Shown one piece after another: positions 1-44,437 of a DNA stretch of 44,437 nt (position 1 is its first letter; each line of letters starts with the position of its first letter). The DNA is from an uncultured Lachnospiraceae bacterium (GTDB taxonomy: Bacteria; Bacillota; Clostridia; Lachnospirales; Lachnospiraceae). Both the position numbers and the translations under genes were made by a program. A model generated the notes under the pieces. The model worked only from the letters and a program-made list of their open reading frames with translations. It was not told where the DNA came from and ran no database searches. Location: contig CADATP010000011.1 of assembly GCA_902790935.1 (NCBI GenBank), positions 1 to 44,437 of the forward strand. The letters are read 5' to 3'.

Positions 1-844
1 CAACAACACTTTCAGTATTTCCGTCCTTAGTGCATAAAACGCTGTATTTTATGGTTTCACCTTTTCCTGCTTTTATAACAAGAAGCTGGGGGAGCTCATA
101 TACTCCGTCCTTTGTATCAATAACGGGAGCATCTACAAAATACATGGAATACTTTTCATTTACGGACTCATCGTCTATTTTCTTAAGAAGCTCGGCTATC
201 TTATCATAGGCCTTTTCTGAGTCATAAAACTTTATAACAACATCAAGCGCAGCGGCCCTCTCGTCTTCGGAAAAATCGGGATTATCGTACATACCAAGGT
301 ATGTATCTACATACATTTCCTTATCGCCGCTTTCGTAATACGCGATACCGAGCTTTGTTAAAAACTCTTTGTTATCTCTGTTATCCGAAAGAAGGGATTC
401 ATACAGCATAATAGCCGTATCGTAATCAGCCCTCTCAAAAGCCTGGTCTGCCTTGTGCATCTTATAACCATCGGATGTAAAGAAAAGTATGGCAAGAACC
501 GTTATGGCAAGGATTAGTAAAAAGCCTCCTGCGACGATGCCGTAATTAACAGGCTTGGGAAGCTTTAAAAGCTTACCGGTAACCGATGTATCTTCAGGAC
601 CCACTAAATGCGACTCCGAAGAGATATTTGATCCGTTGGTCCTTTTATCTGCAGTACTATCTATATTTACTTTTTTATCATCACTTTCATTTCCGGAAAA
701 GACGCCTTTACTTAAATTGCTTACAGTCTTCTTGGCATCATCCAAAACGGGATCAAAATCCGGAACGATATGAATATCCCCCCCACAGGATTCGCAGTAA
801 AGAGATCCCTCTTTAATCTCTGCTTTACAAAATGGACACTTCAT
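1..844 (-). CDS. Zinc-ribbon, single-TM, TPR-like protein (C-terminus cut by window edge)
   Basis: The reading frame opens with ATG at 844 and is still open at base 1, so the C-terminus is missing; about 281 residues are visible. It begins with a zinc ribbon (C3-x2-C6 ... C17-x2-C20), followed by a Ser/Asp-rich linker and one hydrophobic segment at about 101-122. After this comes a helical region at about 128-210 containing phrases such as AFERADYDTAIMLYESLL that resemble TPR or Sel1-type repeats. The last visible part (APVIDTKDGVYELPQ) resembles chitobiase C-terminal or Fn3-associated modules, but this is tentative. It lies 18 bp downstream of folD on the same strand and may be co-transcribed with it. 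Zinc ribbon plus one TM plus repeats is common in Lachnospiraceae proteins of unknown role. I do not assign a function. Confidence 0.8.
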   Translation of the reverse strand, partial: MKCPFCKAEIKEGSLYCESCGGDIHIVPDFDPVLDDAKKTVSNLSKGVFSGNESDDKKVNIDSTADKRTNGSNISSESHLVGPEDTSVTGKLLKLPKPVNYGIVAGGFLLILAITVLAILFFTSDGYKMHKADQAFERADYDTAIMLYESLLSDNRDNKEFLTKLGIAYYESGDKEMYVDTYLGMYDNPDFSEDERAAALDVVIKFYDSEKAYDKIAELLKKIDDESVNEKYSMYFVDAPVIDTKDGVYELPQLLVIKAGKGETIKYSVLCTKDGNTESVV

Positions 845-862
845 TTAATATCTCCGGATGGA

Positions 863-1708
863 TTATTTTTGTAGATCAACTGAAGTTAAGCAATTCTTCA
901 TAAGCATAGCTATAGTCATAGGACCAACGCCGCCGGGAACGGGAGTAATAGCCTCCGCTACAGGCTCTACGCTTTCAAAGTCTACGTCTCCGCAAAGCTT
1001 ATTGTCTGCATCTCTGTGGATTCCGACATCAATGACAACCGCACCTTCCTTAACGTAAGAAGCATCGATCATCTTAGGCTTTCCTATAGCTACAACAAGA
1101 ATATCCGCTCTCTTTGTTACGGCCTTAAGGTCTGCAGTCTTTGAATGAGTAACGGTAACTGTTCCGTTTTCCTTTAAAAGGAGCATAGCCATGGGTTTTC
1201 CGACGATATTGCTTCTTCCGATAACAACGCACTCTTTTCCGGCAATCTCATATCCGCTTCTTTTAATAAGCTCTATAACTCCGGCAGGTGTGCAGGATAC
1301 AAAGCCTTTCTTTCCGATGGAAAGCGCGCCAACATTCATAGGATGGAATCCGTCTACATCCTTTAAAGGAGAGATTTCATCAAGGATCCTCTCTTCGTTT
1401 ATATGTTTCGGAAGTGGAAGCTGAACAAGGATACCGTTGCAGTCCGTCCTATCGTTAAGCTCTCTTATAAGATCAAGAAGCTCTTCTTCCTTTGTACTTT
1501 CGGGAAGTTCGTAAGATAGAGAATTAATACCGCAGTATTCACATGCCTTTTTCTTGTTTTTAACATATACGCTTGAAGCTGGATCTGCGCCAACCTGTAT
1601 AACAGCTAATGACACTGTAACTCCGCTTTCTTTAAGCTTTGAGACCGCTTCTTTAACTTCATCTTTTATCTGTGCGGAAATAGCCTTTCCATCAATAAGC
1701 TTTGCCAT
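863..1708 (-). CDS. folD: Bifunctional methylenetetrahydrofolate dehydrogenase / methenyltetrahydrofolate cyclohydrolase
   Basis: FolD interconverts 5,10-methylene-THF, 5,10-methenyl-THF and 10-formyl-THF in the cytosol. The 281 residues match the usual family length. The substrate-site signature is present (Y48-V-K-N-K52), as are QLPLP near residue 97, the DVDGFHP motif, the Rossmann-type GRSNIVGKP segment and the C-terminal TPVPGGVGPMT signature. The ATG at 1708 is preceded by AAGGAGC at good spacing. It lies 26 bp downstream of the formate-THF ligase gene, and together they form a formate-to-methylene-THF cassette used for purine and serine synthesis or for formate assimilation. No truncation or odd residues seen. 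Confidence 0.97.
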   Translation of the reverse strand: MAKLIDGKAISAQIKDEVKEAVSKLKESGVTVSLAVIQVGADPASSVYVKNKKKACEYCGINSLSYELPESTKEEELLDLIRELNDRTDCNGILVQLPLPKHINEERILDEISPLKDVDGFHPMNVGALSIGKKGFVSCTPAGVIELIKRSGYEIAGKECVVIGRSNIVGKPMAMLLLKENGTVTVTHSKTADLKAVTKRADILVVAIGKPKMIDASYVKEGAVVIDVGIHRDADNKLCGDVDFESVEPVAEAITPVPGGVGPMTIAMLMKNCLTSVDLQK

Positions 1709-1734
1709 TTTAATGCTCCTTGTAATTTAAAGGT

Positions 1735-3405
1735 TTAGAAAAGTCCGGTAATAAGTCCGTCTTCGTTTACATCGATATTGTATGCAGCGGGATTCTTGGG
1801 AAGTCCGGGCATAGTCATAACAGCTCCGGTTAATACCACAACAAATCCTGCACCTGCAGATACGTAACATTCTCTGACAGACATATCAAATCCTTCGGGT
1901 CTTCCAAGTAATGAAGCATCGTCAGAAAGTGAATACTGATTCTTTGCCATGCAAACCGGAAGATTTCCAAATCCGAGTTCCGTAAGCTTTTCAAGCTGTT
2001 TTAATGCAGCGGGTGCAAAGCTTACGCTGCCCGCTCCGTAGATTTCTCTCGCAACGGTTTCAATCTTTTCCTTAAGAGGCATCTCATCAGGATAAAGAAG
2101 CTTAAAGTTACTCTTCTTTGTCTCAAGAGTTTCGAGAACCTTTTCGGCAAGCTCTATGCCGCCTTCTCCGCCCTTTTCCCAAACCTTTGAAAGAGCAAAT
2201 TCGCATCCTCTTTCCTTACAGAAGTTCGAAACGAACTCAATTTCCTTTTCCGTATCGGATACAAAGGAATTTAAGGTTACAACGATAGGGACTCCGTACT
2301 TTTGGAGGTTCTCGATATGCTTTTCAAGGTTTACGATACCGGCTTTAAGAGCATCCAGATTCTCCTCGGAAAGCCTATCCTTCGGTACATATCCGTTATA
2401 CTTAAGAGCTCTGATAGTAGCGACAAGTACAACAGCATCGGGCTGTAAATTAGCCTGTCTGCACTTGATATCAAAGAACTTTTCAGCTCCGAGATCGGCG
2501 CCGAAGCCTGCCTCTGTAATGCAGTAATCAGCCATCTTTAAAGCGGCCTTTGTAGCTCTTACCGAGTTACAGCCGTGAGCAATATTTGCAAAAGGTCCGC
2601 CGTGTACAAGAGCGGGTGTATGTTCAAGAGTCTGGATAAGATTGGGCTTAATGGCATCCTTTAATAAAGCTGCCATAGCGCCTACCGCACCGAGCTGACC
2701 CGCAGTAACGGTTCTACCTGCGGTATCGTATGCTACTACGATCTTTGAAAGCCTCTCCTTAAGATCTTTCATATTATTGGCAAGACAAAGGATTGCCATG
2801 ATCTCGCTTGCAACGGTAATTACGAAATGATCTTCTCTGACATATCCGTCTGCCTTTGATCCGAGTCCTACAACAATATTTCTTAAGACTCTGTCATTCA
2901 TATCAAGGCAGCGCTTCCAAACGATATTTCTCGTATCGATATTAAGCTGATTGCCCTGCTGAATATGGTTATCGAGTATAGCGGCCAAAAGATTGTTGGC
3001 TGAAGTAATTGCATGAAAATCTCCGGTAAAGTGAAGATTTAAATCCTCCATTGGAACAACCTGTGCGTAACCGCCTCCGGCAGCTCCTCCCTTTATACCA
3101 AAGCAGGGTCCGAGGGAAGGCTCTCTTAAGGCGATGATAGCCTTTTTCCCAAGCTTAGCGAAAGCCTGTCCGAGACCAACTGTTGTTGTAGTCTTACCTT
3201 CTCCAGCAGGTGTAGGGTTTATAGCGGTAACAAGGATCAGCTTGCCTTCCTTACCGGATTCGATCTTTTTAAGATAGTCCTCGGTAAGCTTTGCCTTATA
3301 CTTTCCGTAAAGTTCAAGATCATCTTCGCTAACTCCGATACCGGCAGCTACCTCCGTGATTTTGTTCAGGCTGGCTGCCTGTGCAATTTCGATGTCAGAT
3401 TTCAT
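1735..3405 (-). CDS. fhs: Formate--tetrahydrofolate ligase
   Basis: The enzyme condenses formate with THF using ATP to give 10-formyl-THF. With the start at ATG 3405 the protein has 556 residues, the normal length for the family. A GGGAGG ribosome binding site sits 6 nt upstream of this ATG; the in-frame TTG 21 nt further out has no such site and is rejected. The nucleotide-binding loop TPAGEGKTT is present near residue 65, and the Gly-rich [14 protein letters not shown] stretch is intact. The gene heads the fhs-folD pair. Its leader (about 3406-3535) is packed with inverted repeats, listed separately, which may affect its expression or the stability of the upstream ftsK mRNA. Confidence 0.97.
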
Positions 3406-3456
3406 AATTCCTCCCAATATTTCCAATTCTTAAGAGAATTAGTAACAAGTATAATT

Positions 3457-3476
3457 GCATATCGTTTACGATATGC
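3457..3476. repeat. 8-bp perfect hairpin with TTTA loop
   Basis: GCATATCG and CGATATGC are separated by TTTA. It shares the ten-base core TCGTTTACGA with the larger hairpin at 3536-3575. It lies in the fhs leader, about 50 nt before the fhs start. No U-tract follows on either strand, so it is not an obvious intrinsic terminator. Confidence 0.8.
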
Positions 3477-3484
3477 ACGAGCGA

Positions 3485-3521
3485 GCGCAGGTCGCAATAT
3501 GCGACATTTTCCTCTCTGCGC
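3485..3521. repeat. Nested inverted repeat in the fhs leader
   Basis: The outer arms GCGCAG (3485-3490) and CTGCGC (3516-3521) enclose an inner hairpin, GTCGCA (3491-3496) and TGCGAC (3500-3505) around a 3-nt loop. A 10-nt unpaired strand follows; it reads AGAGGAAAAT on the minus strand. The arrangement is that of a small structured RNA or a protein-bound DNA dyad. I match it to no known riboswitch class. Confidence 0.6.
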
Positions 3522-3535
3522 GAGTCTCATTTATT

Positions 3536-3575
3536 GAGGCATTCTTAGACTCGTTTACGAGTCTAGGAATGCCTC
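3536..3575. repeat. 18-bp stem hairpin spanning the ftsK stop codon
   Basis: Arms 3536-3553 and 3558-3575 pair over 18 positions with a single T-G mismatch (wobble-compatible in RNA) around a 4-nt TTTA loop. The arm sequences are GAGGCATTC-T-TAGACTCG and its complement. The ftsK stop codon (3555-3557) sits in the loop, so the last six ftsK codons form one arm. No T-run follows on the minus strand, which argues against a simple intrinsic terminator. A REP-like stabilising hairpin is more likely. Confidence 0.85.
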
Positions 3576-6500
3576 GAATTCTTCTATTGTCATAAGTATT
3601 TCTCTGGCTTTGGTACCCGACTCGGGACCTACAACACCCTCTTCCGAAAGGGAATCCATTATTCTTGCAGCTCTGTTAAAGCCGATCTTTAACATCCTCT
3701 GCAGATAACCGATGGAACATTTTCCGCTGTTTATTATGCATCTTCCGGCTTCGGCAAAGAGCTCGTCTCTTCCGTCTGATTCTTCCCCTCCGCCCGCTTT
3801 GTTTGATGCGCCTCCGGATCCTGCATTTTCAAGGTTATCGACAGTAATACCGGCTCTCTCGGCAAACTCGTTGTGAAGCCTTTGAGCCTTTAAGAAGTCT
3901 ACAACGGCAGATACTTCTTCGTCGGATACGAATGCACCCTGAACTCTCTCTGGCTTGGGCTTGCCCTGCGGGTAAAAGAGCATATCTCCCTTTCCAAGAA
4001 GCTTCTCCGCTCCCACAGTATCGAGTATCGTTCTCGAGTCAACACCGCTTGATACCGCAAAAGCCATACGGCTGGGCATATTTGCCTTAATAAGACCTGT
4101 GATAACATCAACGGAGGGTCTCTGGGTTGCAACAACAAGATGTATTCCGCAGGCTCGTGCAAGCTGTGCCAGACGGCAGATAGCTTCCTCGACTTCCTTG
4201 CCGCAAACCATCATAAGGTCAGCCAGCTCGTCGATGATGATGACGATCTTAGGAAGCTTATAATGTGCAATTCCGTTAAGATTAGCTTCTTCGATCTCCC
4301 TTTCGCTCATAGACTTAACTTTATCGTTGTATCCCTTTAAGTCTCTAACGCCGAGATCCGCAAACTTTTTGTATCTCTCCTCCATCTCCTTAACGCCCCA
4401 GGCAAGAGCTGCCGCCGCCTTTTTGGGATCTGTAACAACGGGGAGCATCAGATGAGGGATTCCGTTGTAAACCGAAAGTTCTACTACCTTAGGATCAACC
4501 ATTATGAGCTGAACATCTTCGGGAGACGACTTATAAATAAGGCTCATGATCAGGGTGTTGATACATACAGACTTACCGGAACCTGTAGCGCCCGCAATAA
4601 GTACATGAGGCATCTTTCCGATATCCGTTACAATAACATCTCCGCCGATATTTTTACCGACAGCAAAGGAAAGATTTGATTCGGCATTCTTAAATTCCTT
4701 GCTCTCAAGGAGCTCTCTTAAGGAAACCATCGAAGTCTCTTTATTGGGGACTTCTATTCCGACAGCGCTCTTTCCCGGGATAGGAGCTTCGATCCTTATA
4801 TCCGCGGAAGCGAGAGAAAGCTTAATATCGTCCGAAAGACCGAGTATCTTTGAAACCTTTGTTCCGGGTTCAAGAGTCATCTCGTATCTTGTAACGGAAG
4901 GACCCTGAACAGCCTCCGTAATATCAACATTTACTCCGAAATTTCTTAAAGTTTCCTGGAGATTATATTTTGTATCTTCAAGCTCTCTTGCATTATTAAG
5001 CGCTTTATTCTTTGCAGGCTTTAAAAGACTGATAGGCGGGAATTCATAGGGCTTATCGCTATGATACTGTATAGTACCCGGAGTGGCAACGCCGGAATAT
5101 GAACTCTTTGCTCCGGCAGATGAAGATAAAGCGCCGCTTCCGGAAGCTGTCCTTTCTCCGTCATGTGAACCCGCAGGAATCCTGGTAGCGGTAGCGTAAG
5201 CCCCCGCCATAGTCTTATCGCCGCTATTTGCAGCAGATTTCCATGCATTAACAGCAGCGCTGTCTTCTCCGTTATCAGATACAAAGCTTGCCTTGGGTTT
5301 ACTTGCCTTAGGCTTTTGATACTCTGCTTCAGAGCCTGAGCTTTCGTAACTGTTTCTTTCGTAGGAGACAGACTGTTTCGAAGCGGCTTCTTCCTTACGG
5401 ATCGCCTGTTCGTATGTTGAGAGAATATCTTCGTCTTTATTTTCCAAGATATCTTCATCATCGTTATAGTAATCTCCGCCCTCTTCGCTGCTGTTTCCTT
5501 CAAGAGCCGAGAACTGTTCCTTTACTTCCACACTGTGAGATGAACGGATTTCCTGTTTCTCGAAATTAAAGACAGGCCTTCCGTACATATCGACCATAGT
5601 CTCGCCGTTTTGGATCTTGTAGTTTAGGATCTGCTGTTCATAATCATCAGCACCGGCGCCCTGCTCTTCGTAATATCCGTTACCGGATCCGTTGTCGTAA
5701 TAACCGTTGTCATTAGGTTTTTCGTAATAACCGTTATCATAGGTATTGTCATAGCCGTCGTTATAACCGCCTGCATTATTGTTATCATATCCGCCTTCGT
5801 AGTTTACATCGTAGGCAGGTCCCTGACTGCTATTCTTTTCAGGCTTATAATTGTCGTAAGCTATCTCATGTATCTCCTGCGAATGGTTTCCGCCGTAATG
5901 GATCCCATCACTTCCGGCAACCTGCAAAATAGAGTCATTCTCTCTTGCTTCGCGGTTTAATTTCTTTTCGTTTTCATGCTTCTCCTTAGAGGCAGCCATC
6001 TTTTCTTTAGAATCAGCTATCTTTGCCTTTAAGGATTCCCTCATATTGGGCTTATAGCCGGTATCAAGGTCAGGCTTTGCCGGCATCGGAGGCATTTCAA
6101 CGTACGAGCCTTCTTCAAACAAAGGAGCTTCCGCATCTGGTCTTCTTAGTTTATCCCTTACATTTAAGGCTTTATCTCCGGGGGGATTGTTTACGCCATC
6201 TTTATCCACCAAAAGAGATCTGTTTTCCCTCGCAAGAAGTCTTTTGTCCCTAAGCTCTTCGCTGTAGTCCTTACCTCTCTGAGCAATCTCGATACTCTTG
6301 TTTTTGACAAGATTGATAAAAGACTTTTCGGTAATAAGTATGAGACAGATAAGGATTCCCAGGATCAAGAGGAGTACAAGTCCTACATTTCCGAGAAAAC
6401 TCTTTATAAGATAAGCGATACTGCCCGAGATCAGTCCGCCTCCGCTTCTTCTGTCACGACAAAGCTTATAGAGCTCACCGAAATTGTATTTCTCCATACC

Positions 6501-6884
6501 TACAGCGGCTTTTGAAGCCATATCGCAGATAATCCCTATAAGGAAAAGCAGTCCGGTAGAAGCCCAAAGCTTCTTTAATGCATTTTTATTGTTTTTATTA
6601 GCTCTGTAAAAGAACAAACCTATAGCCGCAAAAATAGGCGTTACATAAGCGATAAGTCCAAATACACCGAAGAAGAATCCGCTTATGGCATCGCCAAAGG
6701 CCCCGATAAGATGAAAATTGCAGAGGAAAAAAAGTACCATCAGTGCTACAAACAAAATAGTACCGATCTCTACCTTCATCTCCCTTTCCTTCTCGTCTCG
6801 AAGTGCTTCTTCAACCGGAGTTCTTCCGGAAGGTCTCTGCGGAGAAGGTCTCTTTCTTTTATTATTATTTGCTGATGAAGCCAT
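3555..6884 (-). CDS. ftsK: FtsK/SpoIIIE family DNA translocase
   Basis: This is a membrane-anchored ATP-driven double-stranded DNA pump that clears chromosome DNA from the division or sporulation septum. The 1109 residues contain a basic N-terminus, about four hydrophobic helices (roughly residues 40-190), a long low-complexity linker (about 200-640) and the motor. The Walker A loop GATGSGKSV lies at about 765 and the Walker B region [12 protein letters not shown] lies downstream. A C-terminal winged-helix gamma domain (about 1040-1109) would read KOPS-like or SRS-like sequences. The linker holds a Tyr/Asp/Asn/Gly-rich block (DNGYY-type repeats, about 360-415). The ATG at 6884 is preceded by GAGG. 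It follows the GT-C-like gene by 19 bp. I cannot distinguish FtsK from SpoIIIE by sequence alone. Confidence 0.95.
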
Positions 6885-6903
6885 CAGTTATTGCCTCACA
6901 TTC

Positions 6904-8367
6904 TTAAATATCATAATCGGCATTATCTGCCACGTAATAATCATAATCCACCTGACCGCGCTCTTTCTTTTTGGGAACGGGTAAGGGGTTTTCAAGAGGA
7001 GCTTGGCCCTCTCTTAAATCTTCTTCTATTTTTTCCTCTGTCTTAGTTTTATTCTCAGAAGATGTTTTAACTTCTGTTTCTTCCTTGATCCCGACAGCTT
7101 CCTTGGCTTCCTCAGCCTCAGATTCAGGTTCCTTATCAAGGTCCACTTCAGTAAGAGTATCCTTAACTTCTAAAGTAGCTTCCGTTTCAGGTACAGGTTC
7201 CTTGTAAGAGAGCATATCAAAAAGATTTCCGGCCATACCCGCAAAAAGAAGTATTGCCGCCATCTCGCATCCGCCGTTTATTCCGGAAAAGCCTAAGGAA
7301 TCAAGTACGCAAAAACCTATAAGTATAAGAGCTACTGCCGTTCCCTGATCCTTCTTTCTCGAAGCGTATCCGGCTGCGATACCGGGTATAAGTAAAAGCG
7401 CTGCTATTGATAAACCGGCAAGGTCAGATGATGCAAAGATATGAACCTTATTTGCAAAAGGTCTGATGCCCGATACAAAGCTCAAAACCTCATTTAAAAA
7501 AGGGTTCCCCTTTAACATGGCCAAAACAAAAGCTTCAAAACCTATTCCGAGTATAGCCCCCGGTATTAACAGGGCGGCATTTACGAAAGATTTGTTTTTT
7601 GAACCAGGTTCTTCCACTTTATCCCTTACAAAAAGCATAGGGATAAAAAGTAAAAACGCTATAGCTGAAAAATCGGCAAATACTGCAAGTCCTATAAAGA
7701 ATCCCGCTAAGATCGCGATCGGAGCTTTTGCTTTTCTACCCGGTAAGAGTAAGGATATAAACAAAAGCGCAAGCATATCAAAAACAAGGGATAAAAGTTC
7801 CGGTCCCTTGCTTAAGCCAAAGGTGCAAAAATACGGAGAAACGAAAGCAAAGCAAACAGATAGAAGCGCCGCAAAATTCCCCAGTATCTTACGCATTGCA
7901 AAAAACAGGCAAACTGAAAAAACTACAGTCAAAACGGTATTAAATATAATTACCGTTACAAAATCTCCACCGAATAAGGCGGATAAAGAATAAAAAATAG
8001 AATAATAGATTTCTTCAGAAACACTGCCTGAGATCTCAGGAGCAAACGAAGCGTTCTGAATCTGTCTTAATCTAAGGAATATGCCTGCTATAAGGCATAC
8101 AAAAGCAAAGACAAAGGTTAAGATATTTAAAACCTTTGAATTTGCTTTGTTCTCCTTCTTAGCAGGCTTTTTTGTCTGTAAATAGAATCTTAATATTACA
8201 AGGCCCGATGAAATAAGGAAAATTGCTGCCGTAAAAAGCAGTCCCATTCCTTTGTCAAGAAAAAAGAATCTGGCTGTTTCGGTAAAAATAAGCGCACTAA
8301 AGGTAAGCACCGTAATGCCGTACAAAAACCAAACTATATTGCTGAATCTAGTTTTCCTTAGTCTCAT
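6904..8367 (-). CDS. Polytopic membrane protein, GT-C glycosyltransferase-like
   Basis: The protein has 487 residues and about ten or more hydrophobic helices through residue ~390. A highly charged Glu/Lys/Thr-rich cytoplasmic-type tail follows, ending in VDYDYYVADNADYDI. The fold and the placement after a polyprenyl-phosphate-type GT2 enzyme suggest a GT-C (PMT/ArnT-like) transferase that uses a lipid-linked sugar. I do not see a confident catalytic DD/DE motif in the first loop, so function is inferred from context. I chose ATG 8367, which has AAAGGTG 7 nt upstream, over the in-frame TTG at 8385. This makes the gene overlap the end of the GT2 gene by 20 bp, so the two are probably translationally coupled. 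Confidence 0.65.
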   Translation of the reverse strand: MRLRKTRFSNIVWFLYGITVLTFSALIFTETARFFFLDKGMGLLFTAAIFLISSGLVILRFYLQTKKPAKKENKANSKVLNILTFVFAFVCLIAGIFLRLRQIQNASFAPEISGSVSEEIYYSIFYSLSALFGGDFVTVIIFNTVLTVVFSVCLFFAMRKILGNFAALLSVCFAFVSPYFCTFGLSKGPELLSLVFDMLALLFISLLLPGRKAKAPIAILAGFFIGLAVFADFSAIAFLLFIPMLFVRDKVEEPGSKNKSFVNAALLIPGAILGIGFEAFVLAMLKGNPFLNEVLSFVSGIRPFANKVHIFASSDLAGLSIAALLLIPGIAAGYASRKKDQGTAVALILIGFCVLDSLGFSGINGGCEMAAILLFAGMAGNLFDMLSYKEPVPETEATLEVKDTLTEVDLDKEPESEAEEAKEAVGIKEETEVKTSSENKTKTEEKIEEDLREGQAPLENPLPVPKKKERGQVDYDYYVADNADYDI

Positions 8368-9310
8368 CAGAAAGCACCTTTTCAATATTGTAGCGAGGTC
8401 TGTGCTTTACCTCAATGTAAACCTTTCCGATATACTGGCCAACAAGACCTATGGATATAAGCTGCATTCCGCCAATAAACCAGATAGAAAGCATAAGCGA
8501 GGTCCAACCGGGCTCAACATGTCCTAAGAAGAACTGAACAAGGGAGTAGATAGCTACCGCAAGAGCGATAAAGAGCATAACAACTCCGGCCCCTAAGATC
8601 ATACTTATAGGTTTTATACTGAAAGATGAAATGCCGTTAAAAGCAAGTGCAAGCATCTTACTCAAAGGATATTTCGACTCGCCTGCGGCTCTTTCAAGTC
8701 TCTGATAATATACGCAATCCGTCTTGTAACCAAGAAGAGGAACGATACCTCTGATAAATAGGTTTGTCTCTCCGTACTGTGAGAACTGCTCAACGGCTCT
8801 TCTGCTCATAAGCCTGTAGTCCGCATGGTTATAAACGGTCTTAACTCCCATTCCCGCCATAAGCTTATAGAAAGCCTGTGCTGTGGTACGTTTAAAGAAA
8901 GTATCCGTCTTTCTTTCGCTTCTTACGCCGTATACGATATCGCAGCCGTCATGGAATTTATCTATCATCTCTTCGATGACCTTGACATCATCCTGTAAGT
9001 CTGCATCTATTGAAACGGTCACATCGCAAAGGTCTTTAGCGGTAATAAGTCCCGCGGTAAGCGCGTACTGATGTCCCACATTTCCGGCAAGCTTTACACC
9101 GAAAATCTGTGTGGGATATTTTTCATGTTCCTTCTCGATAAGTTCCCAGGTATTATCCTTACTGCCGTCATTTACAAAAAGGACAAAGCTGTCGGCAGAT
9201 ATCTTTCCTTTACTTACAAGATCGTCGAGAACCCCCCTGAGTACAGGTGCTGAAATAGGGAAAACTTCCTCTTCGTTATAACAAGGTACTACAATTCCTA
9301 ATCTGTCCAT
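8348..9310 (-). CDS. Family 2 glycosyltransferase, DPM1/GtrB-like, two C-terminal TM helices
   Basis: The 320 residues carry a GT-A domain with VVPCYNEEE at 7-15, FVNDGSKDNTWE at 45-56 and the metal/nucleotide-binding IDADLQDD at 101-108. Two membrane helices (about 237-262 and 270-296) follow, as in GtrB, YfdH and YkcC enzymes. These transfer a sugar from a nucleotide donor to polyprenyl phosphate on the cytosolic face. The start ATG 9310 has GGAGGGG 5 nt upstream. The 3' end overlaps the GT-C-like gene, which fits a donor-maker/donor-user pair. The sugar and the acceptor cannot be told from the sequence. Confidence 0.9.
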   Translation of the reverse strand: MDRLGIVVPCYNEEEVFPISAPVLRGVLDDLVSKGKISADSFVLFVNDGSKDNTWELIEKEHEKYPTQIFGVKLAGNVGHQYALTAGLITAKDLCDVTVSIDADLQDDVKVIEEMIDKFHDGCDIVYGVRSERKTDTFFKRTTAQAFYKLMAGMGVKTVYNHADYRLMSRRAVEQFSQYGETNLFIRGIVPLLGYKTDCVYYQRLERAAGESKYPLSKMLALAFNGISSFSIKPISMILGAGVVMLFIALAVAIYSLVQFFLGHVEPGWTSLMLSIWFIGGMQLISIGLVGQYIGKVYIEVKHRPRYNIEKVLSDETKEN

Positions 9311-9347
9311 AACCCCTCCGTATTATATAGGTTTATACGCAAATCCA

Positions 9348-9373
9348 GCACCATGCCGTTTTAGGTATGGTGC
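9348..9373. repeat. 10-bp hairpin downstream of the yebC-like gene
   Basis: GCACCATGCC (9348-9357) and GGTATGGTGC (9364-9373) pair with one wobble around a 6-nt loop, 8 bp past the yebC-like stop codon. No T-run follows in the direction of transcription, so termination is doubtful. It may be a processing site or mRNA 3'-end stabiliser between yebC and the GT2 gene. Confidence 0.55.
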
Positions 9374-9381
9374 CGCATATA

Positions 9382-10116
9382 TTACTCGTCCCAGTTGTGA
9401 TATACAGCCTGAACATCATCGTCATCATCGAGAAGATCGAGAGTTCTCTGAAGGCTCTTTATCTGGTCCTCATCGGTAAGAGCAACGTAGTTCTGAGGTA
9501 TCATTGTGATCTCTGCGCTGAGCATAGGAACCTTAGCTTCTTCAAGAGCTTTTCTTACCTGCTCGAGAACAGCTTCATCGGCCTCTGTAAGAACCTCGTA
9601 GCTGTCTTCCTCCGCTGCAAAATCTTCAGCTCCGGAGTCAAGAGCGAGCATCATAAGGTCATCCTCTTCCATATCGCACTCTTCTTTGTCGATGATGATC
9701 TGTCCCTTTTTATCAAACATATAAGATACGCATCCGGGAGTACCTACATTTCCGTTTCCCTTTGTAAAAGCGCTTCTTACGTTGGCAGCGGTACGATTCT
9801 TGTTATCGGTAAGAGCATCAACGATGATAGCGATTCCGCTGGGTCCGTATCCTTCGTATGTAACGTATTCGTAGTTAACTCCGCTTCCTTCGCCGGCAGC
9901 CTTCTTGATACCTCTCTCGATAGTATCGTTAGGCATGTTGTTTGCCTTAGCCTTTGCGATAACTGTAGCAAGCTTAAAGTTGTTGTTGGGATCGGGTCCG
10001 CCCTCTTTAACAGCTACTGCGATCTCACGTCCGATTATGGTAAAAATCTTACCCTTGGCAGCGTCGTTTTTCTCTTTTTTATGCTTGATATTGGCAAATT
10101 TTGAATGTCCTGACAT
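9382..10116 (-). CDS. yebC: YebC/PmpR family (TACO1-like) translation or transcription factor
   Basis: The 244 residues are full length for the family, with the invariant opening [14 protein letters not shown] and the NxNxxxAxxxAKANNMP-type segment. The middle domain contains [12 protein letters not shown] and the C-terminus is acidic ([15 protein letters not shown]). YebC proteins were first described as DNA-binding regulators; later work links several of them to relieving ribosome stalling. The gene is monocistronic by appearance: it has a strong promoter (10160-10188) and a hairpin after its stop. A long open frame on the plus strand over the same bases is a shadow with no family resemblance. 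Confidence 0.95.
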
Positions 10117-10159
10117 AAAATCTAAAACCTCGTCTTTCTTTTAACACATATTACGAAAA

Positions 10160-10188
10160 ATTATATCAAATAACAGCTAAATCATCAA
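10160..10188 (-). promoter_or_regulatory. Sigma-A-type promoter for the yebC-like gene
   Basis: On the minus strand TTGATG (10183-10188) and TATAAT (10160-10165) are separated by exactly 17 bp, and the -10 is extended by TGA just upstream. The -35 hexamer overlaps the stop codon of the lipid kinase gene. The likely transcription start is about 35-40 nt before the yebC ATG. Confidence 0.8.
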
Positions 10189-11036
10189 GTTGTGACCTCG
10201 TACTCAGATACCCCGAGAACAGTCTCTCCGTCTATCTGAAGGGCGCAGGGTCTGTCAAATGCAACCTTGATCCTGTTTCCTGTATAGATGGATACAACCT
10301 TTTGGTTTTTAACATGCTCGCCCTTAAAAATATTAGGGAAAACAATAAGTGCTTTTAGGGCAGAACCTGTTTTATAGGTCATAACAGAAACCTTTTTGTC
10401 CTCAGCGAGCCTGTTCTGCTCCGGGCAGGCCATCATACCGCCGCCGTAGAATCTGCCTTTCATAGTAGGCACAAGCCAGGTTTTCTCGGCGATAAACTTT
10501 TTGTCATCAACCGTAACGGTAGCTGTTACAGGTTTAAAGTGGAAAAGAATTCCTTTGATCGCGATACCGGTGTAATTAACGGGCTTATCGGATTTTTCCT
10601 TTTGGATATCGCCAACCTCACAGCAATATCCGTCGATTCCGTATCCGATACCGTTTAAAAACTTAGCGGATACGCCGCCGATCGTAACGGTGGGAAGATT
10701 CTTGAAAAATCTGTTTACATCCTTGACGATTTCTCCCGCATCCACCCCAATATCACGTAAGAAATCATTGCCGGTTCCGCATGCAAAATAATCCAAAGGC
10801 TTTAAAAGAGTTTCTTCGCTAACATGATTAATGTAATAGTTTATAGTACCGTCGCCACCGCAAAGAACACATCTTACATCATCAGGAACGGATGAAAAAT
10901 AAGATTCGTAATCCTCAATTAAAGTTGCGTCAACAAACTCAAGCTCTTCATCCTTAAGAATTTCCTTTATCTTTAAGGAGTCTTCCTTACCTCTTCCGTT
11001 ATTTGCCTTACGGTTGTAGATAATCCTATACTTCAT
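10185..11036 (-). CDS. Diacylglycerol kinase-family lipid kinase (DagK/YegS-like)
   Basis: The predicted protein has 283 residues from ATG 11036, which has GGAGG 8 nt upstream; the in-frame TTG at 11051 lies at the Shine-Dalgarno itself and is rejected. The catalytic-domain hallmarks are present: YNRKANNGRGK at 7-17, the GGDGT nucleotide loop at 60-64 and CGTGNDF at 86-92. These soluble kinases phosphorylate diacylglycerol or related lipids and recycle the diacylglycerol released when phosphatidylglycerol head groups are used for cell-surface polymers. The window also holds an LtaS-like enzyme (24350-26530) that could generate such diacylglycerol, but the two genes are not linked. It starts 22 bp after alaS, so it is probably co-transcribed with it. 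Confidence 0.9.
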   Translation of the reverse strand: MKYRIIYNRKANNGRGKEDSLKIKEILKDEELEFVDATLIEDYESYFSSVPDDVRCVLCGGDGTINYYINHVSEETLLKPLDYFACGTGNDFLRDIGVDAGEIVKDVNRFFKNLPTVTIGGVSAKFLNGIGYGIDGYCCEVGDIQKEKSDKPVNYTGIAIKGILFHFKPVTATVTVDDKKFIAEKTWLVPTMKGRFYGGGMMACPEQNRLAEDKKVSVMTYKTGSALKALIVFPNIFKGEHVKNQKVVSIYTGNRIKVAFDRPCALQIDGETVLGVSEYEVTT

Positions 11037-11058
11037 TAACCATACCTCCAAGTTTTAT

Positions 11059-13716
11059 TTATACCTGAGCCTCAAGAACCTTCGAAGCTTCCTTGATAGC
11101 AGCTTCGATTCCGGCGGGATTCTTACCTCCGGCCTGAGCCATATTGGGTCTTCCTCCTCCGCCGCCTCCGACAAGGGCTGCGATGCCCTTAATAAGATTT
11201 CCGGCATGTGCTCCCTTCGAAACAGCTCCGTCTGTAGCCATAGCTACCATATTTACCTTGCCGTCGCAGTCTGAAAGAAGTACGATAACGCCTTCCCCGA
11301 TCTTTGCCTTAAGCTGGTCTCCAAGATCTCTGAGCCCGTTCATATCAACTCCGGAAACGTTTGTAGCAAGAAGTTTTACCCCTTTAACTTCAATAACCTT
11401 GTCCATTACATCTCCGAGAGCCTCTTTAGCAGCCTTAGACTTAAGAGATTCATTTTCGCTCTTAAGCTCTTTGAGCTCTGCATTTAACTTCTCAAGTCTG
11501 TCAAGAAGTGTAGCGGGAGTAGCCTTTACAAGCTTTGCGGCCTCTTCAAGTTCTTTTTCAAGCTTTGCAAAATACTCATTTACATTAGTACCGGTAATAG
11601 CTTCGATTCTTCTTGTTCCGGCAGCAACGCCGCTCTCGGAAAGGATCTTAAAGCTTAAGATCTCTCCGGTAGAAGATACATGTGTACCTCCGCAAAGCTC
11701 CTTAGAGAAATCTCCCATAGAAACAACTCTTACGGATGAGCCGTATTTCTCGCCGAAAAGCGCGGTAGCGCCGCTTGCCTTGGCTTCTTCGATGCCCATA
11801 ACCTGAGTTGAAACCTTGATATTTTCGGCGATCTTTTCGTTTACGATCTTTTCAACTTTTGCGATCTCCTCGGCAGTCATAGCCTGTCCGTGGGAGAAGT
11901 CAAATCTTGTTCTTGAAGGATCCTGGTAAGAACCGGCCTGGGCTACATGATCTCCGAGAACTTCGCGAAGAGCGCTCTGAAGAAGATGTGTAGCGGAATG
12001 GTTTCTGCAGGTCTTTGCTCTGTTTTCGGCATCAACATTAAGTGAAACGCTGTCCGAAACCTTGAAAGATCCGCTTACAACCTTACCGATATGTGCGGTC
12101 CTTCCGCCTGCAACATGGATGGTCTCTTCTACAACAAACTTTGAACCGTCCTTACCAAGAATCTCACCGATATCTCCTACCTGACCGCCCATAGTTCCGT
12201 AGAATGTGGTTCTGTCAGTGATAACAGATCCCTCTTCTCCTGCCTTTAACTCATCTGTAAGGCTGTCAGCACCTGCCATAGCAAGGATCTTGCCATCGCA
12301 GCAAAGCGCATCATATCCTAAGAATTCGCATTTGATACCTGCGTCAAGTCCGTCAAATACGCCTGTGCTGATGGAAAGATTTGCAGAGAAGTTCTGGTTA
12401 CTTCTTGCCAGTTCCTTCTGCTGTTCCATAGCCTTCTTAAAGCCTTCCTCATCAACGGTAAGGCCTTCTTCCTCTGCCATCTCAAGAGTAACCTCAACAG
12501 GGAATCCGAAGGTGTCGTAAAGATAGAAAGCTTCCTTACCTTCAATCTGCTTGGAGCCTGATGCTTTCTTGGTATCAAGGATCTTCTTAAACTCCTTCAT
12601 TCCGTTCTCAAGAGTACTTTCGAAACGATTAATCTCCTTCTTGAGCTCTCCGAGGATATAGTCCTTGTTCTTTACAAGGTTGGGATATCCCTCGCTGTAG
12701 ATGTCATCGATATAGATGCTTGCTACCGAAAGGAGCTGCTCTGCGTTTAGACCTAAGCTTCTTCCGTGTCTTACAGCGCGGCGGATAAGTCTTCTTAAGA
12801 TATATCCCGCTCCGGTATTGTCGGGAAGAAGTCTTGCTTCATCACCGATAAGCATAACGGATGTACGGAGGTGATCCGCAACGATTCTCATAGATCTTGT
12901 ATTTTTGTCTTCAGCGTCGTACTTAAATCCGCTTAAAGACTCGATCTTTGCGATTACAGAAGAGAAAAGCTCGGTCTTATATACATCATCGATACCGTTA
13001 AGGAAAGCAAAGTTTCTCTCCAGTCCCCAACCGGTATCAACGTTCTTTTGCTTTAAGGGAGTAAGATGTCCGTCATGATGCTTTTCGTACTGCATAAATA
13101 CATCATTACCGACCTCGGTGTATCTGCCGCAGTGGCATCCTGGCTTACAGTCAGGTCCGCAGGGTGCCTTTGTATCGTCGATAAAGAACATCTCGGAGTC
13201 AGGTCCGCAGGGTCCGTACTCGAGTCCCCACCAGTTGTCTTCAGCGGGAAGGAAGTAGATATTCTCCTTCTTAAATCCGGACTTTTCACGGTACATAGCG
13301 CCTTCTTCATCTCTGGGCGCATTTTCGTCTCCGGCAAAAACAGTTGCAGCAAGATGATCCGCATCAAATCCGAATACATCCGTAAGAAGCTCGAAGCTCC
13401 ATTTGCATCTGTCTTCCTTAAAGTAATCTCCAAGGCTCCAGCTTCCCATCATCTCGAAGAAGGTAAGGTGGCTCTTGTCGCCTACGGAGTCAATATCATT
13501 TGTACGTACGCATCCCTGGATATTGCAAAGTCTTGTTCCCTTGGGGTGCTTCTCGCCGAGAAGATAAGGCATAAGGGGCTGCATTCCTGCTACGTTGAAC
13601 ATTACGCCTGTCGAACCGTCTGATACAAGAGATACCGCTCCGACGTCAACATGTCCGCGCTTCTTGTAGAAGTTAAGCCATGCATTTCTCAGCTCGTTGT
13701 AAGTAAACTTTTTCAT
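11059..13716 (-). CDS. alaS: Alanyl-tRNA synthetase
   Basis: This class II synthetase charges tRNA-Ala. The 885 residues match the family (about 870-890). The order is the catalytic core, the tRNA-recognition helices, the editing domain with HSATH near residue 572 and CGGTH near residue 674 (zinc ligands for deacylating Ser/Gly-tRNA-Ala), a coiled-coil segment, and the C-Ala domain ending in a Gly-rich GGGGGGRPNMAQAGG motif. The start at 13716 (MKKFTYNELRNAWL) is preceded by AAAGG. No T-box leader is visible. The 273-bp gap to glyS instead holds a long foldback element. Confidence 0.98.
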   Translation of the reverse strand: MKKFTYNELRNAWLNFYKKRGHVDVGAVSLVSDGSTGVMFNVAGMQPLMPYLLGEKHPKGTRLCNIQGCVRTNDIDSVGDKSHLTFFEMMGSWSLGDYFKEDRCKWSFELLTDVFGFDADHLAATVFAGDENAPRDEEGAMYREKSGFKKENIYFLPAEDNWWGLEYGPCGPDSEMFFIDDTKAPCGPDCKPGCHCGRYTEVGNDVFMQYEKHHDGHLTPLKQKNVDTGWGLERNFAFLNGIDDVYKTELFSSVIAKIESLSGFKYDAEDKNTRSMRIVADHLRTSVMLIGDEARLLPDNTGAGYILRRLIRRAVRHGRSLGLNAEQLLSVASIYIDDIYSEGYPNLVKNKDYILGELKKEINRFESTLENGMKEFKKILDTKKASGSKQIEGKEAFYLYDTFGFPVEVTLEMAEEEGLTVDEEGFKKAMEQQKELARSNQNFSANLSISTGVFDGLDAGIKCEFLGYDALCCDGKILAMAGADSLTDELKAGEEGSVITDRTTFYGTMGGQVGDIGEILGKDGSKFVVEETIHVAGGRTAHIGKVVSGSFKVSDSVSLNVDAENRAKTCRNHSATHLLQSALREVLGDHVAQAGSYQDPSRTRFDFSHGQAMTAEEIAKVEKIVNEKIAENIKVSTQVMGIEEAKASGATALFGEKYGSSVRVVSMGDFSKELCGGTHVSSTGEILSFKILSESGVAAGTRRIEAITGTNVNEYFAKLEKELEEAAKLVKATPATLLDRLEKLNAELKELKSENESLKSKAAKEALGDVMDKVIEVKGVKLLATNVSGVDMNGLRDLGDQLKAKIGEGVIVLLSDCDGKVNMVAMATDGAVSKGAHAGNLIKGIAALVGGGGGGRPNMAQAGGKNPAGIEAAIKEASKVLEAQV

Positions 13717-13759
13717 TATGATTATGACCTTTCTGAATTAATCTTAAATCATATTTCAA

Positions 13760-13974
13760 GGGTCGAGCGCATGAATGGTGTTTTCCGAACTATTAAGCGA
13801 AGCACTTAGCAAGGCTTTCTTTGCGAAAATCGCGTTGTCGCCGTAATTGTTTGAGCAGCTCGCCATGATGAGGCGAGCGTCGCGAGTTAAAGGCGACCGA
13901 TTTTGTACCAGCAAAGAAAACCGAGCTTAGTAGCGTAGCGACCTGTGAGGAAAATACCTTCATGTGATCGGCCC
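13760..13974. repeat. 215-bp long imperfect inverted-repeat (foldback) element between glyS and alaS
   Basis: The two ends pair through a series of blocks in nested order. 13760-13775 pairs with 13959-13974 (GGGTCGAGCGCATGAA against the complement of TTCATGTGATCGGCCC). GGTGTTTTCC (13777-13786) pairs with GGAAAATACC (13949-13958). GGCTTTCTTTGC (13813-13824) pairs with 13911-13922. AAAATCG (13826-13832) pairs with CGATTTT, and GTCGCC (13837-13842) with GGCGAC (13892-13897). The apex is a perfect 7-bp hairpin, GCTCGCC/GGCGAGC, at 13858-13878. No open frame or T-box motif is present. It could be a MITE-like repeat or a structured RNA. No clean target duplication adjoins the ends. Confidence 0.75.
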
Positions 13975-13989
13975 GTAAATCAGTTAAGT

Positions 13990-15387
13990 TTAGAAAGAAA
14001 ACTTATCAGAGAAGAATGCGTCGAGATCGGCGATTGCGACTCTCTCCTGCTCCATGGAGTCACGGAAACGTACGGTTACCATGTTATCGGTCTCTGAATC
14101 AAAGTCATATGTGATGCAGAAAGGAGTTCCGATCTCATCCTGACGACGATATCTCTTTCCGATGTTTCCTCTGTCATCAAACTCGCAGTTGTACTTCTTT
14201 GAAAGCTGTGCATAAATCTTTTCAGCGCCCTCGTTAAGCTTCTTTGAAAGAGGAAGGATACCGATCTTTACAGGTGCAAGAGCGGGATGGAAATGAAGTA
14301 CGGTTCTTGTATCGGGTCTGTCTTCGGTTCCGATCTCTTCCTCGTCGTAAGCAGCGCAAAGAAATGCAAGTACAACACGGTCTGCTCCGAGTGAAGGCTC
14401 GATTACATAAGGGATGTATCTTTCGTTTGTCTCGTCATCAAAGTAGCTTAAATCTTCCTTTGAAACGTTCTGGTGCTGAGTAAGGTCGTAATCTGTACGA
14501 TCGGCGATTCCCCAGAGTTCACCCCATCCGAAGGGGAACATAAACTCGATATCTGTGGTGTGTCTTGAGTAGAATGCAAGCTCTGCGGGATCGTGGTCGC
14601 GAAGTCTCATCTCGTCTTCCTTGATGCCAAGGCTTAAGAGGAAATCACGGCAGAAGCCTCTCCAATACTCAAACCACTCATCATCGGTTCCGGGCTTGCA
14701 GAAGAACTCAAGCTCCATCTGCTCGAACTCTCTTGTACGGAAAGTGAAGTTTCCGGGAGTGATCTCGTTTCTGAAGGACTTACCGATCTGGCCGATTCCG
14801 AAGGGAACCTTCTTACGGGAAGTACGCTGTACATTCTTAAAGTTTACAAATATACCCTGAGCGGTCTCGGGGCGAAGATAAACGGTATTCTTAGCGTCCT
14901 CGGTAACGCCCTGGAAGGTCTTAAACATAAGGTTAAACTGTCTGATATCAGTGAAATTATGCTTTCCGCAGGTAGGGCAGGGAACTGAATTCTCTTTGAT
15001 GAAGTTCATCATCTGCTCCTGAGTCCAGCCGTCTACGCTGCTATCAAGAGTAATGCCTTTCTCAGCGGCAAAATCTTCGATAAGCTTGTCTGCACGGAAT
15101 CTCTCGTGACATTCCTTACAATCCATAAGAGGGTCTGAAAAGCTTCCGAGGTGTCCGGATGCGATCCATGTCTGAGGATTCATAAGGATAGCGCAGTCTA
15201 CGCCGACATTATAAGGGTTTTCCTGGACAAATTTCTGCCACCAGGCTCGCTTTACATTGTTCTTGAGCTCAACGCCCAGATTTCCGTAATCCCATGTATT
15301 TGCAAGGCCTCCGTAGATCTCTGAACCGGGATAAACAAAGCCTCTCGCCTTTGCCAGACTAACAATCTTGTCCATTGTTTTTTCCAT
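13990..15387 (-). CDS. glyS: Glycyl-tRNA synthetase (single-chain, alpha2 type)
   Basis: This is a class II synthetase of 465 residues that charges tRNA-Gly, the homodimeric form rather than the two-gene alpha2beta2 form. Visible are the opening [18 protein letters not shown], two CxxC pairs in the insertion (CKECHERF and CPTCGKH), the motif 2 region [19 protein letters not shown] and a C-terminal anticodon-binding domain beginning near [15 protein letters not shown] 15387 has AGGAGG 8 nt upstream. It has its own promoter at 15445-15473, although it lies downstream of the era-recO group. The leader is only about 50 nt, too short for a T-box. Confidence 0.97.
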
Positions 15388-15444
15388 AATTAACTCCTCC
15401 TACACGCTTTTAAGCGGTTGTATAAAGCATAATATAACTGATTA

Positions 15445-15473
15445 ATTATACTGTTTCACACTCTAAAAATCAA
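15445..15473 (-). promoter_or_regulatory. Sigma-A-type promoter for glyS
   Basis: On the minus strand TTGATT (15468-15473) and TATAAT (15445-15450) are separated by 17 bp, about 60 bp before the glyS ATG. It lies in the 102-bp gap after the Asp/Trp-tail protein gene. Confidence 0.8.
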
Positions 15474-15489
15474 CTGTTTTGACTAATTC

Positions 15490-16243
15490 TTACCAATCCG
15501 AATCCCAGTCCGATCCTCCCCAGTCGGAGTCCCATCCGGAATCCCAATCCGAGTCCCAGTCAGAGTCCCAGCTTGAATCGGAATCAGACCCCCAGCTCCA
15601 GCCGTCATCGTCATCGTCATCATCATCCCAAAAGCTCCAGGAATTACCTGAATCCTCATAATCCGTACTGTAGCCGGATGAAAAGACGTTGAAAATATTG
15701 GGAACTACTCTGTAGCATGCGCATCCTCTGGTAAGGAACAACAAAACGCATATAATAATAGCTATAGTTATAATCTTTTCAACAAATTTGTTAGGCTTTT
15801 TCCCACCTGAAGATCCCTGCGCCGAGGTATTACTCCCGGGAGCCTGTGAAGAAGACTTTATCTTTTTGTCATTTTCAAATGACTTGTAATTGCTGATCTC
15901 TTCTTTTAGCTTCTGATATATTTCATTAACGGCGTAGGCCTCGTCTTTTCCCTGATATCTGACAGCTCTCGATCCGTCGCTTTTATTTTTATATACGACA
16001 AATTCGCCAAGTTCTTCGTCTTTATAAATACCGAAGGCCTTGGGTTCTTTATAGTCCTCACCGATAAAGAACCTAAGGTTCTCGGCGGGGATGCCGTGCT
16101 TTTTAACATATTCTTTCAGGCCTTCAATCGTTGTAGGAACGCCCGAGCCCGTTCGTATTATTCCGTCGTTCGGCGCGTTACAAAAGGGGCAAACTTCTTC
16201 TTTGTCCGAAAAATAGTTGCCGCAATACTCACATTTAATCTGC
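15490..16243 (-). CDS. Zinc-ribbon membrane protein with Asp/Ser/Trp repeat tail
   Basis: I do not recognise a functional family. The 251 residues (ATG at 16245, one base shared with the recO stop) contain a zinc ribbon (C5-x2-C8 ... C19-x2-C22) and a globular region of about 30-120. A Ser/Gly-rich linker follows, then one membrane helix at about 135-155 (IITIAIIICVLLFLTRGCAC). The extracytoplasmic or cytoplasmic tail starts with a run of eight Asp and ends in WDSD-type repeats rich in Trp. The TAATG junction with recO implies translational coupling, although a link to repair is unlikely. The ribbon at the N-terminus suggests it faces the cytosol. The end coordinate is given inside the overlap; the start codon occupies 16243-16245. 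Confidence 0.75.
15493..15590 (-). repeat. Short tandem repeats coding for the WDSD tail
   Basis: Degenerate 12-bp and 18-bp units (tcc-gag-tcc-cag type on the plus strand) code for serial Trp-Asp-Ser-Asp. Because the codons vary, the amino-acid pattern appears maintained rather than being a very recent slippage product. Confidence 0.7.
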
Positions 16244-16244
16244 A

Positions 16245-16901
16245 TTAACTCTCTCCATTTAACTCTAAAATCTCTAAGCTTTTGAATCTATGATTCATAT
16301 AACGGTTACAGTATAGTTTTGAAACCTCCTTTATCTCGTCAAGTACATTTTCCGTCAAGTTAAAAGAATATAAGGATTCCACGGGACTTGTCCTTATAAA
16401 TTCAAGGGTATAAAGGGCGGAATCGCTAAGGCGCATCTCTTCCGGCGCCCCGGGGAACTCTCCGTTTATAACAATGGCTTTCAATTCAAAAACTGCTCTT
16501 ACAAGAGGATTTGGAAGACTTTCCTTTGTAAGTGCTCTTAGGGACTGGTAAAAAAGCTTCATCATTTCCCGCTCGTCATTGTTTTCTCTGCAGTAATAGT
16601 CTGTAATCTCTGCAAAGTAGGAAGCGTAAAAGGAAGCATCAAGGTCTGCCCGAAACTCCTCGAAAAAATTTTTTATATCAGCTTCCGCTATAGTATAAGC
16701 ATCCCGCCCTTCGTAAAGCTTAAAGCTTCCGAAGCAAAAAGGGCAAGTAGTTCCGGAAAATCTTGAATTTGGCTTTCTTGCACCTCTCGCAAAAGCAGAA
16801 ATCTTGCCTCTTGAATTTGTAAGTATGGTAACTCTTCGGTCGCTCTCGCCCACAGGGGACTGTTTTATGACAATCCCGGTCACCACAATAAAGTCCTGCA
16901 T
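16245..16901 (-). CDS. recO: DNA repair protein RecO
   Basis: RecO works with RecF and RecR to load RecA on SSB-coated gaps. From ATG 16901 the protein has 218 residues, with AGGATG 8 nt upstream; the longer frame to 16937 adds 12 residues with no obvious signal. The N-terminal OB-fold (GIVIKQSPVGESDRRVTILT, ISAFARGARKP) is typical, followed by the helical C-terminal domain. The gene lies downstream of era with a 60-bp gap, the common Firmicute order era-recO-(glyS). It is slightly shorter than the usual ~240 residues but has no obvious break. Confidence 0.9.
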   Translation of the reverse strand: MQDFIVVTGIVIKQSPVGESDRRVTILTNSRGKISAFARGARKPNSRFSGTTCPFCFGSFKLYEGRDAYTIAEADIKNFFEEFRADLDASFYASYFAEITDYYCRENNDEREMMKLFYQSLRALTKESLPNPLVRAVFELKAIVINGEFPGAPEEMRLSDSALYTLEFIRTSPVESLYSFNLTENVLDEIKEVSKLYCNRYMNHRFKSLEILELNGES

Positions 16902-16961
16902 AGGGTCATCCTTTATATACCGCAAAAACAGGCGCATTTTCGCACCTGTTTTCGGCTTTTA

Positions 16962-17864
16962 TTATTTCTTTTCATCATCTCTGTAGCCAAAGTTTTTAAG
17001 AAGAAGATCAGAATCTCTCCAGTCTTTTTTAACCTTGACCCAGAGTCTTAAATTGACCTGCGACTCAAGCATAGCTTCAATCTCCGGGCGAGCCTTTGAA
17101 CCTATTTGCTTTAACATCGCTCCGCCTTTACCGATGATTATTCCTTTATGAGACTCTCTCTCGCAGTAGATAGTCGCGTCAACGTCGTATATACCGCCGC
17201 GGTCCTTCATCTGCTCTATCGTAACGGCGATTCCGTGGGGAATCTCGTCGGACAAAAGCCTTAAAGCTTTTTCTCTTATAAGCTCAGCGGCTATCTGTCT
17301 TATAGGCTGGTCTGTGACCGTATCCTCATCGTAGAACATCTCACCGTAGGGAAGATACTTAAAAAGCTGCTCTAATAAAGTATCAAGATTATCTCCCTTC
17401 ATAGCCGAAACCGGAACAACCTCCGTAAAATCAAGCTCCTTGCGGTAGGTGTCGATAAAAGGAAGAAGCTGCTCTCTTTTTACAGTGTCTATCTTGTTGA
17501 TCACAAGAAAAACAGGGCACTTTGTCTTTTTCAGCTGTTCGATGATATGCCTTTCGCCGGCGCCGATATAATCCGTGGGCTCAACAAGCCACACGGCTAT
17601 ATCAACTTCATTTAAAGTCTTAACCGCTACTCCCACCATATAGTCGCCAAGCTTAGTCTTTGATTTATGGATTCCGGGGGTATCGAGAAAAACAATCTGT
17701 CCTCTGTCATCGGTATAAACGGTCTGTATTTTGTTTCTTGTGGTCTGGGGCTTGTTGCTTGTAATAGCGATCTTTTGACCGATAAGGTGGTTCATCAAGG
17801 TTGATTTTCCGACATTCGGTCTTCCTATAAGGGCAACAAACCCCGACTTTGTAGTATTACTCAT
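16962..17864 (-). CDS. era: GTPase Era
   Basis: Era binds the 3' end of 16S rRNA and promotes 30S subunit maturation. The 300 residues are full length. G1 is GRPNVGKS at 14-21, G3 is DTPG at 61-64 and G4 is NKID at 123-126, all intact. The C-terminal KH domain carries GIIIGKGGAMLKQIG. The start at 17864 follows AAAGGAAAAAAG. The 3' end is 60 bp before recO, and DUF4349 lies 18 bp upstream, so an M16C-DUF4349-era-recO transcript is plausible. Confidence 0.98.
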   Translation of the reverse strand: MSNTTKSGFVALIGRPNVGKSTLMNHLIGQKIAITSNKPQTTRNKIQTVYTDDRGQIVFLDTPGIHKSKTKLGDYMVGVAVKTLNEVDIAVWLVEPTDYIGAGERHIIEQLKKTKCPVFLVINKIDTVKREQLLPFIDTYRKELDFTEVVPVSAMKGDNLDTLLEQLFKYLPYGEMFYDEDTVTDQPIRQIAAELIREKALRLLSDEIPHGIAVTIEQMKDRGGIYDVDATIYCERESHKGIIIGKGGAMLKQIGSKARPEIEAMLESQVNLRLWVKVKKDWRDSDLLLKNFGYRDDEKK

Positions 17865-17882
17865 TCTTTTTTCCTTTAAGGA

Positions 17883-19046
17883 TTATTTTTTGTCCTGCGC
17901 AGGAGCCTCTGCCGGAGCAGGTGCAGGTGCTGCATTAGGCTGAGCAGGTGCACTCTGAGACTGAGCGGGCGCAATATTTTGAGCGTAAACAGGAGGCTGT
18001 GCGGCTTTCTTTAAAGCTTCCTCTTCTCTGCGCTTTCTGGCCTTTCTGATGTTAAATCTGACGATTGCTCTGATTGCCATAGCAATACCGAAGATAATAC
18101 CGCCCCAGATAAGAAGATGAGGAAGGGCCGCGATAAACCAGATAATAAAGTCCTGGATTCCTTCGCCAAGATTTCTGATGCTTCTTGTAAACTTACTTGA
18201 AAGTCTGTCCCAGAATGTCTCAGGGTCGGGCTCTGTGTAGGTAAGCTCCTTAACCTCGCTTATAGCCATAGTGATTGTACTGTAGGTTACCTTATTGTCG
18301 TAGGTACGAAGCTGGCTTTCCATGCTCTGGAGCTGATATCTGATATCCGTAAGCTTATCTTCGATAGTTAAGATATCGTACATCTCCGTAGCCTGTTTCA
18401 TAAGCTCAAGAAGCCTTTCCTCTTCAGTCTCAAGGGCCTTTTTATGGCTTTCAAGATCGACGTAAGCAAGGGTGATGTCCTGAACGTTTTCGTTCTTGCT
18501 CTTAACATTGCAAAGAGAGGAAATGCTCTCTAAGAAAGCATCAAGGTTCTCTCTCGGAATACGGATGGTGTAGCTAGCGTTACGGCTGTCCGTAGCTTTG
18601 TAATTACCATAGTAATCGTATCTGCTTCCGTTCCAGGTATTCTGGCTTTCAACGTATCCGTCCAGCTCGTAAACCTTGGTATCTATTGCCGAGATAAGTG
18701 CATCAAATTCCTTTGTCTCAACATCGATATCAACGGTCTTGATAAGCTTTCGGTTGTTATCAACCTTTTTCTTGTCCGATACAGACGCTGAATCCGATAC
18801 GGTTTCGGCAGGCGCCCCGGTTACCGATCCGCTTGAAGTTCCAAAATCGGCTACCGCCTCTTCGCTCATTTCGTAATCATAGTTGTAATCGTAATCATCA
18901 TAATACTCCGAAGGCGAATAGGCAGCAGTTGCTGCTGAATCGCTGTTCGAATAGAACGATTTTCCGACACTTCCGCCACCGCAGCCGCCGATCAAAAGCG
19001 CTCCGGTAAGCACTACTCCAAGAACTGATAAAACCTTTTTTTTCAT
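17883..19046 (-). CDS. DUF4349 lipoprotein
   Basis: The 387 residues start with a lipoprotein signal (GALLIGGC lipobox, Cys at about 22). A low-complexity Tyr/Asp stretch follows (YDDYDYNYDYE). The DUF4349 domain spans about 100-280, with RKLIKTVDIDVETKEFDAL at its start and TYSTITMAISEV at its end. It includes a predicted coiled coil at about 195-245. A hydrophobic segment near 300-330 is followed by a basic stretch and a Pro/Ala/Gln-rich tail. A molecule with both an N-terminal lipid anchor and a C-terminal membrane helix is typical of this family, whose function is unknown. AAGGGAGG precedes the ATG. Confidence 0.88.
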   Translation of the reverse strand: MKKKVLSVLGVVLTGALLIGGCGGGSVGKSFYSNSDSAATAAYSPSEYYDDYDYNYDYEMSEEAVADFGTSSGSVTGAPAETVSDSASVSDKKKVDNNRKLIKTVDIDVETKEFDALISAIDTKVYELDGYVESQNTWNGSRYDYYGNYKATDSRNASYTIRIPRENLDAFLESISSLCNVKSKNENVQDITLAYVDLESHKKALETEEERLLELMKQATEMYDILTIEDKLTDIRYQLQSMESQLRTYDNKVTYSTITMAISEVKELTYTEPDPETFWDRLSSKFTRSIRNLGEGIQDFIIWFIAALPHLLIWGGIIFGIAMAIRAIVRFNIRKARKRREEEALKKAAQPPVYAQNIAPAQSQSAPAQPNAAPAPAPAEAPAQDKK

Positions 19047-19088
19047 AATTTTTCCTCCCTTGATTAACTTAAAACAAGTTAACTACTC

Positions 19089-22007
19089 TTAAAACAGGTT
19101 TTCAATCTTGTCAAACAACTCTTTTTCCTCTTTTATCTTAGCGGCGCTTCCGATTACAACCAGCTTGTTCTGAGAAAGGAAAGATCTCAGATGCTTAGCT
19201 GTGTTTCTGATATCCTCTACGCTGCAATTAAGAGCTTCAAGTCTGGATTTATTAAGCTTTTCTTCCGTCATACCGTTTAGGTATGCTCCGAAGGAACGCA
19301 CGCCCTTTCCGGAGGCGGTAAGAGGTGAATCGAGTTCACCGAAAGTACCGATAATGTACTTTGTCATAGTTCTTTCGTCAACATCAAATTTCTCCATTGC
19401 TTCGGGAGCTTCCTCGTAAACCTTGATGCTTCTGGAAAGATTGGGATCTCTGTAGGATGAAAAGAAGCTGTCACCGCCTCTCTTGAATCCGCTTGAGCAG
19501 CCGTATGCTCCGCCCTTAACTCTGATGTTTTCCCAAAGATAATTATATCCCATGATGGTCTTAAGTACGGCAAGTGCTCCTGTATACTCAAGTCCGTCCT
19601 TTTTAAAGTTTCCGCTTCTGCAAACGTACTGAACCTGTCCGGAAGTCATAAAGCCTTCGTTTTCCTTTATCAGCTCCGGAACAAAGTTTTCTTTTCTTAC
19701 TTCATCCTTAAAGAGACAGTTTTTAAGGTCTGATATGCTCTCTCTGATACCCTGGGCGCCCGCTTCGTCCTCGGAAGTAAGATCGACGAAAAAGTTTTCC
19801 GGCCTTAGGGCGATGTGTATAAACTCTTTAAGCTTTGCGGAAATCTCCTCCTTCTTTGAATCAAAATTATCGGTAAGGTCTGCTAAGAATCTGTAAAACT
19901 CTATACCACCGGTCATATCCATGACTCTTCCGGTCTTATTAAGTCCGGCGGCAGCTCTCTGTGCGGCATACGCATTTCCCGAAGACATCATAGACGACTG
20001 CATCTGTGACTTAGTCTCGTTAAGGATTTCAAGGATTCTTGTGCTGTCGTCAAGATTAGATTCAAAAAGGATCTCTTTAACGATCTTTAAAACATCAGCG
20101 GCATTCTCATACAGATATTTAACTCTGACAAGGAAGTTAAACTTATATTCGTCGTAATTATCAACATTTCCGTATACTTCTTTAGAGAAGCTGCATCCGC
20201 CGGCGACGAGATCAAGCTCGTTATTGAGTTCAGCGTATTTATGCTCCTTGGTATCTATCTGACCGAGGATATTTGAGATAAGGGCCGCATAAGGATAAAG
20301 ATCTCCCGGGAGGTCCTTTAGGTCAAAGGCAAGAGTAAGATAAGAAATACCTGTAGTTCTGTAATTATGAAGAAGGGCTTTTACCCCTGCGATTTCGGTA
20401 AGCTTATTGTCGTAGGGAAGCGCCTCTTTTTTAATGTCATCTCTCGAAATAAGAGGAATAGTGGCAAGCGCCTCCGGTGAATCAACCTGCTCCTGGAAAG
20501 CACGAAGCTTTTCAAAATCAGCCTTGATCTTGTCTATTTCCTCTGCTGATAAAGATGCCTGATACCCCGCAAGCTTATCCGCAAGCTCAGCAGCCTTTTT
20601 CTCGGCGAGTCCAAGCTCGGGCTCTAAAGTTATAAATGTAGAATATGTATTGTCGATGAAAATAGTCTTAAGGAGCTTCTCAAAGTAATCGGTTTGTACA
20701 TACTCCTTCATTTTCTTATACATATCGAGGCATTCGATATGTATAAAAGGCTTATCATCATCGTAAAGCCAGGAGTCCAATGCCTGAAGTCCGTACATAA
20801 GTCCCTTGGGGAATCTTCCGAAATCCGCCTCCCTGAAAGAAAACTCCTGCTTAACGATTGCAGCCATAAGAGCCTTTTTATCAAAGCCTTCTTTAACGAT
20901 TCTTTCAATTACTTCGTTTACTGTATCTGTAAATTCCTTTTCACGTCTAAGGTCTGTTCCCTTAGCTACGATGGAGAAGTATGGCTGTTTAATGCCGGTT
21001 TCGAGAAGGCTGTAAACCTCGTCTCCTAGTCCCTTCTCAACAATAGCCTGCTTTAAAGGCGCACCGGGCGCGCTGATAAGAGCCGAATCTATTACGGACA
21101 AGGCCATATAAAGCTCTCTGTCTGTAGATTTACCGTAGCAATAGTTAAGGGACATGTATGTATTGTCCTTAGCATCCTCGCCCTCGGCAAGAGAACACTT
21201 AAAGTTCGAAGATAATCTCTTTTCAAAAGGCTTTTGATCCTTAATCGCAGAATCTACTTCTCTGTAATCAAACTTAGAAAGGTATGCCTTGTCGATATAA
21301 TCGAGTTTCTCGACCATATCCATATCACCGTAGAGATAAATATAGCTGTTTGAAGGATGATAGTAAGCCCTGTGGAAATCAAGGAACTGTTCGTAAGTAA
21401 GATCCGGGATGTAATCAGGATCTCCGCCCGACTCTACTCCGTAAGTCGTATCCGGGAAGAGCGAATTAAAAATCTGTCTTGATAAAACATCCTCTGCTGA
21501 TGAGAAAGCGCCCTTCATCTCGTTATAAACTACACCGTTTATAAAGAGCTTACCCTCATCGTCAAATTCATAATGCCAGCCTTCCTGGCGGAAAATAGCT
21601 TCATTGGTATATGTATTGGGATAAAAAACCGCATCAAGATAAACATGCATAAGATTCTGGAAATCAGCATCGTTACAGCTTGCAATCGGATAAACGGTCT
21701 TATCGGGATAAGTCATTGCATTAAGGAATGTATTGAGCGAACCTTTGGCAAGTTCGACAAAGGGATCCTTTACAGGAAACTCCTTTGATCCGCAAAGCAC
21801 GGAATGCTCGGTGATATGCGCAACACCTGTTGAGTCTGTAGGAGGTGTTCTGAATCCGATGTAAAAAACCTTATTGTCATCATCGTTGGAAAGAAGGGCT
21901 ATTCTGGCACCGGTCTTTTTATGTCTAAGCCTGACTGCTCTGCTGGCGATGTCTTTTAATTCCTTGTCCTCAAGTATTTCGTAGCTGGTTAAATCTTCTA
22001 GTTTCAT
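19089..22007 (-). CDS. M16C (presequence protease-like) zinc metallopeptidase
   Basis: The 972-residue protein resembles PreP/Cym1 peptidases, which form a closed chamber that degrades short unfolded peptides. The inverted zinc motif H64-I-T-E67-H68 lies in GVAHITEHSVLCGS. The downstream segments NAMTYPDKTVYPIAS and VVYNEMKGAFSS are characteristic of the family, and the second, non-catalytic half is present. I chose ATG near 22007 (GGAGA 7 nt upstream). The longer frame begins at a GTG lying inside the terminator/promoter region and is unlikely. It has its own promoter (22059-22087). No signal peptide is seen, so a cytosolic role is likely. Confidence 0.93.
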   Translation of the reverse strand: MKLEDLTSYEILEDKELKDIASRAVRLRHKKTGARIALLSNDDDNKVFYIGFRTPPTDSTGVAHITEHSVLCGSKEFPVKDPFVELAKGSLNTFLNAMTYPDKTVYPIASCNDADFQNLMHVYLDAVFYPNTYTNEAIFRQEGWHYEFDDEGKLFINGVVYNEMKGAFSSAEDVLSRQIFNSLFPDTTYGVESGGDPDYIPDLTYEQFLDFHRAYYHPSNSYIYLYGDMDMVEKLDYIDKAYLSKFDYREVDSAIKDQKPFEKRLSSNFKCSLAEGEDAKDNTYMSLNYCYGKSTDRELYMALSVIDSALISAPGAPLKQAIVEKGLGDEVYSLLETGIKQPYFSIVAKGTDLRREKEFTDTVNEVIERIVKEGFDKKALMAAIVKQEFSFREADFGRFPKGLMYGLQALDSWLYDDDKPFIHIECLDMYKKMKEYVQTDYFEKLLKTIFIDNTYSTFITLEPELGLAEKKAAELADKLAGYQASLSAEEIDKIKADFEKLRAFQEQVDSPEALATIPLISRDDIKKEALPYDNKLTEIAGVKALLHNYRTTGISYLTLAFDLKDLPGDLYPYAALISNILGQIDTKEHKYAELNNELDLVAGGCSFSKEVYGNVDNYDEYKFNFLVRVKYLYENAADVLKIVKEILFESNLDDSTRILEILNETKSQMQSSMMSSGNAYAAQRAAAGLNKTGRVMDMTGGIEFYRFLADLTDNFDSKKEEISAKLKEFIHIALRPENFFVDLTSEDEAGAQGIRESISDLKNCLFKDEVRKENFVPELIKENEGFMTSGQVQYVCRSGNFKKDGLEYTGALAVLKTIMGYNYLWENIRVKGGAYGCSSGFKRGGDSFFSSYRDPNLSRSIKVYEEAPEAMEKFDVDERTMTKYIIGTFGELDSPLTASGKGVRSFGAYLNGMTEEKLNKSRLEALNCSVEDIRNTAKHLRSFLSQNKLVVIGSAAKIKEEKELFDKIENLF

Positions 22008-22027
22008 TAAAAGTCTCCGTTCCGTGT

Positions 22028-22058
22028 AAAAAAATAAGAGGCGTTTACACACCTCTTA
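22028..22058 (-). terminator. Intrinsic terminator after the sigma-like operon
   Basis: On the minus strand TAAGAGG (complement of 22052-22058) and CCTCTTA (complement of 22035-22041) form a 7-bp stem with a 10-nt loop, followed by seven T (22028-22034). It lies 45 bp after the stop of the 138-residue gene and abuts the M16C promoter -10. Confidence 0.75.
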
Positions 22059-22087
22059 ATTATAATTAAAATCGCTGTTTTTGTAAA
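22059..22087 (-). promoter_or_regulatory. Sigma-A-type promoter for the M16C peptidase
   Basis: On the minus strand TTTACA (22082-22087) and TATAAT (22059-22064) are spaced by 17 bp. The -10 directly adjoins the terminator stem, so the initiation point falls within the stem of the upstream operon's terminator. Confidence 0.75.
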
Positions 22088-22102
22088 TATTCAAGCCGTA
22101 GG

Positions 22103-22519
22103 TTAAACCGTAAGTAGCGCCAATTTGTTAACTCTCAGTTCCTGGATCACAAGCCCTACGCTTTCTTTTTCGTCTTTAGTCATGGAAACAAGATCCGGTA
22201 TACTCATAAACTCAGTAACGTACTCCTTTTTCTTCTTCCCGAAGAAAGACTTCTCTTTAATGATATTTACCCTGACCTTAGCGCGCATCTGCTTCAAAAC
22301 CTGCACTCTAAAATCTTCGGGCTGCATATAGTAAAGAATCGTTTCAAGCGAGTCATCGCCGTCAGAGCCGTTTTTCAGGCTTTCGACACAGACCTTTCGG
22401 AACTTAAAAAGAATATCTTCATTCTCGGCAATCTCATTTATCGTGTATTTAGCACCCAAATACAGATTCCCTGTATCCTGCATGCAGTATTTATAATCTT
22501 CATAAACTGTCTTGTTCAT
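22103..22519 (-). CDS. Unknown 138-residue protein in the degenerate-sigma operon
   Basis: I do not recognise this protein. From ATG 22519 (AAGGGCG upstream; the TTG at 22537 is a weaker choice) it has 138 residues, with no signal peptide or membrane helix. It is mixed alpha/beta by eye, with a basic patch near SFFGKKKKEYVTE and a C-terminal segment IQELRVNKLALLTV. The start lies 10 bp after the stop of the sigma-like gene and a terminator follows, so the two proteins are probably made together. A role with the sigma-like protein is only inference from position. Confidence 0.7.
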   Translation of the reverse strand: MNKTVYEDYKYCMQDTGNLYLGAKYTINEIAENEDILFKFRKVCVESLKNGSDGDDSLETILYYMQPEDFRVQVLKQMRAKVRVNIIKEKSFFGKKKKEYVTEFMSIPDLVSMTKDEKESVGLVIQELRVNKLALLTV

Positions 22520-22529
22520 ATTTTCGCCC

Positions 22530-23288
22530 TTATTCAATACCCTTTAATTCATCGGGTATCTCTATGGAATCGATCTTAAATCCGCTGATCCTTATGGCAT
22601 CAACCACTGCTTTTCTTGAAAGATGCTCTTCCTCACAAAGCTCTTCTACCGTAACCTTTCTTGCATACTCTTTTGAAAGCTTATCCGCCTTTTCAAAGAT
22701 TTCATTTACTCTCTTTAAAGCTTTATCATTTACCTGGGCCGAATCGTTGTTTTCCTTTATCAGCTCCTCCATAGCATCCATAACATATTTTACGATCATA
22801 CCTTCGCAATCCTCAGGCTTTTCCTGAGAATCAAGCATCGTAACAGCTGCAGCGAGAGCTACGTTTCCTTCCCCGATAAGATCCTCTATAAGTACCCCTT
22901 GGTTATTGTATATCTTTGAAATCTGTACAACGTCCTTAAGGTACATTTCAGTCAGTTTACTCTGCGCCTCTTTTTCTCCCGCCATAGCCTGTATGGTATA
23001 AGCCTTCTTTTCTCCGTCCGAATACTCCGGAAGAAGCTCAAGCTCATCAAGGTACATCTGAAGGAAATTCATATCCTCCGGGGTAAACTCTTCCTCTTCG
23101 GGAGCCTCGCCGCCTACCTTTATCTTTTGAGCGGCGAGATAATCTTTTACCATCTTGAGCCTGTCGTCATCAAGCCCAATTTCTGTAAAAGCTTCGCTCA
23201 AAGCCTCGTCCGTAATATAGTTTCCGTTTTCTCTTGCATTTCTTTTAACAGATTCAAGTATCTGGCCGAATCTAACTTCTTTGTCCAT
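22530..23288 (-). CDS. Sigma-70-like protein lacking regions 2.3-2.4 signature and region 4
   Basis: The 252 residues align by eye with the front of a primary sigma factor. A region-1.1-like N-terminus (ITDEALSEAFTEIGLDDDRL) is followed by a 1.2-like stretch (MYLDELELLPEYSDGEKKAY). Next come 2.1/2.2 sequences ending in EDLIGEGNVALAAAV, which matches the core-binding signature (D/E)LIxEGNxxLxxAV. The aromatic promoter-melting motif (FSTYATWWIRQ type) is replaced by GMIVKYVMDAMEELIKEN. A region-3-like helix set follows (EYARKVTVEELCEEEHLSRKAV) and the protein ends without region 4. It may bind RNA polymerase core without recognising promoters. The gene sits 24 bp after the rhomboid-like gene. 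Confidence 0.75.
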   Translation of the reverse strand: MDKEVRFGQILESVKRNARENGNYITDEALSEAFTEIGLDDDRLKMVKDYLAAQKIKVGGEAPEEEEFTPEDMNFLQMYLDELELLPEYSDGEKKAYTIQAMAGEKEAQSKLTEMYLKDVVQISKIYNNQGVLIEDLIGEGNVALAAAVTMLDSQEKPEDCEGMIVKYVMDAMEELIKENNDSAQVNDKALKRVNEIFEKADKLSKEYARKVTVEELCEEEHLSRKAVVDAIRISGFKIDSIEIPDELKGIE

Positions 23289-23312
23289 TTCAAACCTCTA
23301 ATCTACCAATGG

Positions 23313-24200
23313 TTATTTTTTGTGTGTATGTGTAAACAGATGCTCCTGGCAGTACTCGTAATTGCCGTTACATTTACTGCAATATCTGAACTCAAGGCTG
23401 GGGTTTGATTCATCTGTCTGTCCGCATATCGAACATTTATGCTTATAAGTAACTCCGGCTTGCATCTTCGGAGTACGGGCTTTCTTTTCGTACTGCGCCC
23501 TTCTGATCTTAGCTTTGATGGAGAAGCGCCTAATATTTACAAGATAGAATATAAGTATGTTTATAAGGGCAGCGCCTACGGCAAACCTTGTAAGAGTTCC
23601 TCCCATAACAAACATATATCCCATATAAACCAGATCTATGATACCGAGCCATTTCATCTTCATAGGGATAAAGAACATGAACCTTACCATATTATTGGGA
23701 TAAGTCATAGCAAAACCAAGGTATATGCTCATATTGATGTAGTACGTGCTGAAGGCTCCCCAAATTGCGGGAGTCATAGCTTCATCAATGTATTTTAGCG
23801 CCTCCCAGCCATCCATCTGGCTATTTAATCTCAAATACAGAAATCCCATTGATATAAAAGCAGTAATCACGGTAATAAACACTCCGCCGAAAATATATAC
23901 ATTAAAGCGGAAAGTCCCCCAGGTCTTTTCAAGGACCATACCGATAGAAAGACAGCACCACATCATAAGGAGAATAAATAAGATATTTGACTCATAAGGC
24001 GGAACAATAAGCCATGTAAACACTCTCCAAACCTGTCCCTGTACGATCTTTACGGGATCTAGATAAAGAAAAGAGAGAAAATCAGTTCCCCTGAACTTGT
24101 CAACGAACTGTATGATATATCCGAGGGCATACCCTATGATAAGCGCAAGTGTAAGATTCGGAATAGCGTATTTACCGAACTTTCTTTCAAGTTTATCCAT
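23313..24200 (-). CDS. Rhomboid-like membrane protein (likely pseudoprotease) with C-terminal zinc finger
   Basis: The 295 residues have about six hydrophobic helices. The rhomboid L1 motif is recognisable (GQVWRVFTWLIVP, with Trp-Arg), as is the TM2-TM3 signature (GMVLEKTWGTFRFNVYIFGG). The catalytic GxSG expected in the fourth helix is absent (the region reads WGAFSTYYINMSIY), so proteolysis is unlikely. The C-terminal soluble part has Cys pairs CSICG and CSKCNG and a final CQEHLFTHTHKK, a probable zinc finger. ATG 24200 follows AAGGATGG. It is the first gene of a three-gene operon with the sigma-like and unknown proteins. Rhomboid relatives without catalytic residues can bind or chaperone membrane clients. 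Confidence 0.75.
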   Translation of the reverse strand: MDKLERKFGKYAIPNLTLALIIGYALGYIIQFVDKFRGTDFLSFLYLDPVKIVQGQVWRVFTWLIVPPYESNILFILLMMWCCLSIGMVLEKTWGTFRFNVYIFGGVFITVITAFISMGFLYLRLNSQMDGWEALKYIDEAMTPAIWGAFSTYYINMSIYLGFAMTYPNNMVRFMFFIPMKMKWLGIIDLVYMGYMFVMGGTLTRFAVGAALINILIFYLVNIRRFSIKAKIRRAQYEKKARTPKMQAGVTYKHKCSICGQTDESNPSLEFRYCSKCNGNYEYCQEHLFTHTHKK

Positions 24201-24296
24201 CAAAAAACCATCCTTTTTAAATTAATCAAGTAAGATAAAGTTTACCATATTTTAGGAACATTTGCTTATTTTGTAAGGTAAATTAATAAAAATTTA

Positions 24297-24305
24297 TGAT
24301 ATAAT
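24297..24305 (+). promoter_or_regulatory. Extended -10 promoter for the LtaS-like gene
   Basis: TGATATAAT forms an extended -10 (TG, one base, TATAAT), about 45 bp before the ATG at 24350. I see no good -35 at 16-18 bp, so recognition would rest on the extended element. The 149-bp divergent gap (24201-24349) is otherwise AT-rich, without a clear dyad. Confidence 0.5.
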
Positions 24306-24349
24306 ACGTGGGTAGGACTTTAGTAGCCGTACCCCAACCGGAGATAATT

Positions 24350-26530
24350 ATGAAAAACAGGTTAAACGATCTGTCTTTGTTTCTTTTATTTTGGGCTTCA
24401 CTATTTTATTTAGAATCCGTCACCATAATTTCACTTAATCCCTCGCTGCAATCTATAAATCTGCAGTTTTTTATTTATGCTTTTCTTTTTGCTGCTCCCT
24501 TTGCTTTTATCCCCTATATCATCTCTTCGGTTTTCAAAAGAAAGAACGCAAGATTTGTTATACTGCTGATCTTTTTAATCTTCTATACTTTGATCTTTGC
24601 TACCGAGCTGTTTTCAAAAGCTTTTTTCAGGACGTATATGTCCATTGAATCCATTCTTTACGGCGGAAAGGGAATCTTTACGGACTTTGCCCTCGAAACT
24701 TTGCAGTTTGTCGGAAAAAGATTCTACCTTGTTCTTCTGCTTTTACTTCCCCTTGCCGGTTTTATTCTTTTGAAAGTATTTAAAAAGATTCTGACAGGCT
24801 CTCCTTACGCATATTCAAGGCTTCTGTCCTTAGGGTTATGCCTTTTTTGCTTTTTCGCTGCTATTTGCCTTGTTTACTTTGACGAGGGCACAAAAATTCT
24901 CTATACGGAGAACTACGATTTTGACACATCCGCGGAAAGCTTCGGTATTTCCACCGCATTCAGGCTTGATGCGAAAAATATTATATTTGGAGATAAAGGA
25001 AATGACTCTTTTGAAGTTATCGCTGACGAAAGTTTAAATACTGATAAAGAAGCAGGAAACGACTTTCTTTCTTCCGGCATTGCAAAAACAGAAAACACAG
25101 ATAATTCAGAAAGCATTGAAACTAATGGTGATACAAAAAATTCCGAGCAGATAGAATACGGCGACAATACCTGGGATATTTCCGATTCCGTTATAGAGAT
25201 TAAAGAAATCGAAAATCTTTCGGAAGCTGAGCCCGAGGAAATAGTATACGGAAAGCACGATTGCGGCATCGACTTTTCTGTCCTTGCCGAGAACGAAACT
25301 GACTCTGCTTTTAAATCGATTGATAATTATATCGCCTCTCTTGAGCCTTCTTCCGAGAATGAATATACCGGAATCTTCAAAGGAAAAAATCTGATATTCA
25401 TATCAGCGGAAGCCTTCAGCGCTGAAGTTATTGACGAAGAGCTCACTCCCGCCCTTTACAGGCTTGCCACAAAGGGAATAAACTTTACAAACTATTATCA
25501 GCCCGTCTGGGGTGGAAGTACATCCACCGGCGAATATTCAAATCTGACCGGACTTATCCCTGCCTGGGGCGTCGCAAGTATGAAAAAGACCGCGGATAAA
25601 AATATGTATTATACAATGGGAAATTTCCTGCGAAGAGAAGGATACTTTTCAAGAGCTTTTCACGGACACGATTACAAATACTACGGCCGCGACCTGACTC
25701 ACGAAAATATAGGATATGATCTATATCTCGGCAGAGGAAACGGACTTGAGGATTTTATAAAGAATCAGTGGCCCGAAAGCGATCTCGAAACTGTACATGC
25801 CACAATAGATATGTATATTGACGAGTCTCCTTTTTCCGTATACTACATGTCAATCAGCGGCCATACCTACTATAACTGGCGCGGTAATGCCATGAGCTAC
25901 AAAAACAAGGATAAAGTAAAGAACCTTAACGTGCCGGATCCGATAAAGTGCTATATTGCCTGCAATCTTGAATTCGAATACTCCATGGAATATATGCTGT
26001 CCTGCCTTGAAGAAAAAGGACTGATGGACGATACCGTTATCGTTATAGCCAACGATCACTACCCCTTTGGCCTCGAAAGCGAATCAAGCATGGCGTACAA
26101 AAATGCTTTAGGCGACCTGTATGGCTATGATTACACAACTCCCTGGGAAAGAGACCATAACAGGCTTATAATCTGGTGCGGATCTTTGGAAAAAGAGGAG
26201 CCTATTGTAGTTGACGAGCCTGTTTACAGCCTCGATATAGTCCCTACTCTGGCCAATCTTTTCGGCATGGACTTCGATTCCAGACTCTACGTAGGAAGAG
26301 ATGTATTCTCTGATGCCGAACCTTTGGTTATCTGGGCCAATTATAACTGGATGACTGATAAAGCCTGTCAAACAGGCGGTAAAACCACAGTTTTTGAAGG
26401 ATATGAAGATGAAGTTGATTCTGCTTATATAAAGCGGATAAGCTCAGCTGTTGCCAATAAATTCAATTTTTCAAAAAAAGTCATAGAAAATGATTATTAT
26501 GATCATCTTTTTGCAGGTACAGAACAATAA
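24350..26530 (+). CDS. LtaS-like sulfatase-fold phosphotransferase
   Basis: This is a 726-residue membrane enzyme with about five N-terminal helices (roughly 8-28, 38-60, 68-90, 124-145, 158-177). An acidic Ser/Glu-rich linker (about 220-320) and a sulfatase-fold catalytic domain follow. Features of polyglycerolphosphate lipoteichoic acid synthases are visible: NLIFISAEAFSAEV with metal ligand Glu354, GGSTSTGEYS with the likely nucleophile Thr391, and VIANDHYPFG with the late metal-binding Asp-His. GGAG precedes ATG 24350; the ORF can extend upstream but lacks a better site. The product could be lipoteichoic acid or phosphoglycerol decoration of another surface glycan. The linker is longer and more acidic than I expect of classic LtaS. 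Confidence 0.85.
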   Translation: MKNRLNDLSLFLLFWASLFYLESVTIISLNPSLQSINLQFFIYAFLFAAPFAFIPYIISSVFKRKNARFVILLIFLIFYTLIFATELFSKAFFRTYMSIESILYGGKGIFTDFALETLQFVGKRFYLVLLLLLPLAGFILLKVFKKILTGSPYAYSRLLSLGLCLFCFFAAICLVYFDEGTKILYTENYDFDTSAESFGISTAFRLDAKNIIFGDKGNDSFEVIADESLNTDKEAGNDFLSSGIAKTENTDNSESIETNGDTKNSEQIEYGDNTWDISDSVIEIKEIENLSEAEPEEIVYGKHDCGIDFSVLAENETDSAFKSIDNYIASLEPSSENEYTGIFKGKNLIFISAEAFSAEVIDEELTPALYRLATKGINFTNYYQPVWGGSTSTGEYSNLTGLIPAWGVASMKKTADKNMYYTMGNFLRREGYFSRAFHGHDYKYYGRDLTHENIGYDLYLGRGNGLEDFIKNQWPESDLETVHATIDMYIDESPFSVYYMSISGHTYYNWRGNAMSYKNKDKVKNLNVPDPIKCYIACNLEFEYSMEYMLSCLEEKGLMDDTVIVIANDHYPFGLESESSMAYKNALGDLYGYDYTTPWERDHNRLIIWCGSLEKEEPIVVDEPVYSLDIVPTLANLFGMDFDSRLYVGRDVFSDAEPLVIWANYNWMTDKACQTGGKTTVFEGYEDEVDSAYIKRISSAVANKFNFSKKVIENDYYDHLFAGTEQ

Positions 26531-26548
26531 AGTTTATACTCTCTTAAT

Positions 26549-26577
26549 TTGCAAAAATAGCTCCTTACAGTTATAAT
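26549..26577 (+). promoter_or_regulatory. Sigma-A-type promoter for the activase gene
   Basis: TTGCAA (26549-26554) and TATAAT (26572-26577) are separated by 17 bp. The predicted transcript starts around 26584 and has a leader of about 50 nt. Confidence 0.8.
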
Positions 26578-26579
26578 TA

Positions 26580-26620
26580 ATGTTTGACTGACATCGGGGG
26601 ATTATCAAAAGATCAAACAT
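26580..26620 (+). repeat. 8-bp dyad in the activase leader
   Basis: ATGTTTGA (26580-26587) and TCAAACAT (26613-26620) are perfect complements separated by 25 nt. The arms flank the predicted transcription start and the AGGAG ribosome binding site (24 nt loop region contains GGGGG). It might be a regulator operator of about 8-25-8 or an RNA stem. I cannot assign a regulator. Confidence 0.4.
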
Positions 26621-26633
26621 TTCAGGAGTTAAC

Positions 26634-29600
26634 ATGGACTTAAATTCAAAATCCGCAAGACTTGGTATCGATATCGGATCAACTACAGTCAAAATCGCGG
26701 TTTTAGATGATGATAATAATATTCTCTTCTCAGATTACAGAAGACACCACGCTAATATAAAAGAGACCTTAAAAGATCTCATTTCGCTTGCGCTTTCTAA
26801 GCTCGGAAATATTACTGTATTCCCTGTGATCACAGGTTCCGGCGGTCTTAATATCGCAAAGCATTTAGGAGTACCCTTTACCCAGGAAGTAATTGCTGTT
26901 GCTACTTCTCTTCAGACTCTCGCTCCCAAGACAGATGTCGCAATAGAGCTCGGAGGCGAAGACGCAAAGATTATCTACTTTGAGGACGGTAATGTAGAAC
27001 AGCGCATGAACGGTATCTGCGCGGGCGGTACCGGCTCTTTTATTGACCAGATGGCATCCCTGCTTCAGACCGATGCCACCGGGCTTAATGAGTATGCCAA
27101 AAACTATAAATCCCTTTATACAATAGCTGCAAGATGCGGCGTTTTCGCAAAAACCGATATTCAGCCCCTTATTAATGAAGGCGCTACCAGCGAAGACCTT
27201 GCTGCATCAATATTCCAGGCTGTTGTTAACCAGACAATCTCGGGTCTTGCCTGCGGAAAACCCATCAGGGGACATGTTGCTTTCTTAGGCGGTCCTTTAC
27301 ATTTCTTAGACCAGCTAAAGGCTGCATTCATAAGAACATTAAAACTTGATGACGAGCATATTATTGACGCAGATAACTCTCATCTTTTTGCTGCTATTGG
27401 TTCCGCATTAAACTACGATAAAAATGTTTCTTTCCTTTTAGAGGATATGGCCGGTAAATTATCCGGCGATCTTAAGATGGAATTCGAAGTCGAGCGTATG
27501 GAACCTCTCTTTGCATCCAAAGAAGAGTTCGCTGCCTTTGAAGAGAGACATTCAAAAGCTAAAGTAACCAAAGGTGATTTAGCTTCATATAAAGGAAATG
27601 CATTTTTAGGAATTGATGCCGGTTCTACGACTACCAAGATTGCCCTTGTCGGAGAAAACGGTGAGCTTTTGTACTCCTTCTATTCCGGAAACAACGGCTC
27701 TCCTTTAAAGACCGCTATCGGAGCCATAGCTGATATTAAGCAAAAGCTTCCTTCGGACGTAAAGATTGTTCGTTCATGTTCAACCGGATACGGAGAAGCT
27801 CTTCTTAAGTCTGCATTTATGCTTGATGACGGAGAAGTCGAAACCATCGCACACTACAAAGCCGCTGCTTTCTTCGATCCCGAGGTGGATTGTATCCTTG
27901 ATATCGGCGGTCAGGATATGAAGTGCATCAAGATAAAGAACAAGACCGTTGAATCCGTTCAGCTTAATGAAGCCTGCTCATCAGGATGCGGTTCATTTAT
28001 CGAGACCTTTGCAAAATCTCTCGATTTTTCCGTAAAGGACTTTGCGACCGAGGCCCTTTTTGCGCCTCATCCCATCGACCTCGGTACAAGATGTACCGTA
28101 TTTATGAACTCAAAGGTTAAGCAGGCACAAAAAGAAGGCGCTTCAGTCGCAGATATTTCTGCAGGTCTTGCTTACTCTGTTATTAAAAATGCTTTATTTA
28201 AAGTTATCAAGGTTTCAAATGCCTCGGAACTCGGCGACAACATCGTTGTTCAAGGTGGAACCTTCTACAACAATGCTGTTCTTCGTTCTCTTGAAAAGAT
28301 AGCTGACTGTGAAGTTATCCGTCCCGACATTGCAGGTATCATGGGTGCTTTCGGATGCGCGCTTATAGCAAGAGAAAGATTTGAAGAAGGCTATGAAACC
28401 ACAATGCTTTCTTTGGATGATATTATTGGTCTTGAGTACGAAACAAGCATGACTAAATGCCGCGGATGTACCAACTCCTGCCGCCTTACGATCAACAGAT
28501 TCTCCGGCGGAAGACAGTTTATCTCCGGCAACAGATGTGAACGCGGAATCGGCGGAAAGAAAAACGCCGGTAATGTTCCCAATCTCTACGAATACAAGAT
28601 GAAGAGACTTTTTGATTATGAGCCTCTCTCGGAAGCCGAGGCAAAGCGCGGAACAGTAGGTATTCCCAAGGTTCTTAACATGTACGAGGACTATCCTTTC
28701 TGGGCTACCTTCTTTAAAAAGCTTGGCTACCGCATAATCCTCTCTCCTTCCTCTACGAGAAAGGTTTACGAGATGGGTATCGAATCCATCCCCTCCGAGT
28801 CCCTTTGCTACCCCGCAAAGATTGCCCACGGACATGTTACCTGGCTCCTTGATAAAAACGTAGACTTTATCTTCTATCCCTCGATTTTCTACGAAAGAAA
28901 GGAAGATCAGGATACGGCAAACAGCTACAACTGCCCTATAGTCGCTTCAAACTCGGAAAACATAAAGAATAACCTTGAAGCTATTACCGAAGGAAAAGTG
29001 CGTTTCCGCAATCCTTTTATGTCCTTTAAATCCGAAAAGACCATTTATCAGGTTCTTTCAAAGGAATTTAAAGAGATTCCTTCCGGCGAATTAAAAGAAG
29101 CTATCCATGCAGCCTGGGAAGAACTCGCCGCCTGTAGACAGGATATTAGAAACAAGGGAGAAGAAACCCTTAAATACCTCGAAGAAACCGGTAAACACGG
29201 TATCGTTCTTGCGGGCCGCCCCTATCATATAGACCCCGAGATCAACCACGGTATCCCTGAGATGATCAATTCATACGATATAGCTGTACTTAGCGAGGAC
29301 TCTATTGCTCACCTTGCAAAGCCTGACAGACCACTTATCGTTTCAGACCAGTGGACCTATCATGCAAGACTATACGCGGCAGCAAGCTATATCAGGACCC
29401 GCGATGACCTTGATATGATACAGCTAAACTCCTTCGGATGCGGTCTTGACGCCGTTACCTCCGACCAGGTTAACGATATTTTATCCTGCTCAAACAAGAT
29501 CTATACATGCTTAAAGATCGACGAGGTAAATAACCTCGGCGCTGCAAGGATCCGAGTACGTTCCCTCATCTCCGCTATCGCAGAAAGAAAGCGTACCGGA

Positions 29601-30878
29601 AAGCATGCACAGGTAGCGGACAGCTCTTACAAGAGAGTTGAATTTACCGAGGATATGAAGGGCAAGTATACCATCATCTGCCCTCAGCTCTCTCCCGTTC
29701 ATTTTGATATGTTCGAGACCTGCTTCAGAGCCAGCGGATACAATTTCGTTGTCCTCGGAAATGCTGATAAACATGCAATAGATACCGGACTTAAGTATGT
29801 AAATAACGACGCTTGCTTCCCCTCTCTTATGATGACAGGACAGCTTGTTCAGGCTCTTGAATCCGGCAAATACGACCTTAACAAAACCGCCCTTATCATC
29901 ACTCAGACCGGCGGTTGCTGCAGAGCCACAAACTACATCGGATTTATAAGAAGAGCCCTCGCAAAGGCAGGCATGGGACAGGTGCCCGTCATCTCCCTTT
30001 CAGTCGGAGGTATCGAGAAAAACGGCGGATTTAAGCTCTCTCCCAAGCTTGTCCTCAGATTTGCCATAGCTTTCACCTTTGGTGATATATTTATGAAGTG
30101 CATTTACCGCATGCGTCCTTACGAGCTTGAAAAGGGAAGCTGCGACGCACTCCACGCCAAGTGGCTCGAAAAGTGCCGTGCCCTTATAATGGCTAAGAAT
30201 GTTAACTGGGCTAAGTTTAAAAAGTATTGCCGAGAGATCGTAAGAGATTTCGATGCTATTCCTATTGATGAGAATTTAAAGAAGCCCAGAGTCGGACTTG
30301 TGGGAGAAATCCTTATAAAGTTTGCTCCTTCCGGAAATAACCATATGGTAAAACAGATTGAAGCCGAAGGCGCCGAGGCCGTTGTACCTGATTTCATCGA
30401 CTTTATCCAGTACTGCTTCTACAACCAGATCTTCAAGGCTGACAACTACGGTATGAAGAAGGTTAATAAGCTTGTTGGTAAAATAGGTATCTGGGCTATA
30501 GACCACTGGGTTCGCGACGCCGCCTTTAAAGAATACGATAAGAGTAAGCACTTTGAGCGTCCCGAGAGCATCTACGAAACCGCGCGCCTTGCCTCCGAGG
30601 TTGTATCCTTAGGAAACCAGGCAGGTGAAGGATGGCTTCTTACCGGAGAGATGCAGGAGCTCATCCATATGGGAGTTCCCAATATCGTCTGCGTACAGCC
30701 CTTCGGATGTCTTCCTAACCATATCGTCGGAAAGGGACCTATCAAGGCTGTCAGAAAGGCTAACCCCGGTTCAAACATCGTTGCGATAGACTTCGATCCC
30801 GGCGCAAGCGAAGTTAACCAGCTCAACAGACTGAAATTAATGCTCAGCACGGCATTTAAGAAGCTGGATGAAGCTTAA
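26634..30878 (+). CDS. Large 2-hydroxyacyl-CoA dehydratase activase-related protein (two ASKHA domains plus DUF2229/HgdB-like region)
   Basis: The 1414 residues comprise two tandem activator (HgdC/BcrA-BadF-type) ASKHA ATPase domains at about 9-260 and 323-580, each opening with GID(I/A)GSTT. Each carries the cysteines that in HgdC hold a [4Fe-4S] cluster between subunits: Cys129 and Cys168 in the first, Cys448/Cys452 and Cys487 in the second. A four-Cys cluster (609, 612, 616, 635) follows. A long C-terminal region (about 675-1410), with DUF2229 and HgdB-like features, contains QTGGCCRATNYIGF. Activases use ATP to drive low-potential electrons into dehydratases, but the role of these fused giants is unclear. 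The gene is monocistronic, has AGGAG 5 nt before ATG and ends at a strong terminator. Confidence 0.9.
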   Translation: MDLNSKSARLGIDIGSTTVKIAVLDDDNNILFSDYRRHHANIKETLKDLISLALSKLGNITVFPVITGSGGLNIAKHLGVPFTQEVIAVATSLQTLAPKTDVAIELGGEDAKIIYFEDGNVEQRMNGICAGGTGSFIDQMASLLQTDATGLNEYAKNYKSLYTIAARCGVFAKTDIQPLINEGATSEDLAASIFQAVVNQTISGLACGKPIRGHVAFLGGPLHFLDQLKAAFIRTLKLDDEHIIDADNSHLFAAIGSALNYDKNVSFLLEDMAGKLSGDLKMEFEVERMEPLFASKEEFAAFEERHSKAKVTKGDLASYKGNAFLGIDAGSTTTKIALVGENGELLYSFYSGNNGSPLKTAIGAIADIKQKLPSDVKIVRSCSTGYGEALLKSAFMLDDGEVETIAHYKAAAFFDPEVDCILDIGGQDMKCIKIKNKTVESVQLNEACSSGCGSFIETFAKSLDFSVKDFATEALFAPHPIDLGTRCTVFMNSKVKQAQKEGASVADISAGLAYSVIKNALFKVIKVSNASELGDNIVVQGGTFYNNAVLRSLEKIADCEVIRPDIAGIMGAFGCALIARERFEEGYETTMLSLDDIIGLEYETSMTKCRGCTNSCRLTINRFSGGRQFISGNRCERGIGGKKNAGNVPNLYEYKMKRLFDYEPLSEAEAKRGTVGIPKVLNMYEDYPFWATFFKKLGYRIILSPSSTRKVYEMGIESIPSESLCYPAKIAHGHVTWLLDKNVDFIFYPSIFYERKEDQDTANSYNCPIVASNSENIKNNLEAITEGKVRFRNPFMSFKSEKTIYQVLSKEFKEIPSGELKEAIHAAWEELAACRQDIRNKGEETLKYLEETGKHGIVLAGRPYHIDPEINHGIPEMINSYDIAVLSEDSIAHLAKPDRPLIVSDQWTYHARLYAAASYIRTRDDLDMIQLNSFGCGLDAVTSDQVNDILSCSNKIYTCLKIDEVNNLGAARIRVRSLISAIAERKRTGKHAQVADSSYKRVEFTEDMKGKYTIICPQLSPVHFDMFETCFRASGYNFVVLGNADKHAIDTGLKYVNNDACFPSLMMTGQLVQALESGKYDLNKTALIITQTGGCCRATNYIGFIRRALAKAGMGQVPVISLSVGGIEKNGGFKLSPKLVLRFAIAFTFGDIFMKCIYRMRPYELEKGSCDALHAKWLEKCRALIMAKNVNWAKFKKYCREIVRDFDAIPIDENLKKPRVGLVGEILIKFAPSGNNHMVKQIEAEGAEAVVPDFIDFIQYCFYNQIFKADNYGMKKVNKLVGKIGIWAIDHWVRDAAFKEYDKSKHFERPESIYETARLASEVVSLGNQAGEGWLLTGEMQELIHMGVPNIVCVQPFGCLPNHIVGKGPIKAVRKANPGSNIVAIDFDPGASEVNQLNRLKLMLSTAFKKLDEA

Positions 30879-30984
30879 AGAAACGCTTCCCGGCGTAAAA
30901 AGCAAAATGTAAATATAGCTATAAAGAGAATAAAGCTTTAAAAAAAAATAGGTTAAATTTATTTTTATTAAATATTCAAGAAAT

Positions 30985-31027
30985 AAGCTCCCTACCCGGA
31001 ATATCCCGGGTAAGGAGCTTTTTTATT
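30985..31027. terminator. Strong bidirectional intrinsic terminator
   Basis: AAGCTCC-c-TACCCGG pairs with CCGGGTA-a-GGAGCTT (30985-31020, one mismatch) around a 6-nt loop. T5 follows on the plus strand (31021-31024 plus flanking T). It lies between the convergent activase and sulP genes and can serve both. The rest of the 229-bp gap (30879-31107) is AT-rich with nothing else I can support. Confidence 0.85.
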
Positions 31028-31107
31028 TAAGCTTTTGTATTTAAGCTTTTGTTTTAATTTATTTCTTAATAGCACATTTTTAAGGTTGAGTAGAACTTGT
31101 TGTCTAA

Positions 31108-32769
31108 TTAATTGGCAAGCTCTTCTGCTCTTCTAAGCGCGTCATCTATATGGGGACAGAAATTCTCTTCACCCACAAGTTTAACAAATCCGTCTTTAAC
31201 CATAGTCTTCATAGGCTGTTCGTTAACATGGGAAAATACCATACGTACGCCCTTCTTTTCACATCTTTCATAAAGGCCTTCCAAAGAATGCATTGCAGAT
31301 GCATCAAGAGCAGGTACAGCTCTCATACGAATTACAAGTACTTTAGTAAAGTCCTTAACCGTAATATCCATAAGGGCTTCCGTTGCACCAAAAAACATAG
31401 GGCCGCTGATCTCGTATACACGAACGGACTCAGGTACCTTTCGAAGCTCGATGCTGTCGGGATCGTTATCTGGATCGATGTATTTCCAACCCTTTACAGA
31501 TGTCTCGTCTGCCATTCTCTTCATAAGAAGTACGCAGGCAAGAACCATTCCAACGCCGATTGCCACTACAAGGTCAAATACTACTGTAAGGATAAAGGTT
31601 GTAAAGAGGACAAGGATATCGCTCTTTGGAGCAGTCTTGCAAAGGTGCTTAAATGTCCTCCAGCCGCTCATATTGTAGGCTACCTGGAAAAGAATAGCTG
31701 CGATGGTAGGCATCGGGATAAGGCTTGCATAGGGCATAAGGAAAAGCACTACAAGAACAAGGATTACAGCGTGGAACATACCGGCGATAGGTGTTCTTCC
31801 ACCGTTTTTAATGTTAGCTGCAGTTCTTGCAATAGCTCCTGTTGCAGGGATACCGCCGAAAAGCGCCGAACCGATATTTCCGGCTCCCTGTGCGATCAGT
31901 TCCTGGTTTGATCTGTGATGCGAATTTATCATTCCGTCTGCAACAACGCAGGAAAGTAGCGATTCGATTGCAGCAAGGATTGCGATTGTAAAGGAATCTC
32001 CGATTACGGCTCTTACCTTTGCAAAAGTAATTGCAGGGAAGCTAAAGGCCGGGAATCCTGTAGGTATTTCATAAAGATCGCCTATGGTTTTTGCGTCAAC
32101 TCCTACGCCTTTTACAAGTCCGATGCTGACAAGTACAGCAATTAGTGATGCGGGAACCTTTGCTCCTATCTTAGGGATCTTGGGCCAAAAGATAAGAATC
32201 GCTAGGCTGACAAGTCCGATTATAAGCGCCTGATAATTAAAGGTAGGCATGAACTTTACGATGTTTTTAACCTTGTCGATGGTCTCGATATTTTCTACAC
32301 CGGCTTCATAGGTAAGTCCGAGGAAATCCTTAACCTGACCGATAAGCAGGGTTACTGCGATACCTGCTGTAAAACCAACAGTTATGGTGTAAGGGATAAA
32401 TCTGATAAGACTTCCGAGTCTTAAAAGTCCCATTATGATAAGGATTATACCGGCGATGATCGTTGCTATAACAAGTCCGTCTATACCGTTTTTAGCGACA
32501 ATTCCGGCAACGATTGTCGCAAATGCGGCGGTAGGTCCCGCAATCTGCACGCGGCTTCCACCTAAAAATGAAATAATAAATCCGGCAACGATCGCAGTAT
32601 ATATACCTTTTTCAGGTCCTACGCCGGACGCAAGGGCAAGTGCCACAGATAAAGGCAGCGCAATGATCGCAACAATAAGTCCCGACACAAGGTCCTTAAC
32701 AAGCTGAGATGCTGAATACTCTTTCATATTCGAAAAAAGCATCGGCTTTAATTTACTTTTCTTGTTCAT
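31108..32769 (-). CDS. SulP family anion transporter with C-terminal STAS domain
   Basis: The 553 residues have about 11-12 hydrophobic helices followed by a cytosolic STAS domain at about 445-553. Family features include the early LVSGLIVAIIALPLSVALAL segment, GSRVQIAGPTAAFATIV (the TM3 substrate-site region) and GGIPATGAIARTAANIKNGG. The STAS switch region reads ALDASAMHSLEGL. SulP proteins move sulfate, bicarbonate or dicarboxylates; the substrate is not predictable here. ATG 32769 follows GGAAGAGAG. It has its own promoter (32811-32839) and is monocistronic, sharing a terminator with the convergent activase gene. Confidence 0.93.
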   Translation of the reverse strand: MNKKSKLKPMLFSNMKEYSASQLVKDLVSGLIVAIIALPLSVALALASGVGPEKGIYTAIVAGFIISFLGGSRVQIAGPTAAFATIVAGIVAKNGIDGLVIATIIAGIILIIMGLLRLGSLIRFIPYTITVGFTAGIAVTLLIGQVKDFLGLTYEAGVENIETIDKVKNIVKFMPTFNYQALIIGLVSLAILIFWPKIPKIGAKVPASLIAVLVSIGLVKGVGVDAKTIGDLYEIPTGFPAFSFPAITFAKVRAVIGDSFTIAILAAIESLLSCVVADGMINSHHRSNQELIAQGAGNIGSALFGGIPATGAIARTAANIKNGGRTPIAGMFHAVILVLVVLFLMPYASLIPMPTIAAILFQVAYNMSGWRTFKHLCKTAPKSDILVLFTTFILTVVFDLVVAIGVGMVLACVLLMKRMADETSVKGWKYIDPDNDPDSIELRKVPESVRVYEISGPMFFGATEALMDITVKDFTKVLVIRMRAVPALDASAMHSLEGLYERCEKKGVRMVFSHVNEQPMKTMVKDGFVKLVGEENFCPHIDDALRRAEELAN

Positions 32770-32810
32770 CGTAAAAACTCTCTTCCTATAAATTTGATAA
32801 TAACTAGTGT

Positions 32811-32839
32811 ATTATAGACCTTTTACCCACATACTTCAA
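32811..32839 (-). promoter_or_regulatory. Sigma-A-type promoter for sulP
   Basis: On the minus strand TTGAAG (32834-32839) and TATAAT (32811-32816) are spaced by 17 bp. It ends 15 bp from the first REP-like unit. Confidence 0.8.
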
Positions 32840-32853
32840 TATTATTTAAAAAA

Positions 32854-32955
32854 TGACCCCCGGGGACAGTCCCCCTGTGTCATTTTGTGACCCCCGGGGA
32901 CAGTCCCCCTGTGTCATTTTGTGACCCCCGGGGACGGGGTTGCTGTGTCATTTTC
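32854..32955. repeat. Three tandem 34-bp REP-like palindromic units
   Basis: Units at 32854-32887, 32888-32921 and 32922-32955 repeat with a strict 34-bp period; the first two are identical. Each runs TGACCCCCGGGGAC... to ...TGTGTCATTTT. The first two have a GGGGAC-A-GTCCCC palindromic core inside TGAC/GTCA ends. The third is diverged and has lost the core palindrome (GGGGACGGGGTTG). They resemble the GC-rich extragenic palindromes seen in many Firmicutes that are associated with RAYT transposases. No transposase gene is in the window. Confidence 0.85.
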
Positions 32956-32968
32956 AGTGTATTCCAAC

Positions 32969-33005
32969 AAAAAAAGGCAAAGGAAAGCATTCCTATGCCT
33001 TTTTT
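32969..33005 (-). terminator. Intrinsic terminator after the small lipoprotein gene
   Basis: AAAAAAGGCA (32970-32979) and TGCCTTTTTT (32996-33005) pair, with inner arms AGGAA/TTCCT (32981-32985, 32990-32994) and loop AGCA. A run of seven T follows on the minus strand. It lies about 30 bp past the 33035 stop codon and could also work on the plus strand. Confidence 0.85.
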
Positions 33006-33034
33006 ATATTCAACAAATATCGAAGACAAACATA

Positions 33035-33433
33035 TTATTCAAAAGATAGAAATACATGCACTCCGCCGTCCATAGTCTGGGATACAAGTTCAATGGATTC
33101 GCCTACACCTAAAGTTACCTTTTTTAGGGGATCCTTGTTCATATTTATGGTTCCGTCTTCGTTAGGCTCTACTAGACATCCATCAACAGCAAAAACTATC
33201 TTTTCATCTGTAACAGATTTAACAGTCACTGTTGAAAAGTAACCATTGTATATTTCAGTTCCCTTTACAACAGTTGAATAAACAATAGGATCATAATTAG
33301 ATCCGCCCATTTCAGACCATGTTCTGTATGAGACAGTGAGTTTTCTGTTAACAGGCTCCTTGCTGGCACATCCGCCTAAACAAAAAGCAGCTAAACAAAT
33401 TATCAAAATCAAGCCAAGTAAATTCTTTTTCAT
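33035..33433 (-). CDS. Small lipoprotein of unknown function
   Basis: The 132 residues start with a lipoprotein signal peptide with lipobox LGGC (Cys at about 21). I do not recognise the mature part (about 110 residues); it is rich in beta-strand-like stretches (KLTVSYRTW, YFSTVTVKS) and ends in MDGGVHVFLSFE. It sits alone between REP-like palindromes (32854-32955 and 33495-33529) with a terminator after it. The ribosome binding site is weak. A poor TATTAT -10 lies at about 33470, but I cannot support a promoter. Confidence 0.7.
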   Translation of the reverse strand: MKKNLLGLILIICLAAFCLGGCASKEPVNRKLTVSYRTWSEMGGSNYDPIVYSTVVKGTEIYNGYFSTVTVKSVTDEKIVFAVDGCLVEPNEDGTINMNKDPLKKVTLGVGESIELVSQTMDGGVHVFLSFE

Positions 33434-33494
33434 AATATAACTGAACCTTAATCCACCTTCATAATACTTAAAGAGCCATCAGAAAAATCTTAAG

Positions 33495-33529
33495 AAATGA
33501 CACCCCATCTCCGTCCCGGGGTGTCATTT
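33495..33529. repeat. Single 12-bp-stem hairpin related to the REP-like units
   Basis: AAATGACACCCC (33495-33506) and GGGGTGTCATTT (33518-33529) are perfect complements around an 11-nt loop. TGACAC/GTGTCA ends match the tandem units at 32854. It lies 17 bp past the sugar-binding protein stop and may stop transcription, but the T-run after it on the minus strand is broken (TTTCTTAAGATTTTT). Confidence 0.7.
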
Positions 33530-33546
33530 TTCACAGATGTATTTAA

Positions 33547-34518
33547 TTATTTATAGTTCTTGTAGTTACTCTTGTCCACAGCTTCAAAAGGTACATAGAT
33601 ATAGGTGTTGGTTTTATCTACGCCATCAATTGAAGATACCGATTTTCCCTTGCTCAGCTCTATGGCAGCATCTACAGCGGCGGTGCCCTGTCCTACAGCT
33701 GACTGATAAACGGTAAACTCAAGGATTCCCTTTTCAAGGGCGGCTACTCCGTCAACGGTCGCATCTACGCCAAGTACCGGGATCTTGGAAGTATCGATTC
33801 CGTGTGAATCCATATACTCGGCTACGGCAACAGCCATCGTATCGTTGTGGCAAACGATTGCATCGTAGTTTTGATTTGTCTTTAAAAACATCTCAAACTC
33901 TTCTATGGCCGTTTCGCCCTTCCAGTTCGCATAATCCTCAAATACATAATTAACAGTAATACCGTTATCTTTCATTGTATTCTTAAATCCGTTCTGACGT
34001 CCGACTGCTCCGGAATGGTTCTTTTCGCCCTTGAACATTACGATGTCAAAGCTTGTCTTTCCGGGATTCATCGCAATCAAGTGCTCCGCCTGGAACTGAC
34101 CTGCCTGTTCTTCGCTTGAGCCGACATAAATATATTTATCAGCCTTTAAATAATCGGCATCGGGAGCAGAGTTACAAAAGATAATAGGGACGCCGCCTGC
34201 GGCAACTTCAAGTTCCTGCGCTGTCTGCGCATTGGCTGCAATACAGATGATTGCTGTTGCTCCGCCCGCTACGGCTTTCTTTATCGACTCAACCTGCATC
34301 TCTACAGTGGCGTCATTTGCGTTTGCTTCAAGAGTAACGCCCTTAGCCTGAGCTTCAGCGATAGCTGCATTTGCAAATGCGGTTTTAAAATCGTCCTCTG
34401 TGTAAGAAAGGTAAATCTTGGTACTTCCGCCCCCTACTGCTCCGGCTTTACTTCCACATCCGGATAAAAGAAGGAGCGCTGATGAAACGGCCAAGATGCC
34501 TGCTAAAAGTTTTTTCAT
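33547..34518 (-). CDS. Sugar-binding lipoprotein (RbsB-like periplasmic-binding fold)
   Basis: The 323 residues carry a signal peptide with lipobox LLSGC (Cys21) and a type I periplasmic-binding protein fold, with [20 protein letters not shown] and [19 protein letters not shown] among recognisable family stretches. Such proteins bind ribose, galactose, inositol or autoinducer-type ligands at the outer face. No ABC permease or ATPase gene accompanies it. Instead the ATG overlaps the stop of the chemoreceptor gene by 4 bp (ATGA), so the proteins are made in a fixed ratio. It may present ligand to the receptor. The ligand is not predictable. Confidence 0.92.
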
Positions 34519-36530
34519 GCTTCTACCTCCTTAGAATCATCTTTTGAAATCTTAAACTTACTTACGTGTTCTGCAAGCCTTACAGAAGATTCGGCGAGCT
34601 GCTCGGAATCATCGGCAACCATCTGGCTGTTTGTTGTAATATGATTAGCCTGCTCAACCATGCTCTCGCTTGTAGCGAGGATTTCTTCTGAACTTGCAGC
34701 CTGTTCCTCGGAGATAGCTGCAACGTTTGTAGCAACGCCGTCAACTTCCTCAATTTGTTCAAGAACTCTTGAAATAAGGCCGTTTGTCTCTTCAATATTT
34801 CGATAGATTTCGTCAAAGGTATCAACCGCACCCTTAATGGATGAACTGCTCTCGTTAACGTTAGCAGCGCTTTCATTTGCCTGATTAACGGCATTACTTA
34901 TAAGCTGACGGATCTGGTTTGTAAGGTTTGAAATCTTATCTACCGAATCGGCACTGTTACTTGCAAGTTTACTGATCTCAGTAGCAACAACAGCAAATCC
35001 TCTTCCGGCTTCTCCCGCTCTTGCTGCTTCGATAGAAGCATTAAGTGAAAGAAGGTTCGTCTCGTCCGCGATTTCTCCGATAAGAGTAACAATATTTGTA
35101 ATCTCTTCGGAGGCTGTTCCTACTTCACCGATAGCAGTCTGAAGACTCTGCATGTTTTCGAGGATATGGTTCATAGCCTCGCCTACTTCCTTCATCTCGC
35201 TCTTAGCCTTTTCGGAAACTTCAACGGTCTTCTTCATCATCTTTCCGGCGTTTTCTCCGGAATCTCTTGTATCAGCCACAACACCCGCAAGCGTTGTAGC
35301 ATTATTTGCGATATCATTAACCGATTCGGAAAGCTGATTAACTGTCTCTTTAAGCTGCTCCATAGATTCGCCCTGAATCTTGGCTGACTCATACATCTCA
35401 TTTGCAGCAGCTTTGCTGTTCTCTGCCTGATTCTCAAGCATATCCGCTGTATCTCTGATATCGCTTATCATATTTCGCATAGATCCGGAGAAATCCTCAA
35501 GGGATTCACCCATTGTTGCGATTTCGTCGTTTCCTCTGTGATCAATCTCGATAGTGAAGTCACCGGAGGACATCTGCGTAATGTTACCGGTAAGTCCGGC
35601 AATAGGCTTAACAACGTAGCGGATAACAAATACGATGATAAGTGCAAGGATTACGATTGCAAGAGCGCCGATGGCAATCATCATAATTCCAAGTCTTGTA
35701 ACATCAGCGTAGATTATCTTGTTGGGTATATATGAAACAAGGAGCCATCCGGTAGATCCAACTTCCTTGAAAGCTGTAAGGTTATTGTTTATATCAGCCT
35801 GGCTATAGTCCCTTGCAGCGATTCTTTTTGCTACCTCGGACATGAATCTGTCTGAACTTGAAGCGATATTTGTGCCGAGCAGGCTTGAATCACGGTGAGC
35901 AAGAATCGTCATATTGTTTGTATCAACAAGAAAAGCTGACGCATCTTCCATGCTGATTGAAGCATTAACGATGATAGTTACTGAATCAAGTCCCATATCA
36001 GCGCTGAGTACGGATATGTTCTTGCTGTCAGACTTGATCATACCTGAGGCTGAAATAATAAGCTCTCCGGCATCATTTTTATAAGGATCCGTAACCGATA
36101 AAGAAACATTGGTAAGGCCATGTTTATACCATGTTGACTGCATATAGTTGTCAAAGGATTTATTTGATTCAGAAGCCTTGATTGTACTTCCGTCAGATGA
36201 GGCAATATAGATTCCCTCGGGGAAATTTGAATTGTAATTGTAATATCCGTTAACAAGCTTTTGCATGGCGGCTGTATCAAGGTCAGAAGACTCGATACCC
36301 TGCTTTACAGCAGCTATTGAATTAAGGTTCTGATCAAGCCATGCATTAATCTTAGACGCCTGGCTCGATACCGATGATCGAAGCAGTTCCTGTGAAGCGT
36401 CCTGCATCATTTGCTTTGATAGCTGGAAAGAAATTGCGATCAGTATAACAACAAGCAAAGATACTACGGGGACGATTATCGATAAGAGTTTGTTCATTAT
36501 CGATGTTTTACGTCTTTTTGAAGGTGTCAT
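34515..36530 (-). CDS. Methyl-accepting chemotaxis protein (dCache-type sensor)
   Basis: The 671-residue receptor has TM1 at about 13-36, an extracellular dCache-like sensor (about 40-275, with [13 protein letters not shown]) and TM2 at about 280-303. HAMP ([17 protein letters not shown]) and a cytoplasmic signalling domain follow. The hairpin tip [20 protein letters not shown] is intact, and Glu/Gln pairs of the adaptation type lie around it. It ends at [12 protein letters not shown] with no CheR-docking pentapeptide. ATG 36530 follows AGGAGG; the longer frame to 36572 has no better site. The downstream sugar-binding lipoprotein overlaps it. No che or flagellar genes are in the window. Confidence 0.95.
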
Positions 36531-36664
36531 ATTCCTTCCTCCTTTTTCTTTGAAATCTTTAAACACACACAATTCCGTATTATATTACTTTATAATTCAA
36601 AAATCTCCTTAATAAGCATTTATTTAGAGAATATTTAGAAACGGTTCAAAATATATTAACAAAA

Positions 36665-37588
36665 TTATTTTTCCGCTATTTTATTAAGTTCGTAAGGCGT
36701 ATTCTGGTATACGTAGTAGTTTAGCCAGTTAGTGTAAAGATTGTTGCTTGCTGAGCGCCAGGTTAAAAGCGGCTTTTTCTCGGGATCGTCATCCGGGAAA
36801 TAGTTGTAGGGAACCTGAATGGGAAGCCCTTTATTAAGATCTCTGAAATACTCGTTCTTAAGAGTCAGTCTGTCGTACTCGGGATGTCCGGTTACAAAAA
36901 TCTTCTTTCCGTCCTCGGCCATTGCAAGAAATACGCCGGCATCTTCGCTCTCCGCAACGATCGTAAGCTCCTTGCAGGCGTGGAGCTCTTCGCTCGATGT
37001 GGCGGTATGTCTGCTGTGGGGAGCGTAGAAAACATCATCAAATCCCCTTACAAGAGGAATCTTACGGTTGTTTACGGTATGCTTGTAAATACCGAAAAGC
37101 TTCTTAGGAAGAAGGATCTTGTTGATTCCGTAGTAGTGGTAGAATCCGGCCTGTGCTCCCCAGCAGATATGAAGAGTACTGGTAACATGCTTCTCGGCCC
37201 AGTCCATGATCATGCAGACTTCATCCCAGTAATCAACCTCTTCAAAGCTGATATCCTCAACCGGCGCCCCCGTAATGATCATACCGTCGAACTTTTCATG
37301 CTTAATATCATCAAATGTGCAGTAAAATCTATTAAGATGGTTCGCTGAGGTATTTAATGATACATGGGTCTTCGTATTCATAAAGGTCACATCTACCTGA
37401 AGCGGCGAATTGGAAAGAGCTCTTAAAAGCTGCAATTCCGTATCCTGCTTAACGGGCATATTGTTTAAAACAAGAACCTTTAAAGGTCTGATATCCTGGT
37501 GGATGGCGCGGAACTCATCCATCACAAATATGTTTTCATTTTCCAAAATCTCTCTTGCGGGGAGGTCTCTCTGAATTTTAATAGGCAT
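36665..37588 (-). CDS. metA: Homoserine O-acetyltransferase of the MetA type
   Basis: MetA acylates the hydroxyl of homoserine, the first committed step of methionine synthesis. The 307 residues contain the nucleophile C142 (HICWGAQAG), H235 and E237 (GHPEYDR). Residue 111, at GAPVE, is Glu; in characterised MetA proteins Glu here goes with acetyl-CoA use and Gly with succinyl-CoA use. This predicts O-acetylhomoserine as product despite the metA (succinyltransferase) name. AAGGAAG precedes ATG. It lies 13 bp after ligA on the same strand. I see no SAM riboswitch or T-box in the short gap, so methionine control would act on an upstream promoter, if at all. Confidence 0.95.
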
Positions 37589-37601
37589 TAGTTTACTTCC
37601 T

Positions 37602-39578
37602 TTACTGTAAGTATTTTCCCATAAACTCTTCTTCTGTGATTATAGGAATGCCAAGCTCTTTTGCTGTCTTATTCTTGGTCGAATTAGAAGTATTGTCGTT
37701 ATTGATAAGCGCAGATGTCTTTCCGGTAACAGACCCCGTCACCTTTCCGCCCTTACTTTCGATAATCTCTTTTAAAGCATTTCGATTCTCAAAATGATTA
37801 AGGCTTCCGGTTACCACAAAAATCATACCCGAAAGATTTTGCTCATCAGCATTAACCGTCGGTTTCTCGATATCAAGCTTACGGACAAGTTCTCTTACCA
37901 AACCTAAGTTTCTTTCGTTCTCAAAGAAACTGCATACAGCTCCGGCCATTACCTCACCGATCCCGTCTATAGCAGTGAGATCCTCTCTCTTAGCCTCAAT
38001 GATCTTTTCAAGATCGTAATCGTAGGCTTTGCAGATAAGCTTTGCATTCGCCGATCCGATTCCGCTGATACCAAGTCCGAAGATAACTCTCGGCAAGGTG
38101 GTATGGGATGCTTTCTCTATTGAAGAGATTAGATTATCATACGACTTTTCGCCAAATCCTTCAAGCCTTACGATGTTTTCCTTATGTTTCTCAAGTTCAA
38201 ATAGATCCGGAAAGCTTTTAATAAATCCAAAATCAATCAATTTCTCAAGGGTAGCCTCGGAAAGTCCGTCAATATTTAAGGCTTCGCGACTTACAAACTG
38301 TGAAAAAGCTTTGATCTGCTTTGCGGGACAATCCTCGTTAAGACAGTACAGACTCTGCGCCTCGTTTAGTGCTTTAATCTCTGTGGGCCCGCCGCAGACA
38401 GGGCATACCTTCGGGATTACTAAAGATCCGGAACCGGTCAGATTCTCCGCAATCTGAGGGATTATCATATTCGCCTTATAAACGGTAATCCGGTCTCCGA
38501 TGCCAAGCTTAAGCTCTCTGACGATTGAAACATTATGCACTGACGCTCTTGATACCGTAGTTCCTTCAAGTTCAACCGGATCAAATATCGCTACAGGATT
38601 TATAAGTCCCGTTCTGCTGGCGCTCCACTCGACTTCTCTGAGAGTAGTCTCCGCCGTTTCATCAGCCCACTTAAAGGCGATGGAATGTCTTGGGAATTTG
38701 GCTGTTCTTCCTAAGGATGCGCCGTAAGCAATGTCCTCGTAGGTAAGTACAAGTCCATCGGAAGGGATTTCGTAGTTTTCGATTTTCTTGGCAAAGTACT
38801 CGATAGCTTCAAAAATTGAATTCTCGTCAACAAACCTTCTCTCAACTACTTCAAAGCCCTGCTCTTCAAGGAATCTAAAGGTTGCTTCTCTTGAGTTTCC
38901 AAAGTCTTTTTCCGAGCCGTCTTCACCTACAGCACTGACCATATTAAAAGCGATAAATCTGACGTTACGCTCAGCCGTAATTTTGTTATTAAGCTGCCTT
39001 ACAGAACCGCTGCAGAGGTTACGAGGGTTCTTATACTTATCGGCGTCGTTCGTAATCTTTCTGTTTATCTCTTCAAAATCAGGATAAGATATTACCGCCT
39101 CACCTCTAAGCACAAGGCTTCCCTTAAATGCTATCTTAGTAGGAACATTTACAAATACTCTTGCATTCGGCGTAATAACCTCACCGATCTCGCCGTTTCC
39201 TCTTGTAACAGCCTTTATAAGTTCTCCTTTGTTGTAAGTAAGGACAACAGTAAGTCCGTCAAGCTTCCATGAAAGTATGCCTTCATGTCCGTTAAGCCAG
39301 CTCGCCAGCTCTTCTCTGCTTTTTGTCTTATCAAGAGAAAGCATTGGACTTTCGTGACGTTCCTTTGGAAGTTCATCTACCGCTTCATATCCAACCTTAA
39401 CCGTCGGTGAATTTGATAAAGTTATTCCCAGTTCTTTTTCCAGCATTACAAGTTCATCGTAGAGCTTGTCATATTCGTAATTGCTTATAATCTCTTCATC
39501 CTTGGCGTAGTAAGCCTCGGACGCTTTTGAAAGAACGTTTACCAGTTCTTTCATTCTATCCATTTTATTATCGGACAT
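37602..39578 (-). CDS. ligA: NAD-dependent DNA ligase, divergent
   Basis: LigA seals nicks in DNA using NAD. The 658 residues contain the adenylation domain with K105 in SWKLDGL, an OB-fold, the Cys4 zinc finger (CPVCGG...[10 protein letters not shown]), helix-hairpin-helix repeats and a C-terminal BRCT domain. Several conserved blocks are altered: RGDGxxGEDVTxN reads [13 protein letters not shown]. This suggests either a divergent housekeeping ligase or an extra copy; I cannot tell which from this window. GGAGT lies upstream of ATG 39578. metA follows closely. Confidence 0.93.
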
Positions 39579-39636
39579 AATTTACTCCGTTTATAAATCA
39601 AACATTCCCTAATCCAGAATCAATACCCATTGGATA

Positions 39637-40365
39637 TCATTTTTTCTTACCCGAAGTTTGTCTAAAAAGCTCAGTAAGCTCATCGCCGGTAAGTTCCCTA
39701 TATTCCCCGGGCTTTAAATCGCCAAGAAGTATATTTACAATCCTTACTCTTTTAAGACTTCTGACTTCAGCTCCGCAGGCCTTGCACATTCGTCTTATCT
39801 GGCGGTTAAGTCCCTGGGTTAATACCACCTTAAAAGTATATTCCGACAGTCTTTCGGCAAAGGCAGGTCTTGTAGTCTGTTCCAGATCTTTAAGATAGAT
39901 TCCCTCTTTAAACTTCTTTATAAGCTCATCGGAAACCTTGTTTTTAATCCTTACGACATACTCTTTTTCATGCCCGTTTGCTCCCCGCATCATACGCTCT
40001 ATAAGGTCACCGTCATTGGTTAGAAGCATCAACCCTTCCGAGTCCTTATCAAGTCTTCCGGCGTAGGTAACCCTTACGGGATAATCTATAAGCTCTCCGA
40101 TAAGCCTCTCAGCATGAGAATCTTTTTCGCTGACGGTAACTCCCACAGGCTTATAAAAAGCAAGATAAGCTTTTCTTTCAGGACCCGAAACTACTTTACC
40201 GTTAACGATTATCTCTTCGGAGCCGTCAAGCCTCATCCCGGATGAAGCCTTTACGCCATTAACGTAAACCTTTCCCATCTCGATAAGCTTATCCGCATCC
40301 CGCCTCGAGCAGATACCGCAGGAAGCCAAATATTTATTTATTCGTATAATTTCATTAACTTCCAT
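39637..40365 (-). CDS. RsuA/RluB-family pseudouridine synthase
   Basis: The 242 residues carry an N-terminal S4 RNA-binding domain (INKYLASCGICSRRDADKLI) and the RsuA-type catalytic domain, with the catalytic Asp in GRLDKDSEGLMLLTNDGDL. Members isomerise uridine in rRNA, mostly 23S near the A-loop or stem 89. No clear Shine-Dalgarno is seen, so the start is uncertain: ATG 40365 or TTG 40383 (six residues longer). The first ATG is preferred. The C-terminus has a short Lys-rich tail. Whether it is RluB, RluE or RluF cannot be decided from motif alone. Confidence 0.85.
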   Translation of the reverse strand: MEVNEIIRINKYLASCGICSRRDADKLIEMGKVYVNGVKASSGMRLDGSEEIIVNGKVVSGPERKAYLAFYKPVGVTVSEKDSHAERLIGELIDYPVRVTYAGRLDKDSEGLMLLTNDGDLIERMMRGANGHEKEYVVRIKNKVSDELIKKFKEGIYLKDLEQTTRPAFAERLSEYTFKVVLTQGLNRQIRRMCKACGAEVRSLKRVRIVNILLGDLKPGEYRELTGDELTELFRQTSGKKK

Positions 40366-40426
40366 CTGTTTTTTTGTAAACAAATATTATTTACGTTTCA
40401 GTCCCCGCTCAAAAAAATGCCCCGAA

Positions 40427-40903
40427 CTATTTATCGTAGAATTCCAGCTCAAGTATATTCTTTGCAGCGGGAATACCGTTTCCTTCTTCAAGTCCTCTCT
40501 TGGCGGTCTTATCCGCAAGGTCGTTGTACTTATCTCCCGAATGGCCCTCGACTTTATGGAAAGAGATTTTAATATCAGCGCCGCAGCTTCTCATATAGTC
40601 ACGATACTTTTGCGTCAGCTCATTTTTGGCCTTCCAGGCCCCCGTAACCCACATCTCGATACCGCTGTAATCGTAGAAAATATCAATAGCCTTATAGCCG
40701 CTCTTTCTCGCACAGGAAACCGCGTACATCGCGCCAAGCATCTCTCCCGTAACGTTTCTTTGCTTTAAAGACTCGGGATTGTCTCCGTTTCCGAGGGCGA
40801 GATAAATCTCTCCGTCATCAAGTATAAACACGCATCCAAAGGCATATTTTTTTATCGCGTCATTGTAGCTTCCGTCTACATAGACGGTTATTGATTCGTT
40901 CAT
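40427..40903 (-). CDS. rnhA: Ribonuclease H (type 1 fold)
   Basis: The 158-residue protein has the RNase H1 acidic quartet D10 (VYVDGS), E54 (VTGEMLGA), D78 (IFYDYS) and D128 (YNDLADK), plus the flexible-loop H121. The enzyme removes the RNA strand of RNA-DNA hybrids. It is typical length for the bacterial type without a hybrid-binding domain. ATG 40903 follows AAGG at 5 nt; the GTG at 40909 is an alternative. It lies in a line of housekeeping genes (dacA-like, rnhA, pseudouridine synthase, ligA). Confidence 0.93.
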   Translation of the reverse strand: MNESITVYVDGSYNDAIKKYAFGCVFILDDGEIYLALGNGDNPESLKQRNVTGEMLGAMYAVSCARKSGYKAIDIFYDYSGIEMWVTGAWKAKNELTQKYRDYMRSCGADIKISFHKVEGHSGDKYNDLADKTAKRGLEEGNGIPAAKNILELEFYDK

Positions 40904-40916
40904 ATTCACCTTAAAA

Positions 40917-42209
40917 TCAGTTTTTGTGGTATCCTGTATTTCCTAAAGCATAGATATTATATGCCGCTACATGGTCATAAATACATCTCCATGAGCTCCA
41001 TGCGTTACCGCTGACGCAGATATAGGTTTTACCGGAATCGGTCTTCATCATACTTACGCCGCAGCATCCGGATTCATTTACAAATCCCGTTTTAGCCCCG
41101 CATACATACCCTCCGGTATCCTTATCCTCGATTCTTCTGAGGAACCAGTTTGACAGAGGAATACCTTCGGAATGGAAATCCGAAATGCTTGTTGAATACT
41201 TTCTAGTACCCAAAACCTCACTTAAAAAGTCATCCTTCATTGCAGCGGCAAGAATAACAGCAATATCATTACAGGTACTGTAGTTGTTGTCGTCATATAC
41301 TCCGACGCAGTTGGCAAAATGTGTAGTTTCGGCAATTCCCAGGGCTGCGCAGTTGTCATTCATAAGCTTAACGAAATCTTCATGTGTTCCTGCAGTATAT
41401 TCAGCCAGCATATAAGCAGATTCTCCGCCGGAAGGAAGTATCGTTCCGTAAAAAAGATCTCTTACAGTAACAACTTCACCTTCCTCAAACCCGGCGCTTG
41501 AACAGCCGTTTTTAAGGTCGTAGGAAATAGCGTTGTATGAAAGTGTAACCTTTTCATCAAGCATTTCATCCGTAATAAACTGTCTTGCTGTTAATACAGT
41601 CATTACCTTTGTCATTGAAGCCGGAAACATTTTTTCAAATCCGCTTTTTTGAGCAAGTACCTTCCCAGTATCCACATCTACCATAAGCCCGTATGTGGAA
41701 TAAAACTCATCCGAGCCCATATATGCGGTATTTCCATCTGATGTAAAAACAATATCACCGCTCTTAAAATCATACCGTTTCGGAAGACTTGAAGGGTAAG
41801 ATACTCCTCCTCCAAGAGCGCCGTTTTCGTTAGTTTCATTGTAAACGGTATCCGGAGCTATTAAAGCGCTGTCTTTATCGGGATTACCGTAAATATCACC
41901 GCTTTCGGCGTTATCAAAGCCTCCGTCAGATGGATCCTCCGAAGAAATATCAGTAGCAAGGGAATCATTTTCCTCTTCCAGAACCGTACCAATGGGTATT
42001 ACATTGTTTGAAACATTTTTCTTAGGAATATGCTTTACCACAAGCACAATTCCCGTAATGATCACTGCTAATAAAGCAAGCAAAATCAGACCGCCAAAGA
42101 ACAGTTTCCTGTTGCGAAGCTGACGTTTCTTTTCAGCTTCGACTCTGGCGCGTCTGATTTCGCATTTTATTCTGTATTCCTCTTCGGAATAGAAATTATT
42201 TTGTGTCAT
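40917..42209 (-). CDS. Membrane-anchored D,D-carboxypeptidase (S11 family)
   Basis: The 430 residues contain a basic cytoplasmic tail, one membrane anchor (about 36-58), a Ser/Asp-rich linker to about 140 and a penicillin-binding transpeptidase-like domain. The catalytic S198-M-T-K201 and K373-T-G375 motifs are intact; the middle SxN motif reads S260-G-G, lacking the usual Asn. The enzyme would trim the terminal D-Ala from peptidoglycan pentapeptides. ATG 42209 overlaps the upstream ferredoxin oxidoreductase stop by 4 bp (ATGA) with GGAGCG upstream; an N-terminal signal anchor replaces the usual cleavable signal and C-terminal amphipathic helix of PBP5-type enzymes. Confidence 0.9.
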   Translation of the reverse strand: MTQNNFYSEEEYRIKCEIRRARVEAEKKRQLRNRKLFFGGLILLALLAVIITGIVLVVKHIPKKNVSNNVIPIGTVLEEENDSLATDISSEDPSDGGFDNAESGDIYGNPDKDSALIAPDTVYNETNENGALGGGVSYPSSLPKRYDFKSGDIVFTSDGNTAYMGSDEFYSTYGLMVDVDTGKVLAQKSGFEKMFPASMTKVMTVLTARQFITDEMLDEKVTLSYNAISYDLKNGCSSAGFEEGEVVTVRDLFYGTILPSGGESAYMLAEYTAGTHEDFVKLMNDNCAALGIAETTHFANCVGVYDDNNYSTCNDIAVILAAAMKDDFLSEVLGTRKYSTSISDFHSEGIPLSNWFLRRIEDKDTGGYVCGAKTGFVNESGCCGVSMMKTDSGKTYICVSGNAWSSWRCIYDHVAAYNIYALGNTGYHKN

Positions 42210-43147
42210 GAATCGCTCCGAGTAAGTAATTCTTCCCATCTTCTGTCTACTTCTTCCTGGAAAGCAGCGATGAGATGCTGGTTCTCAGGCTTGAAAAGAT
42301 GCTTGAATCTTCCCTGCTTAACAAGGAAATCTTCAAGAGGAAGCTTATTTTTCGGTCTGTAGTTTACGATCCACTTACCCTCTATAACCTCAAATAAAGG
42401 CCAGTAGCAGGTTTCAACAGCAAGCTTACAGATTTCCGGAAGATCCGGAGTGTCATATCTCCATCCTCTGGGACAGGGAGCGAGAATATTTAAAAAGGCA
42501 GGTCCCTTTGTATAGATCGCTTTTTCGGATTTAACGTAAAGGTCCTTAAAGTTGCTGATAAATGTTGTTTGGGCAACATAAGGGATGTTATGGGCTGCCA
42601 TAATTCCCGCAAGATCCTTGCGGATCTGGGGCTTACCGTTTGAACACTTACCCGAAGGAGTTGTTGTTGTATCGGCATACTGGGGAGTAGCTGATGAACG
42701 CTGGATTCCCGTGTTCATATAGGCTCCGTTGTCATAGCAGACATATACCATATCATGTCCTCTTTCCATAGCACCGGAAAGGGACTGAAGTCCGATATCG
42801 TAGGTTCCGCCGTCTCCGCCGAAGGTTATGAACTTATAAGTTTCATCGATCTTTCCGCGCTTTTGTAAAGCCTTAAAAGCGGTCTCGACTCCCGAAAGGG
42901 TAGCTCCGGCGCTCTCGAAAGCGGTATGGATATAGCTGTCTGTATAAGCTGTATAGGGGTATGTGTAGGTAGAAACCTCGAGGCAACCCGTCGCATTACC
43001 AACTACAGCTTTATCTCCGGGATGAAGGGCTTTTAATACGTTTCTTACCGCGATGGTACCGCCGCAGCCTGCGCACATTCTGTGGCCGGGGGCAAGCCTC
43101 TCTTCCCTCTCCTGAATTTCCTTAAAATTAAATACGCTTTGTTCCAT
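42206..43147 (-). CDS. porB: 2-oxoacid (pyruvate-type):ferredoxin oxidoreductase, beta subunit
   Basis: The 313 residues bind thiamine diphosphate and a [4Fe-4S] cluster. Cys25/Cys28 (HRMCAGCGG), Cys55 (GNATGCLEV) and a later Cys (LAPCPRGW) are candidate cluster ligands. The thiamine diphosphate signature runs from GDGG (111-114) to NGAYMNTG. The complex oxidatively decarboxylates pyruvate or a branched 2-oxoacid and reduces ferredoxin. Substrate cannot be fixed from sequence. A weak AAAGGATC precedes ATG. The alpha subunit gene lies upstream but is separated by a 453-bp DUF559 unit, which is unusual. Confidence 0.93.
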   Translation of the reverse strand: MEQSVFNFKEIQEREERLAPGHRMCAGCGGTIAVRNVLKALHPGDKAVVGNATGCLEVSTYTYPYTAYTDSYIHTAFESAGATLSGVETAFKALQKRGKIDETYKFITFGGDGGTYDIGLQSLSGAMERGHDMVYVCYDNGAYMNTGIQRSSATPQYADTTTTPSGKCSNGKPQIRKDLAGIMAAHNIPYVAQTTFISNFKDLYVKSEKAIYTKGPAFLNILAPCPRGWRYDTPDLPEICKLAVETCYWPLFEVIEGKWIVNYRPKNKLPLEDFLVKQGRFKHLFKPENQHLIAAFQEEVDRRWEELLTRSDS

Positions 43148-43167
43148 GATTGATCCTTTTCTTATAT

Positions 43168-43220
43168 AAGCCTTCCCCTTGAGGGGAAGGTGTCTGCGAA
43201 GCAGACGGATGAGGTGAAAA
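43168..43220. repeat. Left inverted-repeat arm of the DUF559 unit
   Basis: The 53-bp arm contains hairpin A (CCTTCCCC-TTGA-GGGGAAGG, 43171-43190) and hairpin B (GTCTGC-GAA-GCAGAC, 43192-43206), then GGATGAGGTGAAAA. The DUF559 stop codon (43221-43223) directly adjoins it. Confidence 0.85.
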
Positions 43221-43514
43221 CTAATTAACTATATGATTCCATATATCCTCACAAACTGCTTCAAATCTTAGATTGATATCATTATTTGGATATCTTAAAA
43301 CAGTAATACCTAAACTCTTTAAATAATTATCCCTTTCTATATCTTCTTCTCTTCCGTCTTTTTCAAAATGTTGAGATCCATCCAGTTCAATAACTATTTT
43401 TTTAGATGGAATATAAAAATCAACAATATAAGGACCTATAACTTTTTGTCTTTTAACATTTACTTTTAATCTTTTTAAAAAGTCATACCATAAATGTCTT
43501 TCTTCTTTAGTCAT
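43221..43514 (-). CDS. DUF559 (Vsr-like fold) endonuclease-domain protein
   Basis: The 97 residues from ATG 43514 carry the DUF559 core: QKVIGPYIVDFYIPSKKIVIELDGSQH, with the candidate metal-binding Asp, Glu-Leu-Asp and His, and LRYPNNDI. The fold belongs to the restriction-like/Vsr group, so nicking or cutting DNA is possible but unproven. In-frame translation continues upstream (KINSDKNILTSYSQSLRKN) for 18 codons to ATT at 43568, just after GAGGTG in the right arm. That region resembles the usual N-terminus, while ATG 43514 has no ribosome binding site. The gene may use ATT or have lost its start. It fills the space between the arms, is AT-rich and interrupts por. Confidence 0.8.
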   Translation of the reverse strand: MTKEERHLWYDFLKRLKVNVKRQKVIGPYIVDFYIPSKKIVIELDGSQHFEKDGREEDIERDNYLKSLGITVLRYPNNDINLRFEAVCEDIWNHIVN

Positions 43515-43569
43515 GTTTTTACGAAGCGACTGTGAATATGAAGTTAAAATGTTTTTATCTGAATTAATT

Positions 43570-43620
43570 TTTTCACCTCATCCGTCGCTTCGCGACACCT
43601 TCCCCTCAAGGGGAAGGCTT
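43570..43620. repeat. Right inverted-repeat arm of the DUF559 unit
   Basis: The 51-bp arm is the reverse complement of the left arm except for two bases fewer in hairpin B (GTCGC-TTC-GCGAC, 43584-43596) and a few A residues. On the minus strand its end GAGGTGA can act as a Shine-Dalgarno for the DUF559 frame. Confidence 0.85.
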
Positions 43621-43666
43621 TATATTGTCCTTATCTGAAATAACCATATTCATTATGAAAACGCTT

Positions 43667-44437
43667 TTATTCTCTAAGTCCTAAATAAGGATACTCACTG
43701 TAAGAAATCTCGCCCTTTGAAAGCTTGATAAGATTTTCGAATACTCCCTCGATATCCTCTACTTTAACGTCACGTCCCGAAAGTCCGTACATAATATTAA
43801 CGGTCTCGGCCGTGCACTTAGCTCTGTACATAGCAGCAGTCAGCTCAGCTCCAAGGGGGCCTCCCTGAGTAGAGTAGCTTTCCGAACGATCCATAATAGC
43901 AACCGCTTTGCATCCTTTAAGGGCGGCTGCAAACTCTTCTCCGGGGAAAGGACGGAATACTCTTACCTTCATCAGGCCTGCCTTAATTCCGCTTTCTCTT
44001 AGCTTATCAACAGCATCCTTAACAGTTCCGCAAACAGAACCAATGGCTACTACAGCATACTCGGCATCTTCAAGTCTGTATCCTTCGTAGAAGCCGTACT
44101 TTTGTCCGGTTATCTCCTCGAACTCTTTAGCCACGTCAAGTATAACCTTTTTGGCGTTTCTCATAGCCTCTGAATGTGCCTTTTTAGACTCCATACAGTA
44201 GTTGGAAACCGCATAAGGTCCGATAGCCATCGGTTCGTTATGCTTAAGGAGATAATGATCGGGTTCATACTCTCCGACAAATTTCTTAATAGGCTCATCA
44301 TCCCAAAGGGTAATGTTCTGTACGGCATGGGATGTGATAAATCCGTCCTGGCATATCATAACCGGAAGATGCACACCCTTAGCCTCGGCGATCCTGTGAG
44401 CCTGAAGGAAATTGTCGTAAACTTCCTGGTTGGTCTC
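43667..44437 (-). CDS. porA: 2-oxoacid (pyruvate-type):ferredoxin oxidoreductase, alpha subunit (N-terminus cut by window edge)
   Basis: The frame is open to the right edge, so the first part of the protein is missing; 256 residues are visible, ending at YSEYPYLGLRE. The start residues at the edge read ETNQEVYDNFLQAHRI. Recognisable alpha-subunit features are VMICQDGFITSH, the DAEYAVVAIGSVCGTV nucleotide-fold segment and the late DRSESYSTQGGPLGAE loop. The subunit pairs with porB to bind thiamine diphosphate and would be preceded by gamma and delta subunits outside the window. A 453-bp DUF559 unit separates its stop from porB, so polycistronic mRNA must pass through two strong hairpins. Confidence 0.92.
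   Translation of the reverse strand, partial: ETNQEVYDNFLQAHRIAEAKGVHLPVMICQDGFITSHAVQNITLWDDEPIKKFVGEYEPDHYLLKHNEPMAIGPYAVSNYCMESKKAHSEAMRNAKKVILDVAKEFEEITGQKYGFYEGYRLEDAEYAVVAIGSVCGTVKDAVDKLRESGIKAGLMKVRVFRPFPGEEFAAALKGCKAVAIMDRSESYSTQGGPLGAELTAAMYRAKCTAETVNIMYGLSGRDVKVEDIEGVFENLIKLSKGEISYSEYPYLGLRE

Follow-up and report, generated by a model that had tools for sequence, protein, structure and literature searches.

A DUF559 endonuclease gene bracketed by inverted two-hairpin repeats between porA and porB: a possible REPtron-like selfish unit in a rumen Clostridia lineage

Between the genes for the alpha and beta subunits of pyruvate:ferredoxin oxidoreductase, the DNA studied here carries a compact block of 453 bases (positions 43168-43620) in which two inverted arms of 53 and 51 nt enclose one DUF559 gene. 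Positions throughout are those of the window, by which we mean the whole stretch of 44,437 nucleotides that was analysed. Our preferred reading, to which we would assign a probability of roughly 0.55, is that the block is a small selfish unit resembling a REPtron, in which the gene for a Vsr/EDxHD-type endonuclease is bracketed by inverted copies of its partner repeat, a REP-like two-hairpin palindrome with GGATGAGG at its end. Such a unit would work as a REPtron does, with a PD-(D/E)XK nuclease where the REPtron has its HUH transposase. For some families of bacterial palindromic repeats no mobiliser is known, and DUF559 represents a concrete and testable candidate partner for them; DUF559, a family of unknown function, in turn gains a likely substrate in the hairpin repeats that accompany it in several phyla. 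If the reading is true, the known kinds of mobile DNA would gain a means of spread that needs no transposase.

The inverted complementarity of the two arms is perfect over 27 nt at their outer ends (43168-43194 with 43594-43620) and over 17 nt further in (43204-43220 with 43570-43586). Each arm consists of hairpin 1 (CCTTCCCC-TTGA-GGGGAAGG), hairpin 2 (GTCTGC-GAA-GCAGAC or GTCGC-GAA-GCGAC) and then GGATGAGGTG at its inner end (Table 1). With up to 3 mismatches allowed, the hairpin-1 pattern matches twice in the whole window, both times in the block, against a mean of 0.01 in shuffled sequence. A covariance model trained on Bacillota arms only, referred to here as R1, recognises both the left arm (72.6 bits, E 2.6e-23), which was itself part of the training set, and the right arm (70.3 bits, E 1.8e-22). 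Apart from DUF559, no ORF of at least 60 aa lies between the arms; there is no transposase gene inside. The complementarity, the PF04480 match and this lack of any other ORF bear out the preliminary description, which had reported a 453-bp block with inverted-repeat ends, a single DUF559 gene and a position that splits the alpha and beta subunit genes. It had also called the body AT-rich, and at 25.2% GC the body is indeed lower than all 882 stretches of 349 bp sampled every 50 bases along the window.

The right arm carries a Shine-Dalgarno-like GAGGTG a few bases ahead of the nuclease reading frame. Upstream of the ATG this frame stays open to an in-frame ATT at 43568, which would give about 115 aa; the extension resembles the N-terminus of related proteins and, judged by reading the alignment, the ATT aligns with their ATG. 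Given that an ATT stands where relatives have ATG, the window copy may be a weakened one or rely on a rare start. An imperfect 24-nt direct repeat (79%) has one copy immediately inside the right arm and the other immediately outside it (43544-43567 and 43620-43643). An Rfam search of 42000-44437 gave sub-threshold matches only (Acido-Lenti-1, 20 bits compared with the 37 needed), and a DNA search of plasmid and phage sequences with the block returned no match.

Table 1. Features of the block and of its surroundings in the window
Feature	Position	Strand	Remarks
PorB, pyruvate:ferredoxin oxidoreductase beta subunit	42206..43147	-	downstream neighbour
TATAT by left arm	43163..43167		proposed duplication, probably chance
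Left arm	43168..43220	+	hairpin 1 43171-43190, hairpin 2 43192-43206, core GGATGAGGTG 43207-43216 inward-facing
DUF559 (Vsr-like PD-(D/E)XK) endonuclease gene	43221..43514	-	97 aa from ATG at 43514; PF04480 E 3.4e-24
Right arm, inverted	43570..43620	-	hairpin 1 43598-43617, hairpin 2 shorter, core inward-facing
TATAT by right arm	43621..43625		proposed duplication, probably chance
PorA, alpha subunit, C-terminal part	43667..44437	-	upstream neighbour; runs off window

The DUF559 protein is under purifying selection; the median dN/dS is 0.07 over 21 overlapping pairs, and the residues that are invariant in an alignment of 40 DUF559 sequences include E15, D42, E53, D55, Q58, H59 and D72. A predicted structure model (mean pLDDT 79) matches 3hrl, a DUF559 protein, and 3r3p, the homing endonuclease I-Bth0305I, in fold; its match to Vsr is weaker (1vsr; TM 0.62, E 0.027). 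The best match that is not itself DUF559 is 3r3p_B, with an E value of 1.1e-4 and a TM score of 0.70 by query length. There is also a profile match to the EDxHD homing-endonuclease group (E 0.014), and some mitoribosomal proteins score in the fold search as well. As modelled, the protein folds like members of the Vsr/EDxHD homing-endonuclease group, which agrees with the earlier suggestion that the element is homing-like.

The block is a lineage-specific insertion, since the arms pattern occurs in only 2 of the 31 genomes of the genus, the window genome and one other (G009), and since all of the 28 por loci from elsewhere are free of arms. The latter figure comes from a search of 29 por loci with R1, in which the one locus with arms (L010) belongs to the other carrier and in which four matches of 9-10 bits among the remaining 28 are at chance level. 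The unit lies at the same place between porA and porB in both carriers, which also have identical PorB proteins. A comparison of this junction in relatives had been suggested at the outset; of eight more relatives that were displayed, with PorB 88-98% identical, seven have the PorA end following a spacer free of the unit, and the eighth (G005) has unrelated sequence after porB. In the wider family, the DUF559 protein query matched 9 of 299 genomes, and the matches other than the window's own were partial, of 30-50% identity and mostly within long reading frames. The nearest relatives outside the genus, up to 73% identical, come from rumen Clostridia such as Butyrivibrio, and the block was probably acquired by horizontal transfer. 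The window genome (83% complete) holds one pair of arms only, the unit's own.

A scan of species genomes yielded 519 relatives of the DUF559 protein, and the best 80 loci were kept, nearly all of them from Clostridia with a few from Negativicutes (e.g. Anaerovibrio); counts given for 79 loci omit the copy in G009 (L048). Within 250 bp of the DUF559 gene, at least one arm is present in 75 of these 79 best-scoring loci, with arms on both sides in 43 and no arm in 4. Arm density is 3.98 per kb within this distance and 0.057 per kb elsewhere in the same loci, an enrichment of approximately 70-fold, and these counts establish that DUF559 and the arms are associated. The arms occur in both orientations around the gene. 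Besides the order arm-gene-arm, DUF559 often adjoins a complete arm pair that has no gene in it, as seen in several loci (L056, L063, L073, L075, L083, L092, L097, L100, L111 and L127). In 29 of the 80 loci the GATGAGG core ends no more than 12 nt ahead of the start codon, in the manner of a Shine-Dalgarno sequence.

The arms are both structured and dispersed. Across an alignment of 65 arms, the two-hairpin structure is kept in 91% of pair cells, and two-sided pair changes number 139 compared with 42.5 after shuffling. The nucleotide preceding stem 1 and the one preceding GATGAGG vary together, C accompanying G or G accompanying T, in 157 of 167 arms from the four main classes, out of 169 distinct arms (p 4e-31), an observation that linked subfamilies could explain as well as contact would. 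For 50 of the relatives' loci the whole genomes were scanned, and arms are present in 49 of them, at 2 to 167 pattern matches per genome, and a backward control pattern gave none there. Given that the arms are members of a dispersed family of REP-like repeats, the unit is more like a REPtron than a stand-alone insertion sequence.

Gene and arms also go together at the level of whole genomes. Among 391 Clostridia genomes, compact DUF559 was found in 48 and arms, by pattern, in 54, with the backward control pattern matching three genomes once each. A hand tally gives 32 genomes with both, 16 with DUF559 only, 22 with arms only and 321 with neither, which corresponds to an odds ratio of 29 (p 7e-21) without phylogenetic correction. 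When R1 was applied at E <=0.001, a threshold that some genomes pass only just, arms were found in 12 of the 16 genomes with DUF559 only, leaving 4 without arms; they were borne out in 18 of the 22 genomes with arms only and not in the other 4; and they appeared in 1 of 41 tested genomes from the class with neither. Full-length compact DUF559 is present in none of the 19 arm-bearing genomes confirmed by R1 in this way (18 from the arms-only class and 1 from the class with neither).

Four genomes (G182, G427, G570 and G709), which are 96-99% complete, hold at least 60 arms each without a full-length compact DUF559. G709 has only two partial DUF559-domain matches, and in 15 of the 20 regions fetched from it there are 16 similar arm pairs of 139-153 bp nested inside other inverted repeats, so arms can apparently be amplified as passengers without compact DUF559. 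The arms of the 14 G182 loci displayed (L296-L309) are single, and several immediately follow a stop codon, ahead of the next gene; in 37 regions of this arm-rich genome, which is without DUF559, no ORF family among 259 ORFs recurs in more than two regions. It may be that the arms outlive the nuclease, or that the nuclease lives off arms moved by something else.

Beyond these genomes, tblastn found relatives in 38 plasmid-collection records and 7 phage records, of which 24 and 2, respectively, make up the 26 plasmid/phage loci described here. A perfect hairpin lies within 250 bp of DUF559 in 24 of the 26 loci for a stem of 7, in 20 for a stem of 8 and in 13 for a stem of 9. The corresponding hairpin densities per kb near the gene are 4.5, 3.1 and 2.1, compared with 1.0, 0.35 and 0.23 in comparison stretches, and since those stretches were mostly coding, some of the excess could be due to gene ends in general. 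Visual inspection shows CCCTCACCC...CCTCTCCC palindromes next to DUF559 in Azospirillum and Sinorhizobium, and CCCCCAGAATTGGGGG types in Pseudanabaena. The palindrome pair beside DUF559 in Sinorhizobium K101 (L225 1848-1995) resembles what we take to be the rhizobial RIME1.

R1 finds matches at E <=0.01 in 11 of the 26 plasmid/phage loci. The best scores are from Shinella (49 and 40 bits), followed by two contigs whose deposits label them unverified phage (31.5 and 28.7 bits), Sinorhizobium K101 (26.7 bits) and Azospirillum (25.4 bits); some of the weaker matches cover hairpin 1 only. The other 15 loci gave no match at this threshold, their palindromes being either too different for R1 or absent. 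As a control, 30 loci with a Y1 (IS200-type) transposase from the sample of 391 Clostridia genomes gave one match at the same threshold (L215), at 15 bits. Given the 11 matches in 26 loci compared with 1 in 30 controls, the association between DUF559 and palindromes is not a property of one lineage. Among viral contigs there are 49 relatives, and R1 matches at E <=1 in six of the first 18 (L336, L337, L338, L339, L340 and L342) and gives no match in the remaining 31; the role of phages as a vehicle looks minor. An enzyme of the IS200/IS605 type was also considered as the partner of the arms and set aside, with Y1_Tnp present in 234 of the 391 genomes and an arm match near 1 of the 30 Y1 loci, a weak test in that these loci were the best-scoring Y1 matches and were not chosen from arm-rich genomes.

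Evidence on movement comes from the sites that the gene occupies. In three species of Deinococcus, DUF559 lies in three different gaps of one hpa operon, and the other two proteins are 88% and 70% identical to that of D. proteolyticus. At the site of the gene in D. NW-56, the two flanking genes overlap by 4 bp in D. proteolyticus. The D. proteolyticus gene is itself bracketed by a 56-nt inverted repeat, and R1 sees arms there weakly or not at all. DUF559 genes are also found in the sufB-sufC gap and within a transhydrogenase operon, and related DUF559 genes with such repeats occupy many different loci, with no single conserved insertion site. The preliminary description had held that its mobile-element reading would fail if relatives all carried the unit at the same por site or if its location never varied; these conditions were examined and the reading was not refuted, the locations being varied.

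The same description had proposed the flanking TATAT as a 5-bp duplication of the target. The motif is present on both sides of the block, and a 5-base match at a fixed boundary has a chance of about 0.3% in this AT-rich context. We compared 78 arm pairs taken from related loci, with and without a gene between the arms and in part from orthologous sites (the window's own pair excluded), at offsets of 0-7 and lengths of 4-6 and found no common target duplication; three settings of offset and length gave 4 matches compared with 0.3-1.1 expected. A fixed target duplication as a general feature is rejected on this basis. The mobile element first described is partly supported: what stands is a compact insertion found in two genomes of the genus, with varied loci and no transposase inside, and what finds no support is the duplication as a general feature. 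Four loci (L055, L066, L091 and L224), picked by eye among matches in 103 loci of which the rest were mostly arm or low-complexity sequence, carry the 3' end of a neighbouring gene on both sides of the unit (31, 57, 45 and 138 nt, respectively). In L066 the two copies encode nearly identical residues with partly different codons. To judge from these four sequences, such copies look more like the outcome of break repair with one-sided homology than of a transposase.

In the mechanism that we propose, the nuclease would recognise the hairpin arm together with the GATGAGG core, as the recurring pairing of gene and arm suggests, and would break the DNA at or near the arms or at the target, as its fold and conserved residues lead one to expect. 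Repair would then copy a single arm, a pair of arms or the entire unit to sites between genes, frequently close to the ends of genes, and would leave no target duplication of fixed length, in keeping with the observed absence of a common one. Cleavage, and the spread of the unit by the DUF559 nuclease itself, are what we infer. Several results count against this reading: the 19 arm-bearing genomes that lack full-length compact DUF559, the arm pairs apparently amplified in G709, the single pair of arms in the window genome, the armless loci (4 of 79) and DUF559-only genomes (4 of 16), the 15 of 26 plasmid/phage loci that R1 does not match, the lack of a common duplication, and the interpretation of a Caulobacter DUF559 protein as a repair enzyme. 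In the window lineage, one unit would have arrived between porA and porB, with another rumen Clostridium as its probable source, and the ATT that replaces its ATG suggests a possibly weakened copy. Similar enzyme-repeat pairings in other bacteria suggest a little-noticed, transposase-free spread of repeats. A broader proposal is that palindromic intergenic repeats form a superfamily that spans phyla (in Clostridia, Alphaproteobacteria, Deinococcus, Cyanobacteria and some phages) and whose missing dedicated partners are the DUF559 nucleases; such a class of mobile elements would spread through nuclease cutting of hairpin repeats and host repair, without a transposase, recombinase or reverse transcriptase; this we offer tentatively, with the odds somewhat against it.

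The main rival to a selfish unit of nuclease and partner repeat is that DUF559 is a parasite of the repeats. On this account, the arms are REPs moved by other machinery and the gene homes into or beside arm pairs, which serve it as harmless landing sites and as homology for copying. The 19 sampled genomes with arms and without full-length compact DUF559 would fit, as would the several loci in which the gene lies beside, and not between, complete gene-less arm pairs and the finding that the best fold match outside DUF559 is a homing endonuclease. We nonetheless consider it unlikely, given that no other gene family recurs near the arms in the 37 regions of G182, albeit in one genome only, and that gene and palindromes are found together in other phyla though the palindrome sequences differ. 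The alternative that DUF559 is a Vsr-type mismatch-repair nuclease, with the arms as incidental intergenic repeats, draws on the fold match to Vsr (1vsr) and on VsrA, a DUF559 protein of Caulobacter, which is described as required for the SOS response on loss of a cytosine methyltransferase, with a role in mismatch repair proposed (PMC12907096). It is decidedly improbable in view of the enrichment of arms beside the gene, the patchy presence of the gene and its changing locations; in addition, a motif test, and a motif test only, found the PCQ-type motif of C5-methyltransferases in none of the 80 loci of up to 6.3 kb.

Two further accounts do without the nuclease as the agent of spread. If the arms were intergenic elements acting at the RNA level, as a post-stop hairpin with a Shine-Dalgarno-like core, then DUF559 would be cargo expressed through them and nothing would be mobile. 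The proximity of the core to the start codon in 29 of 80 loci and the single arms of the displayed G182 loci, several of them right after a stop codon, are what one would then expect, but the presence of the unit in 2 of 31 genus genomes, its different gaps in one Deinococcus operon and the occurrence of arms in both orientations around the gene make us think this very improbable. An ordinary insertion sequence or MITE, with a 5-bp target duplication and a DDE transposase located elsewhere, could account for the TATAT on both sides, the inverted ends and the nested arm pairs of G709. This explanation is weakened by the 78 arm pairs that share no common duplication, and with the arms of the window unit enclosing no transposase ORF we regard it as scarcely credible.

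Returning to the reading of the block as a selfish unit akin to a REPtron, the likeness can be set against several known systems. A REPtron is a gene bordered by palindromes, relatives of which are dispersed in the genome (PMC8266576). Like the REPtron (RAYT/TnpA-REP with GTAG REPs), the unit has the gene of a small, putatively DNA-cleaving enzyme bordered by inverted palindromes, and relatives of the palindromes are dispersed in intergenic space, single and paired. Matches to the arms pattern number 2-167 in 49 of the 50 relatives' genomes, whilst the window genome has its two arms only. Unlike the REPtron, its enzyme is a PF04480 PD-(D/E)XK Vsr-like nuclease rather than an HUH/Y1 tyrosine transposase, the consensus of the 65 aligned arms combines two hairpins with a GATGAGG core and lacks a GTAG tag, and DUF559 locations vary, with several copies per genome occurring. 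Given the mismatch in enzyme and tag, we do not file the unit as a REPtron. It shares the fold and size of its catalytic domain with the EDxHD homing endonuclease I-Bth0305I, but is flanked by repeats and has no single conserved insertion site, and no intron or intein was seen here. MITEs and insertion sequences are similarly short and intergenic, with inverted ends and dispersed gene-less copies, whereas the DUF559 unit lacks an internal transposase and a fixed target duplication and has arms with internal structure. With the Vsr/VsrA repair endonucleases it has the DUF559/Vsr fold in common, and it differs in its pairing with repeats and in the lack of a methyltransferase motif in its 80 loci.

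The arms are also comparable with CGTC REPs and rhizobial RIMEs as palindromic repeats without a known mobiliser. CGTC REPs have a CGTC tag, an 8-9 bp stem that starts with A-T pairs and a CCA tail, and they are reported to have no known dedicated transposase (Di Nocera 2013, PMC3733652); RIMEs are rhizobial repeats that are mentioned in PMC2573895. In open-licence PMC full text, judged mostly from titles and the starts of abstracts, there was no recognisable report that pairs DUF559 with palindromic repeats.

Further repeats lie in or around some of the units and arms. In the G009 copy (L048, approximately 2890-2945) and in L053 (approximately 2850-2905), a second palindromic repeat, of the type GCGC..CCGGGGGA..TTGCGC..GAAGACA or GGAGACA, breaks up hairpin 1 of an arm, at nearly the same place in the two different genomes, as if it targeted arms. 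The G709 arm pairs (L276-L290) have similar cargo and lie inside a further inverted repeat (..AACAATGACA..), forming a composite element that was apparently amplified recently. Six loci (L061, L065, L074, L089, L158 and L164) have DUF559 units in similar flanks that contain an inverted repeat (GGGACAAAAAA ... TTTTTTGTCCC) and may be a vehicle element, and in L064 a near-identical terminator-like hairpin (AAAACGGAAGCGC..GCGCTTCCGTTTT) stands on either side of the unit.
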